Below are positions 1-64,000 of a DNA stretch of 64,000 nucleotides, piece by piece. This DNA comes from Paenibacillus wynnii. GTDB lineage: Bacteria > Bacillota > Bacilli > Paenibacillales > Paenibacillaceae. Where the stretch lies: NCBI RefSeq assembly GCF_000757885.1, contig NZ_JQCR01000002.1:2666001-2730000 (forward strand), given 5' to 3'. Position 1 is the first letter of the stretch. Every line of letters starts with the position of its first letter. The translations under genes were made by a program, and so were the position numbers. The notes beneath the pieces were generated by a model that saw nothing but the letters and a program-made list of their open reading frames with translations, was not told the DNA's origin and did no database searches.

Positions 1-644
1 CCTTAATGGACGGAAGGCCGGATCTCGGGGCTTCTGGTTGTAAAATTATTTTGCCGGACGGGTCGCTGGACAAAGCGTGTAAAAGAGGTTTTCCTACACC
101 GGCGGCTTCCTTTTATTATGCTTTTGGATTCAGCAGGCTTTTCCCGGATCGTCCGAGGTTCAATGGCTACCAGTTGGGTTATCTGGATCCTGATCTGGAT
201 TACCCCGTAGATTGTCTGGTGGGTGCGTTCATGCTGCTCCGGCGGGAGACGATCGAGCAAGTAGGTGGGCTGGACGAGAATTTCTTCATGTACGGTGAGG
301 ATTTGGATTGGTGCTTCCGCATTAAAGAAGCCGGCTGGGGCATTTATTATTATCCGCAGACGACCATAATTCATTTGAAGGGCGGCAGTGCCAGACGCAG
401 ACCGTTCAAGATCGTTTACGAATTCCACAGAGCAATGATTTTATTTCATAGGAAGCATTATAGTAAGCAGTACAACAGTATGATTAATGGAGCAGTATAT
501 GCAGGAGTTGGAGTAAAGTTTGCGATCTCCCTTTTGCGAAATGCATTAACCTTTCCAAGACAGGTACCTCTTCCGTCACAGAGCCTTTCTACTATCGGGC
601 AAGCCGATTCCCGGAATGAATCAAACACAGAGGTGAGATTATGA
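1..644 (+). CDS. Glycosyltransferase family 2 (C-terminal part, cut by window start)
   Basis: The frame is open from the first bases, so the 5' end lies outside the window and the first visible ATG (6) need not be the start. About 213 codons are visible. The segment YGEDLDWCFR near visible residue 97 is the ED-containing acceptor/base motif of GT2 rhamnosyl- or glucosyltransferases of the GT-A fold; the nucleotide-binding N-terminal half with its DXD is missing. Weakly hydrophobic stretch near residues 165-180. Its stop overlaps the start of the next gene (ATGA at 641), so the two are translationally coupled in an exopolysaccharide operon. Donor and acceptor sugars cannot be told from sequence. 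Confidence 0.85.
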   Translation, partial: LMDGRPDLGASGCKIILPDGSLDKACKRGFPTPAASFYYAFGFSRLFPDRPRFNGYQLGYLDPDLDYPVDCLVGAFMLLRRETIEQVGGLDENFFMYGEDLDWCFRIKEAGWGIYYYPQTTIIHLKGGSARRRPFKIVYEFHRAMILFHRKHYSKQYNSMINGAVYAGVGVKFAISLLRNALTFPRQVPLPSQSLSTIGQADSRNESNTEVRL

Positions 645-2047
645 TTCGCCGTAATCAAAGGTTCTTAACACAGATTTATATGGTCGCAGACTTTCTGGTC
701 ATTCAGATGTCCTTTCTGGCAGCCTGGTGGCTCAAGTTCAAAAGCGGTTGGATGCATTTTGTGAATCCGCTGCCCGTAGAGTCTTACGCCTATTGGAGTC
801 TTATATATGGTGGCATTTCAGTGATGATTGGTATTGTCCTGTCCCTTTATTTACCTAAGCGCAAGAAACGTTTTGTTGATGAATTTTTAAAGATCTTTCA
901 AGTGCACATTATGTCTATCTTTTTCCTGCTCGGTCTGATGTTTTTTGTAAAAGAAATAGACATTTCCCGGGCTTACCTAGCCCTTTATATGGGATTCTTA
1001 CTGCTGTCGATTATGTTATATCGATATGTGGTGAAGACGATGCTCAAATCCTTGCGTGAAAAAGGCTTCAACCGCCAATATGTTCTAATTCTTGGTGCAG
1101 GTACACTCGGTAAAAGATTCTATAATAATCTGGAACAGTATCCGGAATTGGGATATGAAGCCATAGGTTTTCTGGATGATTACCTTACTTGGGACGGGAT
1201 TGAAGAACATCGTTATAAGCCAATTCTGGGAACGGTCGATCAGTTGTCCGGGATGCTTGAGATGCTGCCTGTGGATGAGGTGATATTAGCTCTTCCGCTG
1301 GATGCCCATTCCAAATACCCATCTATTATTGCCGCTTGTGAAAAGGCTGGGGTACGTACACTAATTATTCCCGATTTCTTTGATTATCTGCCAGCTAGAC
1401 CCTACTTTGATAACTTTGCAGGTATGCCTATGATTAATGTGCGTGATATTCCACTGGATATGGCTGGTAATAAAATGGCGAAGCGATTATTTGATATTAT
1501 ATTCTCTTTATTCGCCATTATCATGATGTCTCCGGTGATGTTATTTGTTGCTTTGGGTGTGCGTTTGACCTCGGCAGGAGCGGTTATTTTTAAGCAGGAG
1601 CGAGTCGGCTTGAATCGACGCTCGTTCATGATGTATAAATTCCGCTCTATGAAGATGCAGCAGGATGGCGAAGAGGATACAGGCTGGTCAACACCGGAGG
1701 ACCCACGCAGAACTCGATTTGGCACCTTTATTCGCAAGACTAGTCTAGATGAGCTGCCACAGTTCTTTAATGTCTTGATGGGGCAAATGAGCGTCGTAGG
1801 GCCCCGGCCGGAGCGTCCCTTCTATGTTCAGCAGTTCCGCGGTGAAATTCCCAAGTATATGGTTAAGCATCATGTTCGTCCTGGTATTACAGGCTGGGCT
1901 CAGAGCAATGGGTTGCGCGGTGACACCTCTATTGAAGACCGGATTAAGCATGACATTTTCTATATTGAGAATTGGTCGCTGCTGTTCGATATTCGTATTA
2001 TCTTCAAAACGATCCGTAATGGGTTTAAGAATAATAACGCCTATTAA
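641..2047 (+). CDS. Undecaprenyl-phosphate sugar phosphotransferase (WcaJ/PglC-type, polyprenyl glycosylphosphotransferase)
   Basis: 468 aa, full family length. Membrane segments at about residues 11-30, 48-70, 88-103 and 111-130; a Rossmann-like domain with GAGTLG at 152-157; a re-entrant/TM helix at about 283-308; then the catalytic bacterial sugar transferase domain with KFRSM (323-327), DELPQFFNVLMG (360 on) and VVGPRP (375-380). Such enzymes move a hexose-1-phosphate from a UDP-sugar to undecaprenyl phosphate, the first membrane step of exopolysaccharide repeat-unit assembly. Overlaps the upstream glycosyltransferase by 4 nt and is the last gene of that operon. The sugar (glucose or galactose) is not determined by the sequence. 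Confidence 0.93.
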   Translation: MIRRNQRFLTQIYMVADFLVIQMSFLAAWWLKFKSGWMHFVNPLPVESYAYWSLIYGGISVMIGIVLSLYLPKRKKRFVDEFLKIFQVHIMSIFFLLGLMFFVKEIDISRAYLALYMGFLLLSIMLYRYVVKTMLKSLREKGFNRQYVLILGAGTLGKRFYNNLEQYPELGYEAIGFLDDYLTWDGIEEHRYKPILGTVDQLSGMLEMLPVDEVILALPLDAHSKYPSIIAACEKAGVRTLIIPDFFDYLPARPYFDNFAGMPMINVRDIPLDMAGNKMAKRLFDIIFSLFAIIMMSPVMLFVALGVRLTSAGAVIFKQERVGLNRRSFMMYKFRSMKMQQDGEEDTGWSTPEDPRRTRFGTFIRKTSLDELPQFFNVLMGQMSVVGPRPERPFYVQQFRGEIPKYMVKHHVRPGITGWAQSNGLRGDTSIEDRIKHDIFYIENWSLLFDIRIIFKTIRNGFKNNNAY

Positions 2048-2067
2048 GGATCAAAACCAAAAAAAGT

Positions 2068-2246
2068 GGTTGACCGTTTGTGAAACAAACCGCTACGGGT
2101 TCGGAGGGTTCTTGCGATCGCTGTTAAAGCCTGATTTCTTGATTGTAAAATGATTTATAGGTTGAAAATCGGGCTTTAAAGGCGAACACTGCCGTTTCTC
2201 CAGAATCCCTCCGACCCTCCGCTCTGTTCGCTCGTAAAGTCAACCT
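2068..2246. repeat. Long imperfect palindromic intergenic repeat, copy A
   Basis: The 334-base gap 2048-2381 holds no gene. Ends GGTTGAC (2069-2075) and GTCAACC (2239-2245) are inverted, and the inner arms CGGAGGG...TTAAAGCCTGATTT and AAATCGGGCTTTAAA...CCCTCCG are imperfect complements. The reverse complement of this element resembles copy B at 4634-4842 over most of its length, sharing CGGAGGG, a TCGCCTTT/TCCGCCTTT core and the string ATCAAGAAATC. Function unknown. Confidence 0.7.
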
Positions 2247-2313
2247 CTGATTTTAAGATTGAGCCCTTATTAATTCTTTATCGTACATGGTGGCCTGACT
2301 TTGGTTAAAAGAT

Positions 2314-2350
2314 CCCCGTTTTGCCTTCGGCAGAACGGGGTATTGTTTTG
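2314..2350 (+). terminator. Rho-independent terminator-like hairpin
   Basis: Stem CCCCGTTTTGCC with GGCAGAACGGGG around a short TTC loop, followed by a broken T tract (TATTGTTTTG). Ends the exopolysaccharide operon before the GDPD-like gene. Confidence 0.7.
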
Positions 2351-2381
2351 TTAACTAACTTAGAAAAGGAAACCACACACT

Positions 2382-3242
2382 ATGAATGAGAAAAGACTAA
2401 TTCCATCCCTCATTATTGCAGCATCACTTGTGGTATTGCTAATGATTACATTCGGAAATCAGGAGGAGGTTTCCGGAACTGACTTCCCGGAATATCGTAT
2501 AGTAGCGCATGCTATGGGCGGTATTAACGAACTGCCATATACCAATACCTTTGAAGCGTTTATAGCTAATTATGAGCAGGGCACTCGTCTATTTGAAACC
2601 GATTTACTGTTGACGGGTGACGGGAAGCTGGTCGCGCGTCATGAGTGGACTACCCATATGAGTGAGATGCTCGGACAGTTGGAGATTCTACCTGCAAATA
2701 AACAAGGAGTTGTCCTGAATTATCGTGAATTCATGAATACTCCGATACAAGGAATGTATTCTCCTTTGGACTGGGAGATGATCCTTGATCTGCTGCAGCA
2801 CTACCCCGATGCTTATATTGTGACAGATACGAAGGAAGCGGACCCGGTTCTGATGATCAAGGAGTTTGAAATTTTGACGGAGGCAGCCAGCCGTCGGGAT
2901 CCAGCATTGCTGGAGCGTATCATTCCGCAGATTTACAGCCGTTCTATGCTGGCGCAGATCCATGAGATCCACCCTTTTTCTCATGTTATATATACTCTTT
3001 ATGAATCCCAGGACAGCGATCAAGAGGTGATTGATTTTGTGAAGGATAGCGGAGTGGATGTAACCATGCCGGAAAACAGGGTCACCAGAAAATTTGTGAA
3101 GGCGCTTAAAAATTCAGGAGCACGGGTATATGTTCATACCATTAATGACGTTCAGCAAATACAGAAGTTGTCCCGGATGGGTGTGGATGGATTTTACACT
3201 GATTTTGTAGCTGAGAATGATTTGAATCCTATTCATAGATAG
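2382..3242 (+). CDS. Glycerophosphodiester phosphodiesterase-like protein, secreted or membrane-anchored
   Basis: 286 aa. N-terminal hydrophobic helix at about residues 8-24 acts as a signal anchor or uncleaved signal peptide, putting the domain outside the membrane. The TIM-barrel signature is recognisable: H43 in VAHAMGG, the NTFEAF segment (from N55), E72-x-D74, TGDGKLVARH with H87. The usual HRG of active GDPDs is AHAMGG here, so the conserved Arg after the first His is absent; activity or substrate may differ from classic glycerophosphodiesterases. RBS AAAGGAAA lies just upstream. Single-gene unit bounded by terminators on both sides. Confidence 0.82.
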   Translation: MNEKRLIPSLIIAASLVVLLMITFGNQEEVSGTDFPEYRIVAHAMGGINELPYTNTFEAFIANYEQGTRLFETDLLLTGDGKLVARHEWTTHMSEMLGQLEILPANKQGVVLNYREFMNTPIQGMYSPLDWEMILDLLQHYPDAYIVTDTKEADPVLMIKEFEILTEAASRRDPALLERIIPQIYSRSMLAQIHEIHPFSHVIYTLYESQDSDQEVIDFVKDSGVDVTMPENRVTRKFVKALKNSGARVYVHTINDVQQIQKLSRMGVDGFYTDFVAENDLNPIHR

Positions 3243-3246
3243 TGGG

Positions 3247-3277
3247 AAAAATGCGAAAAAATGTTCGCATTTTTTTC
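3247..3277 (+). terminator. Rho-independent terminator
   Basis: AAAAATGCGA pairs with TCGCATTTTT, followed by T residues, immediately after the GDPD-like stop codon. Confidence 0.8.
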
Positions 3278-3462
3278 TGTCTGCAAATTGACAGGTATGC
3301 AATGCTAGCATAGACTAGATCTATATCTTTTGCGTGGCAGAAGACGTTTTGTCCAAATATAAAAATCTATGTGTTCCACATTATAAATTATCCTTCTATT
3401 TTGGCTCAAAACTAAAATCAGTTCTTGACAGGTGACGAGAAAGACAGAAATCCATTACGCCC

Positions 3463-3650
3463 AATAGAGGGGTTTTCTCCCTCTATTTCTGCACTCGCCA
3501 CCCCGTTTGGGCAATTAGAGGGAATTTCGCCCGCTAATTTTGAAGATATACCTTTTTGGGACGGTATGGAAAAGAATATAGGGGTATTTTCCCTTTAATC
3601 TCATATTCATGGCGTTTCGGTCGGTATTAGCGGGCATTTTCCCCTCTAAT
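3463..3650. repeat. Array of four short hairpin repeats
   Basis: In the 646-base gap 3243-3888, four related inverted repeats follow one another: AATAGAGGG/CCCTCTATT (3463-3487, perfect 9 bp), AATTAGAGGG/CCCGCTAATT (3513-3539, one mismatch), a degenerate ATATAGGGG/CCCTTTAAT (3576-3599) and ATTAGCGGG/CCCTCTAAT type (3626-3650, one mismatch). Starts are about 50, 62 and 50 bases apart, and spacers 1 and 3 share a GCGTTT/CGTTTGGG-like core. No ORF or tRNA is present; the rest of the gap shows nothing recognisable. Role unknown. Confidence 0.75.
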
Positions 3651-3888
3651 TCACCGAAGGACTGGTCCGCAACCCGGATTCGCTACCTGTAAGACGTAGT
3701 TGCCCCAAACCCGGTGAAACATCAGGCGAAGTTAAATCGAAATCGTTCCCGGCCACAGTGACGTAAACGGAAAATCAAGCACTCATTTCGAGAAAGAGCC
3801 TCTATTTTTACGAGAAACGTCTGTCGTCCCATAAAGACGATGAAGTCGTTTCTTCTTATGCCTATATGAATATTAAGGATGGAAAAGA

Positions 3889-4608
3889 ATGCAATCAATT
3901 CAACAAATGATCAAGCCTTGGCGGCATGTATTCAAGCTGGATCCTGATCGGCTAATTAGCGACGAAGATCTCCAGTCCGTCTGCTTGTCGGGCAGCGATG
4001 CCATCTTAATAGGAGGCTCTACAGGAGTAACCTATGAGAATACCGTGGATCTTCTAACCAGAGTACGGCGGTATAAGCTTCCTTGTGCTCTTGAGGTTTC
4101 TCATTTGGAAGCTGTTGTGCCGGGGTTTGATTTGTATATGATTCCTATGGTGCTTAATTCACCGGAACCGGCTTGGATACTCGGCCACCATCGACAGGCT
4201 ATTGAACGGTACGGGAGTTTCATTCCATGGGAAAGGCTGCTTACAGAAGGTTATATTGTGCTGAATGATGACTCATCCGTGGCGCGTCTGACAAGTGCGG
4301 AGACTGAACTTACCGCAGAAGCAGCCGCAGCTTACGCACAAATAGCCGATAAGCTAATGAAGCTGCCGATTGTTTACCTGGAGTATAGCGGCAGGTTTGG
4401 AGATATGGATACGGTGCAGACTGTCCGAGAGAATGTGGAATACAGTCAGCTCTTCTATGGCGGCGGCATAACCGGTGAAGCTGAAGCAACGCAGGCTGCA
4501 GCCCTTTGCGACACCGTTGTTGTTGGCAATATCATCTACCGTGATATACAGCAGGCACTGCGTACTGTGGCGGCTGTCAAGATGACGAAACCTCTCACTT
4601 ATTTATAG
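3889..4608 (+). CDS. pcrB: Heptaprenylglyceryl phosphate synthase PcrB
   Basis: 239 aa TIM-barrel of the GGGP/PcrB family, cytosolic; in Bacillota it joins heptaprenyl diphosphate to sn-glycerol-1-phosphate, making an archaeal-type ether lipid. Visible family segments: ILIGGSTG near residue 40, EVSHLEAVVPGFDLYMIP at about 70-88, YLEYSGRFG near 165, the phosphate-binding FYGGGITG near 189 and VVGNIIYRD near 207. RBS AAGGATGG precedes ATG 3889. Sits directly upstream of pcrA and ligA, the usual Bacillota neighbourhood, but separated from pcrA by 270 bases containing a repeat. Confidence 0.95.
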   Translation: MQSIQQMIKPWRHVFKLDPDRLISDEDLQSVCLSGSDAILIGGSTGVTYENTVDLLTRVRRYKLPCALEVSHLEAVVPGFDLYMIPMVLNSPEPAWILGHHRQAIERYGSFIPWERLLTEGYIVLNDDSSVARLTSAETELTAEAAAAYAQIADKLMKLPIVYLEYSGRFGDMDTVQTVRENVEYSQLFYGGGITGEAEATQAAALCDTVVVGNIIYRDIQQALRTVAAVKMTKPLTYL

Positions 4609-4633
4609 TAGTTTTATGAAGAGCACTTAGTGG

Positions 4634-4842
4634 ATTGAACTTAAAAAATTGACAAAAAGGTTGGAAGTAACGGAGGGGAATTTTGGGACTGGAAGAGCGG
4701 TAGCGTCCGCCTTTGTATCCGGATTTCAGCCGCTAAAAGCGGTACAAATCAAGAAATCTGGAGACAACAGCGGCTGGAAGTACAACATTCACCGTAGTTA
4801 CGCCCCAAATTAAAGTGGATAAATGTTAAGTTCAACTTATAT
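4634..4842. repeat. Long imperfect palindromic intergenic repeat, copy B
   Basis: Between pcrB and pcrA. Outer arms TTGAACTTAA and TTAAGTTCAA are a perfect 10-bp inverted repeat; the inner parts (AGCGGTAGCG...GGATTTCAGCCGCT and AATCAAGAAATCTGG...AGCGGCTGG) are imperfect complements. It matches the reverse complement of copy A (2068-2246). Size about 0.2 kb, no coding potential, consistent with a non-autonomous or REP-like element. Confidence 0.7.
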
Positions 4843-4880
4843 AGTGGATTAATTTACAACTGGAAAGGAGCATGTCCTAC

Positions 4881-7226
4881 ATGCAACCTGTTAACATACA
4901 AGAAGCCGTTAGTCGTCTGAATCCCCCTCAGCGGCAGGCGGTAGAAATCACCGAGAATCCTCTGCTGATTATGGCTGGAGCGGGCAGCGGCAAGACACGG
5001 GTACTTACACATCGCATAGCTTCGTTGATTGCCACCCGCAAGGCTCCGCCTTGGGCGATTTTAGCCATAACGTTTACCAATAAAGCCGCAAGAGAAATGC
5101 AGGAACGGGTATCCAAATTGGTTGGACCCGAGGGCCGGGATATTTGGGTATCTACGTTTCACTCCATGTGCGTACGTATTTTGCGGAAGGATATCGAACG
5201 TATCGGCTTTACCTCCAACTTTTCCATCCTGGATTCTACAGATCAATTGTCCGTTGTTCGCAATTGTATGAAGGAACTGAACATCGACACCAAAAAGTTC
5301 GAGCCGAAGGCCGTACAAGCTGTAATCAGCGCATCCAAAAATGAACTCATCACCCCTGCTCAGTATGAGCAAAAGGTCGGAGATTACTTTGAAGGCCTTA
5401 TCGCTAAGGTTTATAAAATGTATCAAAGACGCCTGAAGAGTAACAACTCGCTCGATTTTGACGACCTCATTATGAAGACCATAGAATTGTTCCAAGAAGT
5501 CCCGGAGGTACTGGATTTCTATCAAAAGAAGTTCAAGTATATCCATGTGGATGAGTATCAGGATACGAACCGGGCTCAGTATATGCTGTGCAAGATGCTG
5601 GCGGATAATCACCACCGTATCTGTGTGGTAGGAGATAGCGATCAATCGATATACCGTTGGCGCGGTGCGGATATCACCAATATTCTTAACTTTGAAGAAG
5701 ACTATCCAGAAGCTAAGGTTATTCTGTTGGAACAGAATTATCGCTCTACCTCCAACATATTGAATGCCGCTAACGGAGTGATCGCTCTGAATACCGGACG
5801 TAAGCCCAAGAAGCTATGGACGGATGCGGATGAGGGGCCGAAGATCAAGGTGTACCGTGCAGACTCCGAGCATGATGAAGGGTATTTTGTAACCGGGGAA
5901 ATCAGCAAAAATGTGAAAGAGGGCAGTGCTTACCAAAATCATGCCATTCTTTACCGAACCAATGCCCAATCACGGGTAATTGAGGAAATCCTGATTAAAT
6001 CTGATATTCCTTATCAAATTGTGGGCGGCATTAAGTTCTACGACCGTAAAGAAATTAAAGATTTGCTAGCGTACTTACGCCTGCTGTCCAACCCTGATGA
6101 TGATATTAGCTTAACCCGGATTATCAATGTTCCGAAGCGCGGTCTGGGCGACACCACAGTAGGTAAGCTGGCAGCAGCTGCGGGAGAGCGTGGAATCTCT
6201 ATCTTCCGTGTTTTACAAACCGTGGATGATCTCGGTTTTGCCGGACGGACTCGTAACATGCTGGTTGAATTTTACGATATGATTGAAGCCCTGCACCGGA
6301 TGGTAGAATTCCTGTCCGTGACGGAGCTGACGGAAAAAATTCTTGAGATGTCCCAGTACCGTCTGGAACTGCAAAATGAGAATACACTCGAATCCCGCTC
6401 ACGGCTGGAGAATATCGATGAGTTCCTATCGGTGACCATGGAGTTTGAGAAAAATAATGAAGACAAATCACTGGTTTCCTTCCTTACCGATCTGGCCCTC
6501 ATTGCGGATATTGATAGCGTGAATGATGAGGAAGAACGCAGTGATGCCGTTGTGCTTATGACGATGCACAGCGCGAAGGGACTGGAGTTCCCGACTGTAT
6601 TTATTGTCGGCATGGAGGAAGGAGTATTTCCTCACAGCCGGGCCTTTCAGGATAATGACGAGCTGGAAGAGGAACGTCGTCTTGCTTATGTAGGGATTAC
6701 CCGAGCCGAGAAGCAGCTGTTCCTCTCTTGTGCACGGATGCGTACACTGTTCGGACGAACAACGGCAAATGCGCCATCCCGCTTCCTGGAAGAGATCCCG
6801 GAAGAACTGAAAGAAGACACGGTCATGAACTCCGATCGCTTCCGGCGTGGAGGAACTGAAGTGGGCGGCGCCTATGGCGGACGTGGCTTTGGAGGTGGAA
6901 GCCGTGGCAACTTTGGCGGAGGGAACACTTCTACGGCCACACGAAACGGAGCAGGTTCCACTGGAGGGACCGGACCTCTTGCAGCAGGCCAGAACCGCGT
7001 GGTTGTTACCACTGGAGGACCTCAGCGTACTACGGGAACCGGAGCTACTGCATCATCCGGTGGTTTTAATGCGGGTGATAAGGTGTCTCACGGCAAGTGG
7101 GGCATCGGGACGGTGGTATCTGTCAAAGGAAGCGGCAACGATACGGAGCTGCAGATTGCTTTCCCCGCACCGGTTGGCATAAAGCGACTGCTAGCTGGGT
7201 TTGCACCGATTACCAAAGTGGAATAG
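4881..7226 (+). CDS. pcrA: ATP-dependent DNA helicase PcrA (UvrD/Rep family, SF1A)
   Basis: 781 aa from ATG 4881, which lies 10 nt after RBS AAAGGAG; the in-frame ATG at 4872 is too close to that RBS. 3'-5' helicase for nucleotide excision repair, replication restart and plasmid rolling circle replication. Walker A AGAGSGKT (32-39), motif Ia [10 protein letters not shown] (64-73), DEAD-type motif VDEYQDTN (223-230), motif [15 protein letters not shown] (251-262), later [15 protein letters not shown] and VGITRAEK. After the helicase core comes a glycine-rich, low-complexity linker of roughly 80 residues (about 654-730) with several RGG/GGR elements, then a C-terminal Tudor-like domain ([17 protein letters not shown]). 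Followed by ligA. Confidence 0.98.
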
Positions 7227-7300
7227 CGGCTAATGGGGTTAACTGCCTCACTTTTGGAACACGATAAGGATAGGAATATATGGACGGAGGGTGTCCCTGA

Positions 7301-9304
<2,004 letters not shown>

Positions 9305-9339
9305 AGAACAAGAAGCGAAACAATTTCATATCCCCATAC

Positions 9340-9388
9340 AACGTCCCGGTTCACTTTCGTTTAGCAGCGAATAGAGCCGGGACGTTTT
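9340..9388 (+). terminator. Rho-independent terminator after ligA
   Basis: AACGTCCCGGTTC pairs with GAGCCGGGACGTT with a loop of about 20 bases, then TTTTGCGTTTT. Confidence 0.75.
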
Positions 9389-9491
9389 GCGTTTTGAAAA
9401 TTTAATACAAACAACGGCTTGTTTTGATCATTCGTTAACCTTTGAGAGGTAAGCTTGATTAGATCTCGACAATAAGGAAAGGGGAATGAAA

Positions 9492-11213
9492 TTGAATACA
9501 TTCATGAAAAGTATGATTGTTGGCGGAATTGCTGTAGCCGTTGTATCAAGTACTACCCTTGTGGGAGCAGCACAGAATCCGAAAAAGGAAGTAATTCCTG
9601 CTAAGGCTACATCCAAGAACCTTATCGTTCTGATCGGCGATGGTATGGGTGCCGCTCAAGTCTCCGCCGCACGCTACTACCAGCAGTATACGAAGGGAAT
9701 CAGTCACCTTAATATTGACCCTTACTATGTAGGGCAAGCCACTACATATGCGGATCGTGGTGAGGACGGAGGCAAAATTGTTTCAGGAATTGTTACGGAT
9801 TCCGCTTCTGCGGGGACGGCTTTTGCAACAGGTCATAAAACATACAACGCGGGGATCAGCGTCTCTAACGAAGATGTATCGAAACCCTTTGCTTCTATAA
9901 TAGAAGCGGCTGAGGTTAACGGCAAAGCCACAGGACTGGTTACAACAGCCCGGATCACCCATGCAACCCCTGCCGTCTATGCTTCCCATGTCCGCAGTCG
10001 TGATAATGAGTCTGCTATTGCCTCTCAATATCTCGATAGTGGTGTCGATGTCCTGTTGGGCGGAGGCAAGCAGTTTTTTGTAACGAAAGAGGAGAAGGGT
10101 AAACGGACGGATAAAAACATCCTAGCGGACTTCCAAGCCAAGGGTTATACCCTGGTTGAGAATACGGCCAGTCTGAACGCTCTTCCATCCCAAACTACCA
10201 AAGTACTCGGTTTATTCGGCAACTCCCACGTAGCTTATGTTCCTGATCGTACTGCTGAGATTCCAAGCTTGGCTGCAATGACCTCCAAAGCGCTGAACAT
10301 CCTCTCGACAGATAAAGACGGCTTCGTGATGATGATCGAGGGTGGCCGTATCGACCATTCCGGACATGCTAACGATTTGCCGACACTGGTACAGGAAGTA
10401 CTGGATTTCGATGCCGCATTCAAAACAGCGATTGAATATGCCAAAAAAGATGGCAACACATCCGTTGTCGTCACCGCAGACCATGAAACGGGCGGACTCT
10501 CCCTATCCCGAGATAATATTTATGAGATCAATATCGACCTTTGGGATAAACAAAAGCACTCTTCCGAAAGTTTAGCAGCTGCACTGGAAGCCGCGAAGAC
10601 ACCAGAGGAAATCCGCAGTATCGTAACTGCAAATACTTGGATTACTGATTTATCGGATGAAGAGGTTAAGCAAATTATGGCGGGTGACGGCTCCTCTTAT
10701 AAACGTGAGGGGGCATACAATGCTGTAATTTCGAAGCGTCTGCTGGTGGGTTGGTCCGGTCATGGACATTCGGCGGTTGATGTAGGTGTGTGGGCATACG
10801 GCCCAATAGCGGATAAGATCAAAGGCCAAATAGACAACACACAAATTGCCACTGTTGGAGCAAGTATTATTGGAGTTGACCTCGCCAAAAGTTCTAAAGA
10901 GCTGCAATCAAAATATTTATTTCCTAAATTTAAAGTCAATCGCGAGAATGTAGTGCTTTACCCTGCTGAAGCATTAGTAACTGCATTAGGCGGTACCTTC
11001 AAGGGAGACACCTCTGCAGTCAACCTTTTGGTAGGGAAAAACACTGTCACTGTAAACTTGACTGCGCAAACTGCTGCCTTTAATGGTGCGGCTGCTTCCT
11101 ACACCGTAGACATCGATAATGGCAAATTGTATTTACCGCTTGTTGCATTTAGCCAATTGACGGGCAAAACGCTGCTTTGGGATGCGTTGTCCGAACGGAT
11201 TATATTGCGATAG
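9492..11213 (+). CDS. Secreted alkaline phosphatase (PhoA family) with C-terminal stalk/copper amine oxidase-like domain
   Basis: Exported zinc/magnesium phosphomonoesterase. TTG 9492 lies 7 nt after AAAGGGG; ATG 9486 is in frame but almost touches the RBS. Signal peptide about residues 1-29 (VGGIAVAVVSSTTLVGAA). Core motifs: LIGDGMG, VTDSASAGTAFATGHKT with the phosphorylated Ser, DHSGHANDL, TADHETGG and GWSGHGHSAVDVGVW, supplying the metal-binding Asp/His residues. After residue about 480 an extra module (LYPAEALVTALGGTF...LYLPLVAFSQLTGKTL...ERIIL) resembles the copper amine oxidase N-terminal-like stalk repeats found in Paenibacillus surface proteins. Upstream of a possible metal ABC system. 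Confidence 0.93.
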   Translation: MNTFMKSMIVGGIAVAVVSSTTLVGAAQNPKKEVIPAKATSKNLIVLIGDGMGAAQVSAARYYQQYTKGISHLNIDPYYVGQATTYADRGEDGGKIVSGIVTDSASAGTAFATGHKTYNAGISVSNEDVSKPFASIIEAAEVNGKATGLVTTARITHATPAVYASHVRSRDNESAIASQYLDSGVDVLLGGGKQFFVTKEEKGKRTDKNILADFQAKGYTLVENTASLNALPSQTTKVLGLFGNSHVAYVPDRTAEIPSLAAMTSKALNILSTDKDGFVMMIEGGRIDHSGHANDLPTLVQEVLDFDAAFKTAIEYAKKDGNTSVVVTADHETGGLSLSRDNIYEINIDLWDKQKHSSESLAAALEAAKTPEEIRSIVTANTWITDLSDEEVKQIMAGDGSSYKREGAYNAVISKRLLVGWSGHGHSAVDVGVWAYGPIADKIKGQIDNTQIATVGASIIGVDLAKSSKELQSKYLFPKFKVNRENVVLYPAEALVTALGGTFKGDTSAVNLLVGKNTVTVNLTAQTAAFNGAAASYTVDIDNGKLYLPLVAFSQLTGKTLLWDALSERIILR

Positions 11214-11224
11214 GGGGAAATGTT

Positions 11225-11914
11225 TTGCTGCAAATTCGCAGTCTAGAGAAAGAGTTTAGAGTCGACGGCCGCACCGTCCCGATTCTGAATATTCCCGAAT
11301 GGTCCATCGCCAAGGGTGAGAAGGTAGCGATCACGGGACCCAGCGGCTCCGGCAAGAGCACTTTGCTTCACTTGATCAGCGGGATCCTGCGGCCGGATAG
11401 GGGAGAAATTTATATAAATGAAACTCCCCTGCATAAGCTGAAAGAGGCGGAGCTGGATAAACTTCGAGCTTCCCAAATCGGTTATGTACTGCAGGATTTC
11501 CATCTTATACCCTCACTTACCGTAGAAGAAAATGTAGAAATTGCCCTGAAGTGGCGTTTGTCGGCTAAGCAAAAAAAGGATTTGATCGGGGGTTGGTTAG
11601 AGAAGGTGGGGCTGCAGAATCGCAGCACCCACCTTCCTTCCCAGTTATCCCGTGGTCAGCAGCAGCGCGTAGCCATTGTACGCGCTCTTGTTAATGATCC
11701 GCCACTTGTATTAGCAGATGAGCCTACCGGGAGCTTGGATTGGGAAACGGCGGATGAAATCTCGGAGCTTTTATTGAATTTAAGTGCTGCGGAAACGAAG
11801 ACCTTAATCGTTGTAACCCATGATTTGAATATGGCGCGGCGGTTTCCTGTCTGTCTTGATATTTACGATGTGAATCGTATTCGAGGGTCTAAGCAGGAGG
11901 CGAGCATGGCATGA
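11225..11914 (+). CDS. ABC transporter ATP-binding protein (LolD/MacB/DevA type)
   Basis: 229 aa from TTG 11225, 7 nt after AGGGGG (11212-11217); an upstream in-frame TTG at 11177 lies inside the phosphatase gene and lacks an RBS. Cytosolic ATPase subunit: Walker A GPSGSGKST (38-46), Q-loop VLQDFHL, signature LSRGQQQR, Walker B LVLADEPTG, and VTHD H-loop. The short form and the permease type next to it fit mechanotransmission/lipoprotein-type exporters rather than classic importers. Stop overlaps the permease start by 4 nt (ATGA at 11911). Starts 11 bases after the phosphatase stop, so may be cotranscribed with it. Confidence 0.93.
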   Translation: MLQIRSLEKEFRVDGRTVPILNIPEWSIAKGEKVAITGPSGSGKSTLLHLISGILRPDRGEIYINETPLHKLKEAELDKLRASQIGYVLQDFHLIPSLTVEENVEIALKWRLSAKQKKDLIGGWLEKVGLQNRSTHLPSQLSRGQQQRVAIVRALVNDPPLVLADEPTGSLDWETADEISELLLNLSAAETKTLIVVTHDLNMARRFPVCLDIYDVNRIRGSKQEASMA

Positions 11915-13101
11915 GTCTTTTTAAATTTACGCTCCGTAATGTTCTGCACCGGCGGTTTTTATCCTTGCTCACTATCAGCGCAGTTGCGGTTACCGTTGCT
12001 TTTATCTTATTGGTGTCACTGGCCCAAGACAGCGTGGAGCAGGGAGCGGAAAAGGGTTACGGTCCGTTCGATCTTGTCATCGGCGCCGAGGGGAGTGAAA
12101 CCCAGCTTGTCTTGAACGCGTTCTATCATATCGGAGCTCCCACAGGTAATATTCCGCTGACTGTTCTGGAGCAAGCCAAGGCGGATGAAGGGGTGGATAA
12201 GGCCTACGCTATGACTACTGGCGATAACTATAATGGATTTCCGGTAGTTGGCATAGATCCCGAATACTTCTTAACTCGGTATGGTGACCGACACCTTGAG
12301 CAGGGCTCTATTTTTCGAAATACGGGTGAAGCTTTAGTCGGATCTTATGTAGCAACATCGCTAGGTCTTCAGGTTGGAGATACCTTCACCGGAGCGCACG
12401 GTCTTGTACAGGAGGAGCATGAAGATGAACACGAAGATGAACATGGAAGCTTCACATACACCATTGTTGGCATTCTGCCTCATCTGAACACTCCTGATGA
12501 CCGGGCCATTTTTACGACAGTAGACTATGCTTGGGCTGTACATGGCTTGGAGGATAAGAACAAAGAGATAACTGCTATATTGGTGAAGCCTGGTAGTCTG
12601 CTTGGGGCACATGATTTAAAAGAAACTTTAGACGGGTCCAATGGAGTCCAAGCCGCTTACACCAGTAAGGCTGTATCCGATGTTGTAAATGCTGTGGATC
12701 AAGGCTCGCGTCTGGTTGGTGTGCTGACCTCTTTGTGTGTCGTTTTAGCTGCAATTTCTATTGTTTTGTCCTTGATTGCTGCGGTAGGCGAGCGAACCAA
12801 GGATGCAGGTTTATTGCGTCTTTTGGGTAAATCTAAAGGTTATGTGTGGATAACGTTGACCGGCGAGGGTTTGTTGATTACGACAACCGGACTGGTAATA
12901 GGTCTATTGCTAGGACATCTGGGAGCTTATATATTGAAAGATATTGTATTTGCTCAAGCGGGGATTCAAATCGATCCGTTTCATTTGTCGGATAATCACC
13001 TGAGGATAGTGATAGGAACCTTGTTGATTGGACTGATGTCCTCTGTAGGACCCGCATTCAGAATGTACCGGCTTAGCCCTTTAGCTCTTTTTAAATCTTA
13101 G
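11911..13101 (+). CDS. FtsX/MacB-like ABC transporter permease with His-rich extracytoplasmic loop
   Basis: 396 aa. Topology: one N-terminal TM (about 17-37), a large extracytoplasmic domain (about 40-255), then three TMs (about 264-290, 313-340, 362-385), as in FtsX/MacB permeases. The extracytoplasmic domain carries EEHEDEHEDEHGS at residues 168-180, an acidic His tract typical of divalent metal binding. Coupled to the upstream ATPase. A zinc-regulated set of this kind (His-rich permease, ATPase and a small exported DUF3299-like protein) is known in proteobacteria; the metal link here is inference. Confidence 0.88.
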   Translation: MSLFKFTLRNVLHRRFLSLLTISAVAVTVAFILLVSLAQDSVEQGAEKGYGPFDLVIGAEGSETQLVLNAFYHIGAPTGNIPLTVLEQAKADEGVDKAYAMTTGDNYNGFPVVGIDPEYFLTRYGDRHLEQGSIFRNTGEALVGSYVATSLGLQVGDTFTGAHGLVQEEHEDEHEDEHGSFTYTIVGILPHLNTPDDRAIFTTVDYAWAVHGLEDKNKEITAILVKPGSLLGAHDLKETLDGSNGVQAAYTSKAVSDVVNAVDQGSRLVGVLTSLCVVLAAISIVLSLIAAVGERTKDAGLLRLLGKSKGYVWITLTGEGLLITTTGLVIGLLLGHLGAYILKDIVFAQAGIQIDPFHLSDNHLRIVIGTLLIGLMSSVGPAFRMYRLSPLALFKS

Positions 13102-13114
13102 GAGGGTTGTTCTT

Positions 13115-13957
13115 TTGAAAATAAGGGGAATAAGGCTGAGTCTTTGGGTAGCGGCAGTGGCTATCCTGCTCCTTCTTCAGGGATGCGGACAGGATAAGCA
13201 GGCCCCAAATGAAGGGGAATCCTTCGCAGCGGCTAGTGAGCTTACTGAAAATGAAGTTCATGCCACAATCAAGTCAGTATCACCGCAGACTTTAGCAACG
13301 GCTACGCACGAAGCTCCGAGCGATGAGAAAGCCATACAGGATAAGGTTAAAGTGGCGAGTCCAACCTCTTCACCGCAGCCTTCTTCGGTTCCTGAGGTGA
13401 TTTCAGTACCTTCGACAAAACCTACGGCTGCGCCTATAACTGCACCATCAGCTGCACCATCAGTTGCACCGACATTGACACCAAAGAGATCAACGGTTGC
13501 GCAGACTTCACTGACTTCACCTACTGTAAAGCCCACATCGTCCTCTGAACCGAAAGCTAGCCCAGTAGGCACCGTGAAACCAAATATACAGGGTATAACA
13601 GGAGTCGGATGGTCGGAGTTCTTTGACGGTGAAGATCAGACCCGGCCTTCAGAACGCTTCTGGGATCTCCATGGCAGTGAAGTTACCATAAAAGGCTTTA
13701 TGGGAGAGGTACTCTCCTTTGATAAACATTGGTTCCTGCTCATTCCGGAGCCGGGTGCTGAGTGTCCCTTTGATAATGGTGACGAAACGTATTGGAATAA
13801 GATTATGATCGTATTTGTTCCTGAAGACGTTAAGCTGAGATATAAATCAGGTCCCTTACAGATTACTGGACGTTTGGATGTGGGGATCAAAATCGATGAT
13901 TCTGGATATAAGACGATGTTCCGCCTTTATGATGCCTCCTTCAAAGAAATCGAATAG
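13115..13957 (+). CDS. Lipoprotein with P/T/S-rich linker and a DUF3299-like C-terminal domain
   Basis: 280 aa. TTG start 8 nt after TAGGAGGG. Type II signal peptide with lipobox LLQGC, lipidated Cys24. Residues about 60-150 form a Pro/Thr/Ser/Ala-rich spacer with TAAP/SAAP/SVAP repeats, probably spanning the wall. The folded domain (about 158-280) contains VTIKGFMGEVLS, HWFLLIPEPGAECPF and LQITGRLDVG, resembling the DUF3299 pattern in which a conserved strand is followed by a Cys-containing loop; the match is by eye and moderate. Last gene of the ATPase-permease-lipoprotein operon, ended by a terminator. Confidence 0.75.
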   Translation: MKIRGIRLSLWVAAVAILLLLQGCGQDKQAPNEGESFAAASELTENEVHATIKSVSPQTLATATHEAPSDEKAIQDKVKVASPTSSPQPSSVPEVISVPSTKPTAAPITAPSAAPSVAPTLTPKRSTVAQTSLTSPTVKPTSSSEPKASPVGTVKPNIQGITGVGWSEFFDGEDQTRPSERFWDLHGSEVTIKGFMGEVLSFDKHWFLLIPEPGAECPFDNGDETYWNKIMIVFVPEDVKLRYKSGPLQITGRLDVGIKIDDSGYKTMFRLYDASFKEIE

Positions 13958-13964
13958 AGATAGC

Positions 13965-14004
13965 AAAAAAGCCTCCCGCTGATGAACTCAGTTGGGAGCT
14001 TTTT
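13965..14004. terminator. Bidirectional terminator between convergent genes
   Basis: AAAAAGCCTCCCGCTGA / TCAGTTGGGAGCTTTTT, with A and T tracts on both sides so it can serve the lipoprotein gene and the minus-strand oxidoreductase gene. Confidence 0.85.
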
Positions 14005-14020
14005 GTTGTCCTTAGACACA

Positions 14021-15292
14021 TCAGATTTTTTTGGCACCAGGCAACCAAGCATCGATATCATAACCCCGCTGTTCCCAATAGCCGATATGATCCCCCTCAA
14101 TTAGTTCGATCCTATTCAGCCATTTTACAGACTTATAAGCATACATTTTTGGGACTACCAGACGAACAGGGCCCCCAAGCTGATTTGAAATCGGCATCCC
14201 GTCATGCATCACAGCAACCATGATATCCGCCATACGTGCTTGCTCCATGGTTAGGGAATCTGTGTAAACCCCGTCACCGGAATAGAGCTTCACAGTTGCA
14301 GCCGTTTTCTGAACACCAGCCATATCCAATAGTGCAGTGAGAGGGATGCCTTCCCAAGTATTTTTATAGACAGACCAGCCGGTAACACAGTGAAAATCAC
14401 TGACCTGTACTTCACGCTTCAACTGAACGAATTGCTCCCAATTCCAGCTCAGCTTCTTATCCACTAGACCATCCACAGTAAAAGACCAATTGTCATTATT
14501 AAAAGAAGGGATGTCTGTAACCGTATATACGCGATAATGTCCGTCCGCTCCCCCACCAATCGGGGGTGAAGACTGCGGTAGAGGTACGGGTTCGGGGAGC
14601 AGTGTGTTCGCATTATCTGCCACATAGTCTTCCAAGCTTGGCGGTTTGAAGGATTGACCCACCCAACGTGTAAATGTAGGTCCCAAGGTTAATGCCATAC
14701 CTGCCCCCACGGCAACTTTGATGAAACCCCGACGCGTATAAAAAGGTTGCGGATGGGAAGGGGGGAGGGTGTCACGACCAACTAACTTTCCTGTATTCTC
14801 TTCCAGATCACTATCAGGAACAATGGATCTTTTTTGCGGTTCCTTGAGCCATTTCGTCCGGGTGATGGAGTGGTAGATGATCAACGGAAGTCCGATCCAA
14901 GTCAGTAGGTCATGGATGAAAAGTGCTGCATTCGCTGCCCGGGGTCCAGCCATTTTGAACTGCCACAGTACTAAGCCTGACAAGATCCACCCTATAAGCA
15001 ACCCCAGGACAACAAGTACATTGGCTTTTTGCGAGGTACGTCCTTTAAGGCGTTTCCAATGCTTAGCAGCGAGCAGCAAATAATAAATAACAGGAAGCAG
15101 TAACACTAGTCCGATTACGATGTGCCCCCACTTCAGCCACACACGGCCTTCCCCGAGTAATTCCCGCCAGAACCCGCCAAGCAGCATTAGACCGCTAAGA
15201 GCCAAGAACAGAACCAGCCAGGCATTCCATGCATGAATGGAGAGCAGTTTCTTCCCGTAACCCTTGCGAATACGAGCTAACCCTTTTTTCAC
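14021..15292 (-). CDS. Fusion of cytochrome b561-like membrane domain with YedY/sulfite-oxidase-fold molybdopterin oxidoreductase
   Basis: 423 aa. N-terminal part (1-145) has four TM helices (about 24-42, 54-76, 91-110, 122-142) with His residues suited to heme b (H20, H57, H127, H141). A twin-arginine-like TRRGFIK (186-192) before a hydrophobic stretch follows, then a molybdopterin-binding domain; Cys302 in FHCVTGWSVY is the expected Mo ligand, with LGGPVRLVVPKMYAYKS and KWLNRIELI near the end as in YedY/MsrP. In most bacteria the heme protein (MsrQ-like) and catalytic subunit (MsrP) are separate; here they are in one chain. Likely substrate (methionine sulfoxide or another S/N-oxide) is not settled. 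RBS AAGGAGG on the minus strand. Confidence 0.88.
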   Translation of the reverse strand: MKKGLARIRKGYGKKLLSIHAWNAWLVLFLALSGLMLLGGFWRELLGEGRVWLKWGHIVIGLVLLLPVIYYLLLAAKHWKRLKGRTSQKANVLVVLGLLIGWILSGLVLWQFKMAGPRAANAALFIHDLLTWIGLPLIIYHSITRTKWLKEPQKRSIVPDSDLEENTGKLVGRDTLPPSHPQPFYTRRGFIKVAVGAGMALTLGPTFTRWVGQSFKPPSLEDYVADNANTLLPEPVPLPQSSPPIGGGADGHYRVYTVTDIPSFNNDNWSFTVDGLVDKKLSWNWEQFVQLKREVQVSDFHCVTGWSVYKNTWEGIPLTALLDMAGVQKTAATVKLYSGDGVYTDSLTMEQARMADIMVAVMHDGMPISNQLGGPVRLVVPKMYAYKSVKWLNRIELIEGDHIGYWEQRGYDIDAWLPGAKKI

Positions 15293-15478
15293 CGGGATGT
15301 CCTCCTTCAGTATGTTCGAGTCGATTGTTCAACTTTTAACTAATTGTACCGCAAAAACTGTTCCATGAATAATGTTGCTGAACGTGACCACAGTCATTGA
15401 TTTTTAGCAAAGAGAAAGGCATCATTATAAAGTTCTAAATGAAGTTTAAACTGAAACAGTAGGGATGGGGAACAATCG

Positions 15479-16834
15479 ATGAAACAAGAAGTGCAATGGA
15501 AACCATCGCGTTTTAACGCGCGAACAACAGTGGATGACGGGGGACTCATGCTGTACAACAGCTATACGGGTGCCATCGCGGCGTTTTCGCCGGAGGAGAG
15601 CAGCAGAGTTATTGAATTGCTTTCCGGACCGGATGACCCTGTTCCTGATGGGGATTGCACTTTACACGAGGATCTCCTGGAGCACGGGTTTTTAGTTAGT
15701 CAGGATACGGATGAACTGCGGCGGGCGTTATATTTGCATCAGTCGATGCACCGTCAAGACAGCATGCACCTTGTGCTTCTAGCTACAGAGGCGTGTAATT
15801 TCCGCTGTAATTATTGTTATGAATATTTCCCGAGAGGAACGATGAAGAGTACGGTAACATCGGGACTCGAAAAATATATAGCCTCTCAAGTATCCACCTT
15901 AAACCGTCTGACGATTAGCTGGCATGGCGGCGAACCTCTTTTGGCTCCGCAAGTGATAGAGAGGCTGTCGCAATCTTTCATCGAATCCTGTGATCGTAAT
16001 GGAGTCGTTTATGGGGCAGAAATATCCACTAACGGATACTTTCTGGATCGTGAAATGTTCGACAAGCTATTGGACTGGCGTGTAGAACGTTTTATGGTTA
16101 CTTTGGACGGGGATGCGGAAGTACACAACCAGCGTCGCGCATTGACCGGCGGTGGAGATACTTATCAGCGGATAGTAGACAATCTGGTTTCCTTAAAAGC
16201 AGTGGATCGACCTTTTGAAATTAACCTGCGCGTGAACTTCGATAACAGCAACCTTGAGGCTGTAACTGAGTTTATTCCTGTTCTAAAAGATCTTTTCGGT
16301 GATGACCCGCGTTTCAAAGTCTACTTCCGTCCCGTGGGATGTATGGGCGGCGAGAACGATCTGAACCTTTCCGTATGTGATGATATCACCAAGGATACGA
16401 AGATTTGGGAGTTCAACGAGCAGGCGATTGCTCAAGGATTAACCGTAAGTTCTTTTATATCTGATATTCTTCTGCCTACAGGAGCTGTATGTTATGCGGC
16501 TAAACCGAACTCGTTGATTGTGGATTCAGACGGCCAGTTGTACAAGTGCTCCGTAGCCATTGACCAGGAGAATAACCAGCTTGGAAGTATTAATGAAGAC
16601 GGAACTCTAGATCTTGATCTAGATAAAATGGCCCTGTGGACCACCTCAGGTGAAGAGACCGACAGCAACTGTCAATCGTGCTTCTTCCGTCCTTCTTGTC
16701 AGGGCAATCATTGCCCGTTGTACCGTATGCGCACGGGAAACCGCCCTTGTTCTTATGAGAAACGGCAGATCAAGCAGACACTTCGGACCATTTGGCTGCA
16801 AGGTAAAGCTGAGGAGCAAGCTTCTAATGTGTAA
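15479..16834 (+). CDS. Radical SAM/SPASM peptide maturase (RiPP-type)
   Basis: 451 aa cytosolic Fe-S enzyme. N-terminal about 95 residues look like a peptide-recognition/PqqD-like region (LMLYNSYTGAIAAF). The SAM-binding cluster is C106-x3-C110-x2-C113 in ACNFRCNYCYEYF, followed by the GGEPLL motif (about 151) and STNGYFL. The C-terminal SPASM region has Cys at about 348, 367, 398, 401, 407, 412 and 424, enough for two auxiliary [4Fe-4S] clusters. This architecture (anSME/PapB-like, COG0641) modifies ribosomal peptides or proteins by thioether, C-C or formylglycine chemistry. No sulfatase is adjacent, while a 27-codon ORF with a perfect RBS lies 63 bases downstream, so RiPP maturation is the better guess. 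Confidence 0.88.
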   Translation: MKQEVQWKPSRFNARTTVDDGGLMLYNSYTGAIAAFSPEESSRVIELLSGPDDPVPDGDCTLHEDLLEHGFLVSQDTDELRRALYLHQSMHRQDSMHLVLLATEACNFRCNYCYEYFPRGTMKSTVTSGLEKYIASQVSTLNRLTISWHGGEPLLAPQVIERLSQSFIESCDRNGVVYGAEISTNGYFLDREMFDKLLDWRVERFMVTLDGDAEVHNQRRALTGGGDTYQRIVDNLVSLKAVDRPFEINLRVNFDNSNLEAVTEFIPVLKDLFGDDPRFKVYFRPVGCMGGENDLNLSVCDDITKDTKIWEFNEQAIAQGLTVSSFISDILLPTGAVCYAAKPNSLIVDSDGQLYKCSVAIDQENNQLGSINEDGTLDLDLDKMALWTTSGEETDSNCQSCFFRPSCQGNHCPLYRMRTGNRPCSYEKRQIKQTLRTIWLQGKAEEQASNV

Positions 16835-16861
16835 AGGTTAAGGAATGAAGCTCCTAGGCAA

Positions 16862-16880
16862 GAGCCTCATATGAGGGCTT
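16862..16880 (+). terminator. Attenuator-like hairpin between maturase and peptide ORF
   Basis: AGCCTCATATGAGGGCT contains the perfect 12-base palindrome CCTCATATGAGG and is followed by TTTT and directly by the RBS of the small ORF. It could lower read-through or cover the RBS. Confidence 0.4.
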
Positions 16881-16897
16881 TTAAGGAGGTGAAATAA

Positions 16898-16981
16898 ATG
16901 AAAGTTATTCGTCCTGCAGTTCAACCAACTGCGATTACTACTGGCCGTGTCTCCAAATCGGTTCCAGGCAGCCTCAGCTAA
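16898..16981 (+). CDS. Putative 27-aa precursor peptide (possibly truncated)
   Basis: Start ATG 16898 follows AAGGAGGTGA at 16883-16892, the best Shine-Dalgarno in this region. The product begins MKVIRPAVQPTAITTG and ends SKSVPGSLS: small, basic, no Cys, rich in Thr/Ser/Val. Placed directly after the radical SAM/SPASM gene, it is the natural candidate substrate. After its TAA the same frame stays open for another 38 codons to a TAA at 17096-17098, with a hydrophilic Asp/Tyr/Arg-rich composition (FVYVDRDETDP...). So the gene may be an interrupted 66-residue precursor or a true 27-mer. No recognised family. Confidence 0.5.
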   Translation: MKVIRPAVQPTAITTGRVSKSVPGSLS

Positions 16982-17098
16982 TTCGTCTATGTAGACCGTG
17001 ACGAGACTGACCCCAAGGAGCTAAGGCGCATACCGAAGGACAACTTTTACTCGTACAGGGATGTTATACAAAGTAACGGAGAGCAATTATATTCGTAA
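16982..17098 (+). pseudogene. In-frame continuation of the peptide ORF beyond TAA (possible lost core region)
   Basis: 38 sense codons in frame with the 27-aa ORF, ending at TAA 17096-17098, encoding FVYVDRDETD...YSYRDVIQSN...QLYS. It has no start codon or RBS of its own. A one-base change of the internal TAA (for example to TAT or CAA) would give a 66-aa protein. Chance openness of 38 codons is not rare (about one in six for random sequence), so this is suggestive only. Confidence 0.3.
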
Positions 17099-17138
17099 CA
17101 CAAAGCAGGGAGTAATCCTAACAGTACGAGGGCATGGT

Positions 17139-17185
17139 AAACAGGTATTTTGGGGGGGCTTCCCGGTGCCTGTTTTATTGTGTTT
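17139..17185 (+). terminator. Rho-independent terminator downstream of the peptide ORF
   Basis: AAACAGG ... CCTGTTT outer stem with a GC-rich inner loop (GGGGGGGCTTCCCGG), then TTTATTGTGTTTTTC. Confidence 0.65.
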
Positions 17186-17194
17186 TTCTTTTAA

Positions 17195-17376
17195 GTGTAG
17201 AAAGTGCAACTATTAACGAATACTTACCGCGCGTCGGTTGTTTAGATGTAGTTTATGCAGTTATTTGTCTGGTTTTTGGTGAGTATAGGTGTTTTTTTAA
17301 TTTATAGTTGTACTGAATACACTTATCGCACGTGGAGTTGGTCATATGCTCCAAATAGGTGTAGAAAGTGCAACTA
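17195..17376. repeat. Intergenic repeat with 18-bp exact direct copies
   Basis: GTGTAGAAAGTGCAACTA occurs exactly at 17195-17212 and 17359-17376. A second imperfect direct pair follows the first copy and precedes the second (CGAATACTTACCGCGCG near 17216 and TGAATACACTTATCGCACG near 17316). TAGTTGTACTGAATACAC near 17305 is an imperfect inverted match of the 18-mer (14 of 18), and GGAG...CTCC forms an inner hairpin. No coding potential seen in 17190-17455. Confidence 0.65.
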
Positions 17377-17380
17377 AAGT

Positions 17381-17426
17381 AGGCTCATCCTTCCCTGCAT
17401 AGGAGAAGTGATGAGCCTTTTCTTTT
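17381..17426 (+). terminator. Terminator-like hairpin between peptide locus and MFS gene
   Basis: AGGCTCATC / GATGAGCCT stem of 9 bp followed by TTTCTTTTG on the plus strand; it also lies just after the minus-strand MFS stop and may serve both directions, though the minus T tract is poor. Confidence 0.6.
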
Positions 17427-17455
17427 GTAGATTGAAGTACGTTATCCCCTAATCA

Positions 17456-18712
17456 TTAATCGGCAGCCCATTCCTCCAGCTTATCGTCATCTGGCAGCAG
17501 CAGGGCTAATAACCCCAATAGCGGCAGGAAACCGCAGGCAACAAACACCTTCGTAATCCCTATATAATCGATAAGATTGCCGATGACCAAAGATCCGATG
17601 CCCCCTAGCCCAAATGCGAGTCCGGTAATCAGACCCGAGATGGTACCGATATTCCCTGGATACAGCATTTGTGCATATATGACTGTAACCGAGAAGCTGG
17701 ACAGTAGGACAAAGCCGCCGATCAATAACAGGACACCAGCCCAGAACTGGTTAACAAAAGGCAACACCAATGCAAACGGAACGGTTCCTACCATTGACAT
17801 AAGGATTAGATTCCGACGTCCGAATCGGTCTGCCAGCGGCCCGCCGAAGAAGGTACCCACAGCCCCAGCAGCCAGATACATGAAGATATACACTTGAGCA
17901 TTATCTAGAGACATTTTGTAATTATCCATTAAGTAGAACGCATAGTAACTACCGATAGAAGCTCCGTACCAAGATCGAACGAATACCAGAAAAACAAGAA
18001 TGATCGTTGCATTCAAAATACTTTTGCTACGGGCGGGATCGATTTTACGGACAGATGATTTCTTGCGGAAGGTATAACCGTCTTTAAGCATATCTCGGTA
18101 CCAGCGGGCTACGTAAGTCTGAACCGCTACCCCGGCTGCTGCGACTATGGTGAAACTTAACGCTCCCATTTGCCCGAAGGGGATGAATATCCACTTAGTC
18201 AGCATCGGCCCCAATGATTGACCTGCATTTCCACCTACCTGAAATATGGATTGAGACAGTCCCTTGCGCAGACCGGCAGCCATGTGAGCGACACGCATGC
18301 CTTCCGGATGAAATGTAGCCGAACCCACTCCAATGAGCATTACAGAGATTAGGACGAGTGTATAATTGCCGGCATAAGCTAAAAGCATTACTCCCGCGAA
18401 CGTGCAGCACATTCCTAACGGAAGCAGAATCGGTCGAGGCTTGCGGTCTGCGGCATACCCAATAACAGGTTGGATCACGGATGATGTCATATTAAGGGCG
18501 AAGGAGATCCAGCCTACTTGAGCGAAGGATAGCAGCATGTTTTCTTTTAGAATCGGGAAGATCGCCGGAATGACAGCTTGAATGGAATCATTGAATAAAT
18601 GAACAAAGCTAACGGCCAGTAAAATACGGTATATCGTTGCCTGCTGCAAATTACGGGACTCTGTATCCTCAACCCCTTTCGGGGAAGCAATGGGTGTTGA
18701 GTTATTTTTCAT
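17456..18712 (-). CDS. MFS transporter, fosmidomycin resistance (Fsr) family
   Basis: 418 aa with about 12 hydrophobic helices after a 27-residue hydrophilic N-terminus. Family signatures: FVHLFNDSIQAVIPAIFPIL, GYAADRKPRP between TM2 and TM3 (MFS motif A-like), GSATFHPEGMRVAH and SIFQVGGNAGQSLGP, all typical of Fsr-type drug:H+ antiporters. Start ATG follows RBS AAGGAGC on the minus strand. Monocistronic; natural substrate unknown. Nothing links it clearly to the upstream peptide locus, although an exporter beside a RiPP-like maturase is worth noting. Confidence 0.92.
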   Translation of the reverse strand: MKNNSTPIASPKGVEDTESRNLQQATIYRILLAVSFVHLFNDSIQAVIPAIFPILKENMLLSFAQVGWISFALNMTSSVIQPVIGYAADRKPRPILLPLGMCCTFAGVMLLAYAGNYTLVLISVMLIGVGSATFHPEGMRVAHMAAGLRKGLSQSIFQVGGNAGQSLGPMLTKWIFIPFGQMGALSFTIVAAAGVAVQTYVARWYRDMLKDGYTFRKKSSVRKIDPARSKSILNATIILVFLVFVRSWYGASIGSYYAFYLMDNYKMSLDNAQVYIFMYLAAGAVGTFFGGPLADRFGRRNLILMSMVGTVPFALVLPFVNQFWAGVLLLIGGFVLLSSFSVTVIYAQMLYPGNIGTISGLITGLAFGLGGIGSLVIGNLIDYIGITKVFVACGFLPLLGLLALLLPDDDKLEEWAAD

Positions 18713-18859
18713 TTTAGCTCCTTCTCGTACTATATAATGAGTCTATGAATGTATGAACTTTCAATAACCCTATTTTAGCCACTTGTGATGCATTATGGAA
18801 ACCTAAATGTATAGTTATTATGGAAACTGGGTCGGTAAGATTTATTTATCAAAAAAGGG

Positions 18860-18888
18860 TTGCAAAGATTCAATCCGCATGGTATATT
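18860..18888 (+). promoter_or_regulatory. rRNA operon promoter P1 (SigA)
   Basis: TTGCAA (18860-18865), 17-bp spacer, TATATT (18883-18888). About 230 bases upstream of 16S. Confidence 0.7.
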
Positions 18889-18944
18889 ATTTCTTGTGCT
18901 TATGAGGCATCGTTGATGTGAAGCAAACGCGATGAAGAAATAAG

Positions 18945-18974
18945 TTGACGAAATACAATGAAATATGTTATACT
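18945..18974 (+). promoter_or_regulatory. rRNA operon promoter P2 (SigA)
   Basis: TTGACG (18945-18950), 18-bp spacer, TATACT (18969-18974). Tandem with P1, the usual arrangement for Bacillota rrn operons. The rest of the 18713-18859 gap shows no gene. Confidence 0.8.
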
Positions 18975-19018
18975 ATGATTCCTGTGCATGAGAGAAATAA
19001 CTCGATTGCAGAGACAAG

Positions 19019-19042
19019 TTCTTTGAAAACTGAACAAATGGA
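19019..19042 (+). promoter_or_regulatory. boxA-like antitermination site and 5' arm of 16S processing stem
   Basis: TTCTTTGAAAACT (19019-19031) resembles rrn boxA. AAAACTGAACAAATGGA (19026-19042) is perfectly complementary to TCCATTTGTTCAGTTTT at 20739-20755, forming the double-stranded stem around 16S that RNase III-type enzymes cleave. Confidence 0.75.
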
Positions 19043-19114
19043 ACGCGTTAATTTTTAATAGATTCATTTAATGAATCGTCAGTTTCAAAATGAGCAATCG
19101 CTCTTTCTAAATAC

Positions 19115-20675
<1,561 letters not shown>

Positions 20676-20767
20676 TGGAGAATCGTTTCCTGTAACGGAA
20701 ACATTCGAACAGAAGCGTAAGCTTCTAAAAAACGCGTATCCATTTGTTCAGTTTTGATGGAATTTGA

Positions 20768-20843
20768 GGGGCCATAGCTCAGCTGGGAGAGCGCCTGCCT
20801 TGCAAGCAGGAGGTCAGCGGTTCGATCCCGCTTGGCTCCACCA
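20768..20843 (+). tRNA. tRNA-Ala (anticodon TGC)
   Basis: 76 nt in the 16S-23S spacer. Acceptor GGGGCCA pairs with TGGCTCC, D-loop AGCTCAGCTGGGAGAG, anticodon arm CCTGC-CTTGCAA-GCAGG with TGC, T-arm GGTTCGATCC, discriminator A and an encoded CCA. No tRNA-Ile accompanies it in the spacer. Confidence 0.98.
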
Positions 20844-21075
20844 ATAAACCATCTATTTTGTATGTCTAAAATAACTAAAAATGCAAGAAACCGTCTGTAA
20901 TTTTAACGGTAATATTCGTTAAGATTTAACAGAAACTTGATCCTTGAAAACTGGATACCGAAACGAATTTGCGTTTTAGAACATCTTATTACTGTAATTT
21001 GTGCAAACAAGTGAAGTGAAATTATGGCTTAGCGGAGATTTTCGATTGTGTAAACAAACGAAACATCAAAGCGTT

Positions 21076-24002
<2,927 letters not shown>

Positions 24003-24128
24003 AATATCTAAACGCAGATTTGTTTCGGATTCAGTTTTCAGGCGATCAAGCCTGAGCAAGATGTCGACCTTTATGGTTTGATATTTTCTCGCAGCGATTT
24101 CGAGAAGCGCAAGCTTCGAAAAATCATG

Positions 24129-24245
24129 TTTGGTGGCGATAGCGGAGGGGTTCCACGCGTACCCATCCCGAACACGACCGTTAAGACCTCCAGCGCCGAT
24201 GGTACTTGGACCGAAGGGTCCTGGGAGAGTAGGACGTTGCCAAGC
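24129..24245 (+). rRNA. rrf: 5S ribosomal RNA
   Basis: 117 nt from TTTGGTGGCGATAGCGGAGG to GGACGTTGCCAAGC, with terminal stem TTGG..GC / GTTGCCAA and the CCGAACACG loop typical of 5S. Confidence 0.97.
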
Positions 24246-24252
24246 ACATGAG

Positions 24253-24290
24253 ACCACTGTTGATTCATTCAACAGTGGTTTTTGTGTTTT
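24253..24290 (+). terminator. rRNA operon terminator
   Basis: ACCACTGTTGA / TCAACAGTGGT, perfect 11-bp stem with a 5-base loop, then TTTTGTGTTTT. Confidence 0.92.
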
Positions 24291-24297
24291 CTTTTTA

Positions 24298-24563
24298 CCT
24301 GTGGAAATGCTGTGGATAAATTGCAGAAAAACACAGAAAACTTACAAACATGTGGATACATCTTTTAATCGACCCAAAACGCCAAATATGTGGGTATAGC
24401 AGGGTTCTGCGGGTATTTTTTTATGAAAAACACAAGTAATCCACGGATCAATGTGTATAGGTGAATGGGGTTGTGGATACATTCTTCTAAGATGTTGATA
24501 ATTCGTCTGGCGGGTGTTCTTTACGCCGATTAATTTGAAACTTAAAACAGAGCCTGTTGATAA
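24298..24563 (+). other. Cluster of DnaA-box-like 9-mers
   Basis: In the gap 24291-24671: TGTGGATAA (24311-24319, exact DnaA box complement), TGTGGATAC (24351 and 24472), TGTTGATAA (24493 and 24555) and a partial TGTGGAAA at 24299; all in the same orientation. No gene is visible in this gap. DnaA binding is an inference from the motif; the nearby sequence is AT-rich but no unwinding element is evident and no dnaA gene is present. Confidence 0.45.
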
Positions 24564-24671
24564 CTTTTTCTATGAATAACTGGATGGTTTGATCTTTTGC
24601 ACAAGTGGCCTTGCGCATCTGGATCTGCATCCATAGAATAAGAATAAATACATATTAATGAGGTGACATTT

Positions 24672-25841
24672 TTGAAGATCAGGCAGTTGCTTCCCGAGGA
24701 ATTTGAATCCAGTATCAGGTTGTCTGAGTATGCTTTTCAGTACACTCTTTCAGAGAAGGCTAGAGAAAAGGCGCAGAAAAGATTCAAACCCGAGCGGGTA
24801 TGGGGTATTTTTAATGAGGGAGAGCTAAGTGCTAAGTTGACATTACTGCCTCTGCAAGTATTCGTACAAGGGAGAGTCATTCCAATGGGTGGTATTGCAG
24901 GTGTGGCGACCTGGCCCGAGAACCGTAGACAAGGTCTTGTGGCTAAGTTGCTTACGCATGCGCTTGAAAAGATGAATGATTCTGGACAACTGTTATCCTT
25001 CTTACATCCGTTCTACGTACCCTTCTATCGTAAGTTTGGTTGGGAAATCTACTGTGAATATAAGAAATACACTATTCCTGTTGCAAAATTTCCGCTGAAG
25101 ACCGAGATTGAAGGCAAAGTAAAGCGTGATGTGAATGATATTAATGTAATGAGTATTTTATATACTGAATTTGCCTCCAAGTATAACGGGACATTGGACC
25201 GTAGCCAGGACTGGTGGGAGAATGCAATTGTGAATGAGGAAGGCCATGATGCGGTTTTTTACTCAACGTTAGGTAAGCCAGAAGGTTATGTGCTGTATAA
25301 AATAGAGAACAAAGAGCTGATTATTGATGAGTTCATCTATTTAAATGAGCAAGCCCGCCGAGGATTGTGGAGCTTTCTATGCAATCATGACTCCATGATT
25401 TCTCAGGCTTTGCTGAAGTTGGTTCCGGCTGACGATTGCCTTCCCTACTTACTTCCTGATCCGCGCATTCCTCAAGAGAATTTTCCTTACTTTATGGCGA
25501 GAATTGTGAATGCTAAAGCATTTGTGGAAGGATATTCTTTTGCTGAAGGAGTTCAGGGTAAGGCTACACTTTGTATTAAGGATGATTATGCTCCGTGGAA
25601 TGCCGGATTGTGGGAGTGGAATGTGTCAGGTGAAGGTCAATCGTCCCTGGTGCGTTCTGAGGGTGATTCTTCCCAAGCGGATTTGATCTGTGATATTGGA
25701 GCATTTACGGTTCTTTTGCTTGGCTATAAACGCCCAGAGGAGATGTACCGTTTTGGAGCTTTGACGGGTGACCCTTCTGCGGTATCCTGGTTGGAAAAGG
25801 CTGTTCCGCGGGCACAAACCGCTTTATTGGACTATTTTTAA
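24672..25841 (+). CDS. Eis-like GNAT N-acetyltransferase
   Basis: 389 aa from TTG 24672, 6-7 nt after GAGGTG; an in-frame GTG at 24663 overlaps that RBS. Domain order as in Eis: N-terminal GNAT with acetyl-CoA pyrophosphate loop AGVATWPENRRQGLVAKLL (76-94), YVPFYRKFGWEIYCEYKKY (about 118-136), a second degenerate GNAT, then an SCP2-like C-terminal domain. The chain ends in DYF; in Eis enzymes the C-terminal carboxylate of an aromatic residue takes part in catalysis. Family members acetylate amines including aminoglycosides; the substrate here is unknown. Own promoter not obvious. Confidence 0.9.
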   Translation: MKIRQLLPEEFESSIRLSEYAFQYTLSEKAREKAQKRFKPERVWGIFNEGELSAKLTLLPLQVFVQGRVIPMGGIAGVATWPENRRQGLVAKLLTHALEKMNDSGQLLSFLHPFYVPFYRKFGWEIYCEYKKYTIPVAKFPLKTEIEGKVKRDVNDINVMSILYTEFASKYNGTLDRSQDWWENAIVNEEGHDAVFYSTLGKPEGYVLYKIENKELIIDEFIYLNEQARRGLWSFLCNHDSMISQALLKLVPADDCLPYLLPDPRIPQENFPYFMARIVNAKAFVEGYSFAEGVQGKATLCIKDDYAPWNAGLWEWNVSGEGQSSLVRSEGDSSQADLICDIGAFTVLLLGYKRPEEMYRFGALTGDPSAVSWLEKAVPRAQTALLDYF

Positions 25842-25893
25842 ATAGATAGGGTGTCATTTCATTGTTCAAAATGAAAAAATAAGAGGCATCCTC

Positions 25894-25921
25894 TTGGCAT
25901 TCCCAGAGAATATGCTATAAT
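25894..25921 (+). promoter_or_regulatory. SigA promoter of the ctsR operon
   Basis: TTGGCA (25894-25899), 16-bp spacer, TATAAT (25916-25921). Confidence 0.8.
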
Positions 25922-25928
25922 ATTAAAT

Positions 25929-25956
25929 AAGTCAAAGAAAGTCAAAGTCAACGGAG
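25929..25956 (+). promoter_or_regulatory. CtsR operator
   Basis: AAGTCAAAGAAAGTCAAA contains two AGTCAAA heptads with the 3-base gap of the CtsR consensus (RGTCAAA NAN RGTCAAA); further AGTCAA copies follow. It overlaps the predicted transcription start, as expected for a repressor. The rest of 25957-26200 is an unusually long leader of about 240 nt without ORF; TAAGCTT (26124) and AAGCTTA (26176) could close a hairpin over CGCCTTACAGGCG. Confidence 0.9.
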
Positions 25957-26200
25957 TCAACAACTGGACAATAAGGAAATGCTAATAACCTAATTAATAC
26001 CCACTGAGTATGTGAAGTACCGTGAAGTGGTCACACTAAGAAGGTCGAATGCACAAATATCAAGGAATGATTTCAGTTCATACGGTTAATTAGTAGCCTG
26101 GATTCGAAATTTTACTCTTTGGTTAAGCTTCCTTATAGGTTCTCGCCTTACAGGCGGTTGGTCGGTTGGACTCTAAGCTTATAACACTGGAGGATGAGTG

Positions 26201-26662
26201 ATGCGTAATATCTCCGATATTATCGAACAATATCTGAAGAATATTTTGCATGAAAGTCCTGAAGGTACGGTGGAAATCCAGCGTAATGATCTGGCGGACC
26301 AGTTCTCCTGCGTACCGTCACAGATCAATTATGTTATTAGTACGCGCTTCACTTTGGAAAAAGGCTACCTGGTGCAGAGTAAACGCGGCGGCGGTGGTTA
26401 TATTCGGATACAACGCTTTGAGCTTCCTCAGAATGTGGCGTTGTATGCGCATCTTAATCACACGATAGGCAGTGAAATTGACCAAAGTGCTGCAGAGGGG
26501 CTGATTTATCAGCTGGAGGAAGCCTGTTTTCTAAGCGAACGGGAAGCGTGTCTCTTACGTGCCGCCGTTTCCCGGGATTGCCTGACCATCAAGCTTCCGT
26601 ACCGGGATGAGGTTCGTGCCAAACTTATGAAGGCGATGATCATTTCGTTATTGGGTAAATAA
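26201..26662 (+). CDS. ctsR: Transcriptional regulator CtsR
   Basis: 153 aa from ATG 26201 (RBS GGAGGA at 26189-26194, 6-nt spacer). Repressor of the Clp/heat-shock genes. Winged helix-turn-helix in the N-terminal half, with RNISDIIEQYLKNIL at the start, CVPSQINYVISTRFT as recognition region and the glycine-rich wing RGGGGYIRI (thermosensor loop). C-terminal dimerisation domain is the target of McsB. First gene of ctsR-mcsA-mcsB-clpC and autoregulated through the operator above. Confidence 0.97.
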   Translation: MRNISDIIEQYLKNILHESPEGTVEIQRNDLADQFSCVPSQINYVISTRFTLEKGYLVQSKRGGGGYIRIQRFELPQNVALYAHLNHTIGSEIDQSAAEGLIYQLEEACFLSEREACLLRAAVSRDCLTIKLPYRDEVRAKLMKAMIISLLGK

Positions 26663-26692
26663 TTGTCAATCTAAGGGAGGGACTCCGCCGTT

Positions 26693-27217
26693 ATGCTCTG
26701 TCAGGAATGCGGTGTCAAGCAAGCAACACTCCACTTCACCAAAATTGTGAATGGGGAGAAAACAGAATTTCATATTTGTGAGAGCTGTGCTCGAGAAAAG
26801 GGTGAATTAATTCCAGGAACCCCGGGAGGCTTTTCCATCCACAGTCTGCTGTCGGGATTGCTCGACCTGGAAGGCCCGGGCAAAGAAAAGTCAGCCGCAT
26901 CCAAGATTGCACAAACGCAAGCCTGCGTGGAATGTGGTATGACTTATTCCCAGTTCAGTAAACTGGGGCGCTTCGGTTGCAGCTCCTGTTATAAATATTT
27001 TAACAGTGGTTTGGATCCTCTCTTCAAGAGGGTACACGGAAGCACCTTGCATGTCGGAAAAATCCCCAAACGAGCCGGTGCACAAATTGTGGTAAGGCGG
27101 CAGATTGAGGAAATGAAGCAGGAACTCGGAATAAGTATTTTGCAGGAAGAGTTCGAGAAGGCTGCCGAGCTTCGGGACCACATACGCCGACTTGAAAAAG
27201 AAATTGCACAAGAGTAA
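26693..27217 (+). CDS. mcsA: McsA, activator of protein arginine kinase McsB
   Basis: 174 aa. Four CxxC pairs: C3/C6, C29/C32, C78/C81, C96/C99, giving two zinc-binding modules, and a C-terminal UVR motif (EEFEKAAELRDHIRRLEKEI, about 152-171), as in Bacillus McsA. Stimulates McsB and links it to CtsR and ClpC. RBS GGGAGG upstream; 30 bases after ctsR and 28 before mcsB. Confidence 0.96.
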   Translation: MLCQECGVKQATLHFTKIVNGEKTEFHICESCAREKGELIPGTPGGFSIHSLLSGLLDLEGPGKEKSAASKIAQTQACVECGMTYSQFSKLGRFGCSSCYKYFNSGLDPLFKRVHGSTLHVGKIPKRAGAQIVVRRQIEEMKQELGISILQEEFEKAAELRDHIRRLEKEIAQE

Positions 27218-27245
27218 AGTCTTTGATATATAGGGAGGACACGAT

Positions 27246-28313
27246 ATGCCAAGTCTTCGGTTCACCGAACAAGCACTCAGCGACTTTATGCGCAGTGGCG
27301 GCGGAAGCCATTCCGAGATTGTCATTAGCAGCCGTGTTCGGATCGCCCGCAATTTGCAGCACATTCCTTTTCCACTGCTGGCTTCATTAAAGCAATCAGA
27401 AGAGGTACTGGAGCAGCTTACTCCCGTATTTGGCGGAGAAGAGGCGACGGAATACGGTTCTTTTCAGTTGGTGAAACTTGTTGATTTAGAGGATCTGGAT
27501 AAAAAGGTATTGGTGGAGAAGCATCTCATCAGCCCTAGTCTGGTCAATGAATCAAAGGGTGGGGCCGTCATGCTGAATGAAGATGAGTCCGTCAGTATTA
27601 TGATTAACGAAGAGGACCATCTTCGCATACAATGTTTGTTTCCGGGCTTTCAGGTTCAAGAGGCCTGGGAACGTGCAACAGCTATCGACGATATTTTTGA
27701 AGAAACTGTTAATTATGCTTTTGATGATAAAAGAGGTTATCTAACCAGTTGTCCCACGAATGTAGGAACAGGACTTAGGGCTTCGGTTATGATGCATCTA
27801 CCTGCTTTGGTAATGAGCCACCAGATCAATCGTATCCTGTCTGCGGTTAACCAAGTGGGCTTAACGGTAAGAGGGATTTACGGAGAGGGCAGTGAGGCGG
27901 TCGGGAATATTTTTCAGATTTCCAACCAGATCACACTGGGCCAGTCCGAAATCGAAATTATAGACAATCTTCAAAGTGTAGTTATGCAAATTATAGAACA
28001 TGAACGAAATGCACGTGAACGTCTGCTTGCCGATTCCGCGCTGCGAATAACTGATCGAGTAATGCGCTCCTACGGTATTTTATCGTATGCAGCTGTACTT
28101 GAGCTCAAGGAATCGGCACAGCGATTGTCTGATATACGGTTAGGAGTTGACCTGGGTATACTTCAAGGCCCTTCAGTTTCAATAATGAATGAGCTGAACG
28201 TGAAGACGCAGCCAGGATTTCTGGAGAAGATGTTCGGCGATGAAATGAGCACTACCGAAAGAGATATGTACCGGGCGAAGCTGCTCAGGGAAACTTTGGG
28301 AACCAAAAATTAA
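27246..28313 (+). CDS. mcsB: Protein arginine kinase McsB
   Basis: 355 aa of the ATP:guanido phosphotransferase family. Phosphorylates arginines on misfolded proteins and on CtsR, marking them for ClpCP. ATP-binding SSRVRIARNLQHIPFP (28-43), SCPTNVGTGLRASVM (about 174-188) in the catalytic domain and the C-terminal pArg-binding region characteristic of McsB. RBS GGGAGGA, 28 bases after mcsA. Confidence 0.97.
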   Translation: MPSLRFTEQALSDFMRSGGGSHSEIVISSRVRIARNLQHIPFPLLASLKQSEEVLEQLTPVFGGEEATEYGSFQLVKLVDLEDLDKKVLVEKHLISPSLVNESKGGAVMLNEDESVSIMINEEDHLRIQCLFPGFQVQEAWERATAIDDIFEETVNYAFDDKRGYLTSCPTNVGTGLRASVMMHLPALVMSHQINRILSAVNQVGLTVRGIYGEGSEAVGNIFQISNQITLGQSEIEIIDNLQSVVMQIIEHERNARERLLADSALRITDRVMRSYGILSYAAVLELKESAQRLSDIRLGVDLGILQGPSVSIMNELNVKTQPGFLEKMFGDEMSTTERDMYRAKLLRETLGTKN

Positions 28314-28349
28314 TTATAGATATTTATTATTCATGGAGGTGCAGGAGAT

Positions 28350-30815
28350 ATGATGTTTGGAAGATTTACGGAACGGGCACAAAAGGTGCTGGCGCTGGCG
28401 CAGGAAGAAGCCGTACGTTTGGGACATAACAATATCGGCACAGAACATATTTTGCTCGGTTTAATTCGTGAAGGAGACGGCATTGCTGCAAAGGCATTGA
28501 TTGGTCTGGGTCTTGGTCTTGAAAAAATTCAAGATGAAGTAGAGCAATTGATCGGCAGAGGCCAGGAACAACCTACGAACATTGCTTATACTCCACGTGC
28601 CAAAAAAGTTATTGAGCTGTCCATGGACGAAGCCCGCAAGTTGGGACATACGTATGTAGGTACAGAGCATATTTTACTCGGACTTATCCGTGAAGGAGAA
28701 GGCGTAGCTGCCCGCGTTCTGAATAACCTTGGAATCAGCTTGAATAAAGCCCGTCAACAGGTTCTGCAGCTTCTGGGCAGTAACGATTCCGTATCTAGCC
28801 ACAGTGGGGCGCCTGTCAACGTTAGCACACCAACGCTGGATGGTCTGGCGAGAGATCTAACGGCTTATGCCAAAGAGGGCCATCTAGACCCTGTTATAGG
28901 CCGCAGCAAGGAAATTGAACGTGTTATTCAGGTCCTCAGCCGACGTACCAAGAATAACCCAGTGTTAATTGGCGAACCTGGTGTTGGTAAAACAGCTATT
29001 GCTGAAGGATTGGCGCAAAAGATTGTTAATAACGAAATACCGGAAACACTGCGTGATAAACGTGTCATGACGCTGGATATGGGTTCAGTGGTGGCAGGTA
29101 CGAAATACCGCGGTGAATTTGAAGACCGTCTCAAGAAAATTATGGATGAAATCCGTCAAGCGGGCAACATTGTACTCTTTATTGACGAGCTGCATACCCT
29201 AATCGGTGCTGGTGGCGCAGAAGGTGCAATTGATGCCTCCAATATCCTTAAGCCAGCTTTGGCTCGTGGAGAATTGCAATGCATAGGCGCGACAACTTTG
29301 GATGAATACCGTAAATATATCGAAAAAGATGCTGCATTGGAACGTCGCTTCCAACCGATTCGTGTCGATCAGCCTTCACCAGAGGAAGCGGTACAAATAC
29401 TGTTCGGATTGCGTGACCGTTACGAAGCCCATCACCGGGTTAAAATTACAGATGAAGCTATTGTGCAAGCTGTGAAGCTGTCCGATCGTTATATCCCAGA
29501 TCGTTTTCTGCCGGATAAAGCGATTGATTTGATCGATGAAGCGGGCTCCAAGGTAAGACTGAACTCCTATACGATTCCACCGAATCTTAAGGAATTGGAA
29601 ATGCGTCTGGATGATATCCGCAAGGAGAAGGACTCTGCTGTACAAAGCCAGGAGTTCGAGAAAGCAGCTGCCCTTCGTGATACGGAACAAAAAATCCGTG
29701 AAGAGCTGGATACCACTAAGAACCAATGGAAAGAAAAACAAGGTCGTACGGATTCCGAAGTGACACCGGAAGATATCGCACAGATCGTGGCTAGTTGGAC
29801 GGGCATTCCAGTAAGCCAGTTGAAGGAAGAAGAGACGGACCGCCTGCTTAATATGGAGTCTTTGCTGCATCAACGTGTTATTGGTCAAGATGAAGCTGTC
29901 AAAGCAGTAAGCCGGGCACTTCGCCGAGCACGTGCAGGACTTAAGGATCCGAAACGTCCTATGGGTTCCTTTATCTTCCTCGGACCTACAGGTGTTGGTA
30001 AAACTGAATTGGCTCGCGCACTCGCAGAGGCCATGTTCGGTGATGAGAATGCCGTTATTCGTATCGATATGTCAGAATACATGGAGAAACACTCTACCTC
30101 ACGTCTGGTTGGAGCGCCTCCAGGGTATGTTGGATATGAAGAAGGCGGACAGTTAACTGAGAAAGTTCGTCGTAAACCTTACTCCGTTGTACTGCTCGAT
30201 GAAATTGAGAAGGCTCACCCGGAAGTATTTAATATTCTCCTGCAAGTACTTGAGGACGGTCGTCTGACCGATTCCAAGGGACGGGTTGTTGATTTCCGGA
30301 ATACACTCATCATCCTAACCTCTAACGTGGGAGCGCAAGCTATCCGCAAAAACTCGACACTTGGCTTTACGGCAGTACAAGATGCGGGCGCGGATTACGG
30401 TAACATGAAGGGCAAAGTAATGGAAGAACTGAAGAAGAGCTTCCGTCCCGAATTCCTTAACCGTATCGATGAGATTATCGTCTTCCACTCCTTGGATGAG
30501 AAACATATTGCCGAAATCGTTACTCTTATGTCTGAAGAGCTGCGCAAGCGTCTGAAGGAATTTGATGTTGACTTCTATCTCACGGATCAAGCAAAGGCCT
30601 TCCTCGCCAAAGAAGGTTATGATCCTGCTTTTGGTGCCCGGCCTCTACGCCGCGCTATTCAGAAGCACATTGAGGATAGACTTTCCGAAGAGCTGCTAAA
30701 GGGTAACATTCAAAAAGGTGACTCACTTAACATTGATGAAGTCAATGGTGAGCTTGTAGTCACGAAGATTGAAGCTGTAACTCAAGAAGCTGAAGTGCAA
30801 GCAGAAAAGGAATAA
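28350..30815 (+). CDS. clpC: ATP-dependent Clp protease ATP-binding subunit ClpC
   Basis: 821 aa Hsp100 unfoldase that feeds ClpP. Two N-terminal Clp repeats (1-150), first AAA+ domain with GEPGVGKT and [18 protein letters not shown], middle UVR/M-domain ([15 protein letters not shown], about 430-445), second AAA+ with GPTGVGKT and [19 protein letters not shown]-terminal D2-small domain with [13 protein letters not shown]. Two adjacent ATGs (28350, 28353); GGAGGTG favours 28350. Last gene of the CtsR operon. Confidence 0.98.
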
Positions 30816-30827
30816 CTGACATTAGAA

Positions 30828-30864
30828 AGTCCTCGAACCGATTTGGTTCGGGGGCTTTTTTATG
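30828..30864 (+). terminator. Rho-independent terminator after clpC
   Basis: AGTCCTCGAACC / GGTTCGGGGGCT, then TTTTTTA. Confidence 0.9.
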
Positions 30865-31062
30865 AATCCATTTCTTGGTTTGGTATTAATCCACTTATTA
30901 AATAACCTTTCGTTGAAGGGACAGAAATGGTAAACTTTGAAGGAAGATAAAAATATCCACAATTTTAAGTTTGAACATCATAGAGCATTGAGAATTGTGA
31001 AATAATGTAGTAAGCCGGAGGTAGCTGGTTGATTCCTCCGCCTTCAAATCGAAGGAGAACAC

Positions 31063-32433
31063 ATGGCTAAAGTAAAAACTAAATTTCAATGCACGGAATG
31101 TGGTTATGAGTCGGCAAAATGGCTCGGTAAATGCCCGGGATGCCAGGCATGGAATTCCATGGTAGAGGAAGTAGAAAGCAGTGCCGTCAAAACCCAAGGA
31201 ATGAATGCTCCTATATTTCAGAGTAAAGAAAAGGCGCAATCGATCATAAATATAGAAAGCGACAAGGAGCCTCGTATTCTTACCGGCATCGGAGAACTTA
31301 ACCGTGTGCTCGGCGGAGGCATCGTTCCAGGCTCACTGGTGCTGGTAGGTGGAGATCCCGGCATCGGTAAATCGACACTGCTGCTGCAGACTTCGCATGC
31401 TCTGACTGTGCAAGGTTTGCGGGTCTTGTATATATCTGGTGAAGAGTCGGTACGCCAGACAAAGCTTCGAGCTGATCGTTTGGGTGCCCTTTCCGCTGAA
31501 TTATACGTACTCTGTGAGACCAATATGGAAAGCATCGAGGAAGCAATTGAGCAGATTAAGCCTCAATTTCTTGTCATCGATTCCATACAAACAGTTTATA
31601 TGCCGGAGGTAACAAGTGCTCCGGGCAGTGTGACGCAGGTGAGGGAATGTACGACAAGATTTATGCGTATTGCCAAAATTCGCGGGATTGCTACGGTGCT
31701 TGTCGGGCATGTCACTAAAGAAGGCGCGATCGCTGGCCCGCGGCTGCTTGAGCATATGGTTGACTGCGTACTTTATTTTGAAGGAGAACGTCATCATACG
31801 TATCGATTGCTCCGGGCTGTGAAGAATCGTTTCGGTTCCACGAATGAGATTGGCATATTTGAAATGGGTGAGATCGGACTGACAGAGGTGGATAATCCCT
31901 CGGAGCTATTCTTGTCCGAACGTCCTTTGGGAGTGGCTGGATCAACGGTTGTAGCCAGTATGGAGGGTACGCGCCCGATACTCGTAGAGCTGCAGGCCCT
32001 TGTTGCTTCCACACACTTTCCTTCACCTCGGCGGATGTGTACGGGCATGGACCACCAACGTATGGCACTTATTATTGCCGTGCTTGAGAAACGCATGGGA
32101 ATGTTCCTTCAGAACCAGGATGCATATGTCAATGTAGCCGGCGGGGTGAAGCTGGATGAGCCTGCCATCGATTTGGCAGTTGCCATTAGTATCGCTTCCA
32201 GCTTTCGCGATATTCCGACGAAGCCATTCGATGTTTTTTTCGGTGAAGTAGGGCTAACCGGTGAGGTTCGAGGAGTCTCGCGCGCGGAAATGCGTGTGAA
32301 AGAGGCTGCAAAGCTTGGCTTCCGGCGGGTGATCATGCCCGAGAAAAGCTTGAAAGGCTGGAAGCACCCAAAGGATATACAGATTATTGGTGTCAGCACT
32401 GTAGCAGATGCACTATCGGTCGCGTTAGATTAG
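31063..32433 (+). CDS. radA: DNA repair protein RadA
   Basis: 456 aa RecA-like helicase that promotes branch migration in recombination. Four-Cys zinc finger C10-x2-C13-x10-C24-x2-C27, Walker [10 protein letters not shown] (96-104), the RadA-specific KNRFG motif (about 253-257) and a C-terminal Lon-like domain ([19 protein letters not shown]). RBS GAAGGAG. A short CGGAGG/CCTCCG hairpin (31016-31040) lies in its leader. Followed at 15 bases by disA, the usual pairing. Confidence 0.97.
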
Positions 32434-32448
32434 GGGGCACAGGAAATA

Positions 32449-33525
32449 ATGAAAGAATACAACCAACTGGATAATATGAATGACTTGCTCAGGCTGGCAG
32501 CGCCTGGGACACCTTTTCGGGAGGGTCTGGAGAATGTGCTTCGCGCAAAGACTGGAGCACTGATTGTTGTCGGATATAGTCCGGAGGTGATGGAAGTTGT
32601 CGATGGCGGATTTTCCATTAACTGCGACTTTTCGCCCAACTACTTGTATGAGCTGGCCAAAATGGACGGAGCAATTATCCTTAGTGAAGATTTAAAGAGG
32701 ATATTGTACGCCAATACACAGCTGATTCCGGATTCCTCGATTTCATCCATTGAAACGGGAATTCGTCACCGAACAGCAGAACGTGTAGCCAAACAAACGG
32801 GTAAACTAGTGGTATCCATTTCACAAAGGCGGAATATAATCACCTTATACCAGGGCTCTATCCGCTACGCACTGAAAGAAATCGGGGCCATTCTAGCGAA
32901 GGCAAATCAGGCCATCCAGACGCTTGAGAAATATAAAGCCGTCCTGACTCAAGGACTTACCAATCTGTCCGCGTCAGAGTATGAGGGAGCTGTGACTGTA
33001 CCTGAAGTAGTGGGTGTGATCCAGCGTGTAGAAATGGTTCTTCGAATTAAGATGGAAATTAAGCGTTACATCAATGAGTTGGGCAATGAAGGCCGATTAA
33101 TTAGCATGCAAATGGAAGAACTGGTTGGAAATACAGAGGAAGAAGCATGGCTTCTTTACAGAGACTATGCAAGAGAAGAGGAAGAAGAAGAGATTCGGGA
33201 AATTATTGCCGGACTAAAAAGAGCCAGTGATGAAGAACTGATGGACGACAACCATATCGCTCGTCTTTTAGGGTATTCTCTAACGGCTGTTACATCAGAG
33301 GAAGCGGTAACGCCACGGGGATATCGTCTTCTGAATAAGATACCGCGGCTGCCAAATGTCATCATTCATAATTTGGTGGAGCGTTTTGAAATGCTGCCGA
33401 ATCTAATGCGGGCGAGCATAGCGGAACTGGATGAAGTGGATGGTATAGGGGAAGTTCGTGCACGCAACATTCAGGACGGACTAAAGCGATTGCAAAAGCA
33501 AGTTCTTATTGACAGACAAATGTAA
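32449..33525 (+). CDS. disA: Diadenylate cyclase / DNA integrity scanning protein DisA
   Basis: 358 aa. Makes c-di-AMP from two ATP while scanning DNA; activity stops at branched structures. DAC domain (about 8-140) with DGA (73-75) and RHRTAER (106-112), helical spine, and a C-terminal helix-hairpin-helix domain ([21 protein letters not shown]). The adjacent radA product is a known regulator of DisA in Bacillus. RBS AGGAAA-like, 15 bases after radA. Confidence 0.98.
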
Positions 33526-33588
33526 ATATCATACAATCACGTAATGTTGGAGACGTTAAAGGCTCAATGAAAGTATAGAGGTGACGAA

Positions 33589-34326
33589 ATGATAACAAAA
33601 TCAATTCCGAGTCTGTTTACCATAGGTAATCTGATGCTTGGAATGTTTGCAATCATGATGGCGTTTGACGGTAAGCTCAGCATGGCCGCTATTATGATTA
33701 TTATTGCAATGCTTTTAGACGGGCTGGATGGACGTGTCGCCCGCGCGCTTGGAGTGGAAAGTGAATTTGGCAAGGAGCTGGATTCTCTATCCGATGTTAT
33801 TTCATTTGGCGCAGCACCTGCTTTTATTATGTATGTTACAAGCCTAAATGACTTGAATCCAGCTTTAGCTTGGACAGTAACTGCAATTTTCCCGGTTTTT
33901 GGAGCTTTACGCCTGGCCCGTTTTAACGTTCGGCCTGGGATTCCCGGGTATTTTATAGGTTTGCCGATTCCGGCTGCTGGTGGCGTGTTAGCGACATTAG
34001 CGCTGTTTCATAACGATGTTTCTGCCCCATTTATGATTGTTGCTACATTGCTTTTATCTTATCTGATGGTCAGCACTGTTAAATATCCAAATTTCAAAAA
34101 AATTGGATTACCCAAAAAGGCGGTTGTAGGTGCACCTTTAGTTATTGTAGTTGCGGTAGCAGTTGCAGTGGTTTTTCCTGAGCAAATTGCCAAGTTGATC
34201 TTTGTTCTTCTGGCTCTGTATGCCTTGTACGGTCTAAAGCAAAATGTGGATAGAATGACAGCCAGACGCCGTCACCGCCGCAGAAGACGTTCTGAAGAGA
34301 AGCTATATCACTCTAAGAACGGCTAA
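33589..34326 (+). CDS. pssA: CDP-diacylglycerol--serine O-phosphatidyltransferase
   Basis: 245 aa membrane enzyme making phosphatidylserine. CDP-alcohol phosphatidyltransferase motif DGLDGRVAR...EFGKELDSLSD (D at about 44, 47, 65, 69), about seven hydrophobic segments and a basic C-terminal tail ARRRHRRRRRS. RBS GAGGTG before ATG 33589. Located between disA and a minus-strand gene and ended by a bidirectional terminator. Confidence 0.93.
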   Translation: MITKSIPSLFTIGNLMLGMFAIMMAFDGKLSMAAIMIIIAMLLDGLDGRVARALGVESEFGKELDSLSDVISFGAAPAFIMYVTSLNDLNPALAWTVTAIFPVFGALRLARFNVRPGIPGYFIGLPIPAAGGVLATLALFHNDVSAPFMIVATLLLSYLMVSTVKYPNFKKIGLPKKAVVGAPLVIVVAVAVAVVFPEQIAKLIFVLLALYALYGLKQNVDRMTARRRHRRRRRSEEKLYHSKNG

Positions 34327-34368
34327 GCATAAATCTATATTCACTCTAATAAAATATGGGTACATTAT

Positions 34369-34412
34369 AAAAAGGCTCTGCCATCCGATGAGGATGGCAA
34401 AGCCTTTTTTTG
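34369..34412. terminator. Bidirectional terminator
   Basis: AAAAAGGCT-CTGCCATCC / GGATGGCAA-AGCCTTTTTTT between convergent pssA and the small minus-strand gene. Confidence 0.9.
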
Positions 34413-34435
34413 TGCAGAGATCATAGAAGATACTC

Positions 34436-34831
34436 TTAGGAAAGATTAAATAGTCCGAGCGTGGCACATTTTTGTGATTCCTTGACCACAACCTCGTCCA
34501 TATCGATATTGAGTAAGTTGCATAACGCTGACATGTAGAATAGTTCACGACCGAGTTCGGAACCGATGACTTCGCGGCAGTTCTCACACAGTTCCCCTTC
34601 CACGTGAGTACCAGCCGTTTCCTTTGCCTGTTCGAGAGTATCACCAGGCTCAAAGACCTGCTTGGATGCATGCAGTTCGATACAACCGCATTCGGTGACT
34701 GCTTTAACGACGGCACGGTTGACAGAAGCGCTGCTTTGTCCATTTTTGGACAGGACATCCAGAAGACTTCGGTGACGGAGCAGCAATTCGGAAACTTGAT
34801 CCTGAAAGGCCTGTAAACTTGGTGCGCTCAT
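34436..34831 (-). CDS. Conserved small Cys-containing protein of unknown function (Paenibacillus-type, often labelled DUF1573)
   Basis: 131 aa, cytosolic, no signal or TM. Cys residues at 48, 50, 82, 85, 104 and 122; ECGCIE and ELCENCRE (CxxC) suggest metal binding. Similar proteins occur between pssA and the PIN/TRAM gene in related genomes; the DUF label is from memory and the match is weak. The only minus-strand gene in an otherwise rightward block of more than 35 kb, so it is separately expressed. Function not known. Confidence 0.75.
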   Translation of the reverse strand: MSAPSLQAFQDQVSELLLRHRSLLDVLSKNGQSSASVNRAVVKAVTECGCIELHASKQVFEPGDTLEQAKETAGTHVEGELCENCREVIGSELGRELFYMSALCNLLNIDMDEVVVKESQKCATLGLFNLS

Positions 34832-35045
34832 TATTCATTCACCCCTGGGTTCATAATTGAGTTCATTATATGCCACTCCACCTCATCTTTTCAACAAGGA
34901 ATAAGGCATACACAAGACTTTATCTCCAAGAAGACCATTTATGTTAGAAAAAATACGAGTTGTACGATTACCGTCCTAAAAATTGGAACATACTGGTGAG
35001 GAGTAGACCAACTTGGTTGGAAGAATAAAGGAGGTGCGTAAAGAA

Positions 35046-36134
35046 ATGTGGAAAAAAGTAATATTGTCTTTTGCCGGATTGTGCGGGGGATGGTTCGGTT
35101 ATTCGTTATACCATATGGCAGTAAACGGATTTCCTGCTGGAATGGAACGATTATCTGCGGGTCTGCCAGTGGAAGGAAGCATTGTGTTTGCGATGCTGGG
35201 TGCCATTATCTTTTTGTTTGCTGGAACTCTGTGCGCGGAATGGGGAGGAACAAAGCTCCAAGAGGCAGTCCTGCATACTTCTCGTATACCAATGAATGAT
35301 TTGGCCGCGGGAGTAACGGGACTCATAGGAGGACTTTTGTTGTCGCTCCTGCTTTATCCTAGTATGACCTGGATGGGAACAGCGGGACAGCTGCTTCAGG
35401 TGGTTCTAACTGTAGCGTGCGGTTACATAGGGCTGCGTGTAAGTCTGGCAAAAAAAGAAGAATTAGCATCTTTATGGACAAGCGGACGTTGGGGTCCCCC
35501 TGTAGAGCCTGAAGGTCGCGGCTTGGAAGAACACAAAATTTTAGATACAAGTGTCATTATTGACGGGCGAATTGCCGACATCTGCAAGACGGGATTTATT
35601 GAGGGTACGATTGTCATTCCGGAATTCGTACTCGAAGAACTACAGCATATTGCCGATTCATCCGATTTGCTTAAGCGTAATCGCGGGCGGCGCGGGCTGG
35701 ACATACTCAACAAAATCCAGAAAGAGTTGGATGTAAAAGTATTGATCTATGAAGGGGATTTCGAGGAAATTTCCGAGGTAGACAGCAAGTTGGTGAAGTT
35801 AGCCAAGGTTTTGCGCGGTAAAGTTGTTACAAATGACTTCAACCTCAACAAAGTATGCGAGCTGCAAGGGGTATCTGTTCTTAATATCAACGACCTTGCT
35901 AATGCTGTAAAGCCGGTTGTTCTGCCGGGTGAGGAAATTATAGTTCAGGTCATTAAAGACGGTAAGGAACATGGTCAAGGTGTTGCTTATCTAGATGATG
36001 GGACTATGATTGTAGTGGAAGGCGGACGTGAATACATCGGCACAACCATGGAGGTACTGGTTACAAGTGTTTTACAGACCTCTGCAGGCCGAATGATCTT
36101 CGCCAAACCGAAGCTATTGGAAAAAGCACAATAG
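35046..36134 (+). CDS. PIN and TRAM domain membrane protein (YacL-like)
   Basis: 362 aa from ATG 35046, 8 nt after AAAGGAGGTG (35028-35037); an in-frame TTG at 35013 precedes that RBS and is rejected. Four TM helices in the first about 130 residues, then a PIN nuclease domain starting [15 protein letters not shown] with acidic residues ([34 protein letters not shown]) and a C-terminal TRAM domain ([21 protein letters not shown]). Probably a membrane-bound RNase; target unknown. Upstream of ispD as in Bacillus (yacL). Confidence 0.9.
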
Positions 36135-36213
36135 AACCGTCAGTAGAAGGGGTTGGAAATGCCTGCTAAACACGTTATGATAAGGCTATATGGGAAAGAC
36201 AGGAGCCTTGATC

Positions 36214-36912
36214 ATGTCAAACAGTGTTGGCGTCGTCATTGTGGCGGCAGGCAGAGGAACACGTATGGGGACGGCGGAGAGCAAGCAGTTTTTGCTGCTG
36301 CAGGACAAGCCGATTGTCGTTCATACGCTTGAAATATTTCAGCAGCATGAGCTGATCTCCGAGATCGTACTGGTTACCGGTGAAGAGGATATAGATCGCT
36401 GCAAGGAATGGATCGCAGACTATAAGTTGGACAAGGTAATCGCTGTTATAGCAGGGGGTACCGAACGGCAGCATTCCGTTTATAAGGGGCTGCTGCAACT
36501 TGGAACCCAGTGGGTAATGGTCCATGACGGGGTTCGCCCCTTTGTTCAACCCGAACAAATCGAAACCTGTTTCAGGCGTGCCGAGCAGGTTGGGTCATCT
36601 GTGCTGGCTGTACCCGTAAAAGATACTATTAAGCAGGTGGACGGCGCGGGCAGAGTAGTGTCAACGCCGGATCGGCGAAGTCTGTGGGCGATTCAAACCC
36701 CGCAGACTTTTCGTCTTTCTGAATTAAAAGTCGCCTATGAATTAGCAGAACGGGAAGGTTATGTCGGAACAGACGACGCAAGCTTAGCAGAACGGGCGGG
36801 GATCTCAGTTTCTGTAGTGGAGGGAAGCTACAGTAACATTAAGATAACTACTCCGGAGGATTTAGACTTTGCGGAATATACTAGAAGATCAAGAGGAGAT
36901 GGACAATCATGA
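36214..36912 (+). CDS. ispD: 2-C-methyl-D-erythritol 4-phosphate cytidylyltransferase
   Basis: 232 aa from ATG 36214 (CAGGAG RBS, spacer about 8); ATG 36190 in frame is less well placed. MEP pathway step making CDP-ME from MEP and CTP. Nucleotide-binding [11 protein letters not shown] (N-terminus), [32 protein letters not shown] and TDDASLAE are IspD signatures. Overlaps ispF by 4 nt (ATGA at 36909). Confidence 0.97.
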
Positions 36913-37397
36913 TTGCTGTAGGACAAGGCTTTGATGTACATCAGCTTGTAGAGGGACGCCCATGTATCATTGGTGGTGTCACAATCCCTTACGAGAAGGG
37001 ACTGCTGGGTCACTCGGATGCAGATGTACTTTTACATGCAGTGACCGATGCCATTCTGGGCGCACTTGGTCTGGGTGATATCGGCAGGCATTTTCCCGAC
37101 ACAGATGAGGCGTTTAAAGATGCAGACAGTCTTAAATTGTTGGAACAGGTCTGGGAAATGGCTCTTCAAAAAGGCTATCGCCTAGGGAACATAGATAATA
37201 CCATTATTGCTCAAAGACCGAAAATGGCGCCTTACATTCCGCAAATGACGGAAATTATAGCCCGGGCATTGGGTGCGGATCCATCCAAGGTGAATGTGAA
37301 AGCAACCACTACGGAACAGCTTGGCTTCACAGGACGGGGCGAGGGCATTGCTGCCCAATCTATTGTCTGTCTGCTTCAAGATGTGATATCATCTTGA
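36909..37397 (+). CDS. ispF: 2-C-methyl-D-erythritol 2,4-cyclodiphosphate synthase
   Basis: 162 aa trimeric zinc enzyme of the MEP pathway. Metal ligands in GFDVHQL (D9, H11) and H43 in [35 protein letters not shown] near the end is the family signature. Translationally coupled to ispD, whose product precedes it by one enzymatic step (IspE). Confidence 0.97.
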
Positions 37398-37448
37398 GAT
37401 GGAAGATTACGACTAGTAGTTTTAAACATATGAAGCGGAGGGATTGAA

Positions 37449-38912
37449 ATGGCGGATGAAGTCCGGGTGCGGTATGCACCAAGCCCTACGGGACATTTAC
37501 ATATCGGAAATGCCAGAACGGCTCTATTTAACTATCTATTTGCCCGTAATATGGGCGGTAAGTTTATTATTCGGATCGAAGATACCGATGTGAAGCGCAA
37601 TGTTGAAGGCGGCGAAGAAAGCCAGCTGAAGTATTTGAAGTGGCTGGGCATGAGCTGGGATGAGAGTGTTGATGTAGGCGGAGAATACGGCCCTTATCGG
37701 CAGACTGAACGGCTTGATTTATACCGTGTTCATACGCAGGACTTGCTGGATCGTGGCTTAGCCTACCGTTGCTACTGCACGGAAGAAGAGCTGGAAGCAG
37801 AGCGGGAAGAACAAACTGCACGAGGAGAGACACCGCGTTATTCTGGTAAGCACCGTGATTTGACGGAAGAGCAGCGCCAGGCATTTGAGAACGAAGGCCG
37901 TATTGCGAGCATTCGCTTTAGAGTTCCAGAGGACCGCACTTATACTTTCGATGATATCGTGAAAGGCAGTATTTCCTTCCAAACTAAGGAAATGGGCGAT
38001 TTTGTTATCGTGAAAAAGGATGGCATTCCTACTTATAATTATGCGGTTGCTGTTGATGATCATCTCATGAAAATCTCTCATGTTCTCCGTGGGGAAGACC
38101 ATATTTCAAATACACCTCGTCAGCTTATGATTTATGAAGCCCTAGGCTGGGAAGCGCCCTTGTTTGGCCATATGACGCTAATTGTTGGGGATAACCACAA
38201 AAAGTTGAGTAAACGTGATGAGTCTGTTATTCAATTCATTGAGCAGTATGATGGATTGGGTTATTTGCCTGAAGCGATGTTCAATTTCATCTCTCTTCTA
38301 GGCTGGTCTCCTGAGGGAGAAGAGGAAATATTCAGCAAAGAAGAACTTATCTCTATATTTAATACAGACCGTTTATCTAAGAGCCCGGCCGTGTTTGACA
38401 CAAACAAACTGGCGCACTTAAATAACCACTATATCAAACATACTGATCTTGGGCGGATTGCTGCACTAGCCATTCCGCATTTGCAGAAGGCTGGACGATT
38501 ACCTGAGAAGCTTAACGAGGAAGAAGAGGCTTGGGCTAAGAGCCTTGTTGCACTTTATCAAGAGCAAATGACTTCTGCTTCAGATATTGTAGGTTTGTCG
38601 GAGATGTTCTTCCGTAGTCACTTGGAGCTGGATTCTGAAGGGGCTCAGATTCTTGCTGAGAGCCAGGTCCCGGAAGTTCTATCTGCATTACTTGCCAAAA
38701 TTGAAGGAACTGAAGAATTCACTTCTGCTCATATGGCAGTCCTGATTAAGGAAGTGCAGAAAGAGACCGGACACAAGGGCAAGGCATTATTCATGCCGAT
38801 TCGCGTGGCCTTGACGGGGCAAACCCACGGTCGTGATCTTAATGTGACGATTGCGTTATTAGGCAAAAACCGTGTTGTTGAGCGCCTGAAATCACAGATT
38901 AAAGGGGCTTAA
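37449..38912 (+). CDS. gltX: Glutamyl-tRNA synthetase
   Basis: 487 aa class I synthetase. HIGH motif in [17 protein letters not shown] (about 9-25), KMSKS equivalent KKLSKRD (about 251-257), anticodon-binding helical domain at the C-terminus. Bacillota lacking GlnRS use a non-discriminating enzyme that also charges tRNA-Gln; that is family knowledge. RBS GGAGGG, 51 bases after ispF; upstream of cysE as in Bacillus. Confidence 0.98.
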
Positions 38913-38939
38913 GAATGTGTTAAAGGTACGGAGACCCTC

Positions 38940-38968
38940 TTGTCAGTCCCTACCCTTTTAGTTAAGAT
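38940..38968 (+). promoter_or_regulatory. Promoter for cysE operon (predicted)
   Basis: TTGTCA (38940-38945), 17-bp spacer, TAAGAT (38963-38968), just upstream of the T-box leader. Confidence 0.5.
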
Positions 38969-38974
38969 AGAAGA

Positions 38975-39290
38975 ATATTAGAATAGCATTGATCAGGAAA
39001 AGTACGTGTACAAGGGCAGATGCCAGAGAGAATAACCAGGAAAAGGTCTTCCTTTTCAGGCTGAGAGTTATTCATTTGTCCACCGCGGAACATGCGCCTG
39101 TGAGCTGCACGGTTGAGCGAGTCTCAGTAGAGACCTGTTAGTTCGTGCCGGGAACGTTGCCGTTAAAGACGCCAAGTGGGACGATATTAATTCTATTGCT
39201 AGTACTAGCAATAGAATTAATATCGTCCAAGCAGAGTGGGACCGCGTTTAAACGTCTCTGCAGCATTATGCTGCAGGGGCGTTTTTTGTT
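38975..39290 (+). promoter_or_regulatory. T-box riboswitch, cysteine specificity (leader of cysE-cysS)
   Basis: Stem I region near 38990-39120 with GCCAGAGAG and a candidate specifier TGC (Cys) at 39106-39108 in GAGCTGCACGG (another TGC at 39093). The T-box core AGAGTGGGACCGCG sits at 39233-39246, followed by the terminator AACGTCTCTGCAGCA / TGCTGCAGGGGCGTT + T tract (39249-39290). Uncharged tRNA-Cys would stabilise the antiterminator and switch on cysE-cysS. A perfect 50-bp palindrome lies inside (listed separately). Confidence 0.9.
39179..39228. repeat. Perfect 50-bp palindrome inside the cys T-box leader
   Basis: Left arm GGACGATATTAATTCTATTG + CTAGT (39179-39203), right arm its exact complement (39204-39228), no loop and no mismatch. 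Flanked by two copies of AGTGGGAC at 39175-39182 and 39235-39242, the second being the true T-box core. Placed where stem III of a T-box usually lies. Confidence 0.85.
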
Positions 39291-39436
39291 GAAATTTAAG
39301 GGGAATTAATTAATTTCAGCAAACAACAACAAACCTGGATTTGCTGCATATTCATTTATGAGACAGATGGGCTGAAGAATACCTTCTTTGTGTACCTGTA
39401 AACAGGAGGCAAGGAATCAGGAAGAGGGGAACCGTG

Positions 39437-40129
39437 ATGTTTAACAATATCAAGTCTGACATTCGGGCAGTATTTGACAATGATCCGGCTGCGCGCAGTT
39501 GGTTTGAAGTCGTATTCACCTATGCGGGGCTGCACTCTGTTTGGTGTCACCGGGTAGCCCACTTTCTTTTTAAGCATAAATGGTATACGCTGGCGCGGAT
39601 GGTATCGCAAATTAGCAGGTTCATGACGGGTATTGAGATTCATCCCGGAGCTGTTATTGGCAGTAGGCTCTTCATTGACCATGGCATGGGGATTGTTATA
39701 GGGGAAACCTGTGAGATTGGTGATGACGTTATTATTTATCAGGGTGTCACCCTTGGGGGAACGGGTAAAGAAAAGGGAAAACGGCATCCAACGGTTGGCA
39801 ACAATGTAGTTATTGGTTCGGGTGCAAAAGTGTTAGGTTCGTTCCGTATAGGCGATAATTCAAATATAGGCTCCAATGCGGTTGTTCTGCGCGAGGTACC
39901 TAATAATAGCACTGTAGTAGGCAACCCGGGACGTGTGGTAAAGCGCAATGGGGAGCGAGTGTCCGATCGGTTGGACCATGCCAAGATGCCCGACCCGCTT
40001 GTCGATTCTCTTCGTTTTTTGCAAAAAGAGATTGAAGAGCTGCGTGAACGGCTAGGCTCGGAAGATAAGCAAAAAACGGAACAAAGAAGAATAGAAAGCC
40101 AACAGTACATTGGAGACTATGAAATTTAG
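39437..40129 (+). CDS. cysE: Serine O-acetyltransferase
   Basis: 230 aa from ATG 39437 (GAGGGGA RBS, 6-nt spacer; GTG at 39434 is in frame). Acetylates L-serine with acetyl-CoA, first step of cysteine synthesis. N-terminal helical domain, then left-handed beta-helix of hexapeptide repeats ([39 protein letters not shown]) with active-site His/Asp in DHG and GKRHPTV. C-terminal tail from about 185 is charged and longer than in short isoforms. Under the Cys T-box. Confidence 0.97.
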
Positions 40130-40150
40130 ACAGAAAGGATGGGTAACAGC

Positions 40151-41557
40151 ATGGCTTTACAAATATATAATACGATGTCTCGAAGTAAGGAGCCTTTTCA
40201 ACCTCTCGAGGCTGGCAAGGTAAAAATGTATGTATGCGGTCCGACCGTTTACGGTTATATGCACATCGGGAATGCTAGACCCGTTATTGTCTTTGATTTA
40301 GTCCGTAATTATTTGGAGCAGCTTGGCAACGAGGTGCGGTTTCTTACAAATTTCACAGATGTGGATGATAAGATGATCCGTAAAGCGGAAGAGATGAATA
40401 TTACTGTGGCAAAGGTTGCAGAAATATTTATTGATGCGTACCGTGAGGATATTGAAGGCCTCGGAGTAAAACCGGCTACTATGAATCCGCGGGTAACGGA
40501 CAGCATGGACCTAATTATTGACTTCATCAAAGAACTGGAGCAAAAAGGGCATGCATACGAAAATGGCGGTGACGTATTCTTCCGGACTTCCACCTTTGAA
40601 AGCTATGGCAAGCTGTCTCGGCAGAATCTGAAGGAGCTGCAATTTGGAATTCGTGTGGATGTAGACTCGCGAAAAGAGAACCCGGAGGACTTTGTGCTGT
40701 GGAAAGCGGCGAAGCCGGGCGAGGTTTCCTGGAACAGCCCTTGGGGAGAAGGACGTCCCGGCTGGCATATTGAATGCTCAGCTATGGTTCGGGAATTTCT
40801 TGGCGATACCATAGACATCCATGGTGGTGGACAGGATCTGCAATTCCCTCATCATGAGTGCGAATGTGCACAGACCGAAGTGCTAACTGACAAGCCGATG
40901 GCAAACTACTGGATGCATAATGGATTTATTAATATCGGTGATGAAAAAATGTCGAAATCGCTCGGGAACGGCATGCAGGTTAAGGAAATTCGCCAGCGCT
41001 TTAAGGCAGGACCCATCCGTTATTTCATGCTTTCAACCCACTACCGCAACCCACTTAATTTCTCGGAAGAAGCTTTGCTTTCTGCAGAGAAAAGTGTTGA
41101 ACGTATTTCAGTAGCAGCAGCCAACGTGAAACACCGTCTTGAACTGAATAGCAGTAGCGCTGAATCTGAAGTCAGCAGTGAAATAGAGGCCAAGATGTCT
41201 GAGATTCTTCAACATTTCCATGATAGAATGCAGGATGATTTTAATACACCGGATGCGATCACAGCTGTTTTTGATTGGGTCAGTGTAGCTAACGGACTGC
41301 TGGCTGGTGAAGTTGCTGCCGCTGCTGATCTTACAGCATTACTGAAGGCTTTTGACGAAATGAATTCGGTGCTCCGTTTGACGCCCGAGCTTACGGAGGA
41401 AGTGGCAGGAGAAGAAGTAGAGCGGCTTATTTCTGAGCGGATAGAGGCTCGTCAGAATAAAAATTGGAGCCGATCCGATGAAATTCGGGACGAGCTTAGT
41501 GCTATGGGTATCCTGCTTGAGGATACGCCGCAGGGAATGCGGTGGCGGAGAAAATGA
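40151..41557 (+). CDS. cysS: Cysteinyl-tRNA synthetase
   Basis: 468 aa from ATG 40151 (AAAGGATGGG RBS about 8 nt before); ATG 40139 is in frame but only 1 nt from the RBS. Class I synthetase: zinc Cys in CGPTVYGY, HIGH equivalent HIGNARP, WHIECS and HHECECAQ (zinc ligands), KMSKSLGN. Cotranscribed with cysE so that cysteine supply and charging are controlled by the same T-box. Confidence 0.98.
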   Translation: MALQIYNTMSRSKEPFQPLEAGKVKMYVCGPTVYGYMHIGNARPVIVFDLVRNYLEQLGNEVRFLTNFTDVDDKMIRKAEEMNITVAKVAEIFIDAYREDIEGLGVKPATMNPRVTDSMDLIIDFIKELEQKGHAYENGGDVFFRTSTFESYGKLSRQNLKELQFGIRVDVDSRKENPEDFVLWKAAKPGEVSWNSPWGEGRPGWHIECSAMVREFLGDTIDIHGGGQDLQFPHHECECAQTEVLTDKPMANYWMHNGFINIGDEKMSKSLGNGMQVKEIRQRFKAGPIRYFMLSTHYRNPLNFSEEALLSAEKSVERISVAAANVKHRLELNSSSAESEVSSEIEAKMSEILQHFHDRMQDDFNTPDAITAVFDWVSVANGLLAGEVAAAADLTALLKAFDEMNSVLRLTPELTEEVAGEEVERLISERIEARQNKNWSRSDEIRDELSAMGILLEDTPQGMRWRRK

Positions 41558-41997
41558 ACAGTGAGAATCCCCAAACTCCAGCCGTAGACGGATGGTTCCC
41601 TTATGAACCATCCAAGCCAGTAAAGCTGATTTCGCCTATTGTCTTAGCCTATATAGGAGATGCAATTTATGAAGTGGCGGTGAGGCAGTATCTGATTTCC
41701 CTTCCGAATCTGCGCCCTAATCATTTACATCGTTCAGCTACGGGTCTTGTATCCGCCAAAGCACAATGCACGATACTTCAATTTCTAGATAGCTCTATGC
41801 TTACGGAAGAAGAACGGGATGTAGCACGTCAGGGACGTAATGCTAAATCAGGAACCGTACCTAAAAATGCGGATGTGGCAGAATATCGCCATGCGACGGC
41901 TTTTGAATGCTTAATTGGTCATCTATACTATACGGGTCAGCAGGAAAGAATACAGAAACTAGTGCACAGTGGAATTGAATTTATGAATAGCCGGTAA
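41554..41997 (+). CDS. mrnC: Mini-ribonuclease 3 (MrnC)
   Basis: 147 aa from ATG 41554, overlapping the cysS stop (ATGA). RNase III catalytic domain without a dsRNA-binding domain; matures 23S rRNA ends in Bacillus. Signature LAYIGDAIYEVAVRQYL with catalytic D, SAKAQ, and AFECLIGHLYYTG with the second acidic site. The rRNA operon in this window has the complementary 23S flanks it would cut. Confidence 0.96.
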   Translation: MNSENPQTPAVDGWFPYEPSKPVKLISPIVLAYIGDAIYEVAVRQYLISLPNLRPNHLHRSATGLVSAKAQCTILQFLDSSMLTEEERDVARQGRNAKSGTVPKNADVAEYRHATAFECLIGHLYYTGQQERIQKLVHSGIEFMNSR

Positions 41998-42036
41998 GCA
42001 GTAACCGTCGGAATATACAACTGGAGGAATAAAAAG

Positions 42037-42798
42037 ATGGAAGAAGATCTGAAGACAGAAGAAGAAATATTGGCCGGTAAGCATTCAGTGTTAGAAGCCA
42101 TGCGTGCAGGCCGTACAATCAATAAAATATGGATCGCTGAAACGGCACAAAAGCATTTAACAGCACCTATTATTGCTGAAGCAAGAAAGGCCGGGATTGT
42201 TATTCAGCATGTTGATAAGCGGAAGCTTGACCAACTTGCACCGGATGTTCAGCATCAAGGGGTAGTTGCGCAGGCAGCACCATATGCATATGCAGAAGTT
42301 GAGGATATTCTAGCTGTAGCTGCAGCCAAAGGTGAAGCGCCATTTCTTTTACTCCTGGATGAAATTGAAGATCCTCATAATTTGGGTTCAATTCTGCGTA
42401 CGGCTGACTGTACTGGCGTTCATGGCGTTATCATCCCTAAACGGCGCTCCGCTCAGATCACTGCCGCGGTATCGAAAACATCAGCTGGTGCAGTAGAGTA
42501 TGTTCCAGTAGCTAGAGTCACTAACCTCGGACAGACGATAGATCGTCTCAAAGAAATGGGGATTTGGGTTGTTGGAACAGATGTGGATACAGATCAAGAT
42601 CTGTTTGGGTCTGATATTTTCACGGGACCTGTAGCAGTAGTGATCGGGAATGAGAACAAAGGCATGGGTCGTCTGATTCGGGAAAAATGCGATATTTTGC
42701 TTAAATTACCGATGGCCGGAAAAATAAATTCACTGAATGCATCTGTAGCTGCCGGTGTTATTATGTACGAAGTCGTACGGCGTCGGCGACAGGGATAA
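42037..42798 (+). CDS. rlmB: 23S rRNA (guanosine-2'-O)-methyltransferase RlmB (SpoU/TrmH)
   Basis: 253 aa. N-terminal L30e-like substrate-binding domain (about 10-85: LAGKHSVLEAMRAGR...VDKRKLDQL) and SPOUT methyltransferase domain with motif 1 DPHNLGSILRTAD, motif 2 VIGNENKGMGRLIREKCD and motif 3 LPMAGKINSLNASVAAGV forming the knot. RBS GGAGG. Last bases are close to rae1, 1 nt apart. Confidence 0.95.
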   Translation: MEEDLKTEEEILAGKHSVLEAMRAGRTINKIWIAETAQKHLTAPIIAEARKAGIVIQHVDKRKLDQLAPDVQHQGVVAQAAPYAYAEVEDILAVAAAKGEAPFLLLLDEIEDPHNLGSILRTADCTGVHGVIIPKRRSAQITAAVSKTSAGAVEYVPVARVTNLGQTIDRLKEMGIWVVGTDVDTDQDLFGSDIFTGPVAVVIGNENKGMGRLIREKCDILLKLPMAGKINSLNASVAAGVIMYEVVRRRRQG

Positions 42799-42799
42799 T

Positions 42800-43324
42800 A
42801 TGGTTGACTGGCGGGACGTGCTTCTTGTGGATGGTTATAACATGATTGGCGGCTGGCCAGATTTAGCGGAATTATCGCATACCGGCATGAAGGAAGCTCG
42901 AGACCGACTTCTGGATATGCTGGCTGATTTTCAGGCCTTTTCGGGCCGTCGCATCATCGCTGTATTTGATGCTTATCGTGTTCCTGGACTCGGACGGGCT
43001 TTTGTTCAGGGGAAGGTGCAGGTTTATTTCACAAAAGAAAAAGAAACCGCCGATGAATGTATTGAACGGCTGGTAGGTGAACTCAGTCACCGGCGCCGGC
43101 AGATTTATGTGGCAACCAGTGACTTGGTGGAACAGCATGTTATTTTTGCTCACGGTGCCTTGCGACTCTCTGCCAGAGAACTGCGTCTGGAGATAGACGA
43201 GAATCAAAGGGAAGTTAAAAAGGCCATCGACAAGCCGGGTGCTCGAAACTCCCGGCATGCTCTAGAAGATAAGCTCCCCCCTGAAGTGCGCAGCAAGCTT
43301 GAAGATTGGCGCAGAAAGTCTTGA
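42800..43324 (+). CDS. rae1: NYN-domain ribosome-associated endonuclease (Rae1/YacP)
   Basis: 174 aa from ATG 42800, immediately after the rlmB stop; weak RBS CAGGGA. PIN-like NYN fold: LLVDGYNMIGGWP with the first Asp, FDAYRVPG, ETADECIERLV and YVATSDLVEQ supply the acidic site. In Bacillus subtilis YacP (Rae1) cleaves mRNA in the ribosome A site; the same rlmB-yacP-sigH order is seen here. Confidence 0.93.
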   Translation: MVDWRDVLLVDGYNMIGGWPDLAELSHTGMKEARDRLLDMLADFQAFSGRRIIAVFDAYRVPGLGRAFVQGKVQVYFTKEKETADECIERLVGELSHRRRQIYVATSDLVEQHVIFAHGALRLSARELRLEIDENQREVKKAIDKPGARNSRHALEDKLPPEVRSKLEDWRRKS

Positions 43325-43397
43325 GTAAGCAAAAGGAACATCAGTCCTCACAAATGCCATAATATGCTATTGATGATTGTTTTTGGACAAACTTCGG

Positions 43398-43427
43398 TTG
43401 ACGGTGTAAGGTAACATAATATATACT
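43398..43427 (+). promoter_or_regulatory. sigH promoter (SigA type)
   Basis: TTGACG (43398-43403), 18-bp spacer, TATACT (43422-43427), about 60 bases before the sigH start. Confidence 0.7.
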
Positions 43428-43484
43428 GTTCGTATATTTCGAGAAGTAACGATGTGTCTTGCGTTGCAGCCGGGGGGATTCTTG

Positions 43485-44129
43485 GTGAGTGTCGACCTCA
43501 AGGAATTAATGCTATCCGAGTATGATTGCATCAGCGATGAAGATATTGTCGAGGTTTTCCGTGGTGGCGACAGTGGCGCATTGGAGTACTTGATTAATAA
43601 ATACCGCAATTTCGTCCGCGCCAAAGCTCGCTCTTATTTTTTAATTGGTGCCGACCGTGAAGACATTGTACAAGAAGGTATGATTGGCCTTTATAAGGCA
43701 ATTCGTGATTTCAAAGGGGATAAGCTTTCTTCGTTCAAAGCATTTGCCGAGCTATGTATCACGCGGCAGATCATAACTGCGATTAAGACTGCGACCCGTC
43801 AGAAGCACATTCCTCTTAATTCATACGTTTCATTGGACAAGCCCATCTATGATGAAGATTCCGACCGTACACTTATGGACGTCATTTGCGGAACCCAGGT
43901 GATGGACCCGGAAGAACTGATTATCAATCAGGAAGAATTCATGGGGTTGGAAGACAAGATGGCTGAGATACTCAGTGATCTTGAACGTAAAGTTCTAATG
44001 CTATACCTGGACGGACGATCCTATCAGGAAATTGCTGAGGATTTGAAGAGACATGTGAAGTCGATTGACAATGCACTGCAGCGGGTTAAGCGGAAATTGG
44101 AAAGATATCTGGAAGTGCGTGACAATTAA
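43485..44129 (+). CDS. sigH: RNA polymerase sigma-H factor (sigma-30)
   Basis: 214 aa from GTG 43485, 7 nt after GGGGGG; longer in-frame starts (43452) lack an RBS. Directs early stationary-phase and sporulation genes. Region 2 KYRNFVRAKARSYFLIGADREDIVQEGMIGLYKAI-type sequence (quoted in part: ADREDIVQEGMIGLYKAI), region 4 LDGRSYQEIAEDLKRHVKSI. Its presence supports an endospore-forming host. Ends at a terminator. Confidence 0.97.
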   Translation: MSVDLKELMLSEYDCISDEDIVEVFRGGDSGALEYLINKYRNFVRAKARSYFLIGADREDIVQEGMIGLYKAIRDFKGDKLSSFKAFAELCITRQIITAIKTATRQKHIPLNSYVSLDKPIYDEDSDRTLMDVICGTQVMDPEELIINQEEFMGLEDKMAEILSDLERKVLMLYLDGRSYQEIAEDLKRHVKSIDNALQRVKRKLERYLEVRDN

Positions 44130-44147
44130 TGATATAATGACAGGGAA

Positions 44148-44173
44148 AGGCTCGGACTTCGAGTCTTTTTTTA
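44148..44173 (+). terminator. Terminator after sigH
   Basis: AGGCTCG-GACT-TCGAGTCT with one G-U pair, then TTTTTTT. The following 44174-44328 shows no gene or clear structure. Confidence 0.7.
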
Positions 44174-44328
44174 GTTTGTGATCAGGGTCCCTATGTTTAT
44201 TCATAGCTGTAATGCATCATAATGTAAGAATCACAGCGGAGTGAAAAGGAAAAGACTATAGCAAAGACAACGAGCGTAAAAGATGTTGCATTCCCTAAAT
44301 TCACCCAACATAGAAGGCAATTCTTTCG

Positions 44329-44358
44329 TTGACACAGACCTTGACATTATGCTAAAGT
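44329..44358 (+). promoter_or_regulatory. Promoter of rpmG-secE-nusG
   Basis: TTGACA (44329-44334), 18-bp spacer, TAAAGT (44353-44358); a second TTGACA at 44341 overlaps. The ATGCTAAARTG context is the same as at the 56427 promoter. Confidence 0.6.
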
Positions 44359-44501
44359 GTTTTAGGTAGGCCTAAATTCGCGGCTTTTTTTAAAATATCG
44401 GAAAGATAGAGCTCTGCTCCATTCTTTTTTGATATTTCAAAGAGATAGGATGCCGTTCTAATAAGGACGTCAACACCCTTTCTTTTTGGGATCAATATTT
44501 G

Positions 44502-44530
44502 CGTCTTCTAATTTGCATATTAGAAGAACG
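44502..44530 (+). promoter_or_regulatory. Hairpin just before the rpmG RBS
   Basis: CGT-CTTCTAAT / ATTAGAAG-AACG, 8 perfect pairs plus 3 with a bulge; the RBS GGGAGG begins 5 bases later (44535). Could influence rpmG translation. Confidence 0.4.
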
Positions 44531-44548
44531 TCTCGGGAGGTGCACATC

Positions 44549-44698
44549 ATGCGGGTAATTATCACTTTGGCTTGTACAAGTTGCAAACAAAGAAACTATG
44601 CGACAACCAAAAACAAGCGAAATCACCCCGACCGCATGGAGATGAAGAAATTTTGCAAGTATTGTAACTCGCAAACTCCTCATCGCGAAACCAGATAG
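44549..44698 (+). CDS. rpmG: 50S ribosomal protein L33
   Basis: 49 aa from ATG 44549 after GGGAGGTG. Zinc-binding (C+) form with C9-x2-C12 and C36-x2-C39 ([26 protein letters not shown]). First gene of the rpmG-secE-nusG unit, as in Bacillus. Confidence 0.97.
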
Positions 44699-44718
44699 TC
44701 TTTGGAGGTGTAGTCGGC

Positions 44719-44910
44719 GTGAAACGTAGTTTCAAGTCAATGTTTTCCTTTTTCACTGAGAGCTGGAGTGAACTCAAAAAAGTTCGCTGGCCTAGCCGTA
44801 AGGAACTGACAAACTATACATTGATCGTTCTCGGTACAATTGTAGTTGTCGCTGTTTACTTCTGGGTTCTGGACATCGGTATTTCCGCTGTGATTGAAGC
44901 GATTATTTAG
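44719..44910 (+). CDS. secE: Preprotein translocase subunit SecE
   Basis: 63 aa from GTG 44719, 9 nt after GGAGGTG. Single-TM form: amphipathic ELKKVRWPSRKEL then one helix (about 33-55). Part of SecYEG. Located between rpmG and nusG, the universal arrangement. Confidence 0.96.
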   Translation: MKRSFKSMFSFFTESWSELKKVRWPSRKELTNYTLIVLGTIVVVAVYFWVLDIGISAVIEAII

Positions 44911-44931
44911 AGAGGTCCCAGGTGGCTTGAT

Positions 44932-45465
44932 ATGGAAAAAAGATGGTATGTCGTTCATACCTATTCAGGGTATGAGAACAAAGTCAAAGCCAATTTAGAA
45001 AAACGCGTTGAGTCTATGGGCATGGAAGACAAGATATTCCGTGTTCTTGTTCCTATGGAAGAAGAACTGGTAAGCAAAGACGGCAAGACCAAAACGGTCA
45101 TGCGTAAAGTTTATCCTGGATATGTCTTGGTGGAAATGGTCCAAACTGATGATTCCTGGTATGTTGTCCGCAATACGCCGGGCGTTACTGGATTTGTTGG
45201 TTCGACAGGCTCAGGTTCGAAGCCTACGGCTCTGCTTCCAGAAGAAGTAGAACAAATTCTGAAGCATATGGGTATGGTTGAACCTAAGGCTAAGATTGAT
45301 TTCGAAATCAAGGAATCGGTACGCATTATGGTTGGTCCCTTTGCGAATTTTGTGGGCTCCGTGGAAGAAATTTTGGTGGATAAGAGCAAGATCAAAGTAC
45401 ATGTTAACATGTTTGGACGGGAAACCCCGCTAGAGTTGGATTTCACTCAAGTGGAGAAGATATAA
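44932..45465 (+). CDS. nusG: Transcription termination/antitermination protein NusG
   Basis: 177 aa. NGN domain starting RWYVVHTYSGYENKVKANL and a C-terminal KOW domain (VGPFANFVGSVEEI). Binds RNA polymerase and couples it to the ribosome or pausing signals. Good RBS-like AGAGGTCCCAGGTGG upstream. Confidence 0.97.
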   Translation: MEKRWYVVHTYSGYENKVKANLEKRVESMGMEDKIFRVLVPMEEELVSKDGKTKTVMRKVYPGYVLVEMVQTDDSWYVVRNTPGVTGFVGSTGSGSKPTALLPEEVEQILKHMGMVEPKAKIDFEIKESVRIMVGPFANFVGSVEEILVDKSKIKVHVNMFGRETPLELDFTQVEKI

Positions 45466-45540
45466 CTACGCATAAGGGTTTCTTGTGGGAGGGCGCGTAA
45501 GCGTACCGAAGACCACTATTTACGCAAGGAGGTGTCACTC

Positions 45541-45966
45541 ATGGCTAAAAAAGTTATTAAAATGGTGAAACTGCAGATCCCTGCAGGGAAAGCGAATCCA
45601 GCGCCTCCAGTAGGTCCGGCGTTAGGACAAGCGGGTGTCAACATCATGGCATTCTGTAAGGAATTCAATGCTCGTACAGCTGACCAGGCTGGTCTTATCA
45701 TCCCGGTTGAAATTACAGTATTTGAAGACCGTTCATTTACCTTTATCACCAAAACTCCACCGGCTGCTGTTTTGCTTCGCATCGCTGCGAAAGTAGAAAA
45801 AGGATCCGGCGAACCAAACAAGAAAAAAGTAGGTAAGCTAGGCCGCGCTGCAGTTCGTGAAATCGCTGAGCAAAAAATGCCCGATTTGAACGCTGCTAGT
45901 GTTGAAGCTGCTATGCTTATGATTGAAGGTACTGCTCGCAGTATGGGAATCACAATCGAAGACTAA
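45541..45966 (+). CDS. rplK: 50S ribosomal protein L11
   Basis: 141 aa from ATG 45541 after [29 protein letters not shown] start, the [13 protein letters not shown] proline-rich motif and C-terminal rRNA-binding domain ([18 protein letters not shown]). Forms the GTPase-associated centre with 23S helices 43/44. Confidence 0.98.
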
Positions 45967-46046
45967 TAGGTCTTCGAGGATCGGTCATTCGTGACCTTAA
46001 TATGTGGGAGGAATTTCCGCTAACACCACAAAGGAGGAACATTTTC

Positions 46047-46739
46047 ATGGCTAAACATGGTAAGAAATACCAAGAAGCTGCTAAGCTGATCAACAGCGAA
46101 GCAACTTACGAGCCTTCAGAAGCTGTAGAGCTTGTTAAAAAGGCAGCGACTGCGAAATTCGACGAAACCGTTGAAGCAGCAGTTCGTTTGGGAGTAGATC
46201 CCCGTAAACAAGATCAAGCCGTTCGCGGAGTAGTAGTCTTGCCTCACGGCACAGGTAAAACTCAACGCGTGCTTGTATTTGCAAAAGGTGAAAAAGCGAA
46301 AGAGGCTGAAGCTGCTGGCGCGGATTTTGTAGGCGATCAAGATATGATCAATAAAATCCAACAAGGCTGGTTTGACTTTGATGTCTGCGTAGCTACACCT
46401 GATATGATGAGTGAAGTCGGTAAACTGGGTCGTCTGCTCGGTGGTAAAGGCCTTATGCCTAACCCTAAAGCTGGCACAGTTACATTCGATGTTACCAAGG
46501 CTGTTCAAGAAATTAAAGCCGGTAAAATTGAATACCGTCTCGACAAAGCAGGTCAAATTCACGCGCCAATCGGCAAAGTGTCTTTTAATGCTGATCAATT
46601 GAACGAGAACCTTAAATCTCTTATCGACGCTCTTAACCGTGCGAAACCGGCTGCTGCTAAAGGTGTATACCTTAGAGGCATTTCGATTTCTTCGACTATG
46701 GGACCAAGCGCTCGTGTAAACACAGCTAACTTCAAATAA
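46047..46739 (+). CDS. rplA: 50S ribosomal protein L1
   Basis: 230 aa from ATG 46047 (AAAGGAGGAA RBS). L1 signature [20 protein letters not shown] and VEYR-like [17 protein letters not shown]. Builds the L1 stalk; in many bacteria represses its own rplK-rplA message. Confidence 0.98.
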
Positions 46740-46789
46740 TTAAAGCTTGACTCTATGAGTCATCTTTGATAATCTATAGCAGTTGTGAA

Positions 46790-46960
46790 GAAGATTAACG
46801 GTTATCCTTCTTTAACTTGAATATGCTTACCGTAGACAGTAGGTGCCCTAAGGCTTAATTTCCTACCGAGGTGTTGTGATAGAAACAAGATGCTACTGGG
46901 TTCGCCCGTGCAACTAACGTTTATCAAGCCTTCGTGATTCTGCGGAGGCTTTTCTAATGC
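46790..46960 (+). promoter_or_regulatory. L10 (rplJL) leader
   Basis: In the 288-base gap between rplA and rplJ: paired segments around CCTTAAGGC-like TGCCCTAAGG, TTTCCTACCGAGGTGTTGTG and a terminator-like AAGCCTTCG ... GCGGAGGCTTTTC (46926-46954). Position and GTAGGTGCCCTAAGG-type motif fit the Bacillota L10 leader bound by L10(L12)4 for autoregulation. Exact ends are estimates. Confidence 0.75.
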
Positions 46961-47027
46961 CTGCGTAGGAACAGCTGAGGTTCTTCGGAAATGATGCTGT
47001 CACATAAATTTTCAGGAGGTGTATACA

Positions 47028-47531
47028 TTGGCAAATGAAAAAGTAATCCAAGCAAAACAGGACGCGGTAGACGTTGTTGCAGCTAAATTGCAAAACAGTA
47101 TTACTACTGTTGTTGCTGACTACCGTGGATTGAACGTTTCTCAAGTGACTGAACTGCGTAAGCAGCTTCGTGAAGCTGGCGTTGAATTCCAAGTTCTGAA
47201 AAACACATTGCTTCGTCGCGCAACTGCTGCGGCTGAGTTGACTGAATTGGACGGAGTTTTAACAGGACCAACTGCGATCGCGTTCAGTAATACTGACGTA
47301 GTAGCTCCAGCTAGAATTTTGAATGATTTCGCCAAAAAGAACGACGCTTTGAAATTGAAAGGCGGCGTTGTAGAAGGCCGTGTTATTGATGCGGACCAAA
47401 TCAAAGCATTGGCGGAACTTCCGTCCCGCGATGGTTTGCTCTCCATGTTGCTTAGCGTTCTGCAAGCTCCAATGCGCAACTTTGCGCTTGCGGTTAAAGC
47501 AGTGGCTGAGAAAGAAGAACAAAGCGCGTAA
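47028..47531 (+). CDS. rplJ: 50S ribosomal protein L10
   Basis: 167 aa from TTG 47028, 6 nt after AGGAGGTG (in-frame GTG 47019 overlaps that RBS). [22 protein letters not shown] is the rRNA-binding signature; C-terminal helix ([13 protein letters not shown]) binds L7/L12 dimers. Confidence 0.97.
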
Positions 47532-47600
47532 GCCTTTGATCTTCGCAGTATAATCAACACCAAACACAAAAATTTTAATATAAAAAATGGAGGTTCAATC

Positions 47601-47960
47601 ATGAGTAAAGAAGCAATCTTAGAAGCAATTAAAGGCATGAGCGTATTGGAACTGAACGACCTGGTAAAAGCAATCGAAGAAGAATTCGGCGTAACTGCAG
47701 CAGCTCCAGTAGCAGCTGGCGGCGCAGTAGCAGCAGTTGAAGAAGAGCAATCCGAGTTTGACGTAATTTTGACAGGCGCTGGCGCTTCCAAAATCAACGT
47801 AATCAAAATCGTTCGCGAAATCACAGGTCTTGGCTTGAAAGAAGCTAAAGACGTTGTAGACAACGCACCAAAAGCAATCAAAGAAAAAGTAAGCAAAGAA
47901 GAAGCAGAAGCAACAAAAGCAAAATTAGAAGAAGCAGGCGCATCTGTAGAAGTGAAGTAA
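47601..47960 (+). CDS. rplL: 50S ribosomal protein L7/L12
   Basis: 119 aa, acidic. N-terminal dimerisation domain, Ala/Gly-rich hinge (about 34-50: [16 protein letters not shown]), C-terminal factor-binding domain with [28 protein letters not shown] before ATG 47601. Confidence 0.98.
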
Positions 47961-47976
47961 TTCCTTCTCTTACGGC

Positions 47977-48010
47977 AAACCCCTTGAACTTGTTCAAGGG
48001 GTTTGTTTTT
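47977..48010 (+). terminator. Terminator after rplL
   Basis: AAACCCCTTGAAC / TTCAAGGGGTTT with a small loop, then GTTTTTA. Confidence 0.88.
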
Positions 48011-48039
48011 AATATAAACCATGGAAATGGAGGATTGGC

Positions 48040-48636
48040 ATGTCGGAGCATTATTACTCACAACAACCGGGAGCTCGTCATGACAGACGAACCATTGATA
48101 CAGTCCTTAGAGGAAAAAGTCTTCGCTTTACAAGTGATGCGGGTGTTTTCTCCAAAGGGGATATTGATTACGGCAGCCGGGTTCTAATAGAAGCAATGGA
48201 TATACCTGAAGGTGCTGCGGTGCTGGATGTGGGTTGTGGATATGGACCCATCGGAATTACAGCTGCCCACCTTATCCCTAAAGGGCATGTGACAATGATT
48301 GATATCAATAGTCGGGCAGTTGAACTGGCTAAAGAGAACGCTCTGAATAACGGTATCCGGAATGTTACTATAATGGAAAGCGACATGCTCGGGGCATTGG
48401 ATGGACAGACATTCGATGTAATCCTCACGAATCCACCGATACGGGCCGGGAAGGCTGTAGTCCATCAGATATTCGAGCAAAGCTATGAACATCTTAATGA
48501 AGGCGGGACTCTCTGGATTGTAATTCAGAAGAAACAAGGGGCTCCGTCAGCAGCGGCTAAGCTGGAGAGTTTGTTTGGAAGTGTGGAAGAAGTGGCGAAA
48601 GACAAAGGCTATCGAATTCTTAAAGCGAAAAAATAA
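48040..48636 (+). CDS. Class I SAM-dependent methyltransferase (RsmC-like, YbxB)
   Basis: 198 aa. SAM-binding motif I LDVGCGYGPIG (about 61-71), acidic motif II MIDINSRAVELA, and the catalytic NPP (TNPPIRAGK, about 129-137) typical of rRNA guanine-N2 methyltransferases such as RsmC. Full E. coli RsmC is twice as long; this is the single-domain Bacillota form between rplL and rpoB. Target rRNA base is inferred. Confidence 0.9.
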   Translation: MSEHYYSQQPGARHDRRTIDTVLRGKSLRFTSDAGVFSKGDIDYGSRVLIEAMDIPEGAAVLDVGCGYGPIGITAAHLIPKGHVTMIDINSRAVELAKENALNNGIRNVTIMESDMLGALDGQTFDVILTNPPIRAGKAVVHQIFEQSYEHLNEGGTLWIVIQKKQGAPSAAAKLESLFGSVEEVAKDKGYRILKAKK

Positions 48637-48650
48637 ATAGGTAGGGGTCA

Positions 48651-48679
48651 TTGACTTCTACTATTGATAGTGTTATTAT
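48651..48679 (+). promoter_or_regulatory. rpoB promoter (SigA)
   Basis: TTGACT (48651-48656), 17-bp spacer, TATTAT (48674-48679). About 385 bases of leader follow. Confidence 0.65.
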
Positions 48680-49064
48680 TATAAAATGTCAGTATTAAGA
48701 TAGGCTCCATTTCTTTAGTTTTCTGAAATGTCAAGTGGTATATTGTCGCCCGGTAAGCGCATGCCGTACGGCAAGTTTTTGCGGATTTTGTTCTCTAGGT
48801 TAACTGTTAAGGTGCATTATGCCCTGACAATTTGGGAGCGGCAGCGCATAAACTGTTGCTTGGTGACGTATAATATGTACGTTTTGGGCAAATCTACTGG
48901 ATATGGGGTATTTTGACCATGGATAAGTGCGCTCTTTATTCGAAGATTTCGATAAGGGCTTTTCTTTATTTATGGATGAATCTACTGCCTTGGTTCCATT
49001 ATAATGGTCCAAACAGGGGTTCGCAATCAATTTTTAAGTGAGTAGACATGAGGGGTGAGTAAAG
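48680..49064 (+). promoter_or_regulatory. Long 5' leader of rpoBC with hairpins
   Basis: No gene is evident. TGCCGTACGGCA near 48762 is a perfect short palindrome, and GCTCTTTATTCGAA / TTCGATAAGGGC followed by TTTTC (about 48929-48965) looks like an imperfect attenuator. Confidence 0.45.
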
Positions 49065-52000
49065 TTGGCAGGACATCTTGTTCAGTATGGTCGACGCACT
49101 CGGCGGAGCTATGCGAGAATTAACGAGGTACTCGAGGTCCCGAACCTGATCGAGATCCAACAAAAATCTTATGATTGGTTTTTGGAGGAAGGATTGCGGG
49201 AAATGTTTCAGGACATCTCGCCGATCCAGGATTTCACAGGTAATTTGGTACTAGAGTTCATTGATTACAGCCTTGGTGAACCGAAATATACGGTTGACGA
49301 CGCGAAAGAGCGGGACGTTACGTATGCGGCGCCTCTACGGGTTAAAGTGCGGCTCATCAATAAGGAGACCGGAGAGGTCAAAGAGCAGGAAGTGTTCATG
49401 GGAGATTTCCCGCTGATGACGGAGACCGGCACTTTTATTATCAATGGTGCGGAACGGGTTATTGTCAGCCAGTTGGTTCGCTCTCCAAGCGTCTATTTCA
49501 GCACGAAAGTGGATAAGAATGGCAAAAAAACCTATACCGCCACAGTAATCCCGAATCGCGGAGCTTGGCTGGAGCTTGAGACCGACGCTAAGGACATCAT
49601 GTATGTTCGTATTGACCGGACTCGTAAAATCCCGGTTACTGTTTTGCTTCGTGCTCTTGGTTTCGGCAGTGATGCTGAAATTTTGGAACTGCTTGGTAAT
49701 GATGAATATATTCGAAATACGCTGGATAAGGACAACACCGACTCCACGGAGAAGGCGCTTATCGAAATCTATGAGCGTCTGCGTCCAGGCGAGCCTCCGA
49801 CATTAGATAATGCCAAGAGCTTGCTAGTCGCGCGTTTCTTTGATCCAAAGCGTTATGATCTGGCCAATGTTGGTCGATACAAAATCAACAAAAAGCTTCA
49901 CATCAAGAATCGTCTGTTTAATCAGCGTCTGGCTCAACCTTTGGTTGATGATTCTACAGGAGAAATTCTTGCAGAAGCTGGACAAATGGTTGACCGTCGC
50001 TTGCTTGATGAGCTGTTGCCTTATTTTGACAAGCAAGTTGGCTTCAAAAACTATCGCGTAAGCGGAGTTCTTGACAGCGAAGACATTTCTCTTCAAACTA
50101 TTGACGTTCATTCGCCAATCGAAGAAGGCCGTGTTCTTAAGCTGATTGCTAACGGTAATATCGATAAGTCAATCAAGCACATTACTCAGGCTGATATTAT
50201 CTCCTCAATCAGCTACTTTATTAATTTGCTGCATGGCGTTGGTAATACCGATGATATTGACCACTTGGGTAACCGTCGTCTCCGTTCCGTAGGCGAGCTC
50301 TTGCAGAATCAGTTCCGTATTGGCTTGTCCCGTATGGAGCGCGTAGTGCGTGAGAGAATGTCCATTCAGGATGCCAATGCGATAACACCGCAGGCCCTGA
50401 TCAACATTCGTCCGGTTATTGCGTCGATTAAAGAGTTCTTCGGTAGTTCCCAGCTGTCTCAGTTTATGGACCAGACGAATCCACTTGCTGAACTGACGCA
50501 TAAACGTCGTCTATCAGCACTCGGACCCGGCGGTTTGACTCGGGAACGCGCGGGCTTTGAAGTTCGCGACGTCCATCACAGTCACTACGGTCGTATGTGT
50601 CCTATCGAAACACCGGAAGGACCGAATATCGGTCTGATCAACTCATTGTCTACTTTTGCCCGCATTAACGAATACGGATTTATTGAAGCGCCGTACCGTT
50701 GGGTAGATCCGAAGACAGGCAGAGTAACCGAGCAAATCGACTACTTGACTGCGGATGAAGAAGATAACTACGTAATTGCTCAGGCAAATGTTCAAATTGA
50801 GGAAAATGGTGCATTTAAAGAAGACATGGTTATCGTTCGTTACAACAAAGACTCAGATAACATTACAACGATGCCAAGTAATCGTGTCGACTACATGGAC
50901 GTATCTCCGAAACAGGTTGTATCCGTTGCGACAGCGCTGATTCCGTTCCTTGAGAACGATGACTCTAACCGCGCACTGATGGGATCTAACATGCAACGTC
51001 AGGCAGTTCCTTTGCTTATTCCAAAAGCGCCGCTTGTCGGCACAGGGATGGAGCATAAGTCTGCTAAAGACTCTGGTGTATGTATTGTTTCCAAATATGA
51101 CGGTATTATCGAACGCTCATCGGCTAATGAAATTTGGTTACGCCGCGTAGAGGCTGTTGAAGGTAAAGAAGTCAAAGGCGATATCGTTAAATATAAATTA
51201 CACAAATTTATGCGTTCTAACCAAGGTACCTGTATTAACCAGCGTCCTCTTGCAAAAAGAGGGGACATTGTTAAGAAAGGTGATATCCTGGCAGATGGTC
51301 CTTCCACGGAAATGGGCGAGTTAGCTCTTGGCCGCAACGTTGTCGTTGCGTTCATGACTTGGGAAGGTTACAACTACGAGGATGCGATCCTGCTGAGTGA
51401 GAAACTGGTCAAAGAAGATGTATACACTTCGATTCATATCGAGGAATACGAATCTGAGGCTCGTGACACTAAGCTGGGACCTGAAGAGATTACGCGTGAT
51501 ATTCCAAACGTAGGCGAAGAAGCACTGCGCAACCTAGACGAACGCGGTATCATTCGTATCGGTGCGGAGATTAGTGCCGGCGACATTCTCGTGGGTAAGG
51601 TTACTCCGAAGGGCGTAACTGAGCTTACAGCAGAAGAACGCTTGCTGCATGCGATCTTCGGTGAGAAGGCGCGTGAAGTTCGTGATACATCCCTACGCGT
51701 TCCTCATGGTAGTGATGGTATTATCGTCGACGTTAAAGTATTTACACGTGAGAATGGTGATGAACTGCCTCCGGGCGTTAACCAATTGGTTCGTGTCTAC
51801 ATCGCACAGAAACGTAAGATTTCTGAAGGTGACAAAATGGCCGGACGTCATGGTAATAAAGGTGTCGTGGCACGTATACTTCCAGAAGAAGATATGCCGT
51901 TCCTACCGGATGGCACACCTGTACAGGTTGTCCTCAATCCGTTGGGCGTACCTTCACGGATGAACATCGGTCAGGTGTTGGAAGTCCATATCGGGATGGC

Positions 52001-52607
52001 AGCATTGCGTCTTGGTATTCATGTAGCAACACCGGTATTTGATGGAGCTCGTGAGTATGACGTGTTTGACACTATGGAAGAAGCAGGCATGCAGCGTAAT
52101 GGTAAGACCGTATTGTATGATGGCCGGACTGGTGAGCGTTTTGAACGTGAAGTTACAGTTGGCGTTATGCATATGATCAAGCTGGCGCACATGGTTGATG
52201 ATAAGATTCATGCCCGTTCAACAGGACCTTACTCTCTCGTTACGCAGCAGCCGCTGGGTGGTAAAGCTCAATTCGGTGGTCAGCGTTTCGGGGAAATGGA
52301 AGTGTGGGCACTTGAAGCATACGGTGCTGCCTATACGCTGCAAGAAATTCTTACCGTTAAATCTGATGATGTGGTTGGTCGTGTGAAGACATACGAATCT
52401 ATCGTCAAGGGTGAGAATGTACCGGAACCGGGTGTTCCAGAATCGTTCAAAGTATTAATCAAGGAACTGCAGTCACTGGGTATGGATGTCAAAATCCTCA
52501 GCGGTGACGAGCAGGAGATTGAGATGAGAGAACTGGACGATGAGGACGAGACGTCAGGCGACAAGCTGAGCCTCAATTTAGAAGGCGCAGAAGTCGGAGC
52601 AGAATAA
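49065..52607 (+). CDS. rpoB: DNA-directed RNA polymerase subunit beta
   Basis: 1180 aa from TTG 49065, after AGGGGTGAG. Full-length Bacillota form. The rifampicin region reads [20 protein letters not shown] followed by [10 protein letters not shown], matching the drug-sensitive consensus (Q, D, H, R, S, L all present). [13 protein letters not shown] and [19 protein letters not shown] are conserved catalytic-region segments. Acidic C-terminus. Leads the rpoB-rpoC pair. Confidence 0.99.
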
Positions 52608-52644
52608 ATACACGATATATAAATTGCATTTAAAAAGAACCGTG

Positions 52645-52678
52645 CGCCCTCTTTTGATCTTCGGATCAAGGGAGGGTT
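52645..52678 (+). promoter_or_regulatory. Stable hairpin between rpoB and rpoC
   Basis: CCCTCTTTTGATC / GATCAAGGGAGGG around a TTCG tetraloop (several G-U pairs), no T tract; probably an RNA stability or processing element. Confidence 0.6.
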
Positions 52679-52719
52679 AAGCGGTACTAAATCAGGATTA
52701 GGTTAAGGAGGGTTGCTCC

Positions 52720-55700
52720 TTGTTGGACGTTAACAATTTTGAATTTATGAAAATCGGACTTGCATCTCCGGAGAAAATTCGTTCTTGGTCCCGCGGAGAA
52801 GTTAAGAAACCGGAAACCATTAACTATCGTACGTTGAAACCGGAAAAAGAAGGTCTTTTCTGCGAACGCATCTTCGGACCGCAAAAAGACTGGGAATGTC
52901 ATTGCGGTAAATACAAACGCGTCCGTTATAAGGGCGTTGTATGTGATCGCTGTGGCGTTGAAGTAACACGCGCTAAGGTACGCCGTGAGCGTATGGGTCA
53001 TATTGAACTGGCAGCTCCTGTATCGCATATCTGGTACTTCAAAGGTATTCCGAGCCGTATGGGTCTGGCACTTGATATGTCTCCAAGATCTCTGGAAGAG
53101 ATCATTTACTTCGCATCTTATGTTGTAACTGATCCAGGTGAAACTCCTCTTGAGAAGAAACAACTGTTGTCCGAGAAGGAATATCGCAGCTACCGTGAGA
53201 AATACGGATACGGATTTCACGCGGGTATGGGTGCAGAAGCCGTCAAAAAACTGCTTCAAGATATCGATATCGACAAAGAGTTGGAATTCCTCAAAGAAGA
53301 GCTGCGTACGGCTCAAGGCCAACGTCGTAACCGGGCGATTAAACGTCTGGAAGTTATTGAAGCATTCCGCAATTCCGGCAACAAACCGGATTGGATGATC
53401 ATGGATGTTCTTCCGGTTATTCCTCCGGAGCTTCGTCCGATGGTCCAATTGGATGGTGGCCGTTTTGCTACGTCTGACTTGAATGACTTGTACCGCCGTG
53501 TAATTAACCGGAACAACCGTCTGAAAAGACTGCTTGACCTCGGTGCTCCTGATATTATCGTGCAAAATGAAAAACGGATGTTGCAGGAAGCTGTCGATGC
53601 ATTGATCGACAACGGTCGTCGCGGCCGCCCGGTAACGGGTCCTGGTAACCGTCCTCTTAAATCCCTCAGCCATATGCTGAAGGGTAAACAAGGACGTTTC
53701 CGTCAGAACTTGCTAGGTAAACGGGTGGATTACTCCGGTCGTTCTGTTATCGTAGTTGGACCTTACCTGAAAATGTACCAATGCGGTCTGCCTAAAAAAA
53801 TGGCTCTAGAATTGTTCAAGCCGTTTGTCATGAAAGAGTTGGTTAACAAAGGACTGGCTCATAACATAAAGAGCGCTAAACGCAAAGTTGAGCGTGTAAG
53901 CCCTGAAGTATGGGATGTACTTGAAGAAGTTATTAGAGAGCATCCAGTACTGCTTAACCGCGCACCAACACTTCACCGTCTCGGTATTCAAGCCTTTGAA
54001 CCGATTCTAGTAGAAGGTCATGCTATTCGTCTTCACCCTCTCGTATGTACGGCTTACAATGCCGACTTTGACGGTGACCAAATGGCGGTGCACGTACCTC
54101 TGTCTGCAGAAGCGCAAGCGGAAGCTCGTATCTTGATGCTGGCATCCGGTAACATCTTGAACCCTAAAGATGGTAAGCCGGTTGTTACTCCTTCGCAGGA
54201 TATGGTCCTTGGTACGTTCTACTTAACCATGGACAACAAAGAGGAAAAAGGCACAGGAATGATTCTGCGTACCGTGAATGAGGCTGTTTCAGCTTACCAA
54301 CGGGGTACAGCAGGTCTTCACGCCCGTGTAGCTATTCCTGTTAAGGCATTAGGTAAAACTTGCTTTACGGAACAGCAACAAGGCGCAATGATGATTACGA
54401 CTGTCGGTAAGATTATCTTCAATGAGATCTATCCGAGCAGCTTCCCGTACATCAATGAAGCTACCAAAACGAACTTGCTGCACGGCACACCTGAGAAATA
54501 CTTTATCTATGAAAAAGGCGCGGATATCCGTCAGTTGATTATGGATGCTCCGGAAGCCAGTGCTGTAGGTAAAGAATACTTGGGTCTGATTATTGCCCGC
54601 TGCTTCGAAACCTATCACACGACCAAAACATCTGTGATTTTGGATAAGATCAAACAGCTCGGCTTCACCTACTCCACACGTTCCGGTGTTACGGTTGCCG
54701 TATCGGACGTTATCGTGCCGGAGGAGAAAGCTCAAATCCTGAAAGAATCCGAAGATAAGGTCGATGTGGTTGCTAACCAATATCGCCGCGGTCTGATTAC
54801 CAATGAAGAGCGGTATGACCGTGTCATTGAGATTTGGTCCAAAACTAAGGATGATCTTACTACCGTACTTTTGAAATCGATGGATCGTTTCAATTCCATC
54901 ATGCTCATGGTTGATTCCAAGGCACGGGGTAACAAATCGCAGATCACTCAGCTGGGCGGTATGCGGGGACTGATGGCAACACCATCAGGTCGGATTTTTG
55001 AACTTCCAATTAAGGCGAACTTCCGTGAAGGTCTTACGGTCTTGGAATACTTTATCTCCACTCACGGAGCGCGTAAAGGTCTAGCCGATACAGCACTTCG
55101 TACCGCTGACTCCGGTTACTTGACACGTCGTCTCGTAGACGTAGCGCAAGACGTTATCGTTCGTGAGGAAGATTGCGGAACAGATAAAGGCTTTATGGTT
55201 GCACGTATTCAAGATGGTAAAGAGATTATCGAGGATCTATATGACCGTATCGAAGGCCGTTATTGCTTCGAAACGATCCGCCACCCAGAAACAGGTGAGA
55301 TCATCGTACATCGCAACGATCTTATTGACTCCGATAAATCGGAGGAAATTATCAATGCAGGCATCACCAAATTGCAAATCCGTTCAGTATTGAGCTGTCG
55401 TGCCCGTCATGGCGTATGTAAGAAGTGCTATGGTCGGAACTTGGCTACTGGTAAACACGTTGAGATTGGTGAAGCGGTTGGTATTATCGCAGCACAATCT
55501 ATCGGAGAACCAGGAACCCAGCTTACCATGCGTACGTTCCATACCGGTGGTGTTGCCGGAGACGACATTACCCAAGGTTTGCCGCGTATTCAAGAGTTGT
55601 TTGAAGCCCGGAATCCAAAAGGTCAGGCGACAATCAGTGAGGTTGACGGCGTAATCAAGGAAATCCGTGAAACGAAGGACCGTCGCGAAATTGAGGTTCA

Positions 55701-56331
55701 AGGTGAAGCAGAATCCAAGACTTACTCTATCACTTACGGCTCACGCCTGCGTGTTACCGTTGGACAGGAAATTGAAGCTGGTGATGAACTGACAGACGGT
55801 TCTATCGATCCTAAGGAAATGCTGCGTATTAAAGGTATCCGCGGGGTACAGAACTACATTCTGCAAGAAGTGCAGCGTGTATATCGTAACCAAGGCGTTG
55901 AAATCAATGATAAGCACGTTGAAGTAATGATCAAGCAAATGCTGCGTAAGATCCGCATTATTGATGCCGGTGATACCACATTGCTGCCAGGTGCTTTTGC
56001 AGATATTCATGAATATGAAGCTGCCAACAAAGAAGCAATTCTATCCGGTAAAGAGCCAGCAGTTGCAAAACCTGTATTGCTCGGTATTACCAAAGCATCG
56101 CTTGAGACAGATTCCTTCCTGTCTGCCGCATCTTTCCAAGAGACTACACGTGTCTTGACAGATGCAGCGATCAAAGGAAAAGTGGATAAGTTGCTTGGAC
56201 TGAAAGAAAATGTTATTATCGGTAAGTTGATTCCTGCCGGTACAGGTATGAATCGATACCGTAATGTAAAACTAAGCAATGCCAACGAAGAAAGCTCGAA
56301 AGAGTCATTAGAGACTGTTCCGGCTGAATAA
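52720..56331 (+). CDS. rpoC: DNA-directed RNA polymerase subunit beta'
   Basis: 1203 aa from TTG 52720 (second TTG at 52723), 7 nt after AAGGAGGG. Begins [19 protein letters not shown]. Zinc ribbon C-x-C-x6... in [21 protein letters not shown], catalytic Mg-binding [15 protein letters not shown], trigger loop region [11 protein letters not shown]. Typical Bacillota length without the proteobacterial insertions. Confidence 0.99.
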
Positions 56332-56356
56332 TGTAATAATCACATCAGAGCATCTC

Positions 56357-56390
56357 ACGCCATGTCCCTTTTAGGGGCATAGCGTGGTTG
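56357..56390 (+). terminator. Hairpin after rpoC
   Basis: CACGCCATG-TCCC-TTTTA-GGGG-CATAGCGTGG stem; no T tract, so may be a weak terminator or 3' end stabiliser. Confidence 0.45.
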
Positions 56391-56426
56391 CCTGTTATGA
56401 ATATAATAAATTTTATCCTTAAATTC

Positions 56427-56455
56427 TTGACATCATCGAGTGTTGATGCTAAAAT
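56427..56455 (+). promoter_or_regulatory. Promoter of the L7Ae-rpsL-rpsG-fusA-tuf unit
   Basis: TTGACA (56427-56432), 17-bp spacer, TAAAAT (56450-56455). Confidence 0.75.
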
Positions 56456-56507
56456 GTTTAAGGTGCGTGAGTAGCCATGTTATCCTTTTTCATTGGAGGA
56501 ATTGATA

Positions 56508-56759
56508 ATGACTGATGATAGAGGACTACAGGATGCTCAAGTCAAGATCGGGACCAAGCAAACCGTCAAGGCGGTTGAGATGGGCCTAGCCGCAGAAGTC
56601 TATGTGGCAGAGGACGGAGATCAACGGCTTACTTCCAAGATTGTTATGCTTTGTAGTAAACAAGGCGTCAAAGTCACTTATGTGGATACGATGCTGAATT
56701 TAGGCAAAGCCTGCGGAATTGAAGTGGGCGCTGCTATGGCAGCCGTCTTAAAACAATAG
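56508..56759 (+). CDS. L7Ae-family kink-turn RNA-binding protein (YbxF-like)
   Basis: 83 aa from ATG 56508, 7 nt after GGAGGA. L30e/L7Ae fold: KIGTKQTVKAVEMGLAAEVYVAEDGD, VMLCSKQGVKVTYVDTM and LGKACGIEVGAAM. Bacillus YbxF (rplGB) binds kink-turns and lies between rpoC and rpsL as here. Ribosomal role inferred. Confidence 0.93.
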   Translation: MTDDRGLQDAQVKIGTKQTVKAVEMGLAAEVYVAEDGDQRLTSKIVMLCSKQGVKVTYVDTMLNLGKACGIEVGAAMAAVLKQ

Positions 56760-56901
56760 CTCTAGAAACGTTTTTGTACCGGGGGTACATACTTCGGATG
56801 CAAGGACTTTTCATTTGTCTTTTTATGAACCACCTGGGTCTGTGGACTTAATAATGAGGTTTATAACTAGATAATCATTTCAGGAAGGGGGTGGCAACAA
56901 C

Positions 56902-57321
56902 ATGCCAACTATTAATCAATTGGTTCGTAAAGGCCGTCAAGCCAAAATCGAGAAATCTAAATCTCCCGCTCTTCAAAAAGGTTATAACGCCCTTAAGCGT
57001 GAGAGTACAAATTTGAGCGCCCCGCAAAAACGCGGTGTGTGCACTCGTGTAGGTACTATGACTCCACGTAAACCTAACTCAGCACTTCGTAAGTATGCCC
57101 GTGTTCGTTTGACGAACCGTCTCGAGGTAACAGCTTATATCCCGGGTATCGGACATAATCTACAAGAGCACAGTGTTGTATTACTTCGCGGAGGTAAAGT
57201 AAAGGACCTTGCAGGGGTTCGTTATCATATCGTTCGTGGCGCTTTGGATACAGCAGGTGTAGCTAACCGTATGCAAGCTCGCTCTAAATATGGCGCGAAG
57301 CGTCCAAAAGCTAAAAAGTAA
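56902..57321 (+). CDS. rpsL: 30S ribosomal protein S12
   Basis: 139 aa. [12 protein letters not shown] start, [19 protein letters not shown] decoding-centre loop with the Lys and the second loop [20 protein letters not shown]; both carry the streptomycin-sensitive consensus residues. RBS GGGGGTGG. Confidence 0.98.
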
Positions 57322-57369
57322 GACAAAAGACAAATAAGAATAATAACCATTTAAGAAAGGGGGATATCC

Positions 57370-57840
57370 ATGCCACGCAAAGGTCCAGTTACTAAGAGAG
57401 ACGTATTGCCAGATCCGTTGTATAATAGCAAGTTGGTTACTCGTTTGATCAACCGCATTATGCTGGGTGGTAAAAGAGGTGTCGCTCAAAGCATTCTGTA
57501 CAATTCGTTCAAGTTAATTCAAGAACGTACGGGTAAAGATCCGATGGAAGTTTTCGAAGCTGCCATCAAGAATATCATGCCGGTTTTGGAAGTAAAAGCT
57601 CGCCGTGTCGGTGGTGCTAACTACCAGGTGCCGATTGAGGTTAAACCTGAAAGACGTACTGCTTTGGGATTACGTTGGCTTGTAAACTACTCACGCAACC
57701 GCGGTGAGAAGACTATGGAAGAGCGTTTGGCGGCTGAGATCATCGACGCTTCCAACAACACAGGGGCTTCCGTTAAGAAACGTGAAGACACACACAAAAT
57801 GGCTGAAGCAAACAAAGCGTTCGCTCACTACCGTTGGTAG
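57370..57840 (+). CDS. rpsG: 30S ribosomal protein S7
   Basis: 156 aa. [20 protein letters not shown] start and [21 protein letters not shown]; 16S 3'-domain assembly initiator. RBS AAAGGGGG, 48 bases after rpsL. Confidence 0.98.
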
Positions 57841-57887
57841 GATTATAGTCATTCAAATAACTTCTATTTTGAAAGGAGATCCATTTC

Positions 57888-59966
57888 ATGGCAAGAGAGT
57901 TCTCCTTAAAAAATACACGTAACATCGGGATCATGGCTCATATTGATGCTGGTAAAACAACTACCACAGAGCGGATTCTTTTCTACACAGGCCGTACGCA
58001 CAAAATCGGTGAAGTTCACGAAGGTGCTGCTACAATGGACTGGATGGAACAAGAACAGGAGCGCGGAATTACCATTACTTCCGCTGCTACTACCGCTGCT
58101 TGGAAGGGCTACCGCATTAATATCATTGATACCCCGGGACACGTTGACTTCACTGTTGAAGTTGAACGTTCCCTTCGTGTATTGGATGGAGCAGTAGGCG
58201 TATTCAGTGCGAAGGAAGGCGTTGAACCTCAGTCTGAAACCGTATGGAGACAGGCTGACCGTTATGGCGTTCCTCGTATCGCATATGTAAACAAGATGGA
58301 CATCATTGGTGCGGACTTCCTTAACGTTGTTCAAGCTATGCGCGAACGTCTTATGGCGAATGCAGTAGCTATTCAACTTCCAATCGGTGCTGAGAATGAT
58401 TTCATTGGAATCATCGATTTGGTTGAACAAAGAGCACATATCTTCAAAGATGATATGGGCCGCGACGTTGAAGAAACAGATATTCCAGCTGAATATCTGG
58501 AGCAAGTTGCTGAATTGCGTCTTGAGTTAATCGAGAAGGTAGCAGAACTTGATGAAGATCTAACGATGAAATATCTGGAAGGTGAAGAAATTACAGTTCC
58601 AGAAATCAAAGCAGCTCTGCGCAAAGGCGTAGTAGAAGTTAAGATTTTCCCTGTAATTGTTGGATCCTCATACCGCAACAAAGGGGTTCAGCTTATGCTG
58701 GACGCTGTTATTGATTACTTGCCAGCTCCTACCGATGTACCATCTATCACGGGTCACCTTGATGATGGAACTGAAACGATTCGTCAATCTTCGGATGAAG
58801 CGCCGTTCTCATCTTTGGCATTTAAAATCATGACAGATCCTTATGTCGGCAAACTTACGTTCTTCCGTGTATATTCAGGTGTCCTGGAATCCGGATCTTA
58901 CGTATTGAATGCTACTAAGAACAAACGGGAACGTATTGGACGTATCCTGCAAATGCATGCTAACAGCCGCCAAGAGATTTCCGTTGTATACTCTGGTGAC
59001 ATCGCTGCAGCTGTAGGTTTGAAAGATACTAGTACTGGTGATACACTGTGTGATGAGAAGCATCCAGTAATTCTGGAGTCAATGAACTTCCCTGATCCGG
59101 TTATCGAAATCGCTGTTGAACCAAAAACCAAAGCCGACCAAGATAAATTGGGCGTTGCTCTCGGTAAGTTGACTGAAGAGGATCCAACTCTTCGTGCACA
59201 TACTGATGAGGAAACTGGCCAAACCATCCTGGCAGGTATGGGTGAACTTCACCTTGAAATTATTATCGATCGTATGCGCCGTGAATTCAACGTTGAGACT
59301 AACGTTGGTAAACCACAGGTAGCATATCGTGAGACTTTCAAGGCACCAGCTCGCGTCGAAGGTAAATTCGTTCGCCAATCCGGCGGTCGCGGTCAGTATG
59401 GTCACGTATGGGTTGAGTTTGAACCTCTCGAGGCAGGTATTGGCAATACATTCGAAAGTAAAGTTGTCGGTGGATCGGTTCCTAGAGAGTACATCGCTCC
59501 TGCACTTGCTGGTATTGAAGAAGCTATGAAAAATGGTGTCATCGCAGGCTTCCCGCTTGTTGATGTTAAAGCCACTGTCGTAGATGGTTCATATCATGAT
59601 GTTGACTCCAACGAAATGGCATTTAAAATTGCCGGATCAATGGCACTCAAAGCGGCTAAAGAAAAGTGTAAGCCTGTACTGCTTGAGCCAATCATGAAAG
59701 TGGAAGTAACTGTTCCTGAGGAATATATGGGCGATGTAATGGGTATGCTGAGTTCCCGTCGCGGAAGAATCGAAGGTATGGATTCCCGTGGTGGAGCGCA
59801 AATTATCCGGTCTAAGGTGCCTCTTTCCGAAATGTTCGGATACTCCACAACCCTCCGTTCTGGTACACAAGGACGCGGCGTATTCTCGATGGAACTCTCT
59901 CACTATGAAGAAGTTCCTAAATCCATTTCGGATGAGATCGTTGCTAAGAACAAAGGCGGAGAATAA
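57888..59966 (+). CDS. fusA: Elongation factor G
   Basis: 692 aa translocase GTPase. G1 [14 protein letters not shown] (17 on), G2/switch [12 protein letters not shown]3 DTPGHVDF, G4 NKMD; domains II-V follow, with [18 protein letters not shown] in domain IV. RBS AAAGGAGA. Ordinary length. Confidence 0.98.
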
Positions 59967-60074
59967 TATTTGTTTTGATTTGCCGTCCGGGTATAACCAC
60001 TAAGTCACCCTAGATTAAGCATACAACGGACGGCTCCAATATAAGGAACCCCACATTAAGGAGGAACTGTTCAA

Positions 60075-61265
60075 ATGGCAAAGGCAAAGTTTGAACGTAA
60101 CAAACCGCACGTTAACATCGGTACTATTGGTCACGTCGACCATGGTAAAACGACTCTGACTGCTGCAATCACAACTGTATTGTCCAAAAAATACGGTGGT
60201 GCTGCTGTAGCATTCGACCAAATCGACAAAGCTCCTGAAGAGCGCGAGCGCGGTATCACTATTTCTACAGCTCACGTTGAATATGAAACTCCTAACCGTC
60301 ACTACGCACACGTAGACTGCCCTGGTCACGCCGACTATGTTAAAAACATGATCACTGGCGCAGCGCAAATGGACGGAGCGATCCTGGTTGTATCCGCAGC
60401 TGACGGCCCTATGCCGCAAACTCGCGAGCACATCCTGTTGTCCCGCCAAGTAGGTGTTCCTTACATCGTTGTCTTCTTGAACAAATGCGACATGGTTGAA
60501 GACGAAGAGCTTTTGGAATTGGTTGAAATGGAAGTACGCGATTTGTTGAACGAATATGACTTCCCAGGTGACGATACTCCAATCATCCGTGGATCTGCTC
60601 GTGAAGCTCTTGCAAATCCTGAAGGCGAATATGCACAAAATATTATCGATATGTTCGAAACAATCGATACTTATATTCCGCTTCCAGAACGCGATACTGC
60701 TAAACCTTTCTTGATGCCTGTCGAAGATGTATTCTCCATCACTGGCCGCGGTACTGTGGCAACTGGTCGCGTAGAACGCGGAACAGTTAAAGTCGGAGAA
60801 GAAATCGAAATCGTTGGTATTCACGAAGAAACTAAGAAATCAGTAGTTACGGGCGTTGAAATGTTCCGTAAATTGCTTGATTCCGCTCAAGCTGGCGACA
60901 ACATCGGCGCATTGCTGCGTGGTGTTGACCGTACTATGATCGAGCGTGGACAAGTATTGGCTAAACCGAACTCCGTTAAGCCACACACTGAATTCACTGC
61001 ACAAATCTACGTTCTGACTAAAGAAGAGGGCGGACGTCACAAACCATTCTTTACTGGTTACCGTCCACAGTTCTACTTCCGTACAACTGACGTAACTGGC
61101 ATCATCAACTTGCCAGAAGGTACTGAAATGGTTATGCCTGGTGACAACATCACTGTAACTGTTTCCCTGATCTCCCCTATCGCTATTGAAGAAGGAACTC
61201 GTTTCTCCATTCGTGAAGGCGGCCGTACAGTTGGAGCCGGTACTGTAGCATCTATCCAAAAATAA
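60075..61265 (+). CDS. tuf: Elongation factor Tu
   Basis: 396 aa. G1 GHVDHGKT (19-26), RGITIS switch, G3 DCPGHADY, G4 NKCDM, G5 SA; domains II and III complete. RBS AAGGAGG. Codons are the most biased in the window, as expected for high expression. In the 108-base fusA-tuf gap GCCGTCC (59981) and GGACGGC (60028) are complementary over a long loop. Confidence 0.99.
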
Positions 61266-61266
61266 T

Positions 61267-61343
61267 TTCAGTCTATCCTTAATGGATAGATACTGAAACT
61301 TTTAGAACAGAGGGTCTTCTCACGAAGATTCTCTGTTTTTTTA
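61267..61343 (+). terminator. Tandem hairpins ending the str operon
   Basis: First: TTTCAG-TCTATCC / GGATAGA-TACTGAAA + CTTTTAG. Second: AACAGAGGGTCTTC / GAAGATTCTCTGTT then TTTTTT (61306-61343), a strong Rho-independent terminator. Confidence 0.9.
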
Positions 61344-61355
61344 TATTGATAACGC

Positions 61356-61395
61356 AAAAAGTCTGAGACTGGTATAATACCAGCTCAGACTTTTT
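61356..61395. terminator. Nested bidirectional terminator
   Basis: AAAAAGTCTGAG ... CTCAGACTTTTT with an inner CTGGTA/TACCAG hairpin; mainly serves the minus-strand cupin operon. Confidence 0.8.
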
Positions 61396-61404
61396 AATGA
61401 TTGA

Positions 61405-61746
61405 CTACACTTCTTGAGCGTATATAGGACTTGGTATTTTGCATAGAACAACATGCAGACTAGCAGGAGCATCACCGCTGTTACTATAGGCAAAGGCTTC
61501 TTCACCACCAATGTGGATCGTTTCTCCTTTCATCAGGGGAGTGTCTTCTCCATCAACAGTCATCGTTCCGTTCCCTTCAAGTCCCAAAATATATACATCA
61601 GTTCCAGGGTGTTTATGAGTAGGTAAGGTTTGACCGGGCATAAAGTTCAAGATAAATACAACACTCTCACCTTTTTGAAACAATATTTTTTTCGTAAAGC
61701 GTTCCTCTTGATATTGTACAGCTACTACTAGTTGTTTCTTTTCCAT
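61405..61746 (-). CDS. Small cupin-domain protein
   Basis: 113 aa single cupin beta-barrel. Motif 1 PTHKHPGTDVYILGLEGNG (H, H, D/E metal positions) and motif 2 region GEEAFAYSNSGDAPASLHVV. Likely metal-binding, cytosolic. RBS GAGGAGGAA on the minus strand. Last gene of the leftward V4R-DUF2249-cupin operon opposite the Fnr-like gene; a role under oxygen limitation or nitrosative/oxidative stress is inferred from context. Confidence 0.85.
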   Translation of the reverse strand: MEKKQLVVAVQYQEERFTKKILFQKGESVVFILNFMPGQTLPTHKHPGTDVYILGLEGNGTMTVDGEDTPLMKGETIHIGGEEAFAYSNSGDAPASLHVVLCKIPSPIYAQEV

Positions 61747-61779
61747 GATAAAATTCCTCCTCGATTTTGGGTGTTCTAA

Positions 61780-62025
61780 TTACATCTTTACACACATTAA
61801 ACGGAAATGATTGTCCTCCAGCTGATTGATTATGGATGAGATTCCAAGAGATTCAAGCGCTGCAACAAGCGGTTCTGCCCGATGAGGTAAATGAATTTCG
61901 ATTACAGTGCCTTGCTTCGCTTCACTTACAAACTGCATGAGCTCCTGCTTAGGGTGTTCTCCCCTCAAGACGCTTTCACGCAAATCCAGAATGGCAACGT
62001 CACCTTTATAATTTACGTCTAACAC
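61780..62025 (-). CDS. DUF2249-like (TusA-fold) small protein
   Basis: 81 aa from GTG (62025-62023), 5 nt after AGGAGGT; longer in-frame starts would overlap the upstream gene. Pattern VAILDLRES...HPKQELMQFVSEAKQGTVIEI..PHRAEPLVAALES resembles DUF2249, a TusA/SirA-related fold found with anaerobic and NO-metabolism genes. No Cys in the usual TusA position. Function unknown; family call moderate. Confidence 0.65.
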   Translation of the reverse strand: MLDVNYKGDVAILDLRESVLRGEHPKQELMQFVSEAKQGTVIEIHLPHRAEPLVAALESLGISSIINQLEDNHFRLMCVKM

Positions 62026-62047
62026 TTCATACCTCCTGTGAAAAGAC

Positions 62048-62494
62048 TTAGAGTCTGACTTCATACTCACAATGCTCATGCCCCGTTACATTACACTTTA
62101 TTTCCTTTACAGAAACCTTCTTATTCAGAATCTTGCATAATGCACCTTCCAGCATAGCGCCTTCTAAATCACAAATCATTTTTTCCTCTAGAAGGGGAAG
62201 TCCTATACAAAAGCAATCCTCTACAGCAATATTTATTCTACGCTCATCTTGATAAACGATACGTGGAATGCCAATTTTCAACCGCTCAAATAATTGCAAT
62301 AAATCATCGATTGACTCAACGGGCAAGTTCTCGCCAATCTTTCGGCCAATGGTTACGGTCGTTCCTTTACCACCTAATGGTAAACCCTGACTCATACCGA
62401 TTAGCCTGATCGTGCGGAATAACTCTAGCGGAACGGTATCGCCAAGGATCTTCCTATTCATTTTTTTCATATCTTCAAAAGAATAAGATAGCAT
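62048..62494 (-). CDS. V4R-domain protein
   Basis: 148 aa. C-terminal part LEGALCKILNKKVSVKEIKC-NVTGHEHCEYEV follows the 4-vinyl reductase (V4R) small-molecule-binding domain pattern, with C134 and the HC pair at the end suited to metal or cofactor binding; further Cys at 94, 96, 108, 120. V4R proteins bind hydrocarbons, tetrapyrroles or redox cofactors and often couple to regulators. RBS GAGAGGG, ATG at 62494. First gene of the leftward operon. Confidence 0.75.
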   Translation of the reverse strand: MLSYSFEDMKKMNRKILGDTVPLELFRTIRLIGMSQGLPLGGKGTTVTIGRKIGENLPVESIDDLLQLFERLKIGIPRIVYQDERRINIAVEDCFCIGLPLLEEKMICDLEGAMLEGALCKILNKKVSVKEIKCNVTGHEHCEYEVRL

Positions 62495-62559
62495 ATGTTC
62501 ATCCCTCTCTTACTACATCTTCTATATACGTATTGTGACATAGAGGGGAGACGATAACC

Positions 62560-62573
62560 TTGATATAGATCAA
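62560..62573. promoter_or_regulatory. FNR-type operator
   Basis: TTGATATAGATCAA: perfect TTGAT-N4-ATCAA. Centre 62566.5. If it acts at -41.5 for the leftward operon, transcription would begin near 62525, with CACAAT as a weak -10. Confidence 0.75.
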
Positions 62574-62589
62574 GTAATAATAATTTACT

Positions 62590-62607
62590 TTGTGATGGTG
62601 ATCACAA
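62590..62607. promoter_or_regulatory. CRP/Bacillus-Fnr-type operator
   Basis: TTGTGATGGTGATCACAA: perfect palindrome containing TGTGA-N6-TCACA, the consensus used by E. coli CRP and by Bacillus subtilis Fnr. About 60-75 bases upstream of the regulator gene start; TATAAG at 62637 or GATAAG at 62626 could be its -10. Confidence 0.75.
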
Positions 62608-62666
62608 GGAGCTGGGACATTCATTGATAAGGTTAGTATAAGTATCAGTTAGAAAGGGGCGGTGGT

Positions 62667-63365
62667 ATGGGTTGTTCCAGTTGTTGCGATTCAGCATCCT
62701 GTGTCCGTCGTGTACCTGTGTTTAATGGACTTTCCGATGTTGAAATCAATCAAATTGAAGGCCTTGTAGATTCAAGACCTTATGATAAAGGGGCTTTTGT
62801 TTTTAGAGAAGGGGAGAGATCAGACTCATTATTTGTAGTGAATGAGGGTCTGATTAAGCTCACACAGAGTAGTCGCGACGGTAAGGAGCATATATTGAAG
62901 TTTCTTTTCCCGGGGGACTACTTTGGACAGTTCGCGTTACTCCAAAACAAACAAAACTATGTGAATGCAGAGATTATTGAAAGCAGCACGGTGTGCCTTA
63001 TACATCGCAAGGACTTTATCCCATTATTAGAAAACAACACAACTCTGGCTTATAACTTCCTATTATCCATGAGTGAACAGCTTCATCATGCTGAGGATTG
63101 GGCCGCAGCCCTTCATATGCTGGAGGTCGATAAACGTTTGGCTAAGATTCTACTGTATTTTCATTCTAAGGATACACTAAATAGCAAGGTGAACTTGCCG
63201 GCTTCCAAAAAAGAGATAGCAGCAATGATTGGGACAACCGCTGAAACGCTTAGCCGTAAGTTGAATCAATTCGAAGAGCTTAATCTCATTAAAGTTAGCA
63301 GAAGAGTTATCCACATCCTTGAGTTGGAGGATCTGCAGCATTTAGCTGGTACAAATCGCAGTTAA
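62667..63365 (+). CDS. Crp/Fnr family regulator with N-terminal Cys cluster (likely Fe-S, oxygen/NO sensing)
   Basis: 232 aa. N-terminus MGCSSCCDSASC has C3, C6, C7, C12, a candidate [4Fe-4S] ligand set as in Fnr proteins. cAMP-binding-like beta-roll (about 20-125; FPGDYFGQFALL), long dimerisation helix (YNFLLSMSEQLHHAEDWAAALHM), then HTH with SKKEIAAMIGTTAETLSRKLN; ETLSR matches the ExxSR recognition helix of Fnr, which reads TTGAT half-sites. RBS AAAGGGG, ATG 62667. Divergent from the V4R operon and upstream of the globin gene. Confidence 0.88.
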   Translation: MGCSSCCDSASCVRRVPVFNGLSDVEINQIEGLVDSRPYDKGAFVFREGERSDSLFVVNEGLIKLTQSSRDGKEHILKFLFPGDYFGQFALLQNKQNYVNAEIIESSTVCLIHRKDFIPLLENNTTLAYNFLLSMSEQLHHAEDWAAALHMLEVDKRLAKILLYFHSKDTLNSKVNLPASKKEIAAMIGTTAETLSRKLNQFEELNLIKVSRRVIHILELEDLQHLAGTNRS

Positions 63366-63368
63366 GTT

Positions 63369-63396
63369 AACCGTTTCATTCTCTCATGAATGAGGC
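63369..63396 (+). terminator. Terminator after the Crp/Fnr gene
   Basis: AACCGTTTCATTC / GAATGAGGCGGTT then TTTTTTC. Confidence 0.88.
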
Positions 63397-63570
63397 GGTT
63401 TTTTTCTGTGGAGATTATTCTAAAAATTTATTTAAAAATTGTAGCAAAGATATTCATACTAGATTCATATATACCGATGATAACTATAATTATCTTAATT
63501 TCCGTCATTATTCGACAAAAGACAATATCCCTTGCTTATATAACATATTTGGAGAAAAGAGAGTGGTACT

Positions 63571-64000
63571 ATGGAAAAATGTCCGTTTGCATTTATGCAC
63601 GCTTTAGTTCCACAGAAAAAAGATATGAATTCTCCCGCCGCTCCCAATATGGATTCTAACGCACACTCCTTCATTACCGGTTCTTCTTTTCACGCTCTTG
63701 AGGGTCATGAAGAGTTAAATGAACAAATGAAGATGATTGCTCTTACTGAGGAAGATTTAGGCCTGCTGCGTGAGATGAAGCCGTCGGTGGAACGTAACAT
63801 TGAGTATATTATTAATCAATTTTACAACTCGGTGTTGGGTGTGGAGAAGCTGGAAGAGATAATCATTGAACACAGTAGTATAGACCGTCTTAAAAAGACA
63901 CTGCGTGATCATATTATTGAGATCTTTGACGGCAAGGTAGATCAAGCATATATAGCTAAGCGCTTGGTTATAGCAAGGATTCATAAAAAGGTAGGACTTG
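63571..64000 (+). CDS. Globin-coupled sensor / HemAT-like protein (N-terminal part, cut by window end)
   Basis: No stop before the window end; ATG 63571, weak RBS upstream (AGAGAG). 143 residues visible. Residues about 65-143 match the HemAT-type sensor globin: LREMKPSVERNIEYIINQFY, HSSIDRLKKTLRDHIIEIFDG, KRLVIARIHKKVGL; His138 in IHKKVGL is the expected proximal heme ligand. A 55-60 residue N-terminal extension begins MEKCPFAFMH; its KCPF (a CP motif) resembles heme regulatory motifs. Probably an oxygen-sensing chemoreceptor, but the output domain is not in view. Confidence 0.85.
   Translation, partial: MEKCPFAFMHALVPQKKDMNSPAAPNMDSNAHSFITGSSFHALEGHEELNEQMKMIALTEEDLGLLREMKPSVERNIEYIINQFYNSVLGVEKLEEIIIEHSSIDRLKKTLRDHIIEIFDGKVDQAYIAKRLVIARIHKKVGL

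Follow-up and report, generated by a model that had tools for sequence, protein, structure and literature searches.

We propose that a radical SAM/SPASM maturase gene of Paenibacillus wynnii and the short open reading frame (ORF) behind it form a two-gene RiPP cassette, probably regulated by oxygen, wherein an activator turns on expression and the maturase modifies a Cys-free peptide. On sequence evidence we judge this proposal likely to be correct, and the aliphatic character that we assign to the modification is a guess. The cassette lies in a 64,000-nucleotide stretch of DNA (hereafter called the window), and the pairing of the two genes, the conservation of the peptide, the selection acting on it, the single clade formed by the enzymes, and the architecture of the promoter were all observed directly. 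An earlier description of this DNA, made from the letters alone (the sequence-only reading), had offered three explanations for the small ORF: a new precursor, free of Cys and located downstream of its maturase, a precursor broken by one nonsense change, or a leader peptide with conditional read-through. Conservation, co-occurrence, and purifying selection now lend good support to the first of these.

A conserved short peptide is encoded behind the maturase gene

The maturase gene (positions 15479..16834, plus strand), recognized from its ORF, family models, and predicted structure, encodes a protein of 451 amino acids. As had been described, this protein carries a CX3CX2C cluster (C106/C110/C113) and a Cys-rich C-terminus, with SPASM Cys residues at positions 338, 357, 398, 401, 407, 412, and 424. 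The small ORF starts 63 nt past the maturase stop codon, where a strong Shine-Dalgarno (SD) sequence (AAGGAGGTGA, 16883..16892, plus strand) precedes the 27 codons of the candidate precursor peptide MKVIRPAVQPTAITTGRVSKSVPGSLS (16898..16981, plus strand, stop codon included). Both elements had been noted earlier, and the ORF proves to be conserved beyond chance in 78 of 80 related loci.

These related loci are the best 80 of 368 relatives, all from Bacillota by record title, with maturase identities of 43-97%. In 78 of them a peptide of 27-31 amino acids starts at most 391 nt 3′ of the maturase match. Our first search relied on a regular expression built on K/R, S/T/A/N, a V-like residue, P, and G. 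When SD-led ORFs of 20-40 amino acids were recounted with no sequence condition, all 78 loci again yielded their peptide, and thus the invariance of the peptide is not a product of the regular expression. One of the other two loci, L091, carries a different, Cys-containing peptide. The second, L042, shows no peptide in the 281 nt that remain before its contig ends; its enzyme falls within the clade described below and its promoter region has a full box, and so this locus counts against the cassette reading.

Together with the window, the collection holds 79 peptides, 59 of them distinct, all 27-31 amino acids long and typically ending in KSVPGN[L/I]x. The K, P, and G of this C-terminal block are invariant in all 79 peptides, and G occupies position -7 in 76, S position -2 in 71, V position -1 in 74, N position +2 in 67, and L position +3 in 75. 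A few members vary the S and V of the block (KNNPGG, KAAPGN), leaving K, P, and G as its only invariant residues. Among the 59 distinct peptides, none has Cys in the block (five have one Cys, always upstream of it) and none has Phe, Tyr, or Trp there; one peptide has His at -4 and two have it at +2. Start codons are ATG (71), GTG (7), or TTG (1), and stop codons are TAA (69), TAG (6), or TGA (4). The peptide is basic, and inspection by eye revealed no export signal. Cassette loci come from at least 20 named Bacillota genera (from record titles), including the thermophiles Geobacillus and Parageobacillus and many Paenibacillus.

Nucleotide substitutions indicate that the short peptide evolves under purifying selection. 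Compared with L013, a P. wynnii locus that is the nearest named relative (maturase 97% identical), the window ORF exhibits 2 synonymous and 0 nonsynonymous changes; compared with L014, there are 10 synonymous and 0 nonsynonymous changes over 26 codons. For the 12-codon C-terminal block, pN/pS over all pairs is 0.23, with synonymous sites near saturation.

The frame beyond the stop codon derives from an inserted GH1 fragment

The same frame does stay open for 38 codons beyond the TAA, as the sequence-only reading had claimed, and the composition of this tail is indeed coding-like. These two features speak for a 66-residue precursor, either interrupted by a nonsense mutation or produced by conditional read-through of the TAA. 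However, what the tail codes for is the end of a GH1 glycosidase, not part of a precursor. With X at the stop, the 66-residue frame matches 6-phospho-beta-glucosidase models (PRK09852, E 4.5e-7), mainly through its second part, and the 38 tail residues are 89% identical over 36 amino acids to the end of a 493-codon frame in the same genome, which encodes a full GH1 protein ending GFVYVDRDETDPKELKRIPKDSFYWYRDVIQSNGEEL. Furthermore, positions 16982-17377 match G000:C2:1644753-1645216 (72% with gaps, E 1.8e-79), a region composed of the 3′ end of the intact GH1 gene and its downstream repeat region. DNA and protein matches thereby define the segment at 16982..17377 (plus strand) as a copied 3′ end of a GH1 6-phospho-beta-glucosidase gene with its downstream repeat, amounting to about 396 bp of copied DNA between the TAA and the terminator. 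The 38 codons (16982-17095, plus strand) belong to this insertion and lie outside the cassette, in which the tail has no role. We take the frame that they share with the peptide to be an accident, for which there was one chance in three.

In L013, a terminator stands about 10 nt past the same TAA, with a shorter GH1 scrap behind it; L014 has a terminator after the TAA and, beyond that, an MFS gene. Both loci encode the same 27 amino acids and stop, and then continue into other DNA. The terminator hairpin of the window cassette (17382..17417, plus strand) is about 400 bp farther on than in L013, and the arrangement in these two relatives shows that the insertion pushed stop and terminator apart, cutting the hairpin off from the peptide. 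Homologues stop at the same place, and the DNA after the stop differs among close relatives; both observations, together with the inserted GH1 fragment, count against a precursor broken by one nonsense change and against a leader with conditional read-through. The sequence-only reading had stated that it would be refuted if homologous loci encoded just the short peptide with nothing conserved past the TAA, and as regards the tail this is what they do. Given the GH1 origin of the tail, the stops of the relatives, and the length of all 79 peptides, we reject the 66-residue precursor and assign it next to no probability.

The shorter scrap behind the L013 terminator implies that the GH1 fragment moved more than once or was cut differently. 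The repeat GTGTAGAAAGTGCAACTA occurs twice in the insertion (17195-17212 and 17359-17376), and the insertion has 47 matches in its own genome in all, many of them short ones to parts of the stretch. A dispersed repeat family may have carried the GH1 end to 16982-17377.

Peptide and maturase occur in the same genomes

In a genus sample, the maturase (E <= 1e-60) and the peptide (E <= 1e-3) are present in an identical set of 7 of 100 genomes. The family sample (n = 235) contains 28 genomes with a maturase at E <= 1e-80 and 25 at E <= 2.6e-174, and the genomes with a peptide are exactly those 25 with a close maturase. Three genomes (G936, G977, G994) lack the peptide and have a distant maturase only (E about 1e-115 to 1e-120). 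In a class sample of 398 Bacilli, the maturase (E <= 1e-80) is found in 18 genomes and the peptide (E <= 1e-5) in 11 of these, the other seven enzymes coming from outside the peptide-bearing clade; three genomes that lack the maturase gave peptide-profile E values of 0.007-0.009, which we treated as noise. A phylum sample gave maturase matches in 10 of 398 genomes (E <= 1e-60), where the only clade member is the window's own genome and the next-best match, G786 (E 4.7e-129), has a Cys-terminal peptide. The presence of the peptide in 78 of 80 loci and the identical genome sets (7/100 and 25/235) thus place a short conserved candidate precursor beside the enzyme, as in a RiPP locus. In one of the 11 Bacilli genomes that have the peptide (G183, L127), a single TGA interrupts the maturase frame and the peptide persists about 390 nt behind it; the gene either decayed recently or was misread in sequencing.

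We built a tree of 112 maturases, in which one clade (SH-aLRT 99) unites the 87 peptide-bearing entries with L042; this result should be read with caution because the tree was made by a quick method and the branches outside the clade are long. Six of 118 rows were left out of this tree, namely two from L127 (the broken gene and a neighbour frame), L113 (the same as the window), the short second frame of L153, and two from L159 that overlap with L153. Some rows represent the same species or genome from two collections (zero-length pairs such as L117/L050).

Maturases outside the clade are 34-43% identical to the window enzyme, and several are accompanied by peptides of 19-37 amino acids with Cys-bearing tails, such as NTNCNC, NNNNCNC, CNNCWC, and NVQCGG. 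The simplest reading would be one switch from Cys-bearing to Cys-free cores, although the direction is inferred. Very short Cys-terminal peptides were seen with the sister maturases L124, L125, L126, L131, L133, L150, and L163-L167, with three near-identical tandem copies (MKWIVKAAQERKATGNNNNCNC) in L126; these are possibly further unnamed precursor families. No Cys-tailed peptide was seen near the sister maturases L123, L130, and L132. Plasmid and phage records (6 and 4, respectively) contain distant relatives only, with identity of at most 41%.

The enzyme resembles peptide maturases in fold

The top family model for the maturase is TIGR04463 (rSAM_vs_C_rich), with 213 bits against a cut-off of 525, followed by TIGR04334 (Clo7bot), with 185 bits against 600; both scores are far below the curated cut-offs and place the enzyme outside these two families. 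The CefB model gives 144 bits (cut-off 600) and the PapB model 110 bits (cut-off 340). The partner peptides of all four of these best-matching models are presumably Cys-bearing, as some of the names suggest, whereas those of the window family are Cys-free.

An AlphaFold2 model of the maturase (48 alignment rows, mean pLDDT 87.2) is closest among solved structures to CteB (5why/5wgg; Z 25.9, residues 10-440), followed by anSME (Z 25.0, residues 94-448), ChlB (9gm3; Z 23.7, residues 94-443), and TigE (8vpo; Z 22.1, residues 3-443). The likeness is one of fold, as sequence identity to these four is only 16-18%. Moreover, CteB makes thioethers, whereas the core of the window family has no Cys, and the TigE substrate carries TIGSVS repeats, whereas the core here has no repeat motif. 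Ahead of the SAM core, strands (residues 7-36) and helices (38-89) appear in the whole-protein model, and the structural alignments, starting at residue 10 for CteB and residue 3 for TigE, cover this N-terminal part. It is compatible with an RRE-like fold and is a candidate leader-recognition domain.

The rank of anSME among the closest folds raises another reading, wherein the maturase acts on another protein, as a sulfatase maturase or something similar would, and the small ORF is unrelated. However, the sulfatase-maturase model gives only 81 bits against a cut-off of 349, on which basis we reject a sulfatase maturase identity. To find partners, we clustered all ORFs of at least 80 amino acids from 81 loci, all against all, with flanks of up to 8 kb. 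The sequence-only reading would have been refuted by a different substrate, such as a sulfatase, that always co-occurs, but only the maturase recurs family-wide in these loci; every other cluster is found in at most 21 of 81 loci (among them an ABC ATPase, LigA, NrdD, and RIC). The presence of peptide and maturase in the same genomes and the selection on the peptide also count against another substrate, and we regard this reading as very improbable.

The same 81 clustered loci exhibit no conserved exporter, immunity, or protease gene. We also tabulated the immediate neighbours of 41 loci, partly reading them by eye, and found no common theme outside one subclade. Anaerobic and NO-stress neighbours are limited to this Paenibacillaceae subclade (L073, L080-L086, L088, and L090, with L087 outside it), where the RIC iron-sulfur repair protein, NrdD (Pfam), and a TIGR04053 radical SAM protein score above cut-off, and NrdG-like and NarK-like transporter matches fall below the NCBIfam cut-offs. 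In L080, L082-L086, and L088, YwiC, the cassette, and the RIC gene are co-directional and are followed by a NarK-like/PAS fusion and the TIGR04053 radical SAM gene, a region that looks like an anaerobic/NO island. Elsewhere in the window, positions 19100-24600 contain no long ORFs and are possibly an rRNA operon.

A predicted CRP/FNR-type promoter precedes the proposed cassette

Upstream of the maturase gene is a putative CRP/FNR-type box of the form CGTGA-N6-TCATT (15383..15398, plus strand), whose form is shared with relatives and which is likely an activator site. A -10-like CATCAT (15420..15425, plus strand) is located 21 nt past the box, an arrangement that is the one of class II CRP/FNR activator sites. 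The same box form and 21-nt spacing recur in L013, L014, L015, L016, and L018, and the window, L013, L014, and L015 share CGTGA-N6-TCATT, the 21-nt gap, and CATCAT, even though the intervening DNA has diverged in L014 and L015.

We scanned 250 nt upstream of the cassette in 81 regions (80 loci and the window), using as controls 726 upstream regions of other ORFs from the same loci. A TGTGA-N6-TCACA box with at least 9/10 matches is present in 18 of 81 regions versus 37 of 726 controls (Fisher p 1.3e-6), although these and the following promoter counts are not independent, since loci and controls are related. Among inverted repeats with 5-base arms and gaps of 2-10, the commonest are GTGAC with gap 4 (23 loci), AGTGA with gap 6 (21), and TGTGA with gap 6 (18), which represent overlapping sites. 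A combined score (maximum 16) for the box and a -10 hexamer at 20-23 nt reaches at least 14 in 24 of 81 loci; the same threshold is reached by 16 of 726 controls and by none of 810 mononucleotide shuffles. Counted singly at a score of at least 13, the gaps of 21 and 22 nt account for 18 and 10 sites, respectively, and the other gaps from 14 to 31 for 2-9 each. At a score of 12 the figures are 50 of 81 loci versus 134 of 726 controls, and the window site itself scores 12, so that it rests on the form shared with its relatives. Against the promoter reading, 31 of 81 loci do not exceed a score of 11. As a family, then, the loci have the box and the -10 element at 21-22 nt that characterize class II CRP/FNR sites, with the window site being weaker. 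The P. ehimensis/elgii/tyrfis group includes seven loci that have YwiC ahead of the cassette, and there a score-13 site lies before YwiC. Sister maturases reach a score of at least 13 in 1 of 16 regions, which were cut slightly differently.

Among the proteins encoded by the window's own genome is L172, a Crp/Fnr family member that has a Cys cluster at its C-terminus and that we take to be Fnr-like from the Bacillus Fnr consensus and its Cys pattern. This Cys cluster and the anaerobic neighbours in one subclade make Fnr the likely, predicted regulator of the cassette. Since nine Crp/Fnr-type domains score above cut-off in this genome, Fnr is one candidate among several. By these sequence features, the cassette looks to be induced at low oxygen.

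The box sits in a gap common to the cassette and a divergent molybdopterin oxidoreductase gene (14021-15292, minus strand), which is above the cut-off for Oxidored_molyb and is MsrP/SorA-like at scores below the cut-offs. A similar divergent gene occupies the same place in L013 and L014, and the box could serve both the cassette and this gene.

The hairpin before the peptide is not a family-wide feature

The sequence-only reading had placed an attenuator-like hairpin before the ribosome binding site. Folding does predict a hairpin there (16850..16889, plus strand), but it is not a terminator; rather, an upstream CTCCT pairs with the SD, and so the hairpin could hide the SD of the peptide ORF. 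SD hiding as strong as that of the real sequence was obtained in 0 of 60 shuffles for the window, L013, and L014. In L030, a different structure of other sequence lies upstream of the peptide and likewise hides the SD (SD unpaired 0.06; 0 of 60 shuffles as low). Over 79 loci, mean SD unpaired is 0.448 versus 0.500 for shuffled sequences, with no clear trend, and we therefore reject the SD-hiding hairpin as a family-wide feature.

A regulatory role for the small ORF, in which its translation or the terminator controls the maturase mRNA and the peptide is no substrate, would fit the hairpin of the window lineage. It would also fit the position of the ORF as the last in the cassette and the terminator-like hairpin that a crude test finds behind it in 55 of 79 loci. 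However, selection acts on the amino acids of the peptide, the SD-hiding hairpin is not found family-wide, and the ORF is downstream of the gene that it would control. We give this reading only a slim chance.

A proposed mechanism and its relation to known systems

In the cassette that we favour, a CRP/FNR-family activator, most likely Fnr acting at low oxygen, would turn on the promoter before the maturase gene. The RRE-like N-terminal part of the maturase would bind the M[KR]x[IL]RPx N-terminus of the co-expressed 27-31 amino acid peptide, and the radical-SAM centre would then modify the C-terminal block G[RK]xxKSVPGN[L/I]. We guess that an aliphatic change is made at or around the invariant K, P, and G and the near-invariant S, V, and L, with C-C or C-O crosslinking, desaturation, cyclopropane formation, and epimerisation as the options. 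The relation of peptide to enzyme, the chemistry, Fnr as regulator, and the function are what we infer from sequence.

Because the block has no Cys, Phe, Tyr, or Trp, a thioether peptide or a usual cyclophane is unlikely. Specifically, the 59 distinct peptides offer no Cys donor in the core for a sactipeptide or ranthipeptide, and no aromatic residue, Glu-Tyr pair, or Val-Tyr pair in the core for a cyclophane, a Lys-Trp crosslink, PQQ, or mycofactocin. PQQ (PqqA/PqqE) and mycofactocin (MftA/MftC) arise from a tiny conserved precursor and a radical SAM enzyme, and each is a housekeeping product. The cassette is like these systems in its tiny, strongly conserved precursor and radical SAM enzyme, but it lacks both their Glu-Tyr or Val-Tyr pair and any further conserved pathway gene. 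Sister Bacillota maturases (L091, L122, L124, L125, L126, L131, L133, L150, and L163-L167), enzymes that are 37-43% identical, likewise have tiny peptides nearby; those peptides carry Cys-bearing tails and are in some cases upstream or in tandem, whereas the window family is Cys-free.

The known radical-SAM chemistries that remain for such a block are aliphatic ones or epimerisation (PMC8326336), an example of the former being the radical SAM RiPP enzyme TvgB, which forms cyclopropylglycine from Val and needs no Cys (PMC9062424). The TvgB substrate has TVGG repeats, whereas the family here has a single SVPGN in which Val is replaced in a few members (PMC9062424). As Val is missing from these members, a chemistry confined to Val would not apply to the whole family.

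The cassette probably makes an undescribed modified peptide, judging from searches of models and texts. No NCBIfam model reaches E 1 on 36 peptides, and neither PHROG on two peptides nor Pfam on the window peptide gives a match reaching E 1. In open-licence PMC texts, taken without figures and supplements, KSVPGN, SVPGNL, and longer strings occur in unrelated contexts only. No description of the KSVPGN peptide was found in this literature, although the supplement of PMC9062424, which covers 22 putative pathways, may list the cluster.

A bacteriocin-like product, processed and exported by housekeeping systems, is an alternative reading of the peptide. Small RiPP loci often produce antimicrobials, and the peptide is patchily distributed (11 of 398 Bacilli genomes). 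We nevertheless consider this unlikely, as the core hardly varies across Bacilli and Clostridia, immunity or exporter genes are not conserved, and the promoter is of the CRP/FNR type. This near-frozen block, and the lack of any exporter, immunity, or protease gene shared by the loci, point to a conserved function in physiology rather than to an antibiotic. The modified peptide may be a signal, cofactor, or regulator under oxygen limitation, and our guess is that the product acts inside the cell.

Implications

If the cassette reading is true, at least 20 named Bacillota genera make, from minimal parts, a peptide product for which we found no description. The near-frozen Cys-free core, set against the Cys-bearing peptides of relatives, would be a good test case for chemistry switching in SPASM enzymes, and the CRP/FNR-type promoter points to a growth condition under which to seek the product and its role. 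A bolder possibility, which we hold tentatively and with more doubt than belief, is that the product serves many Bacillota under oxygen limitation as a so far unreported cofactor or intracellular signal. A single enzyme would make it from a near-frozen peptide of 27-31 amino acids through an aliphatic chemistry on KSVPGNL that is new to this enzyme family, and the system would have a single origin from ancestors that had Cys-bearing peptides.
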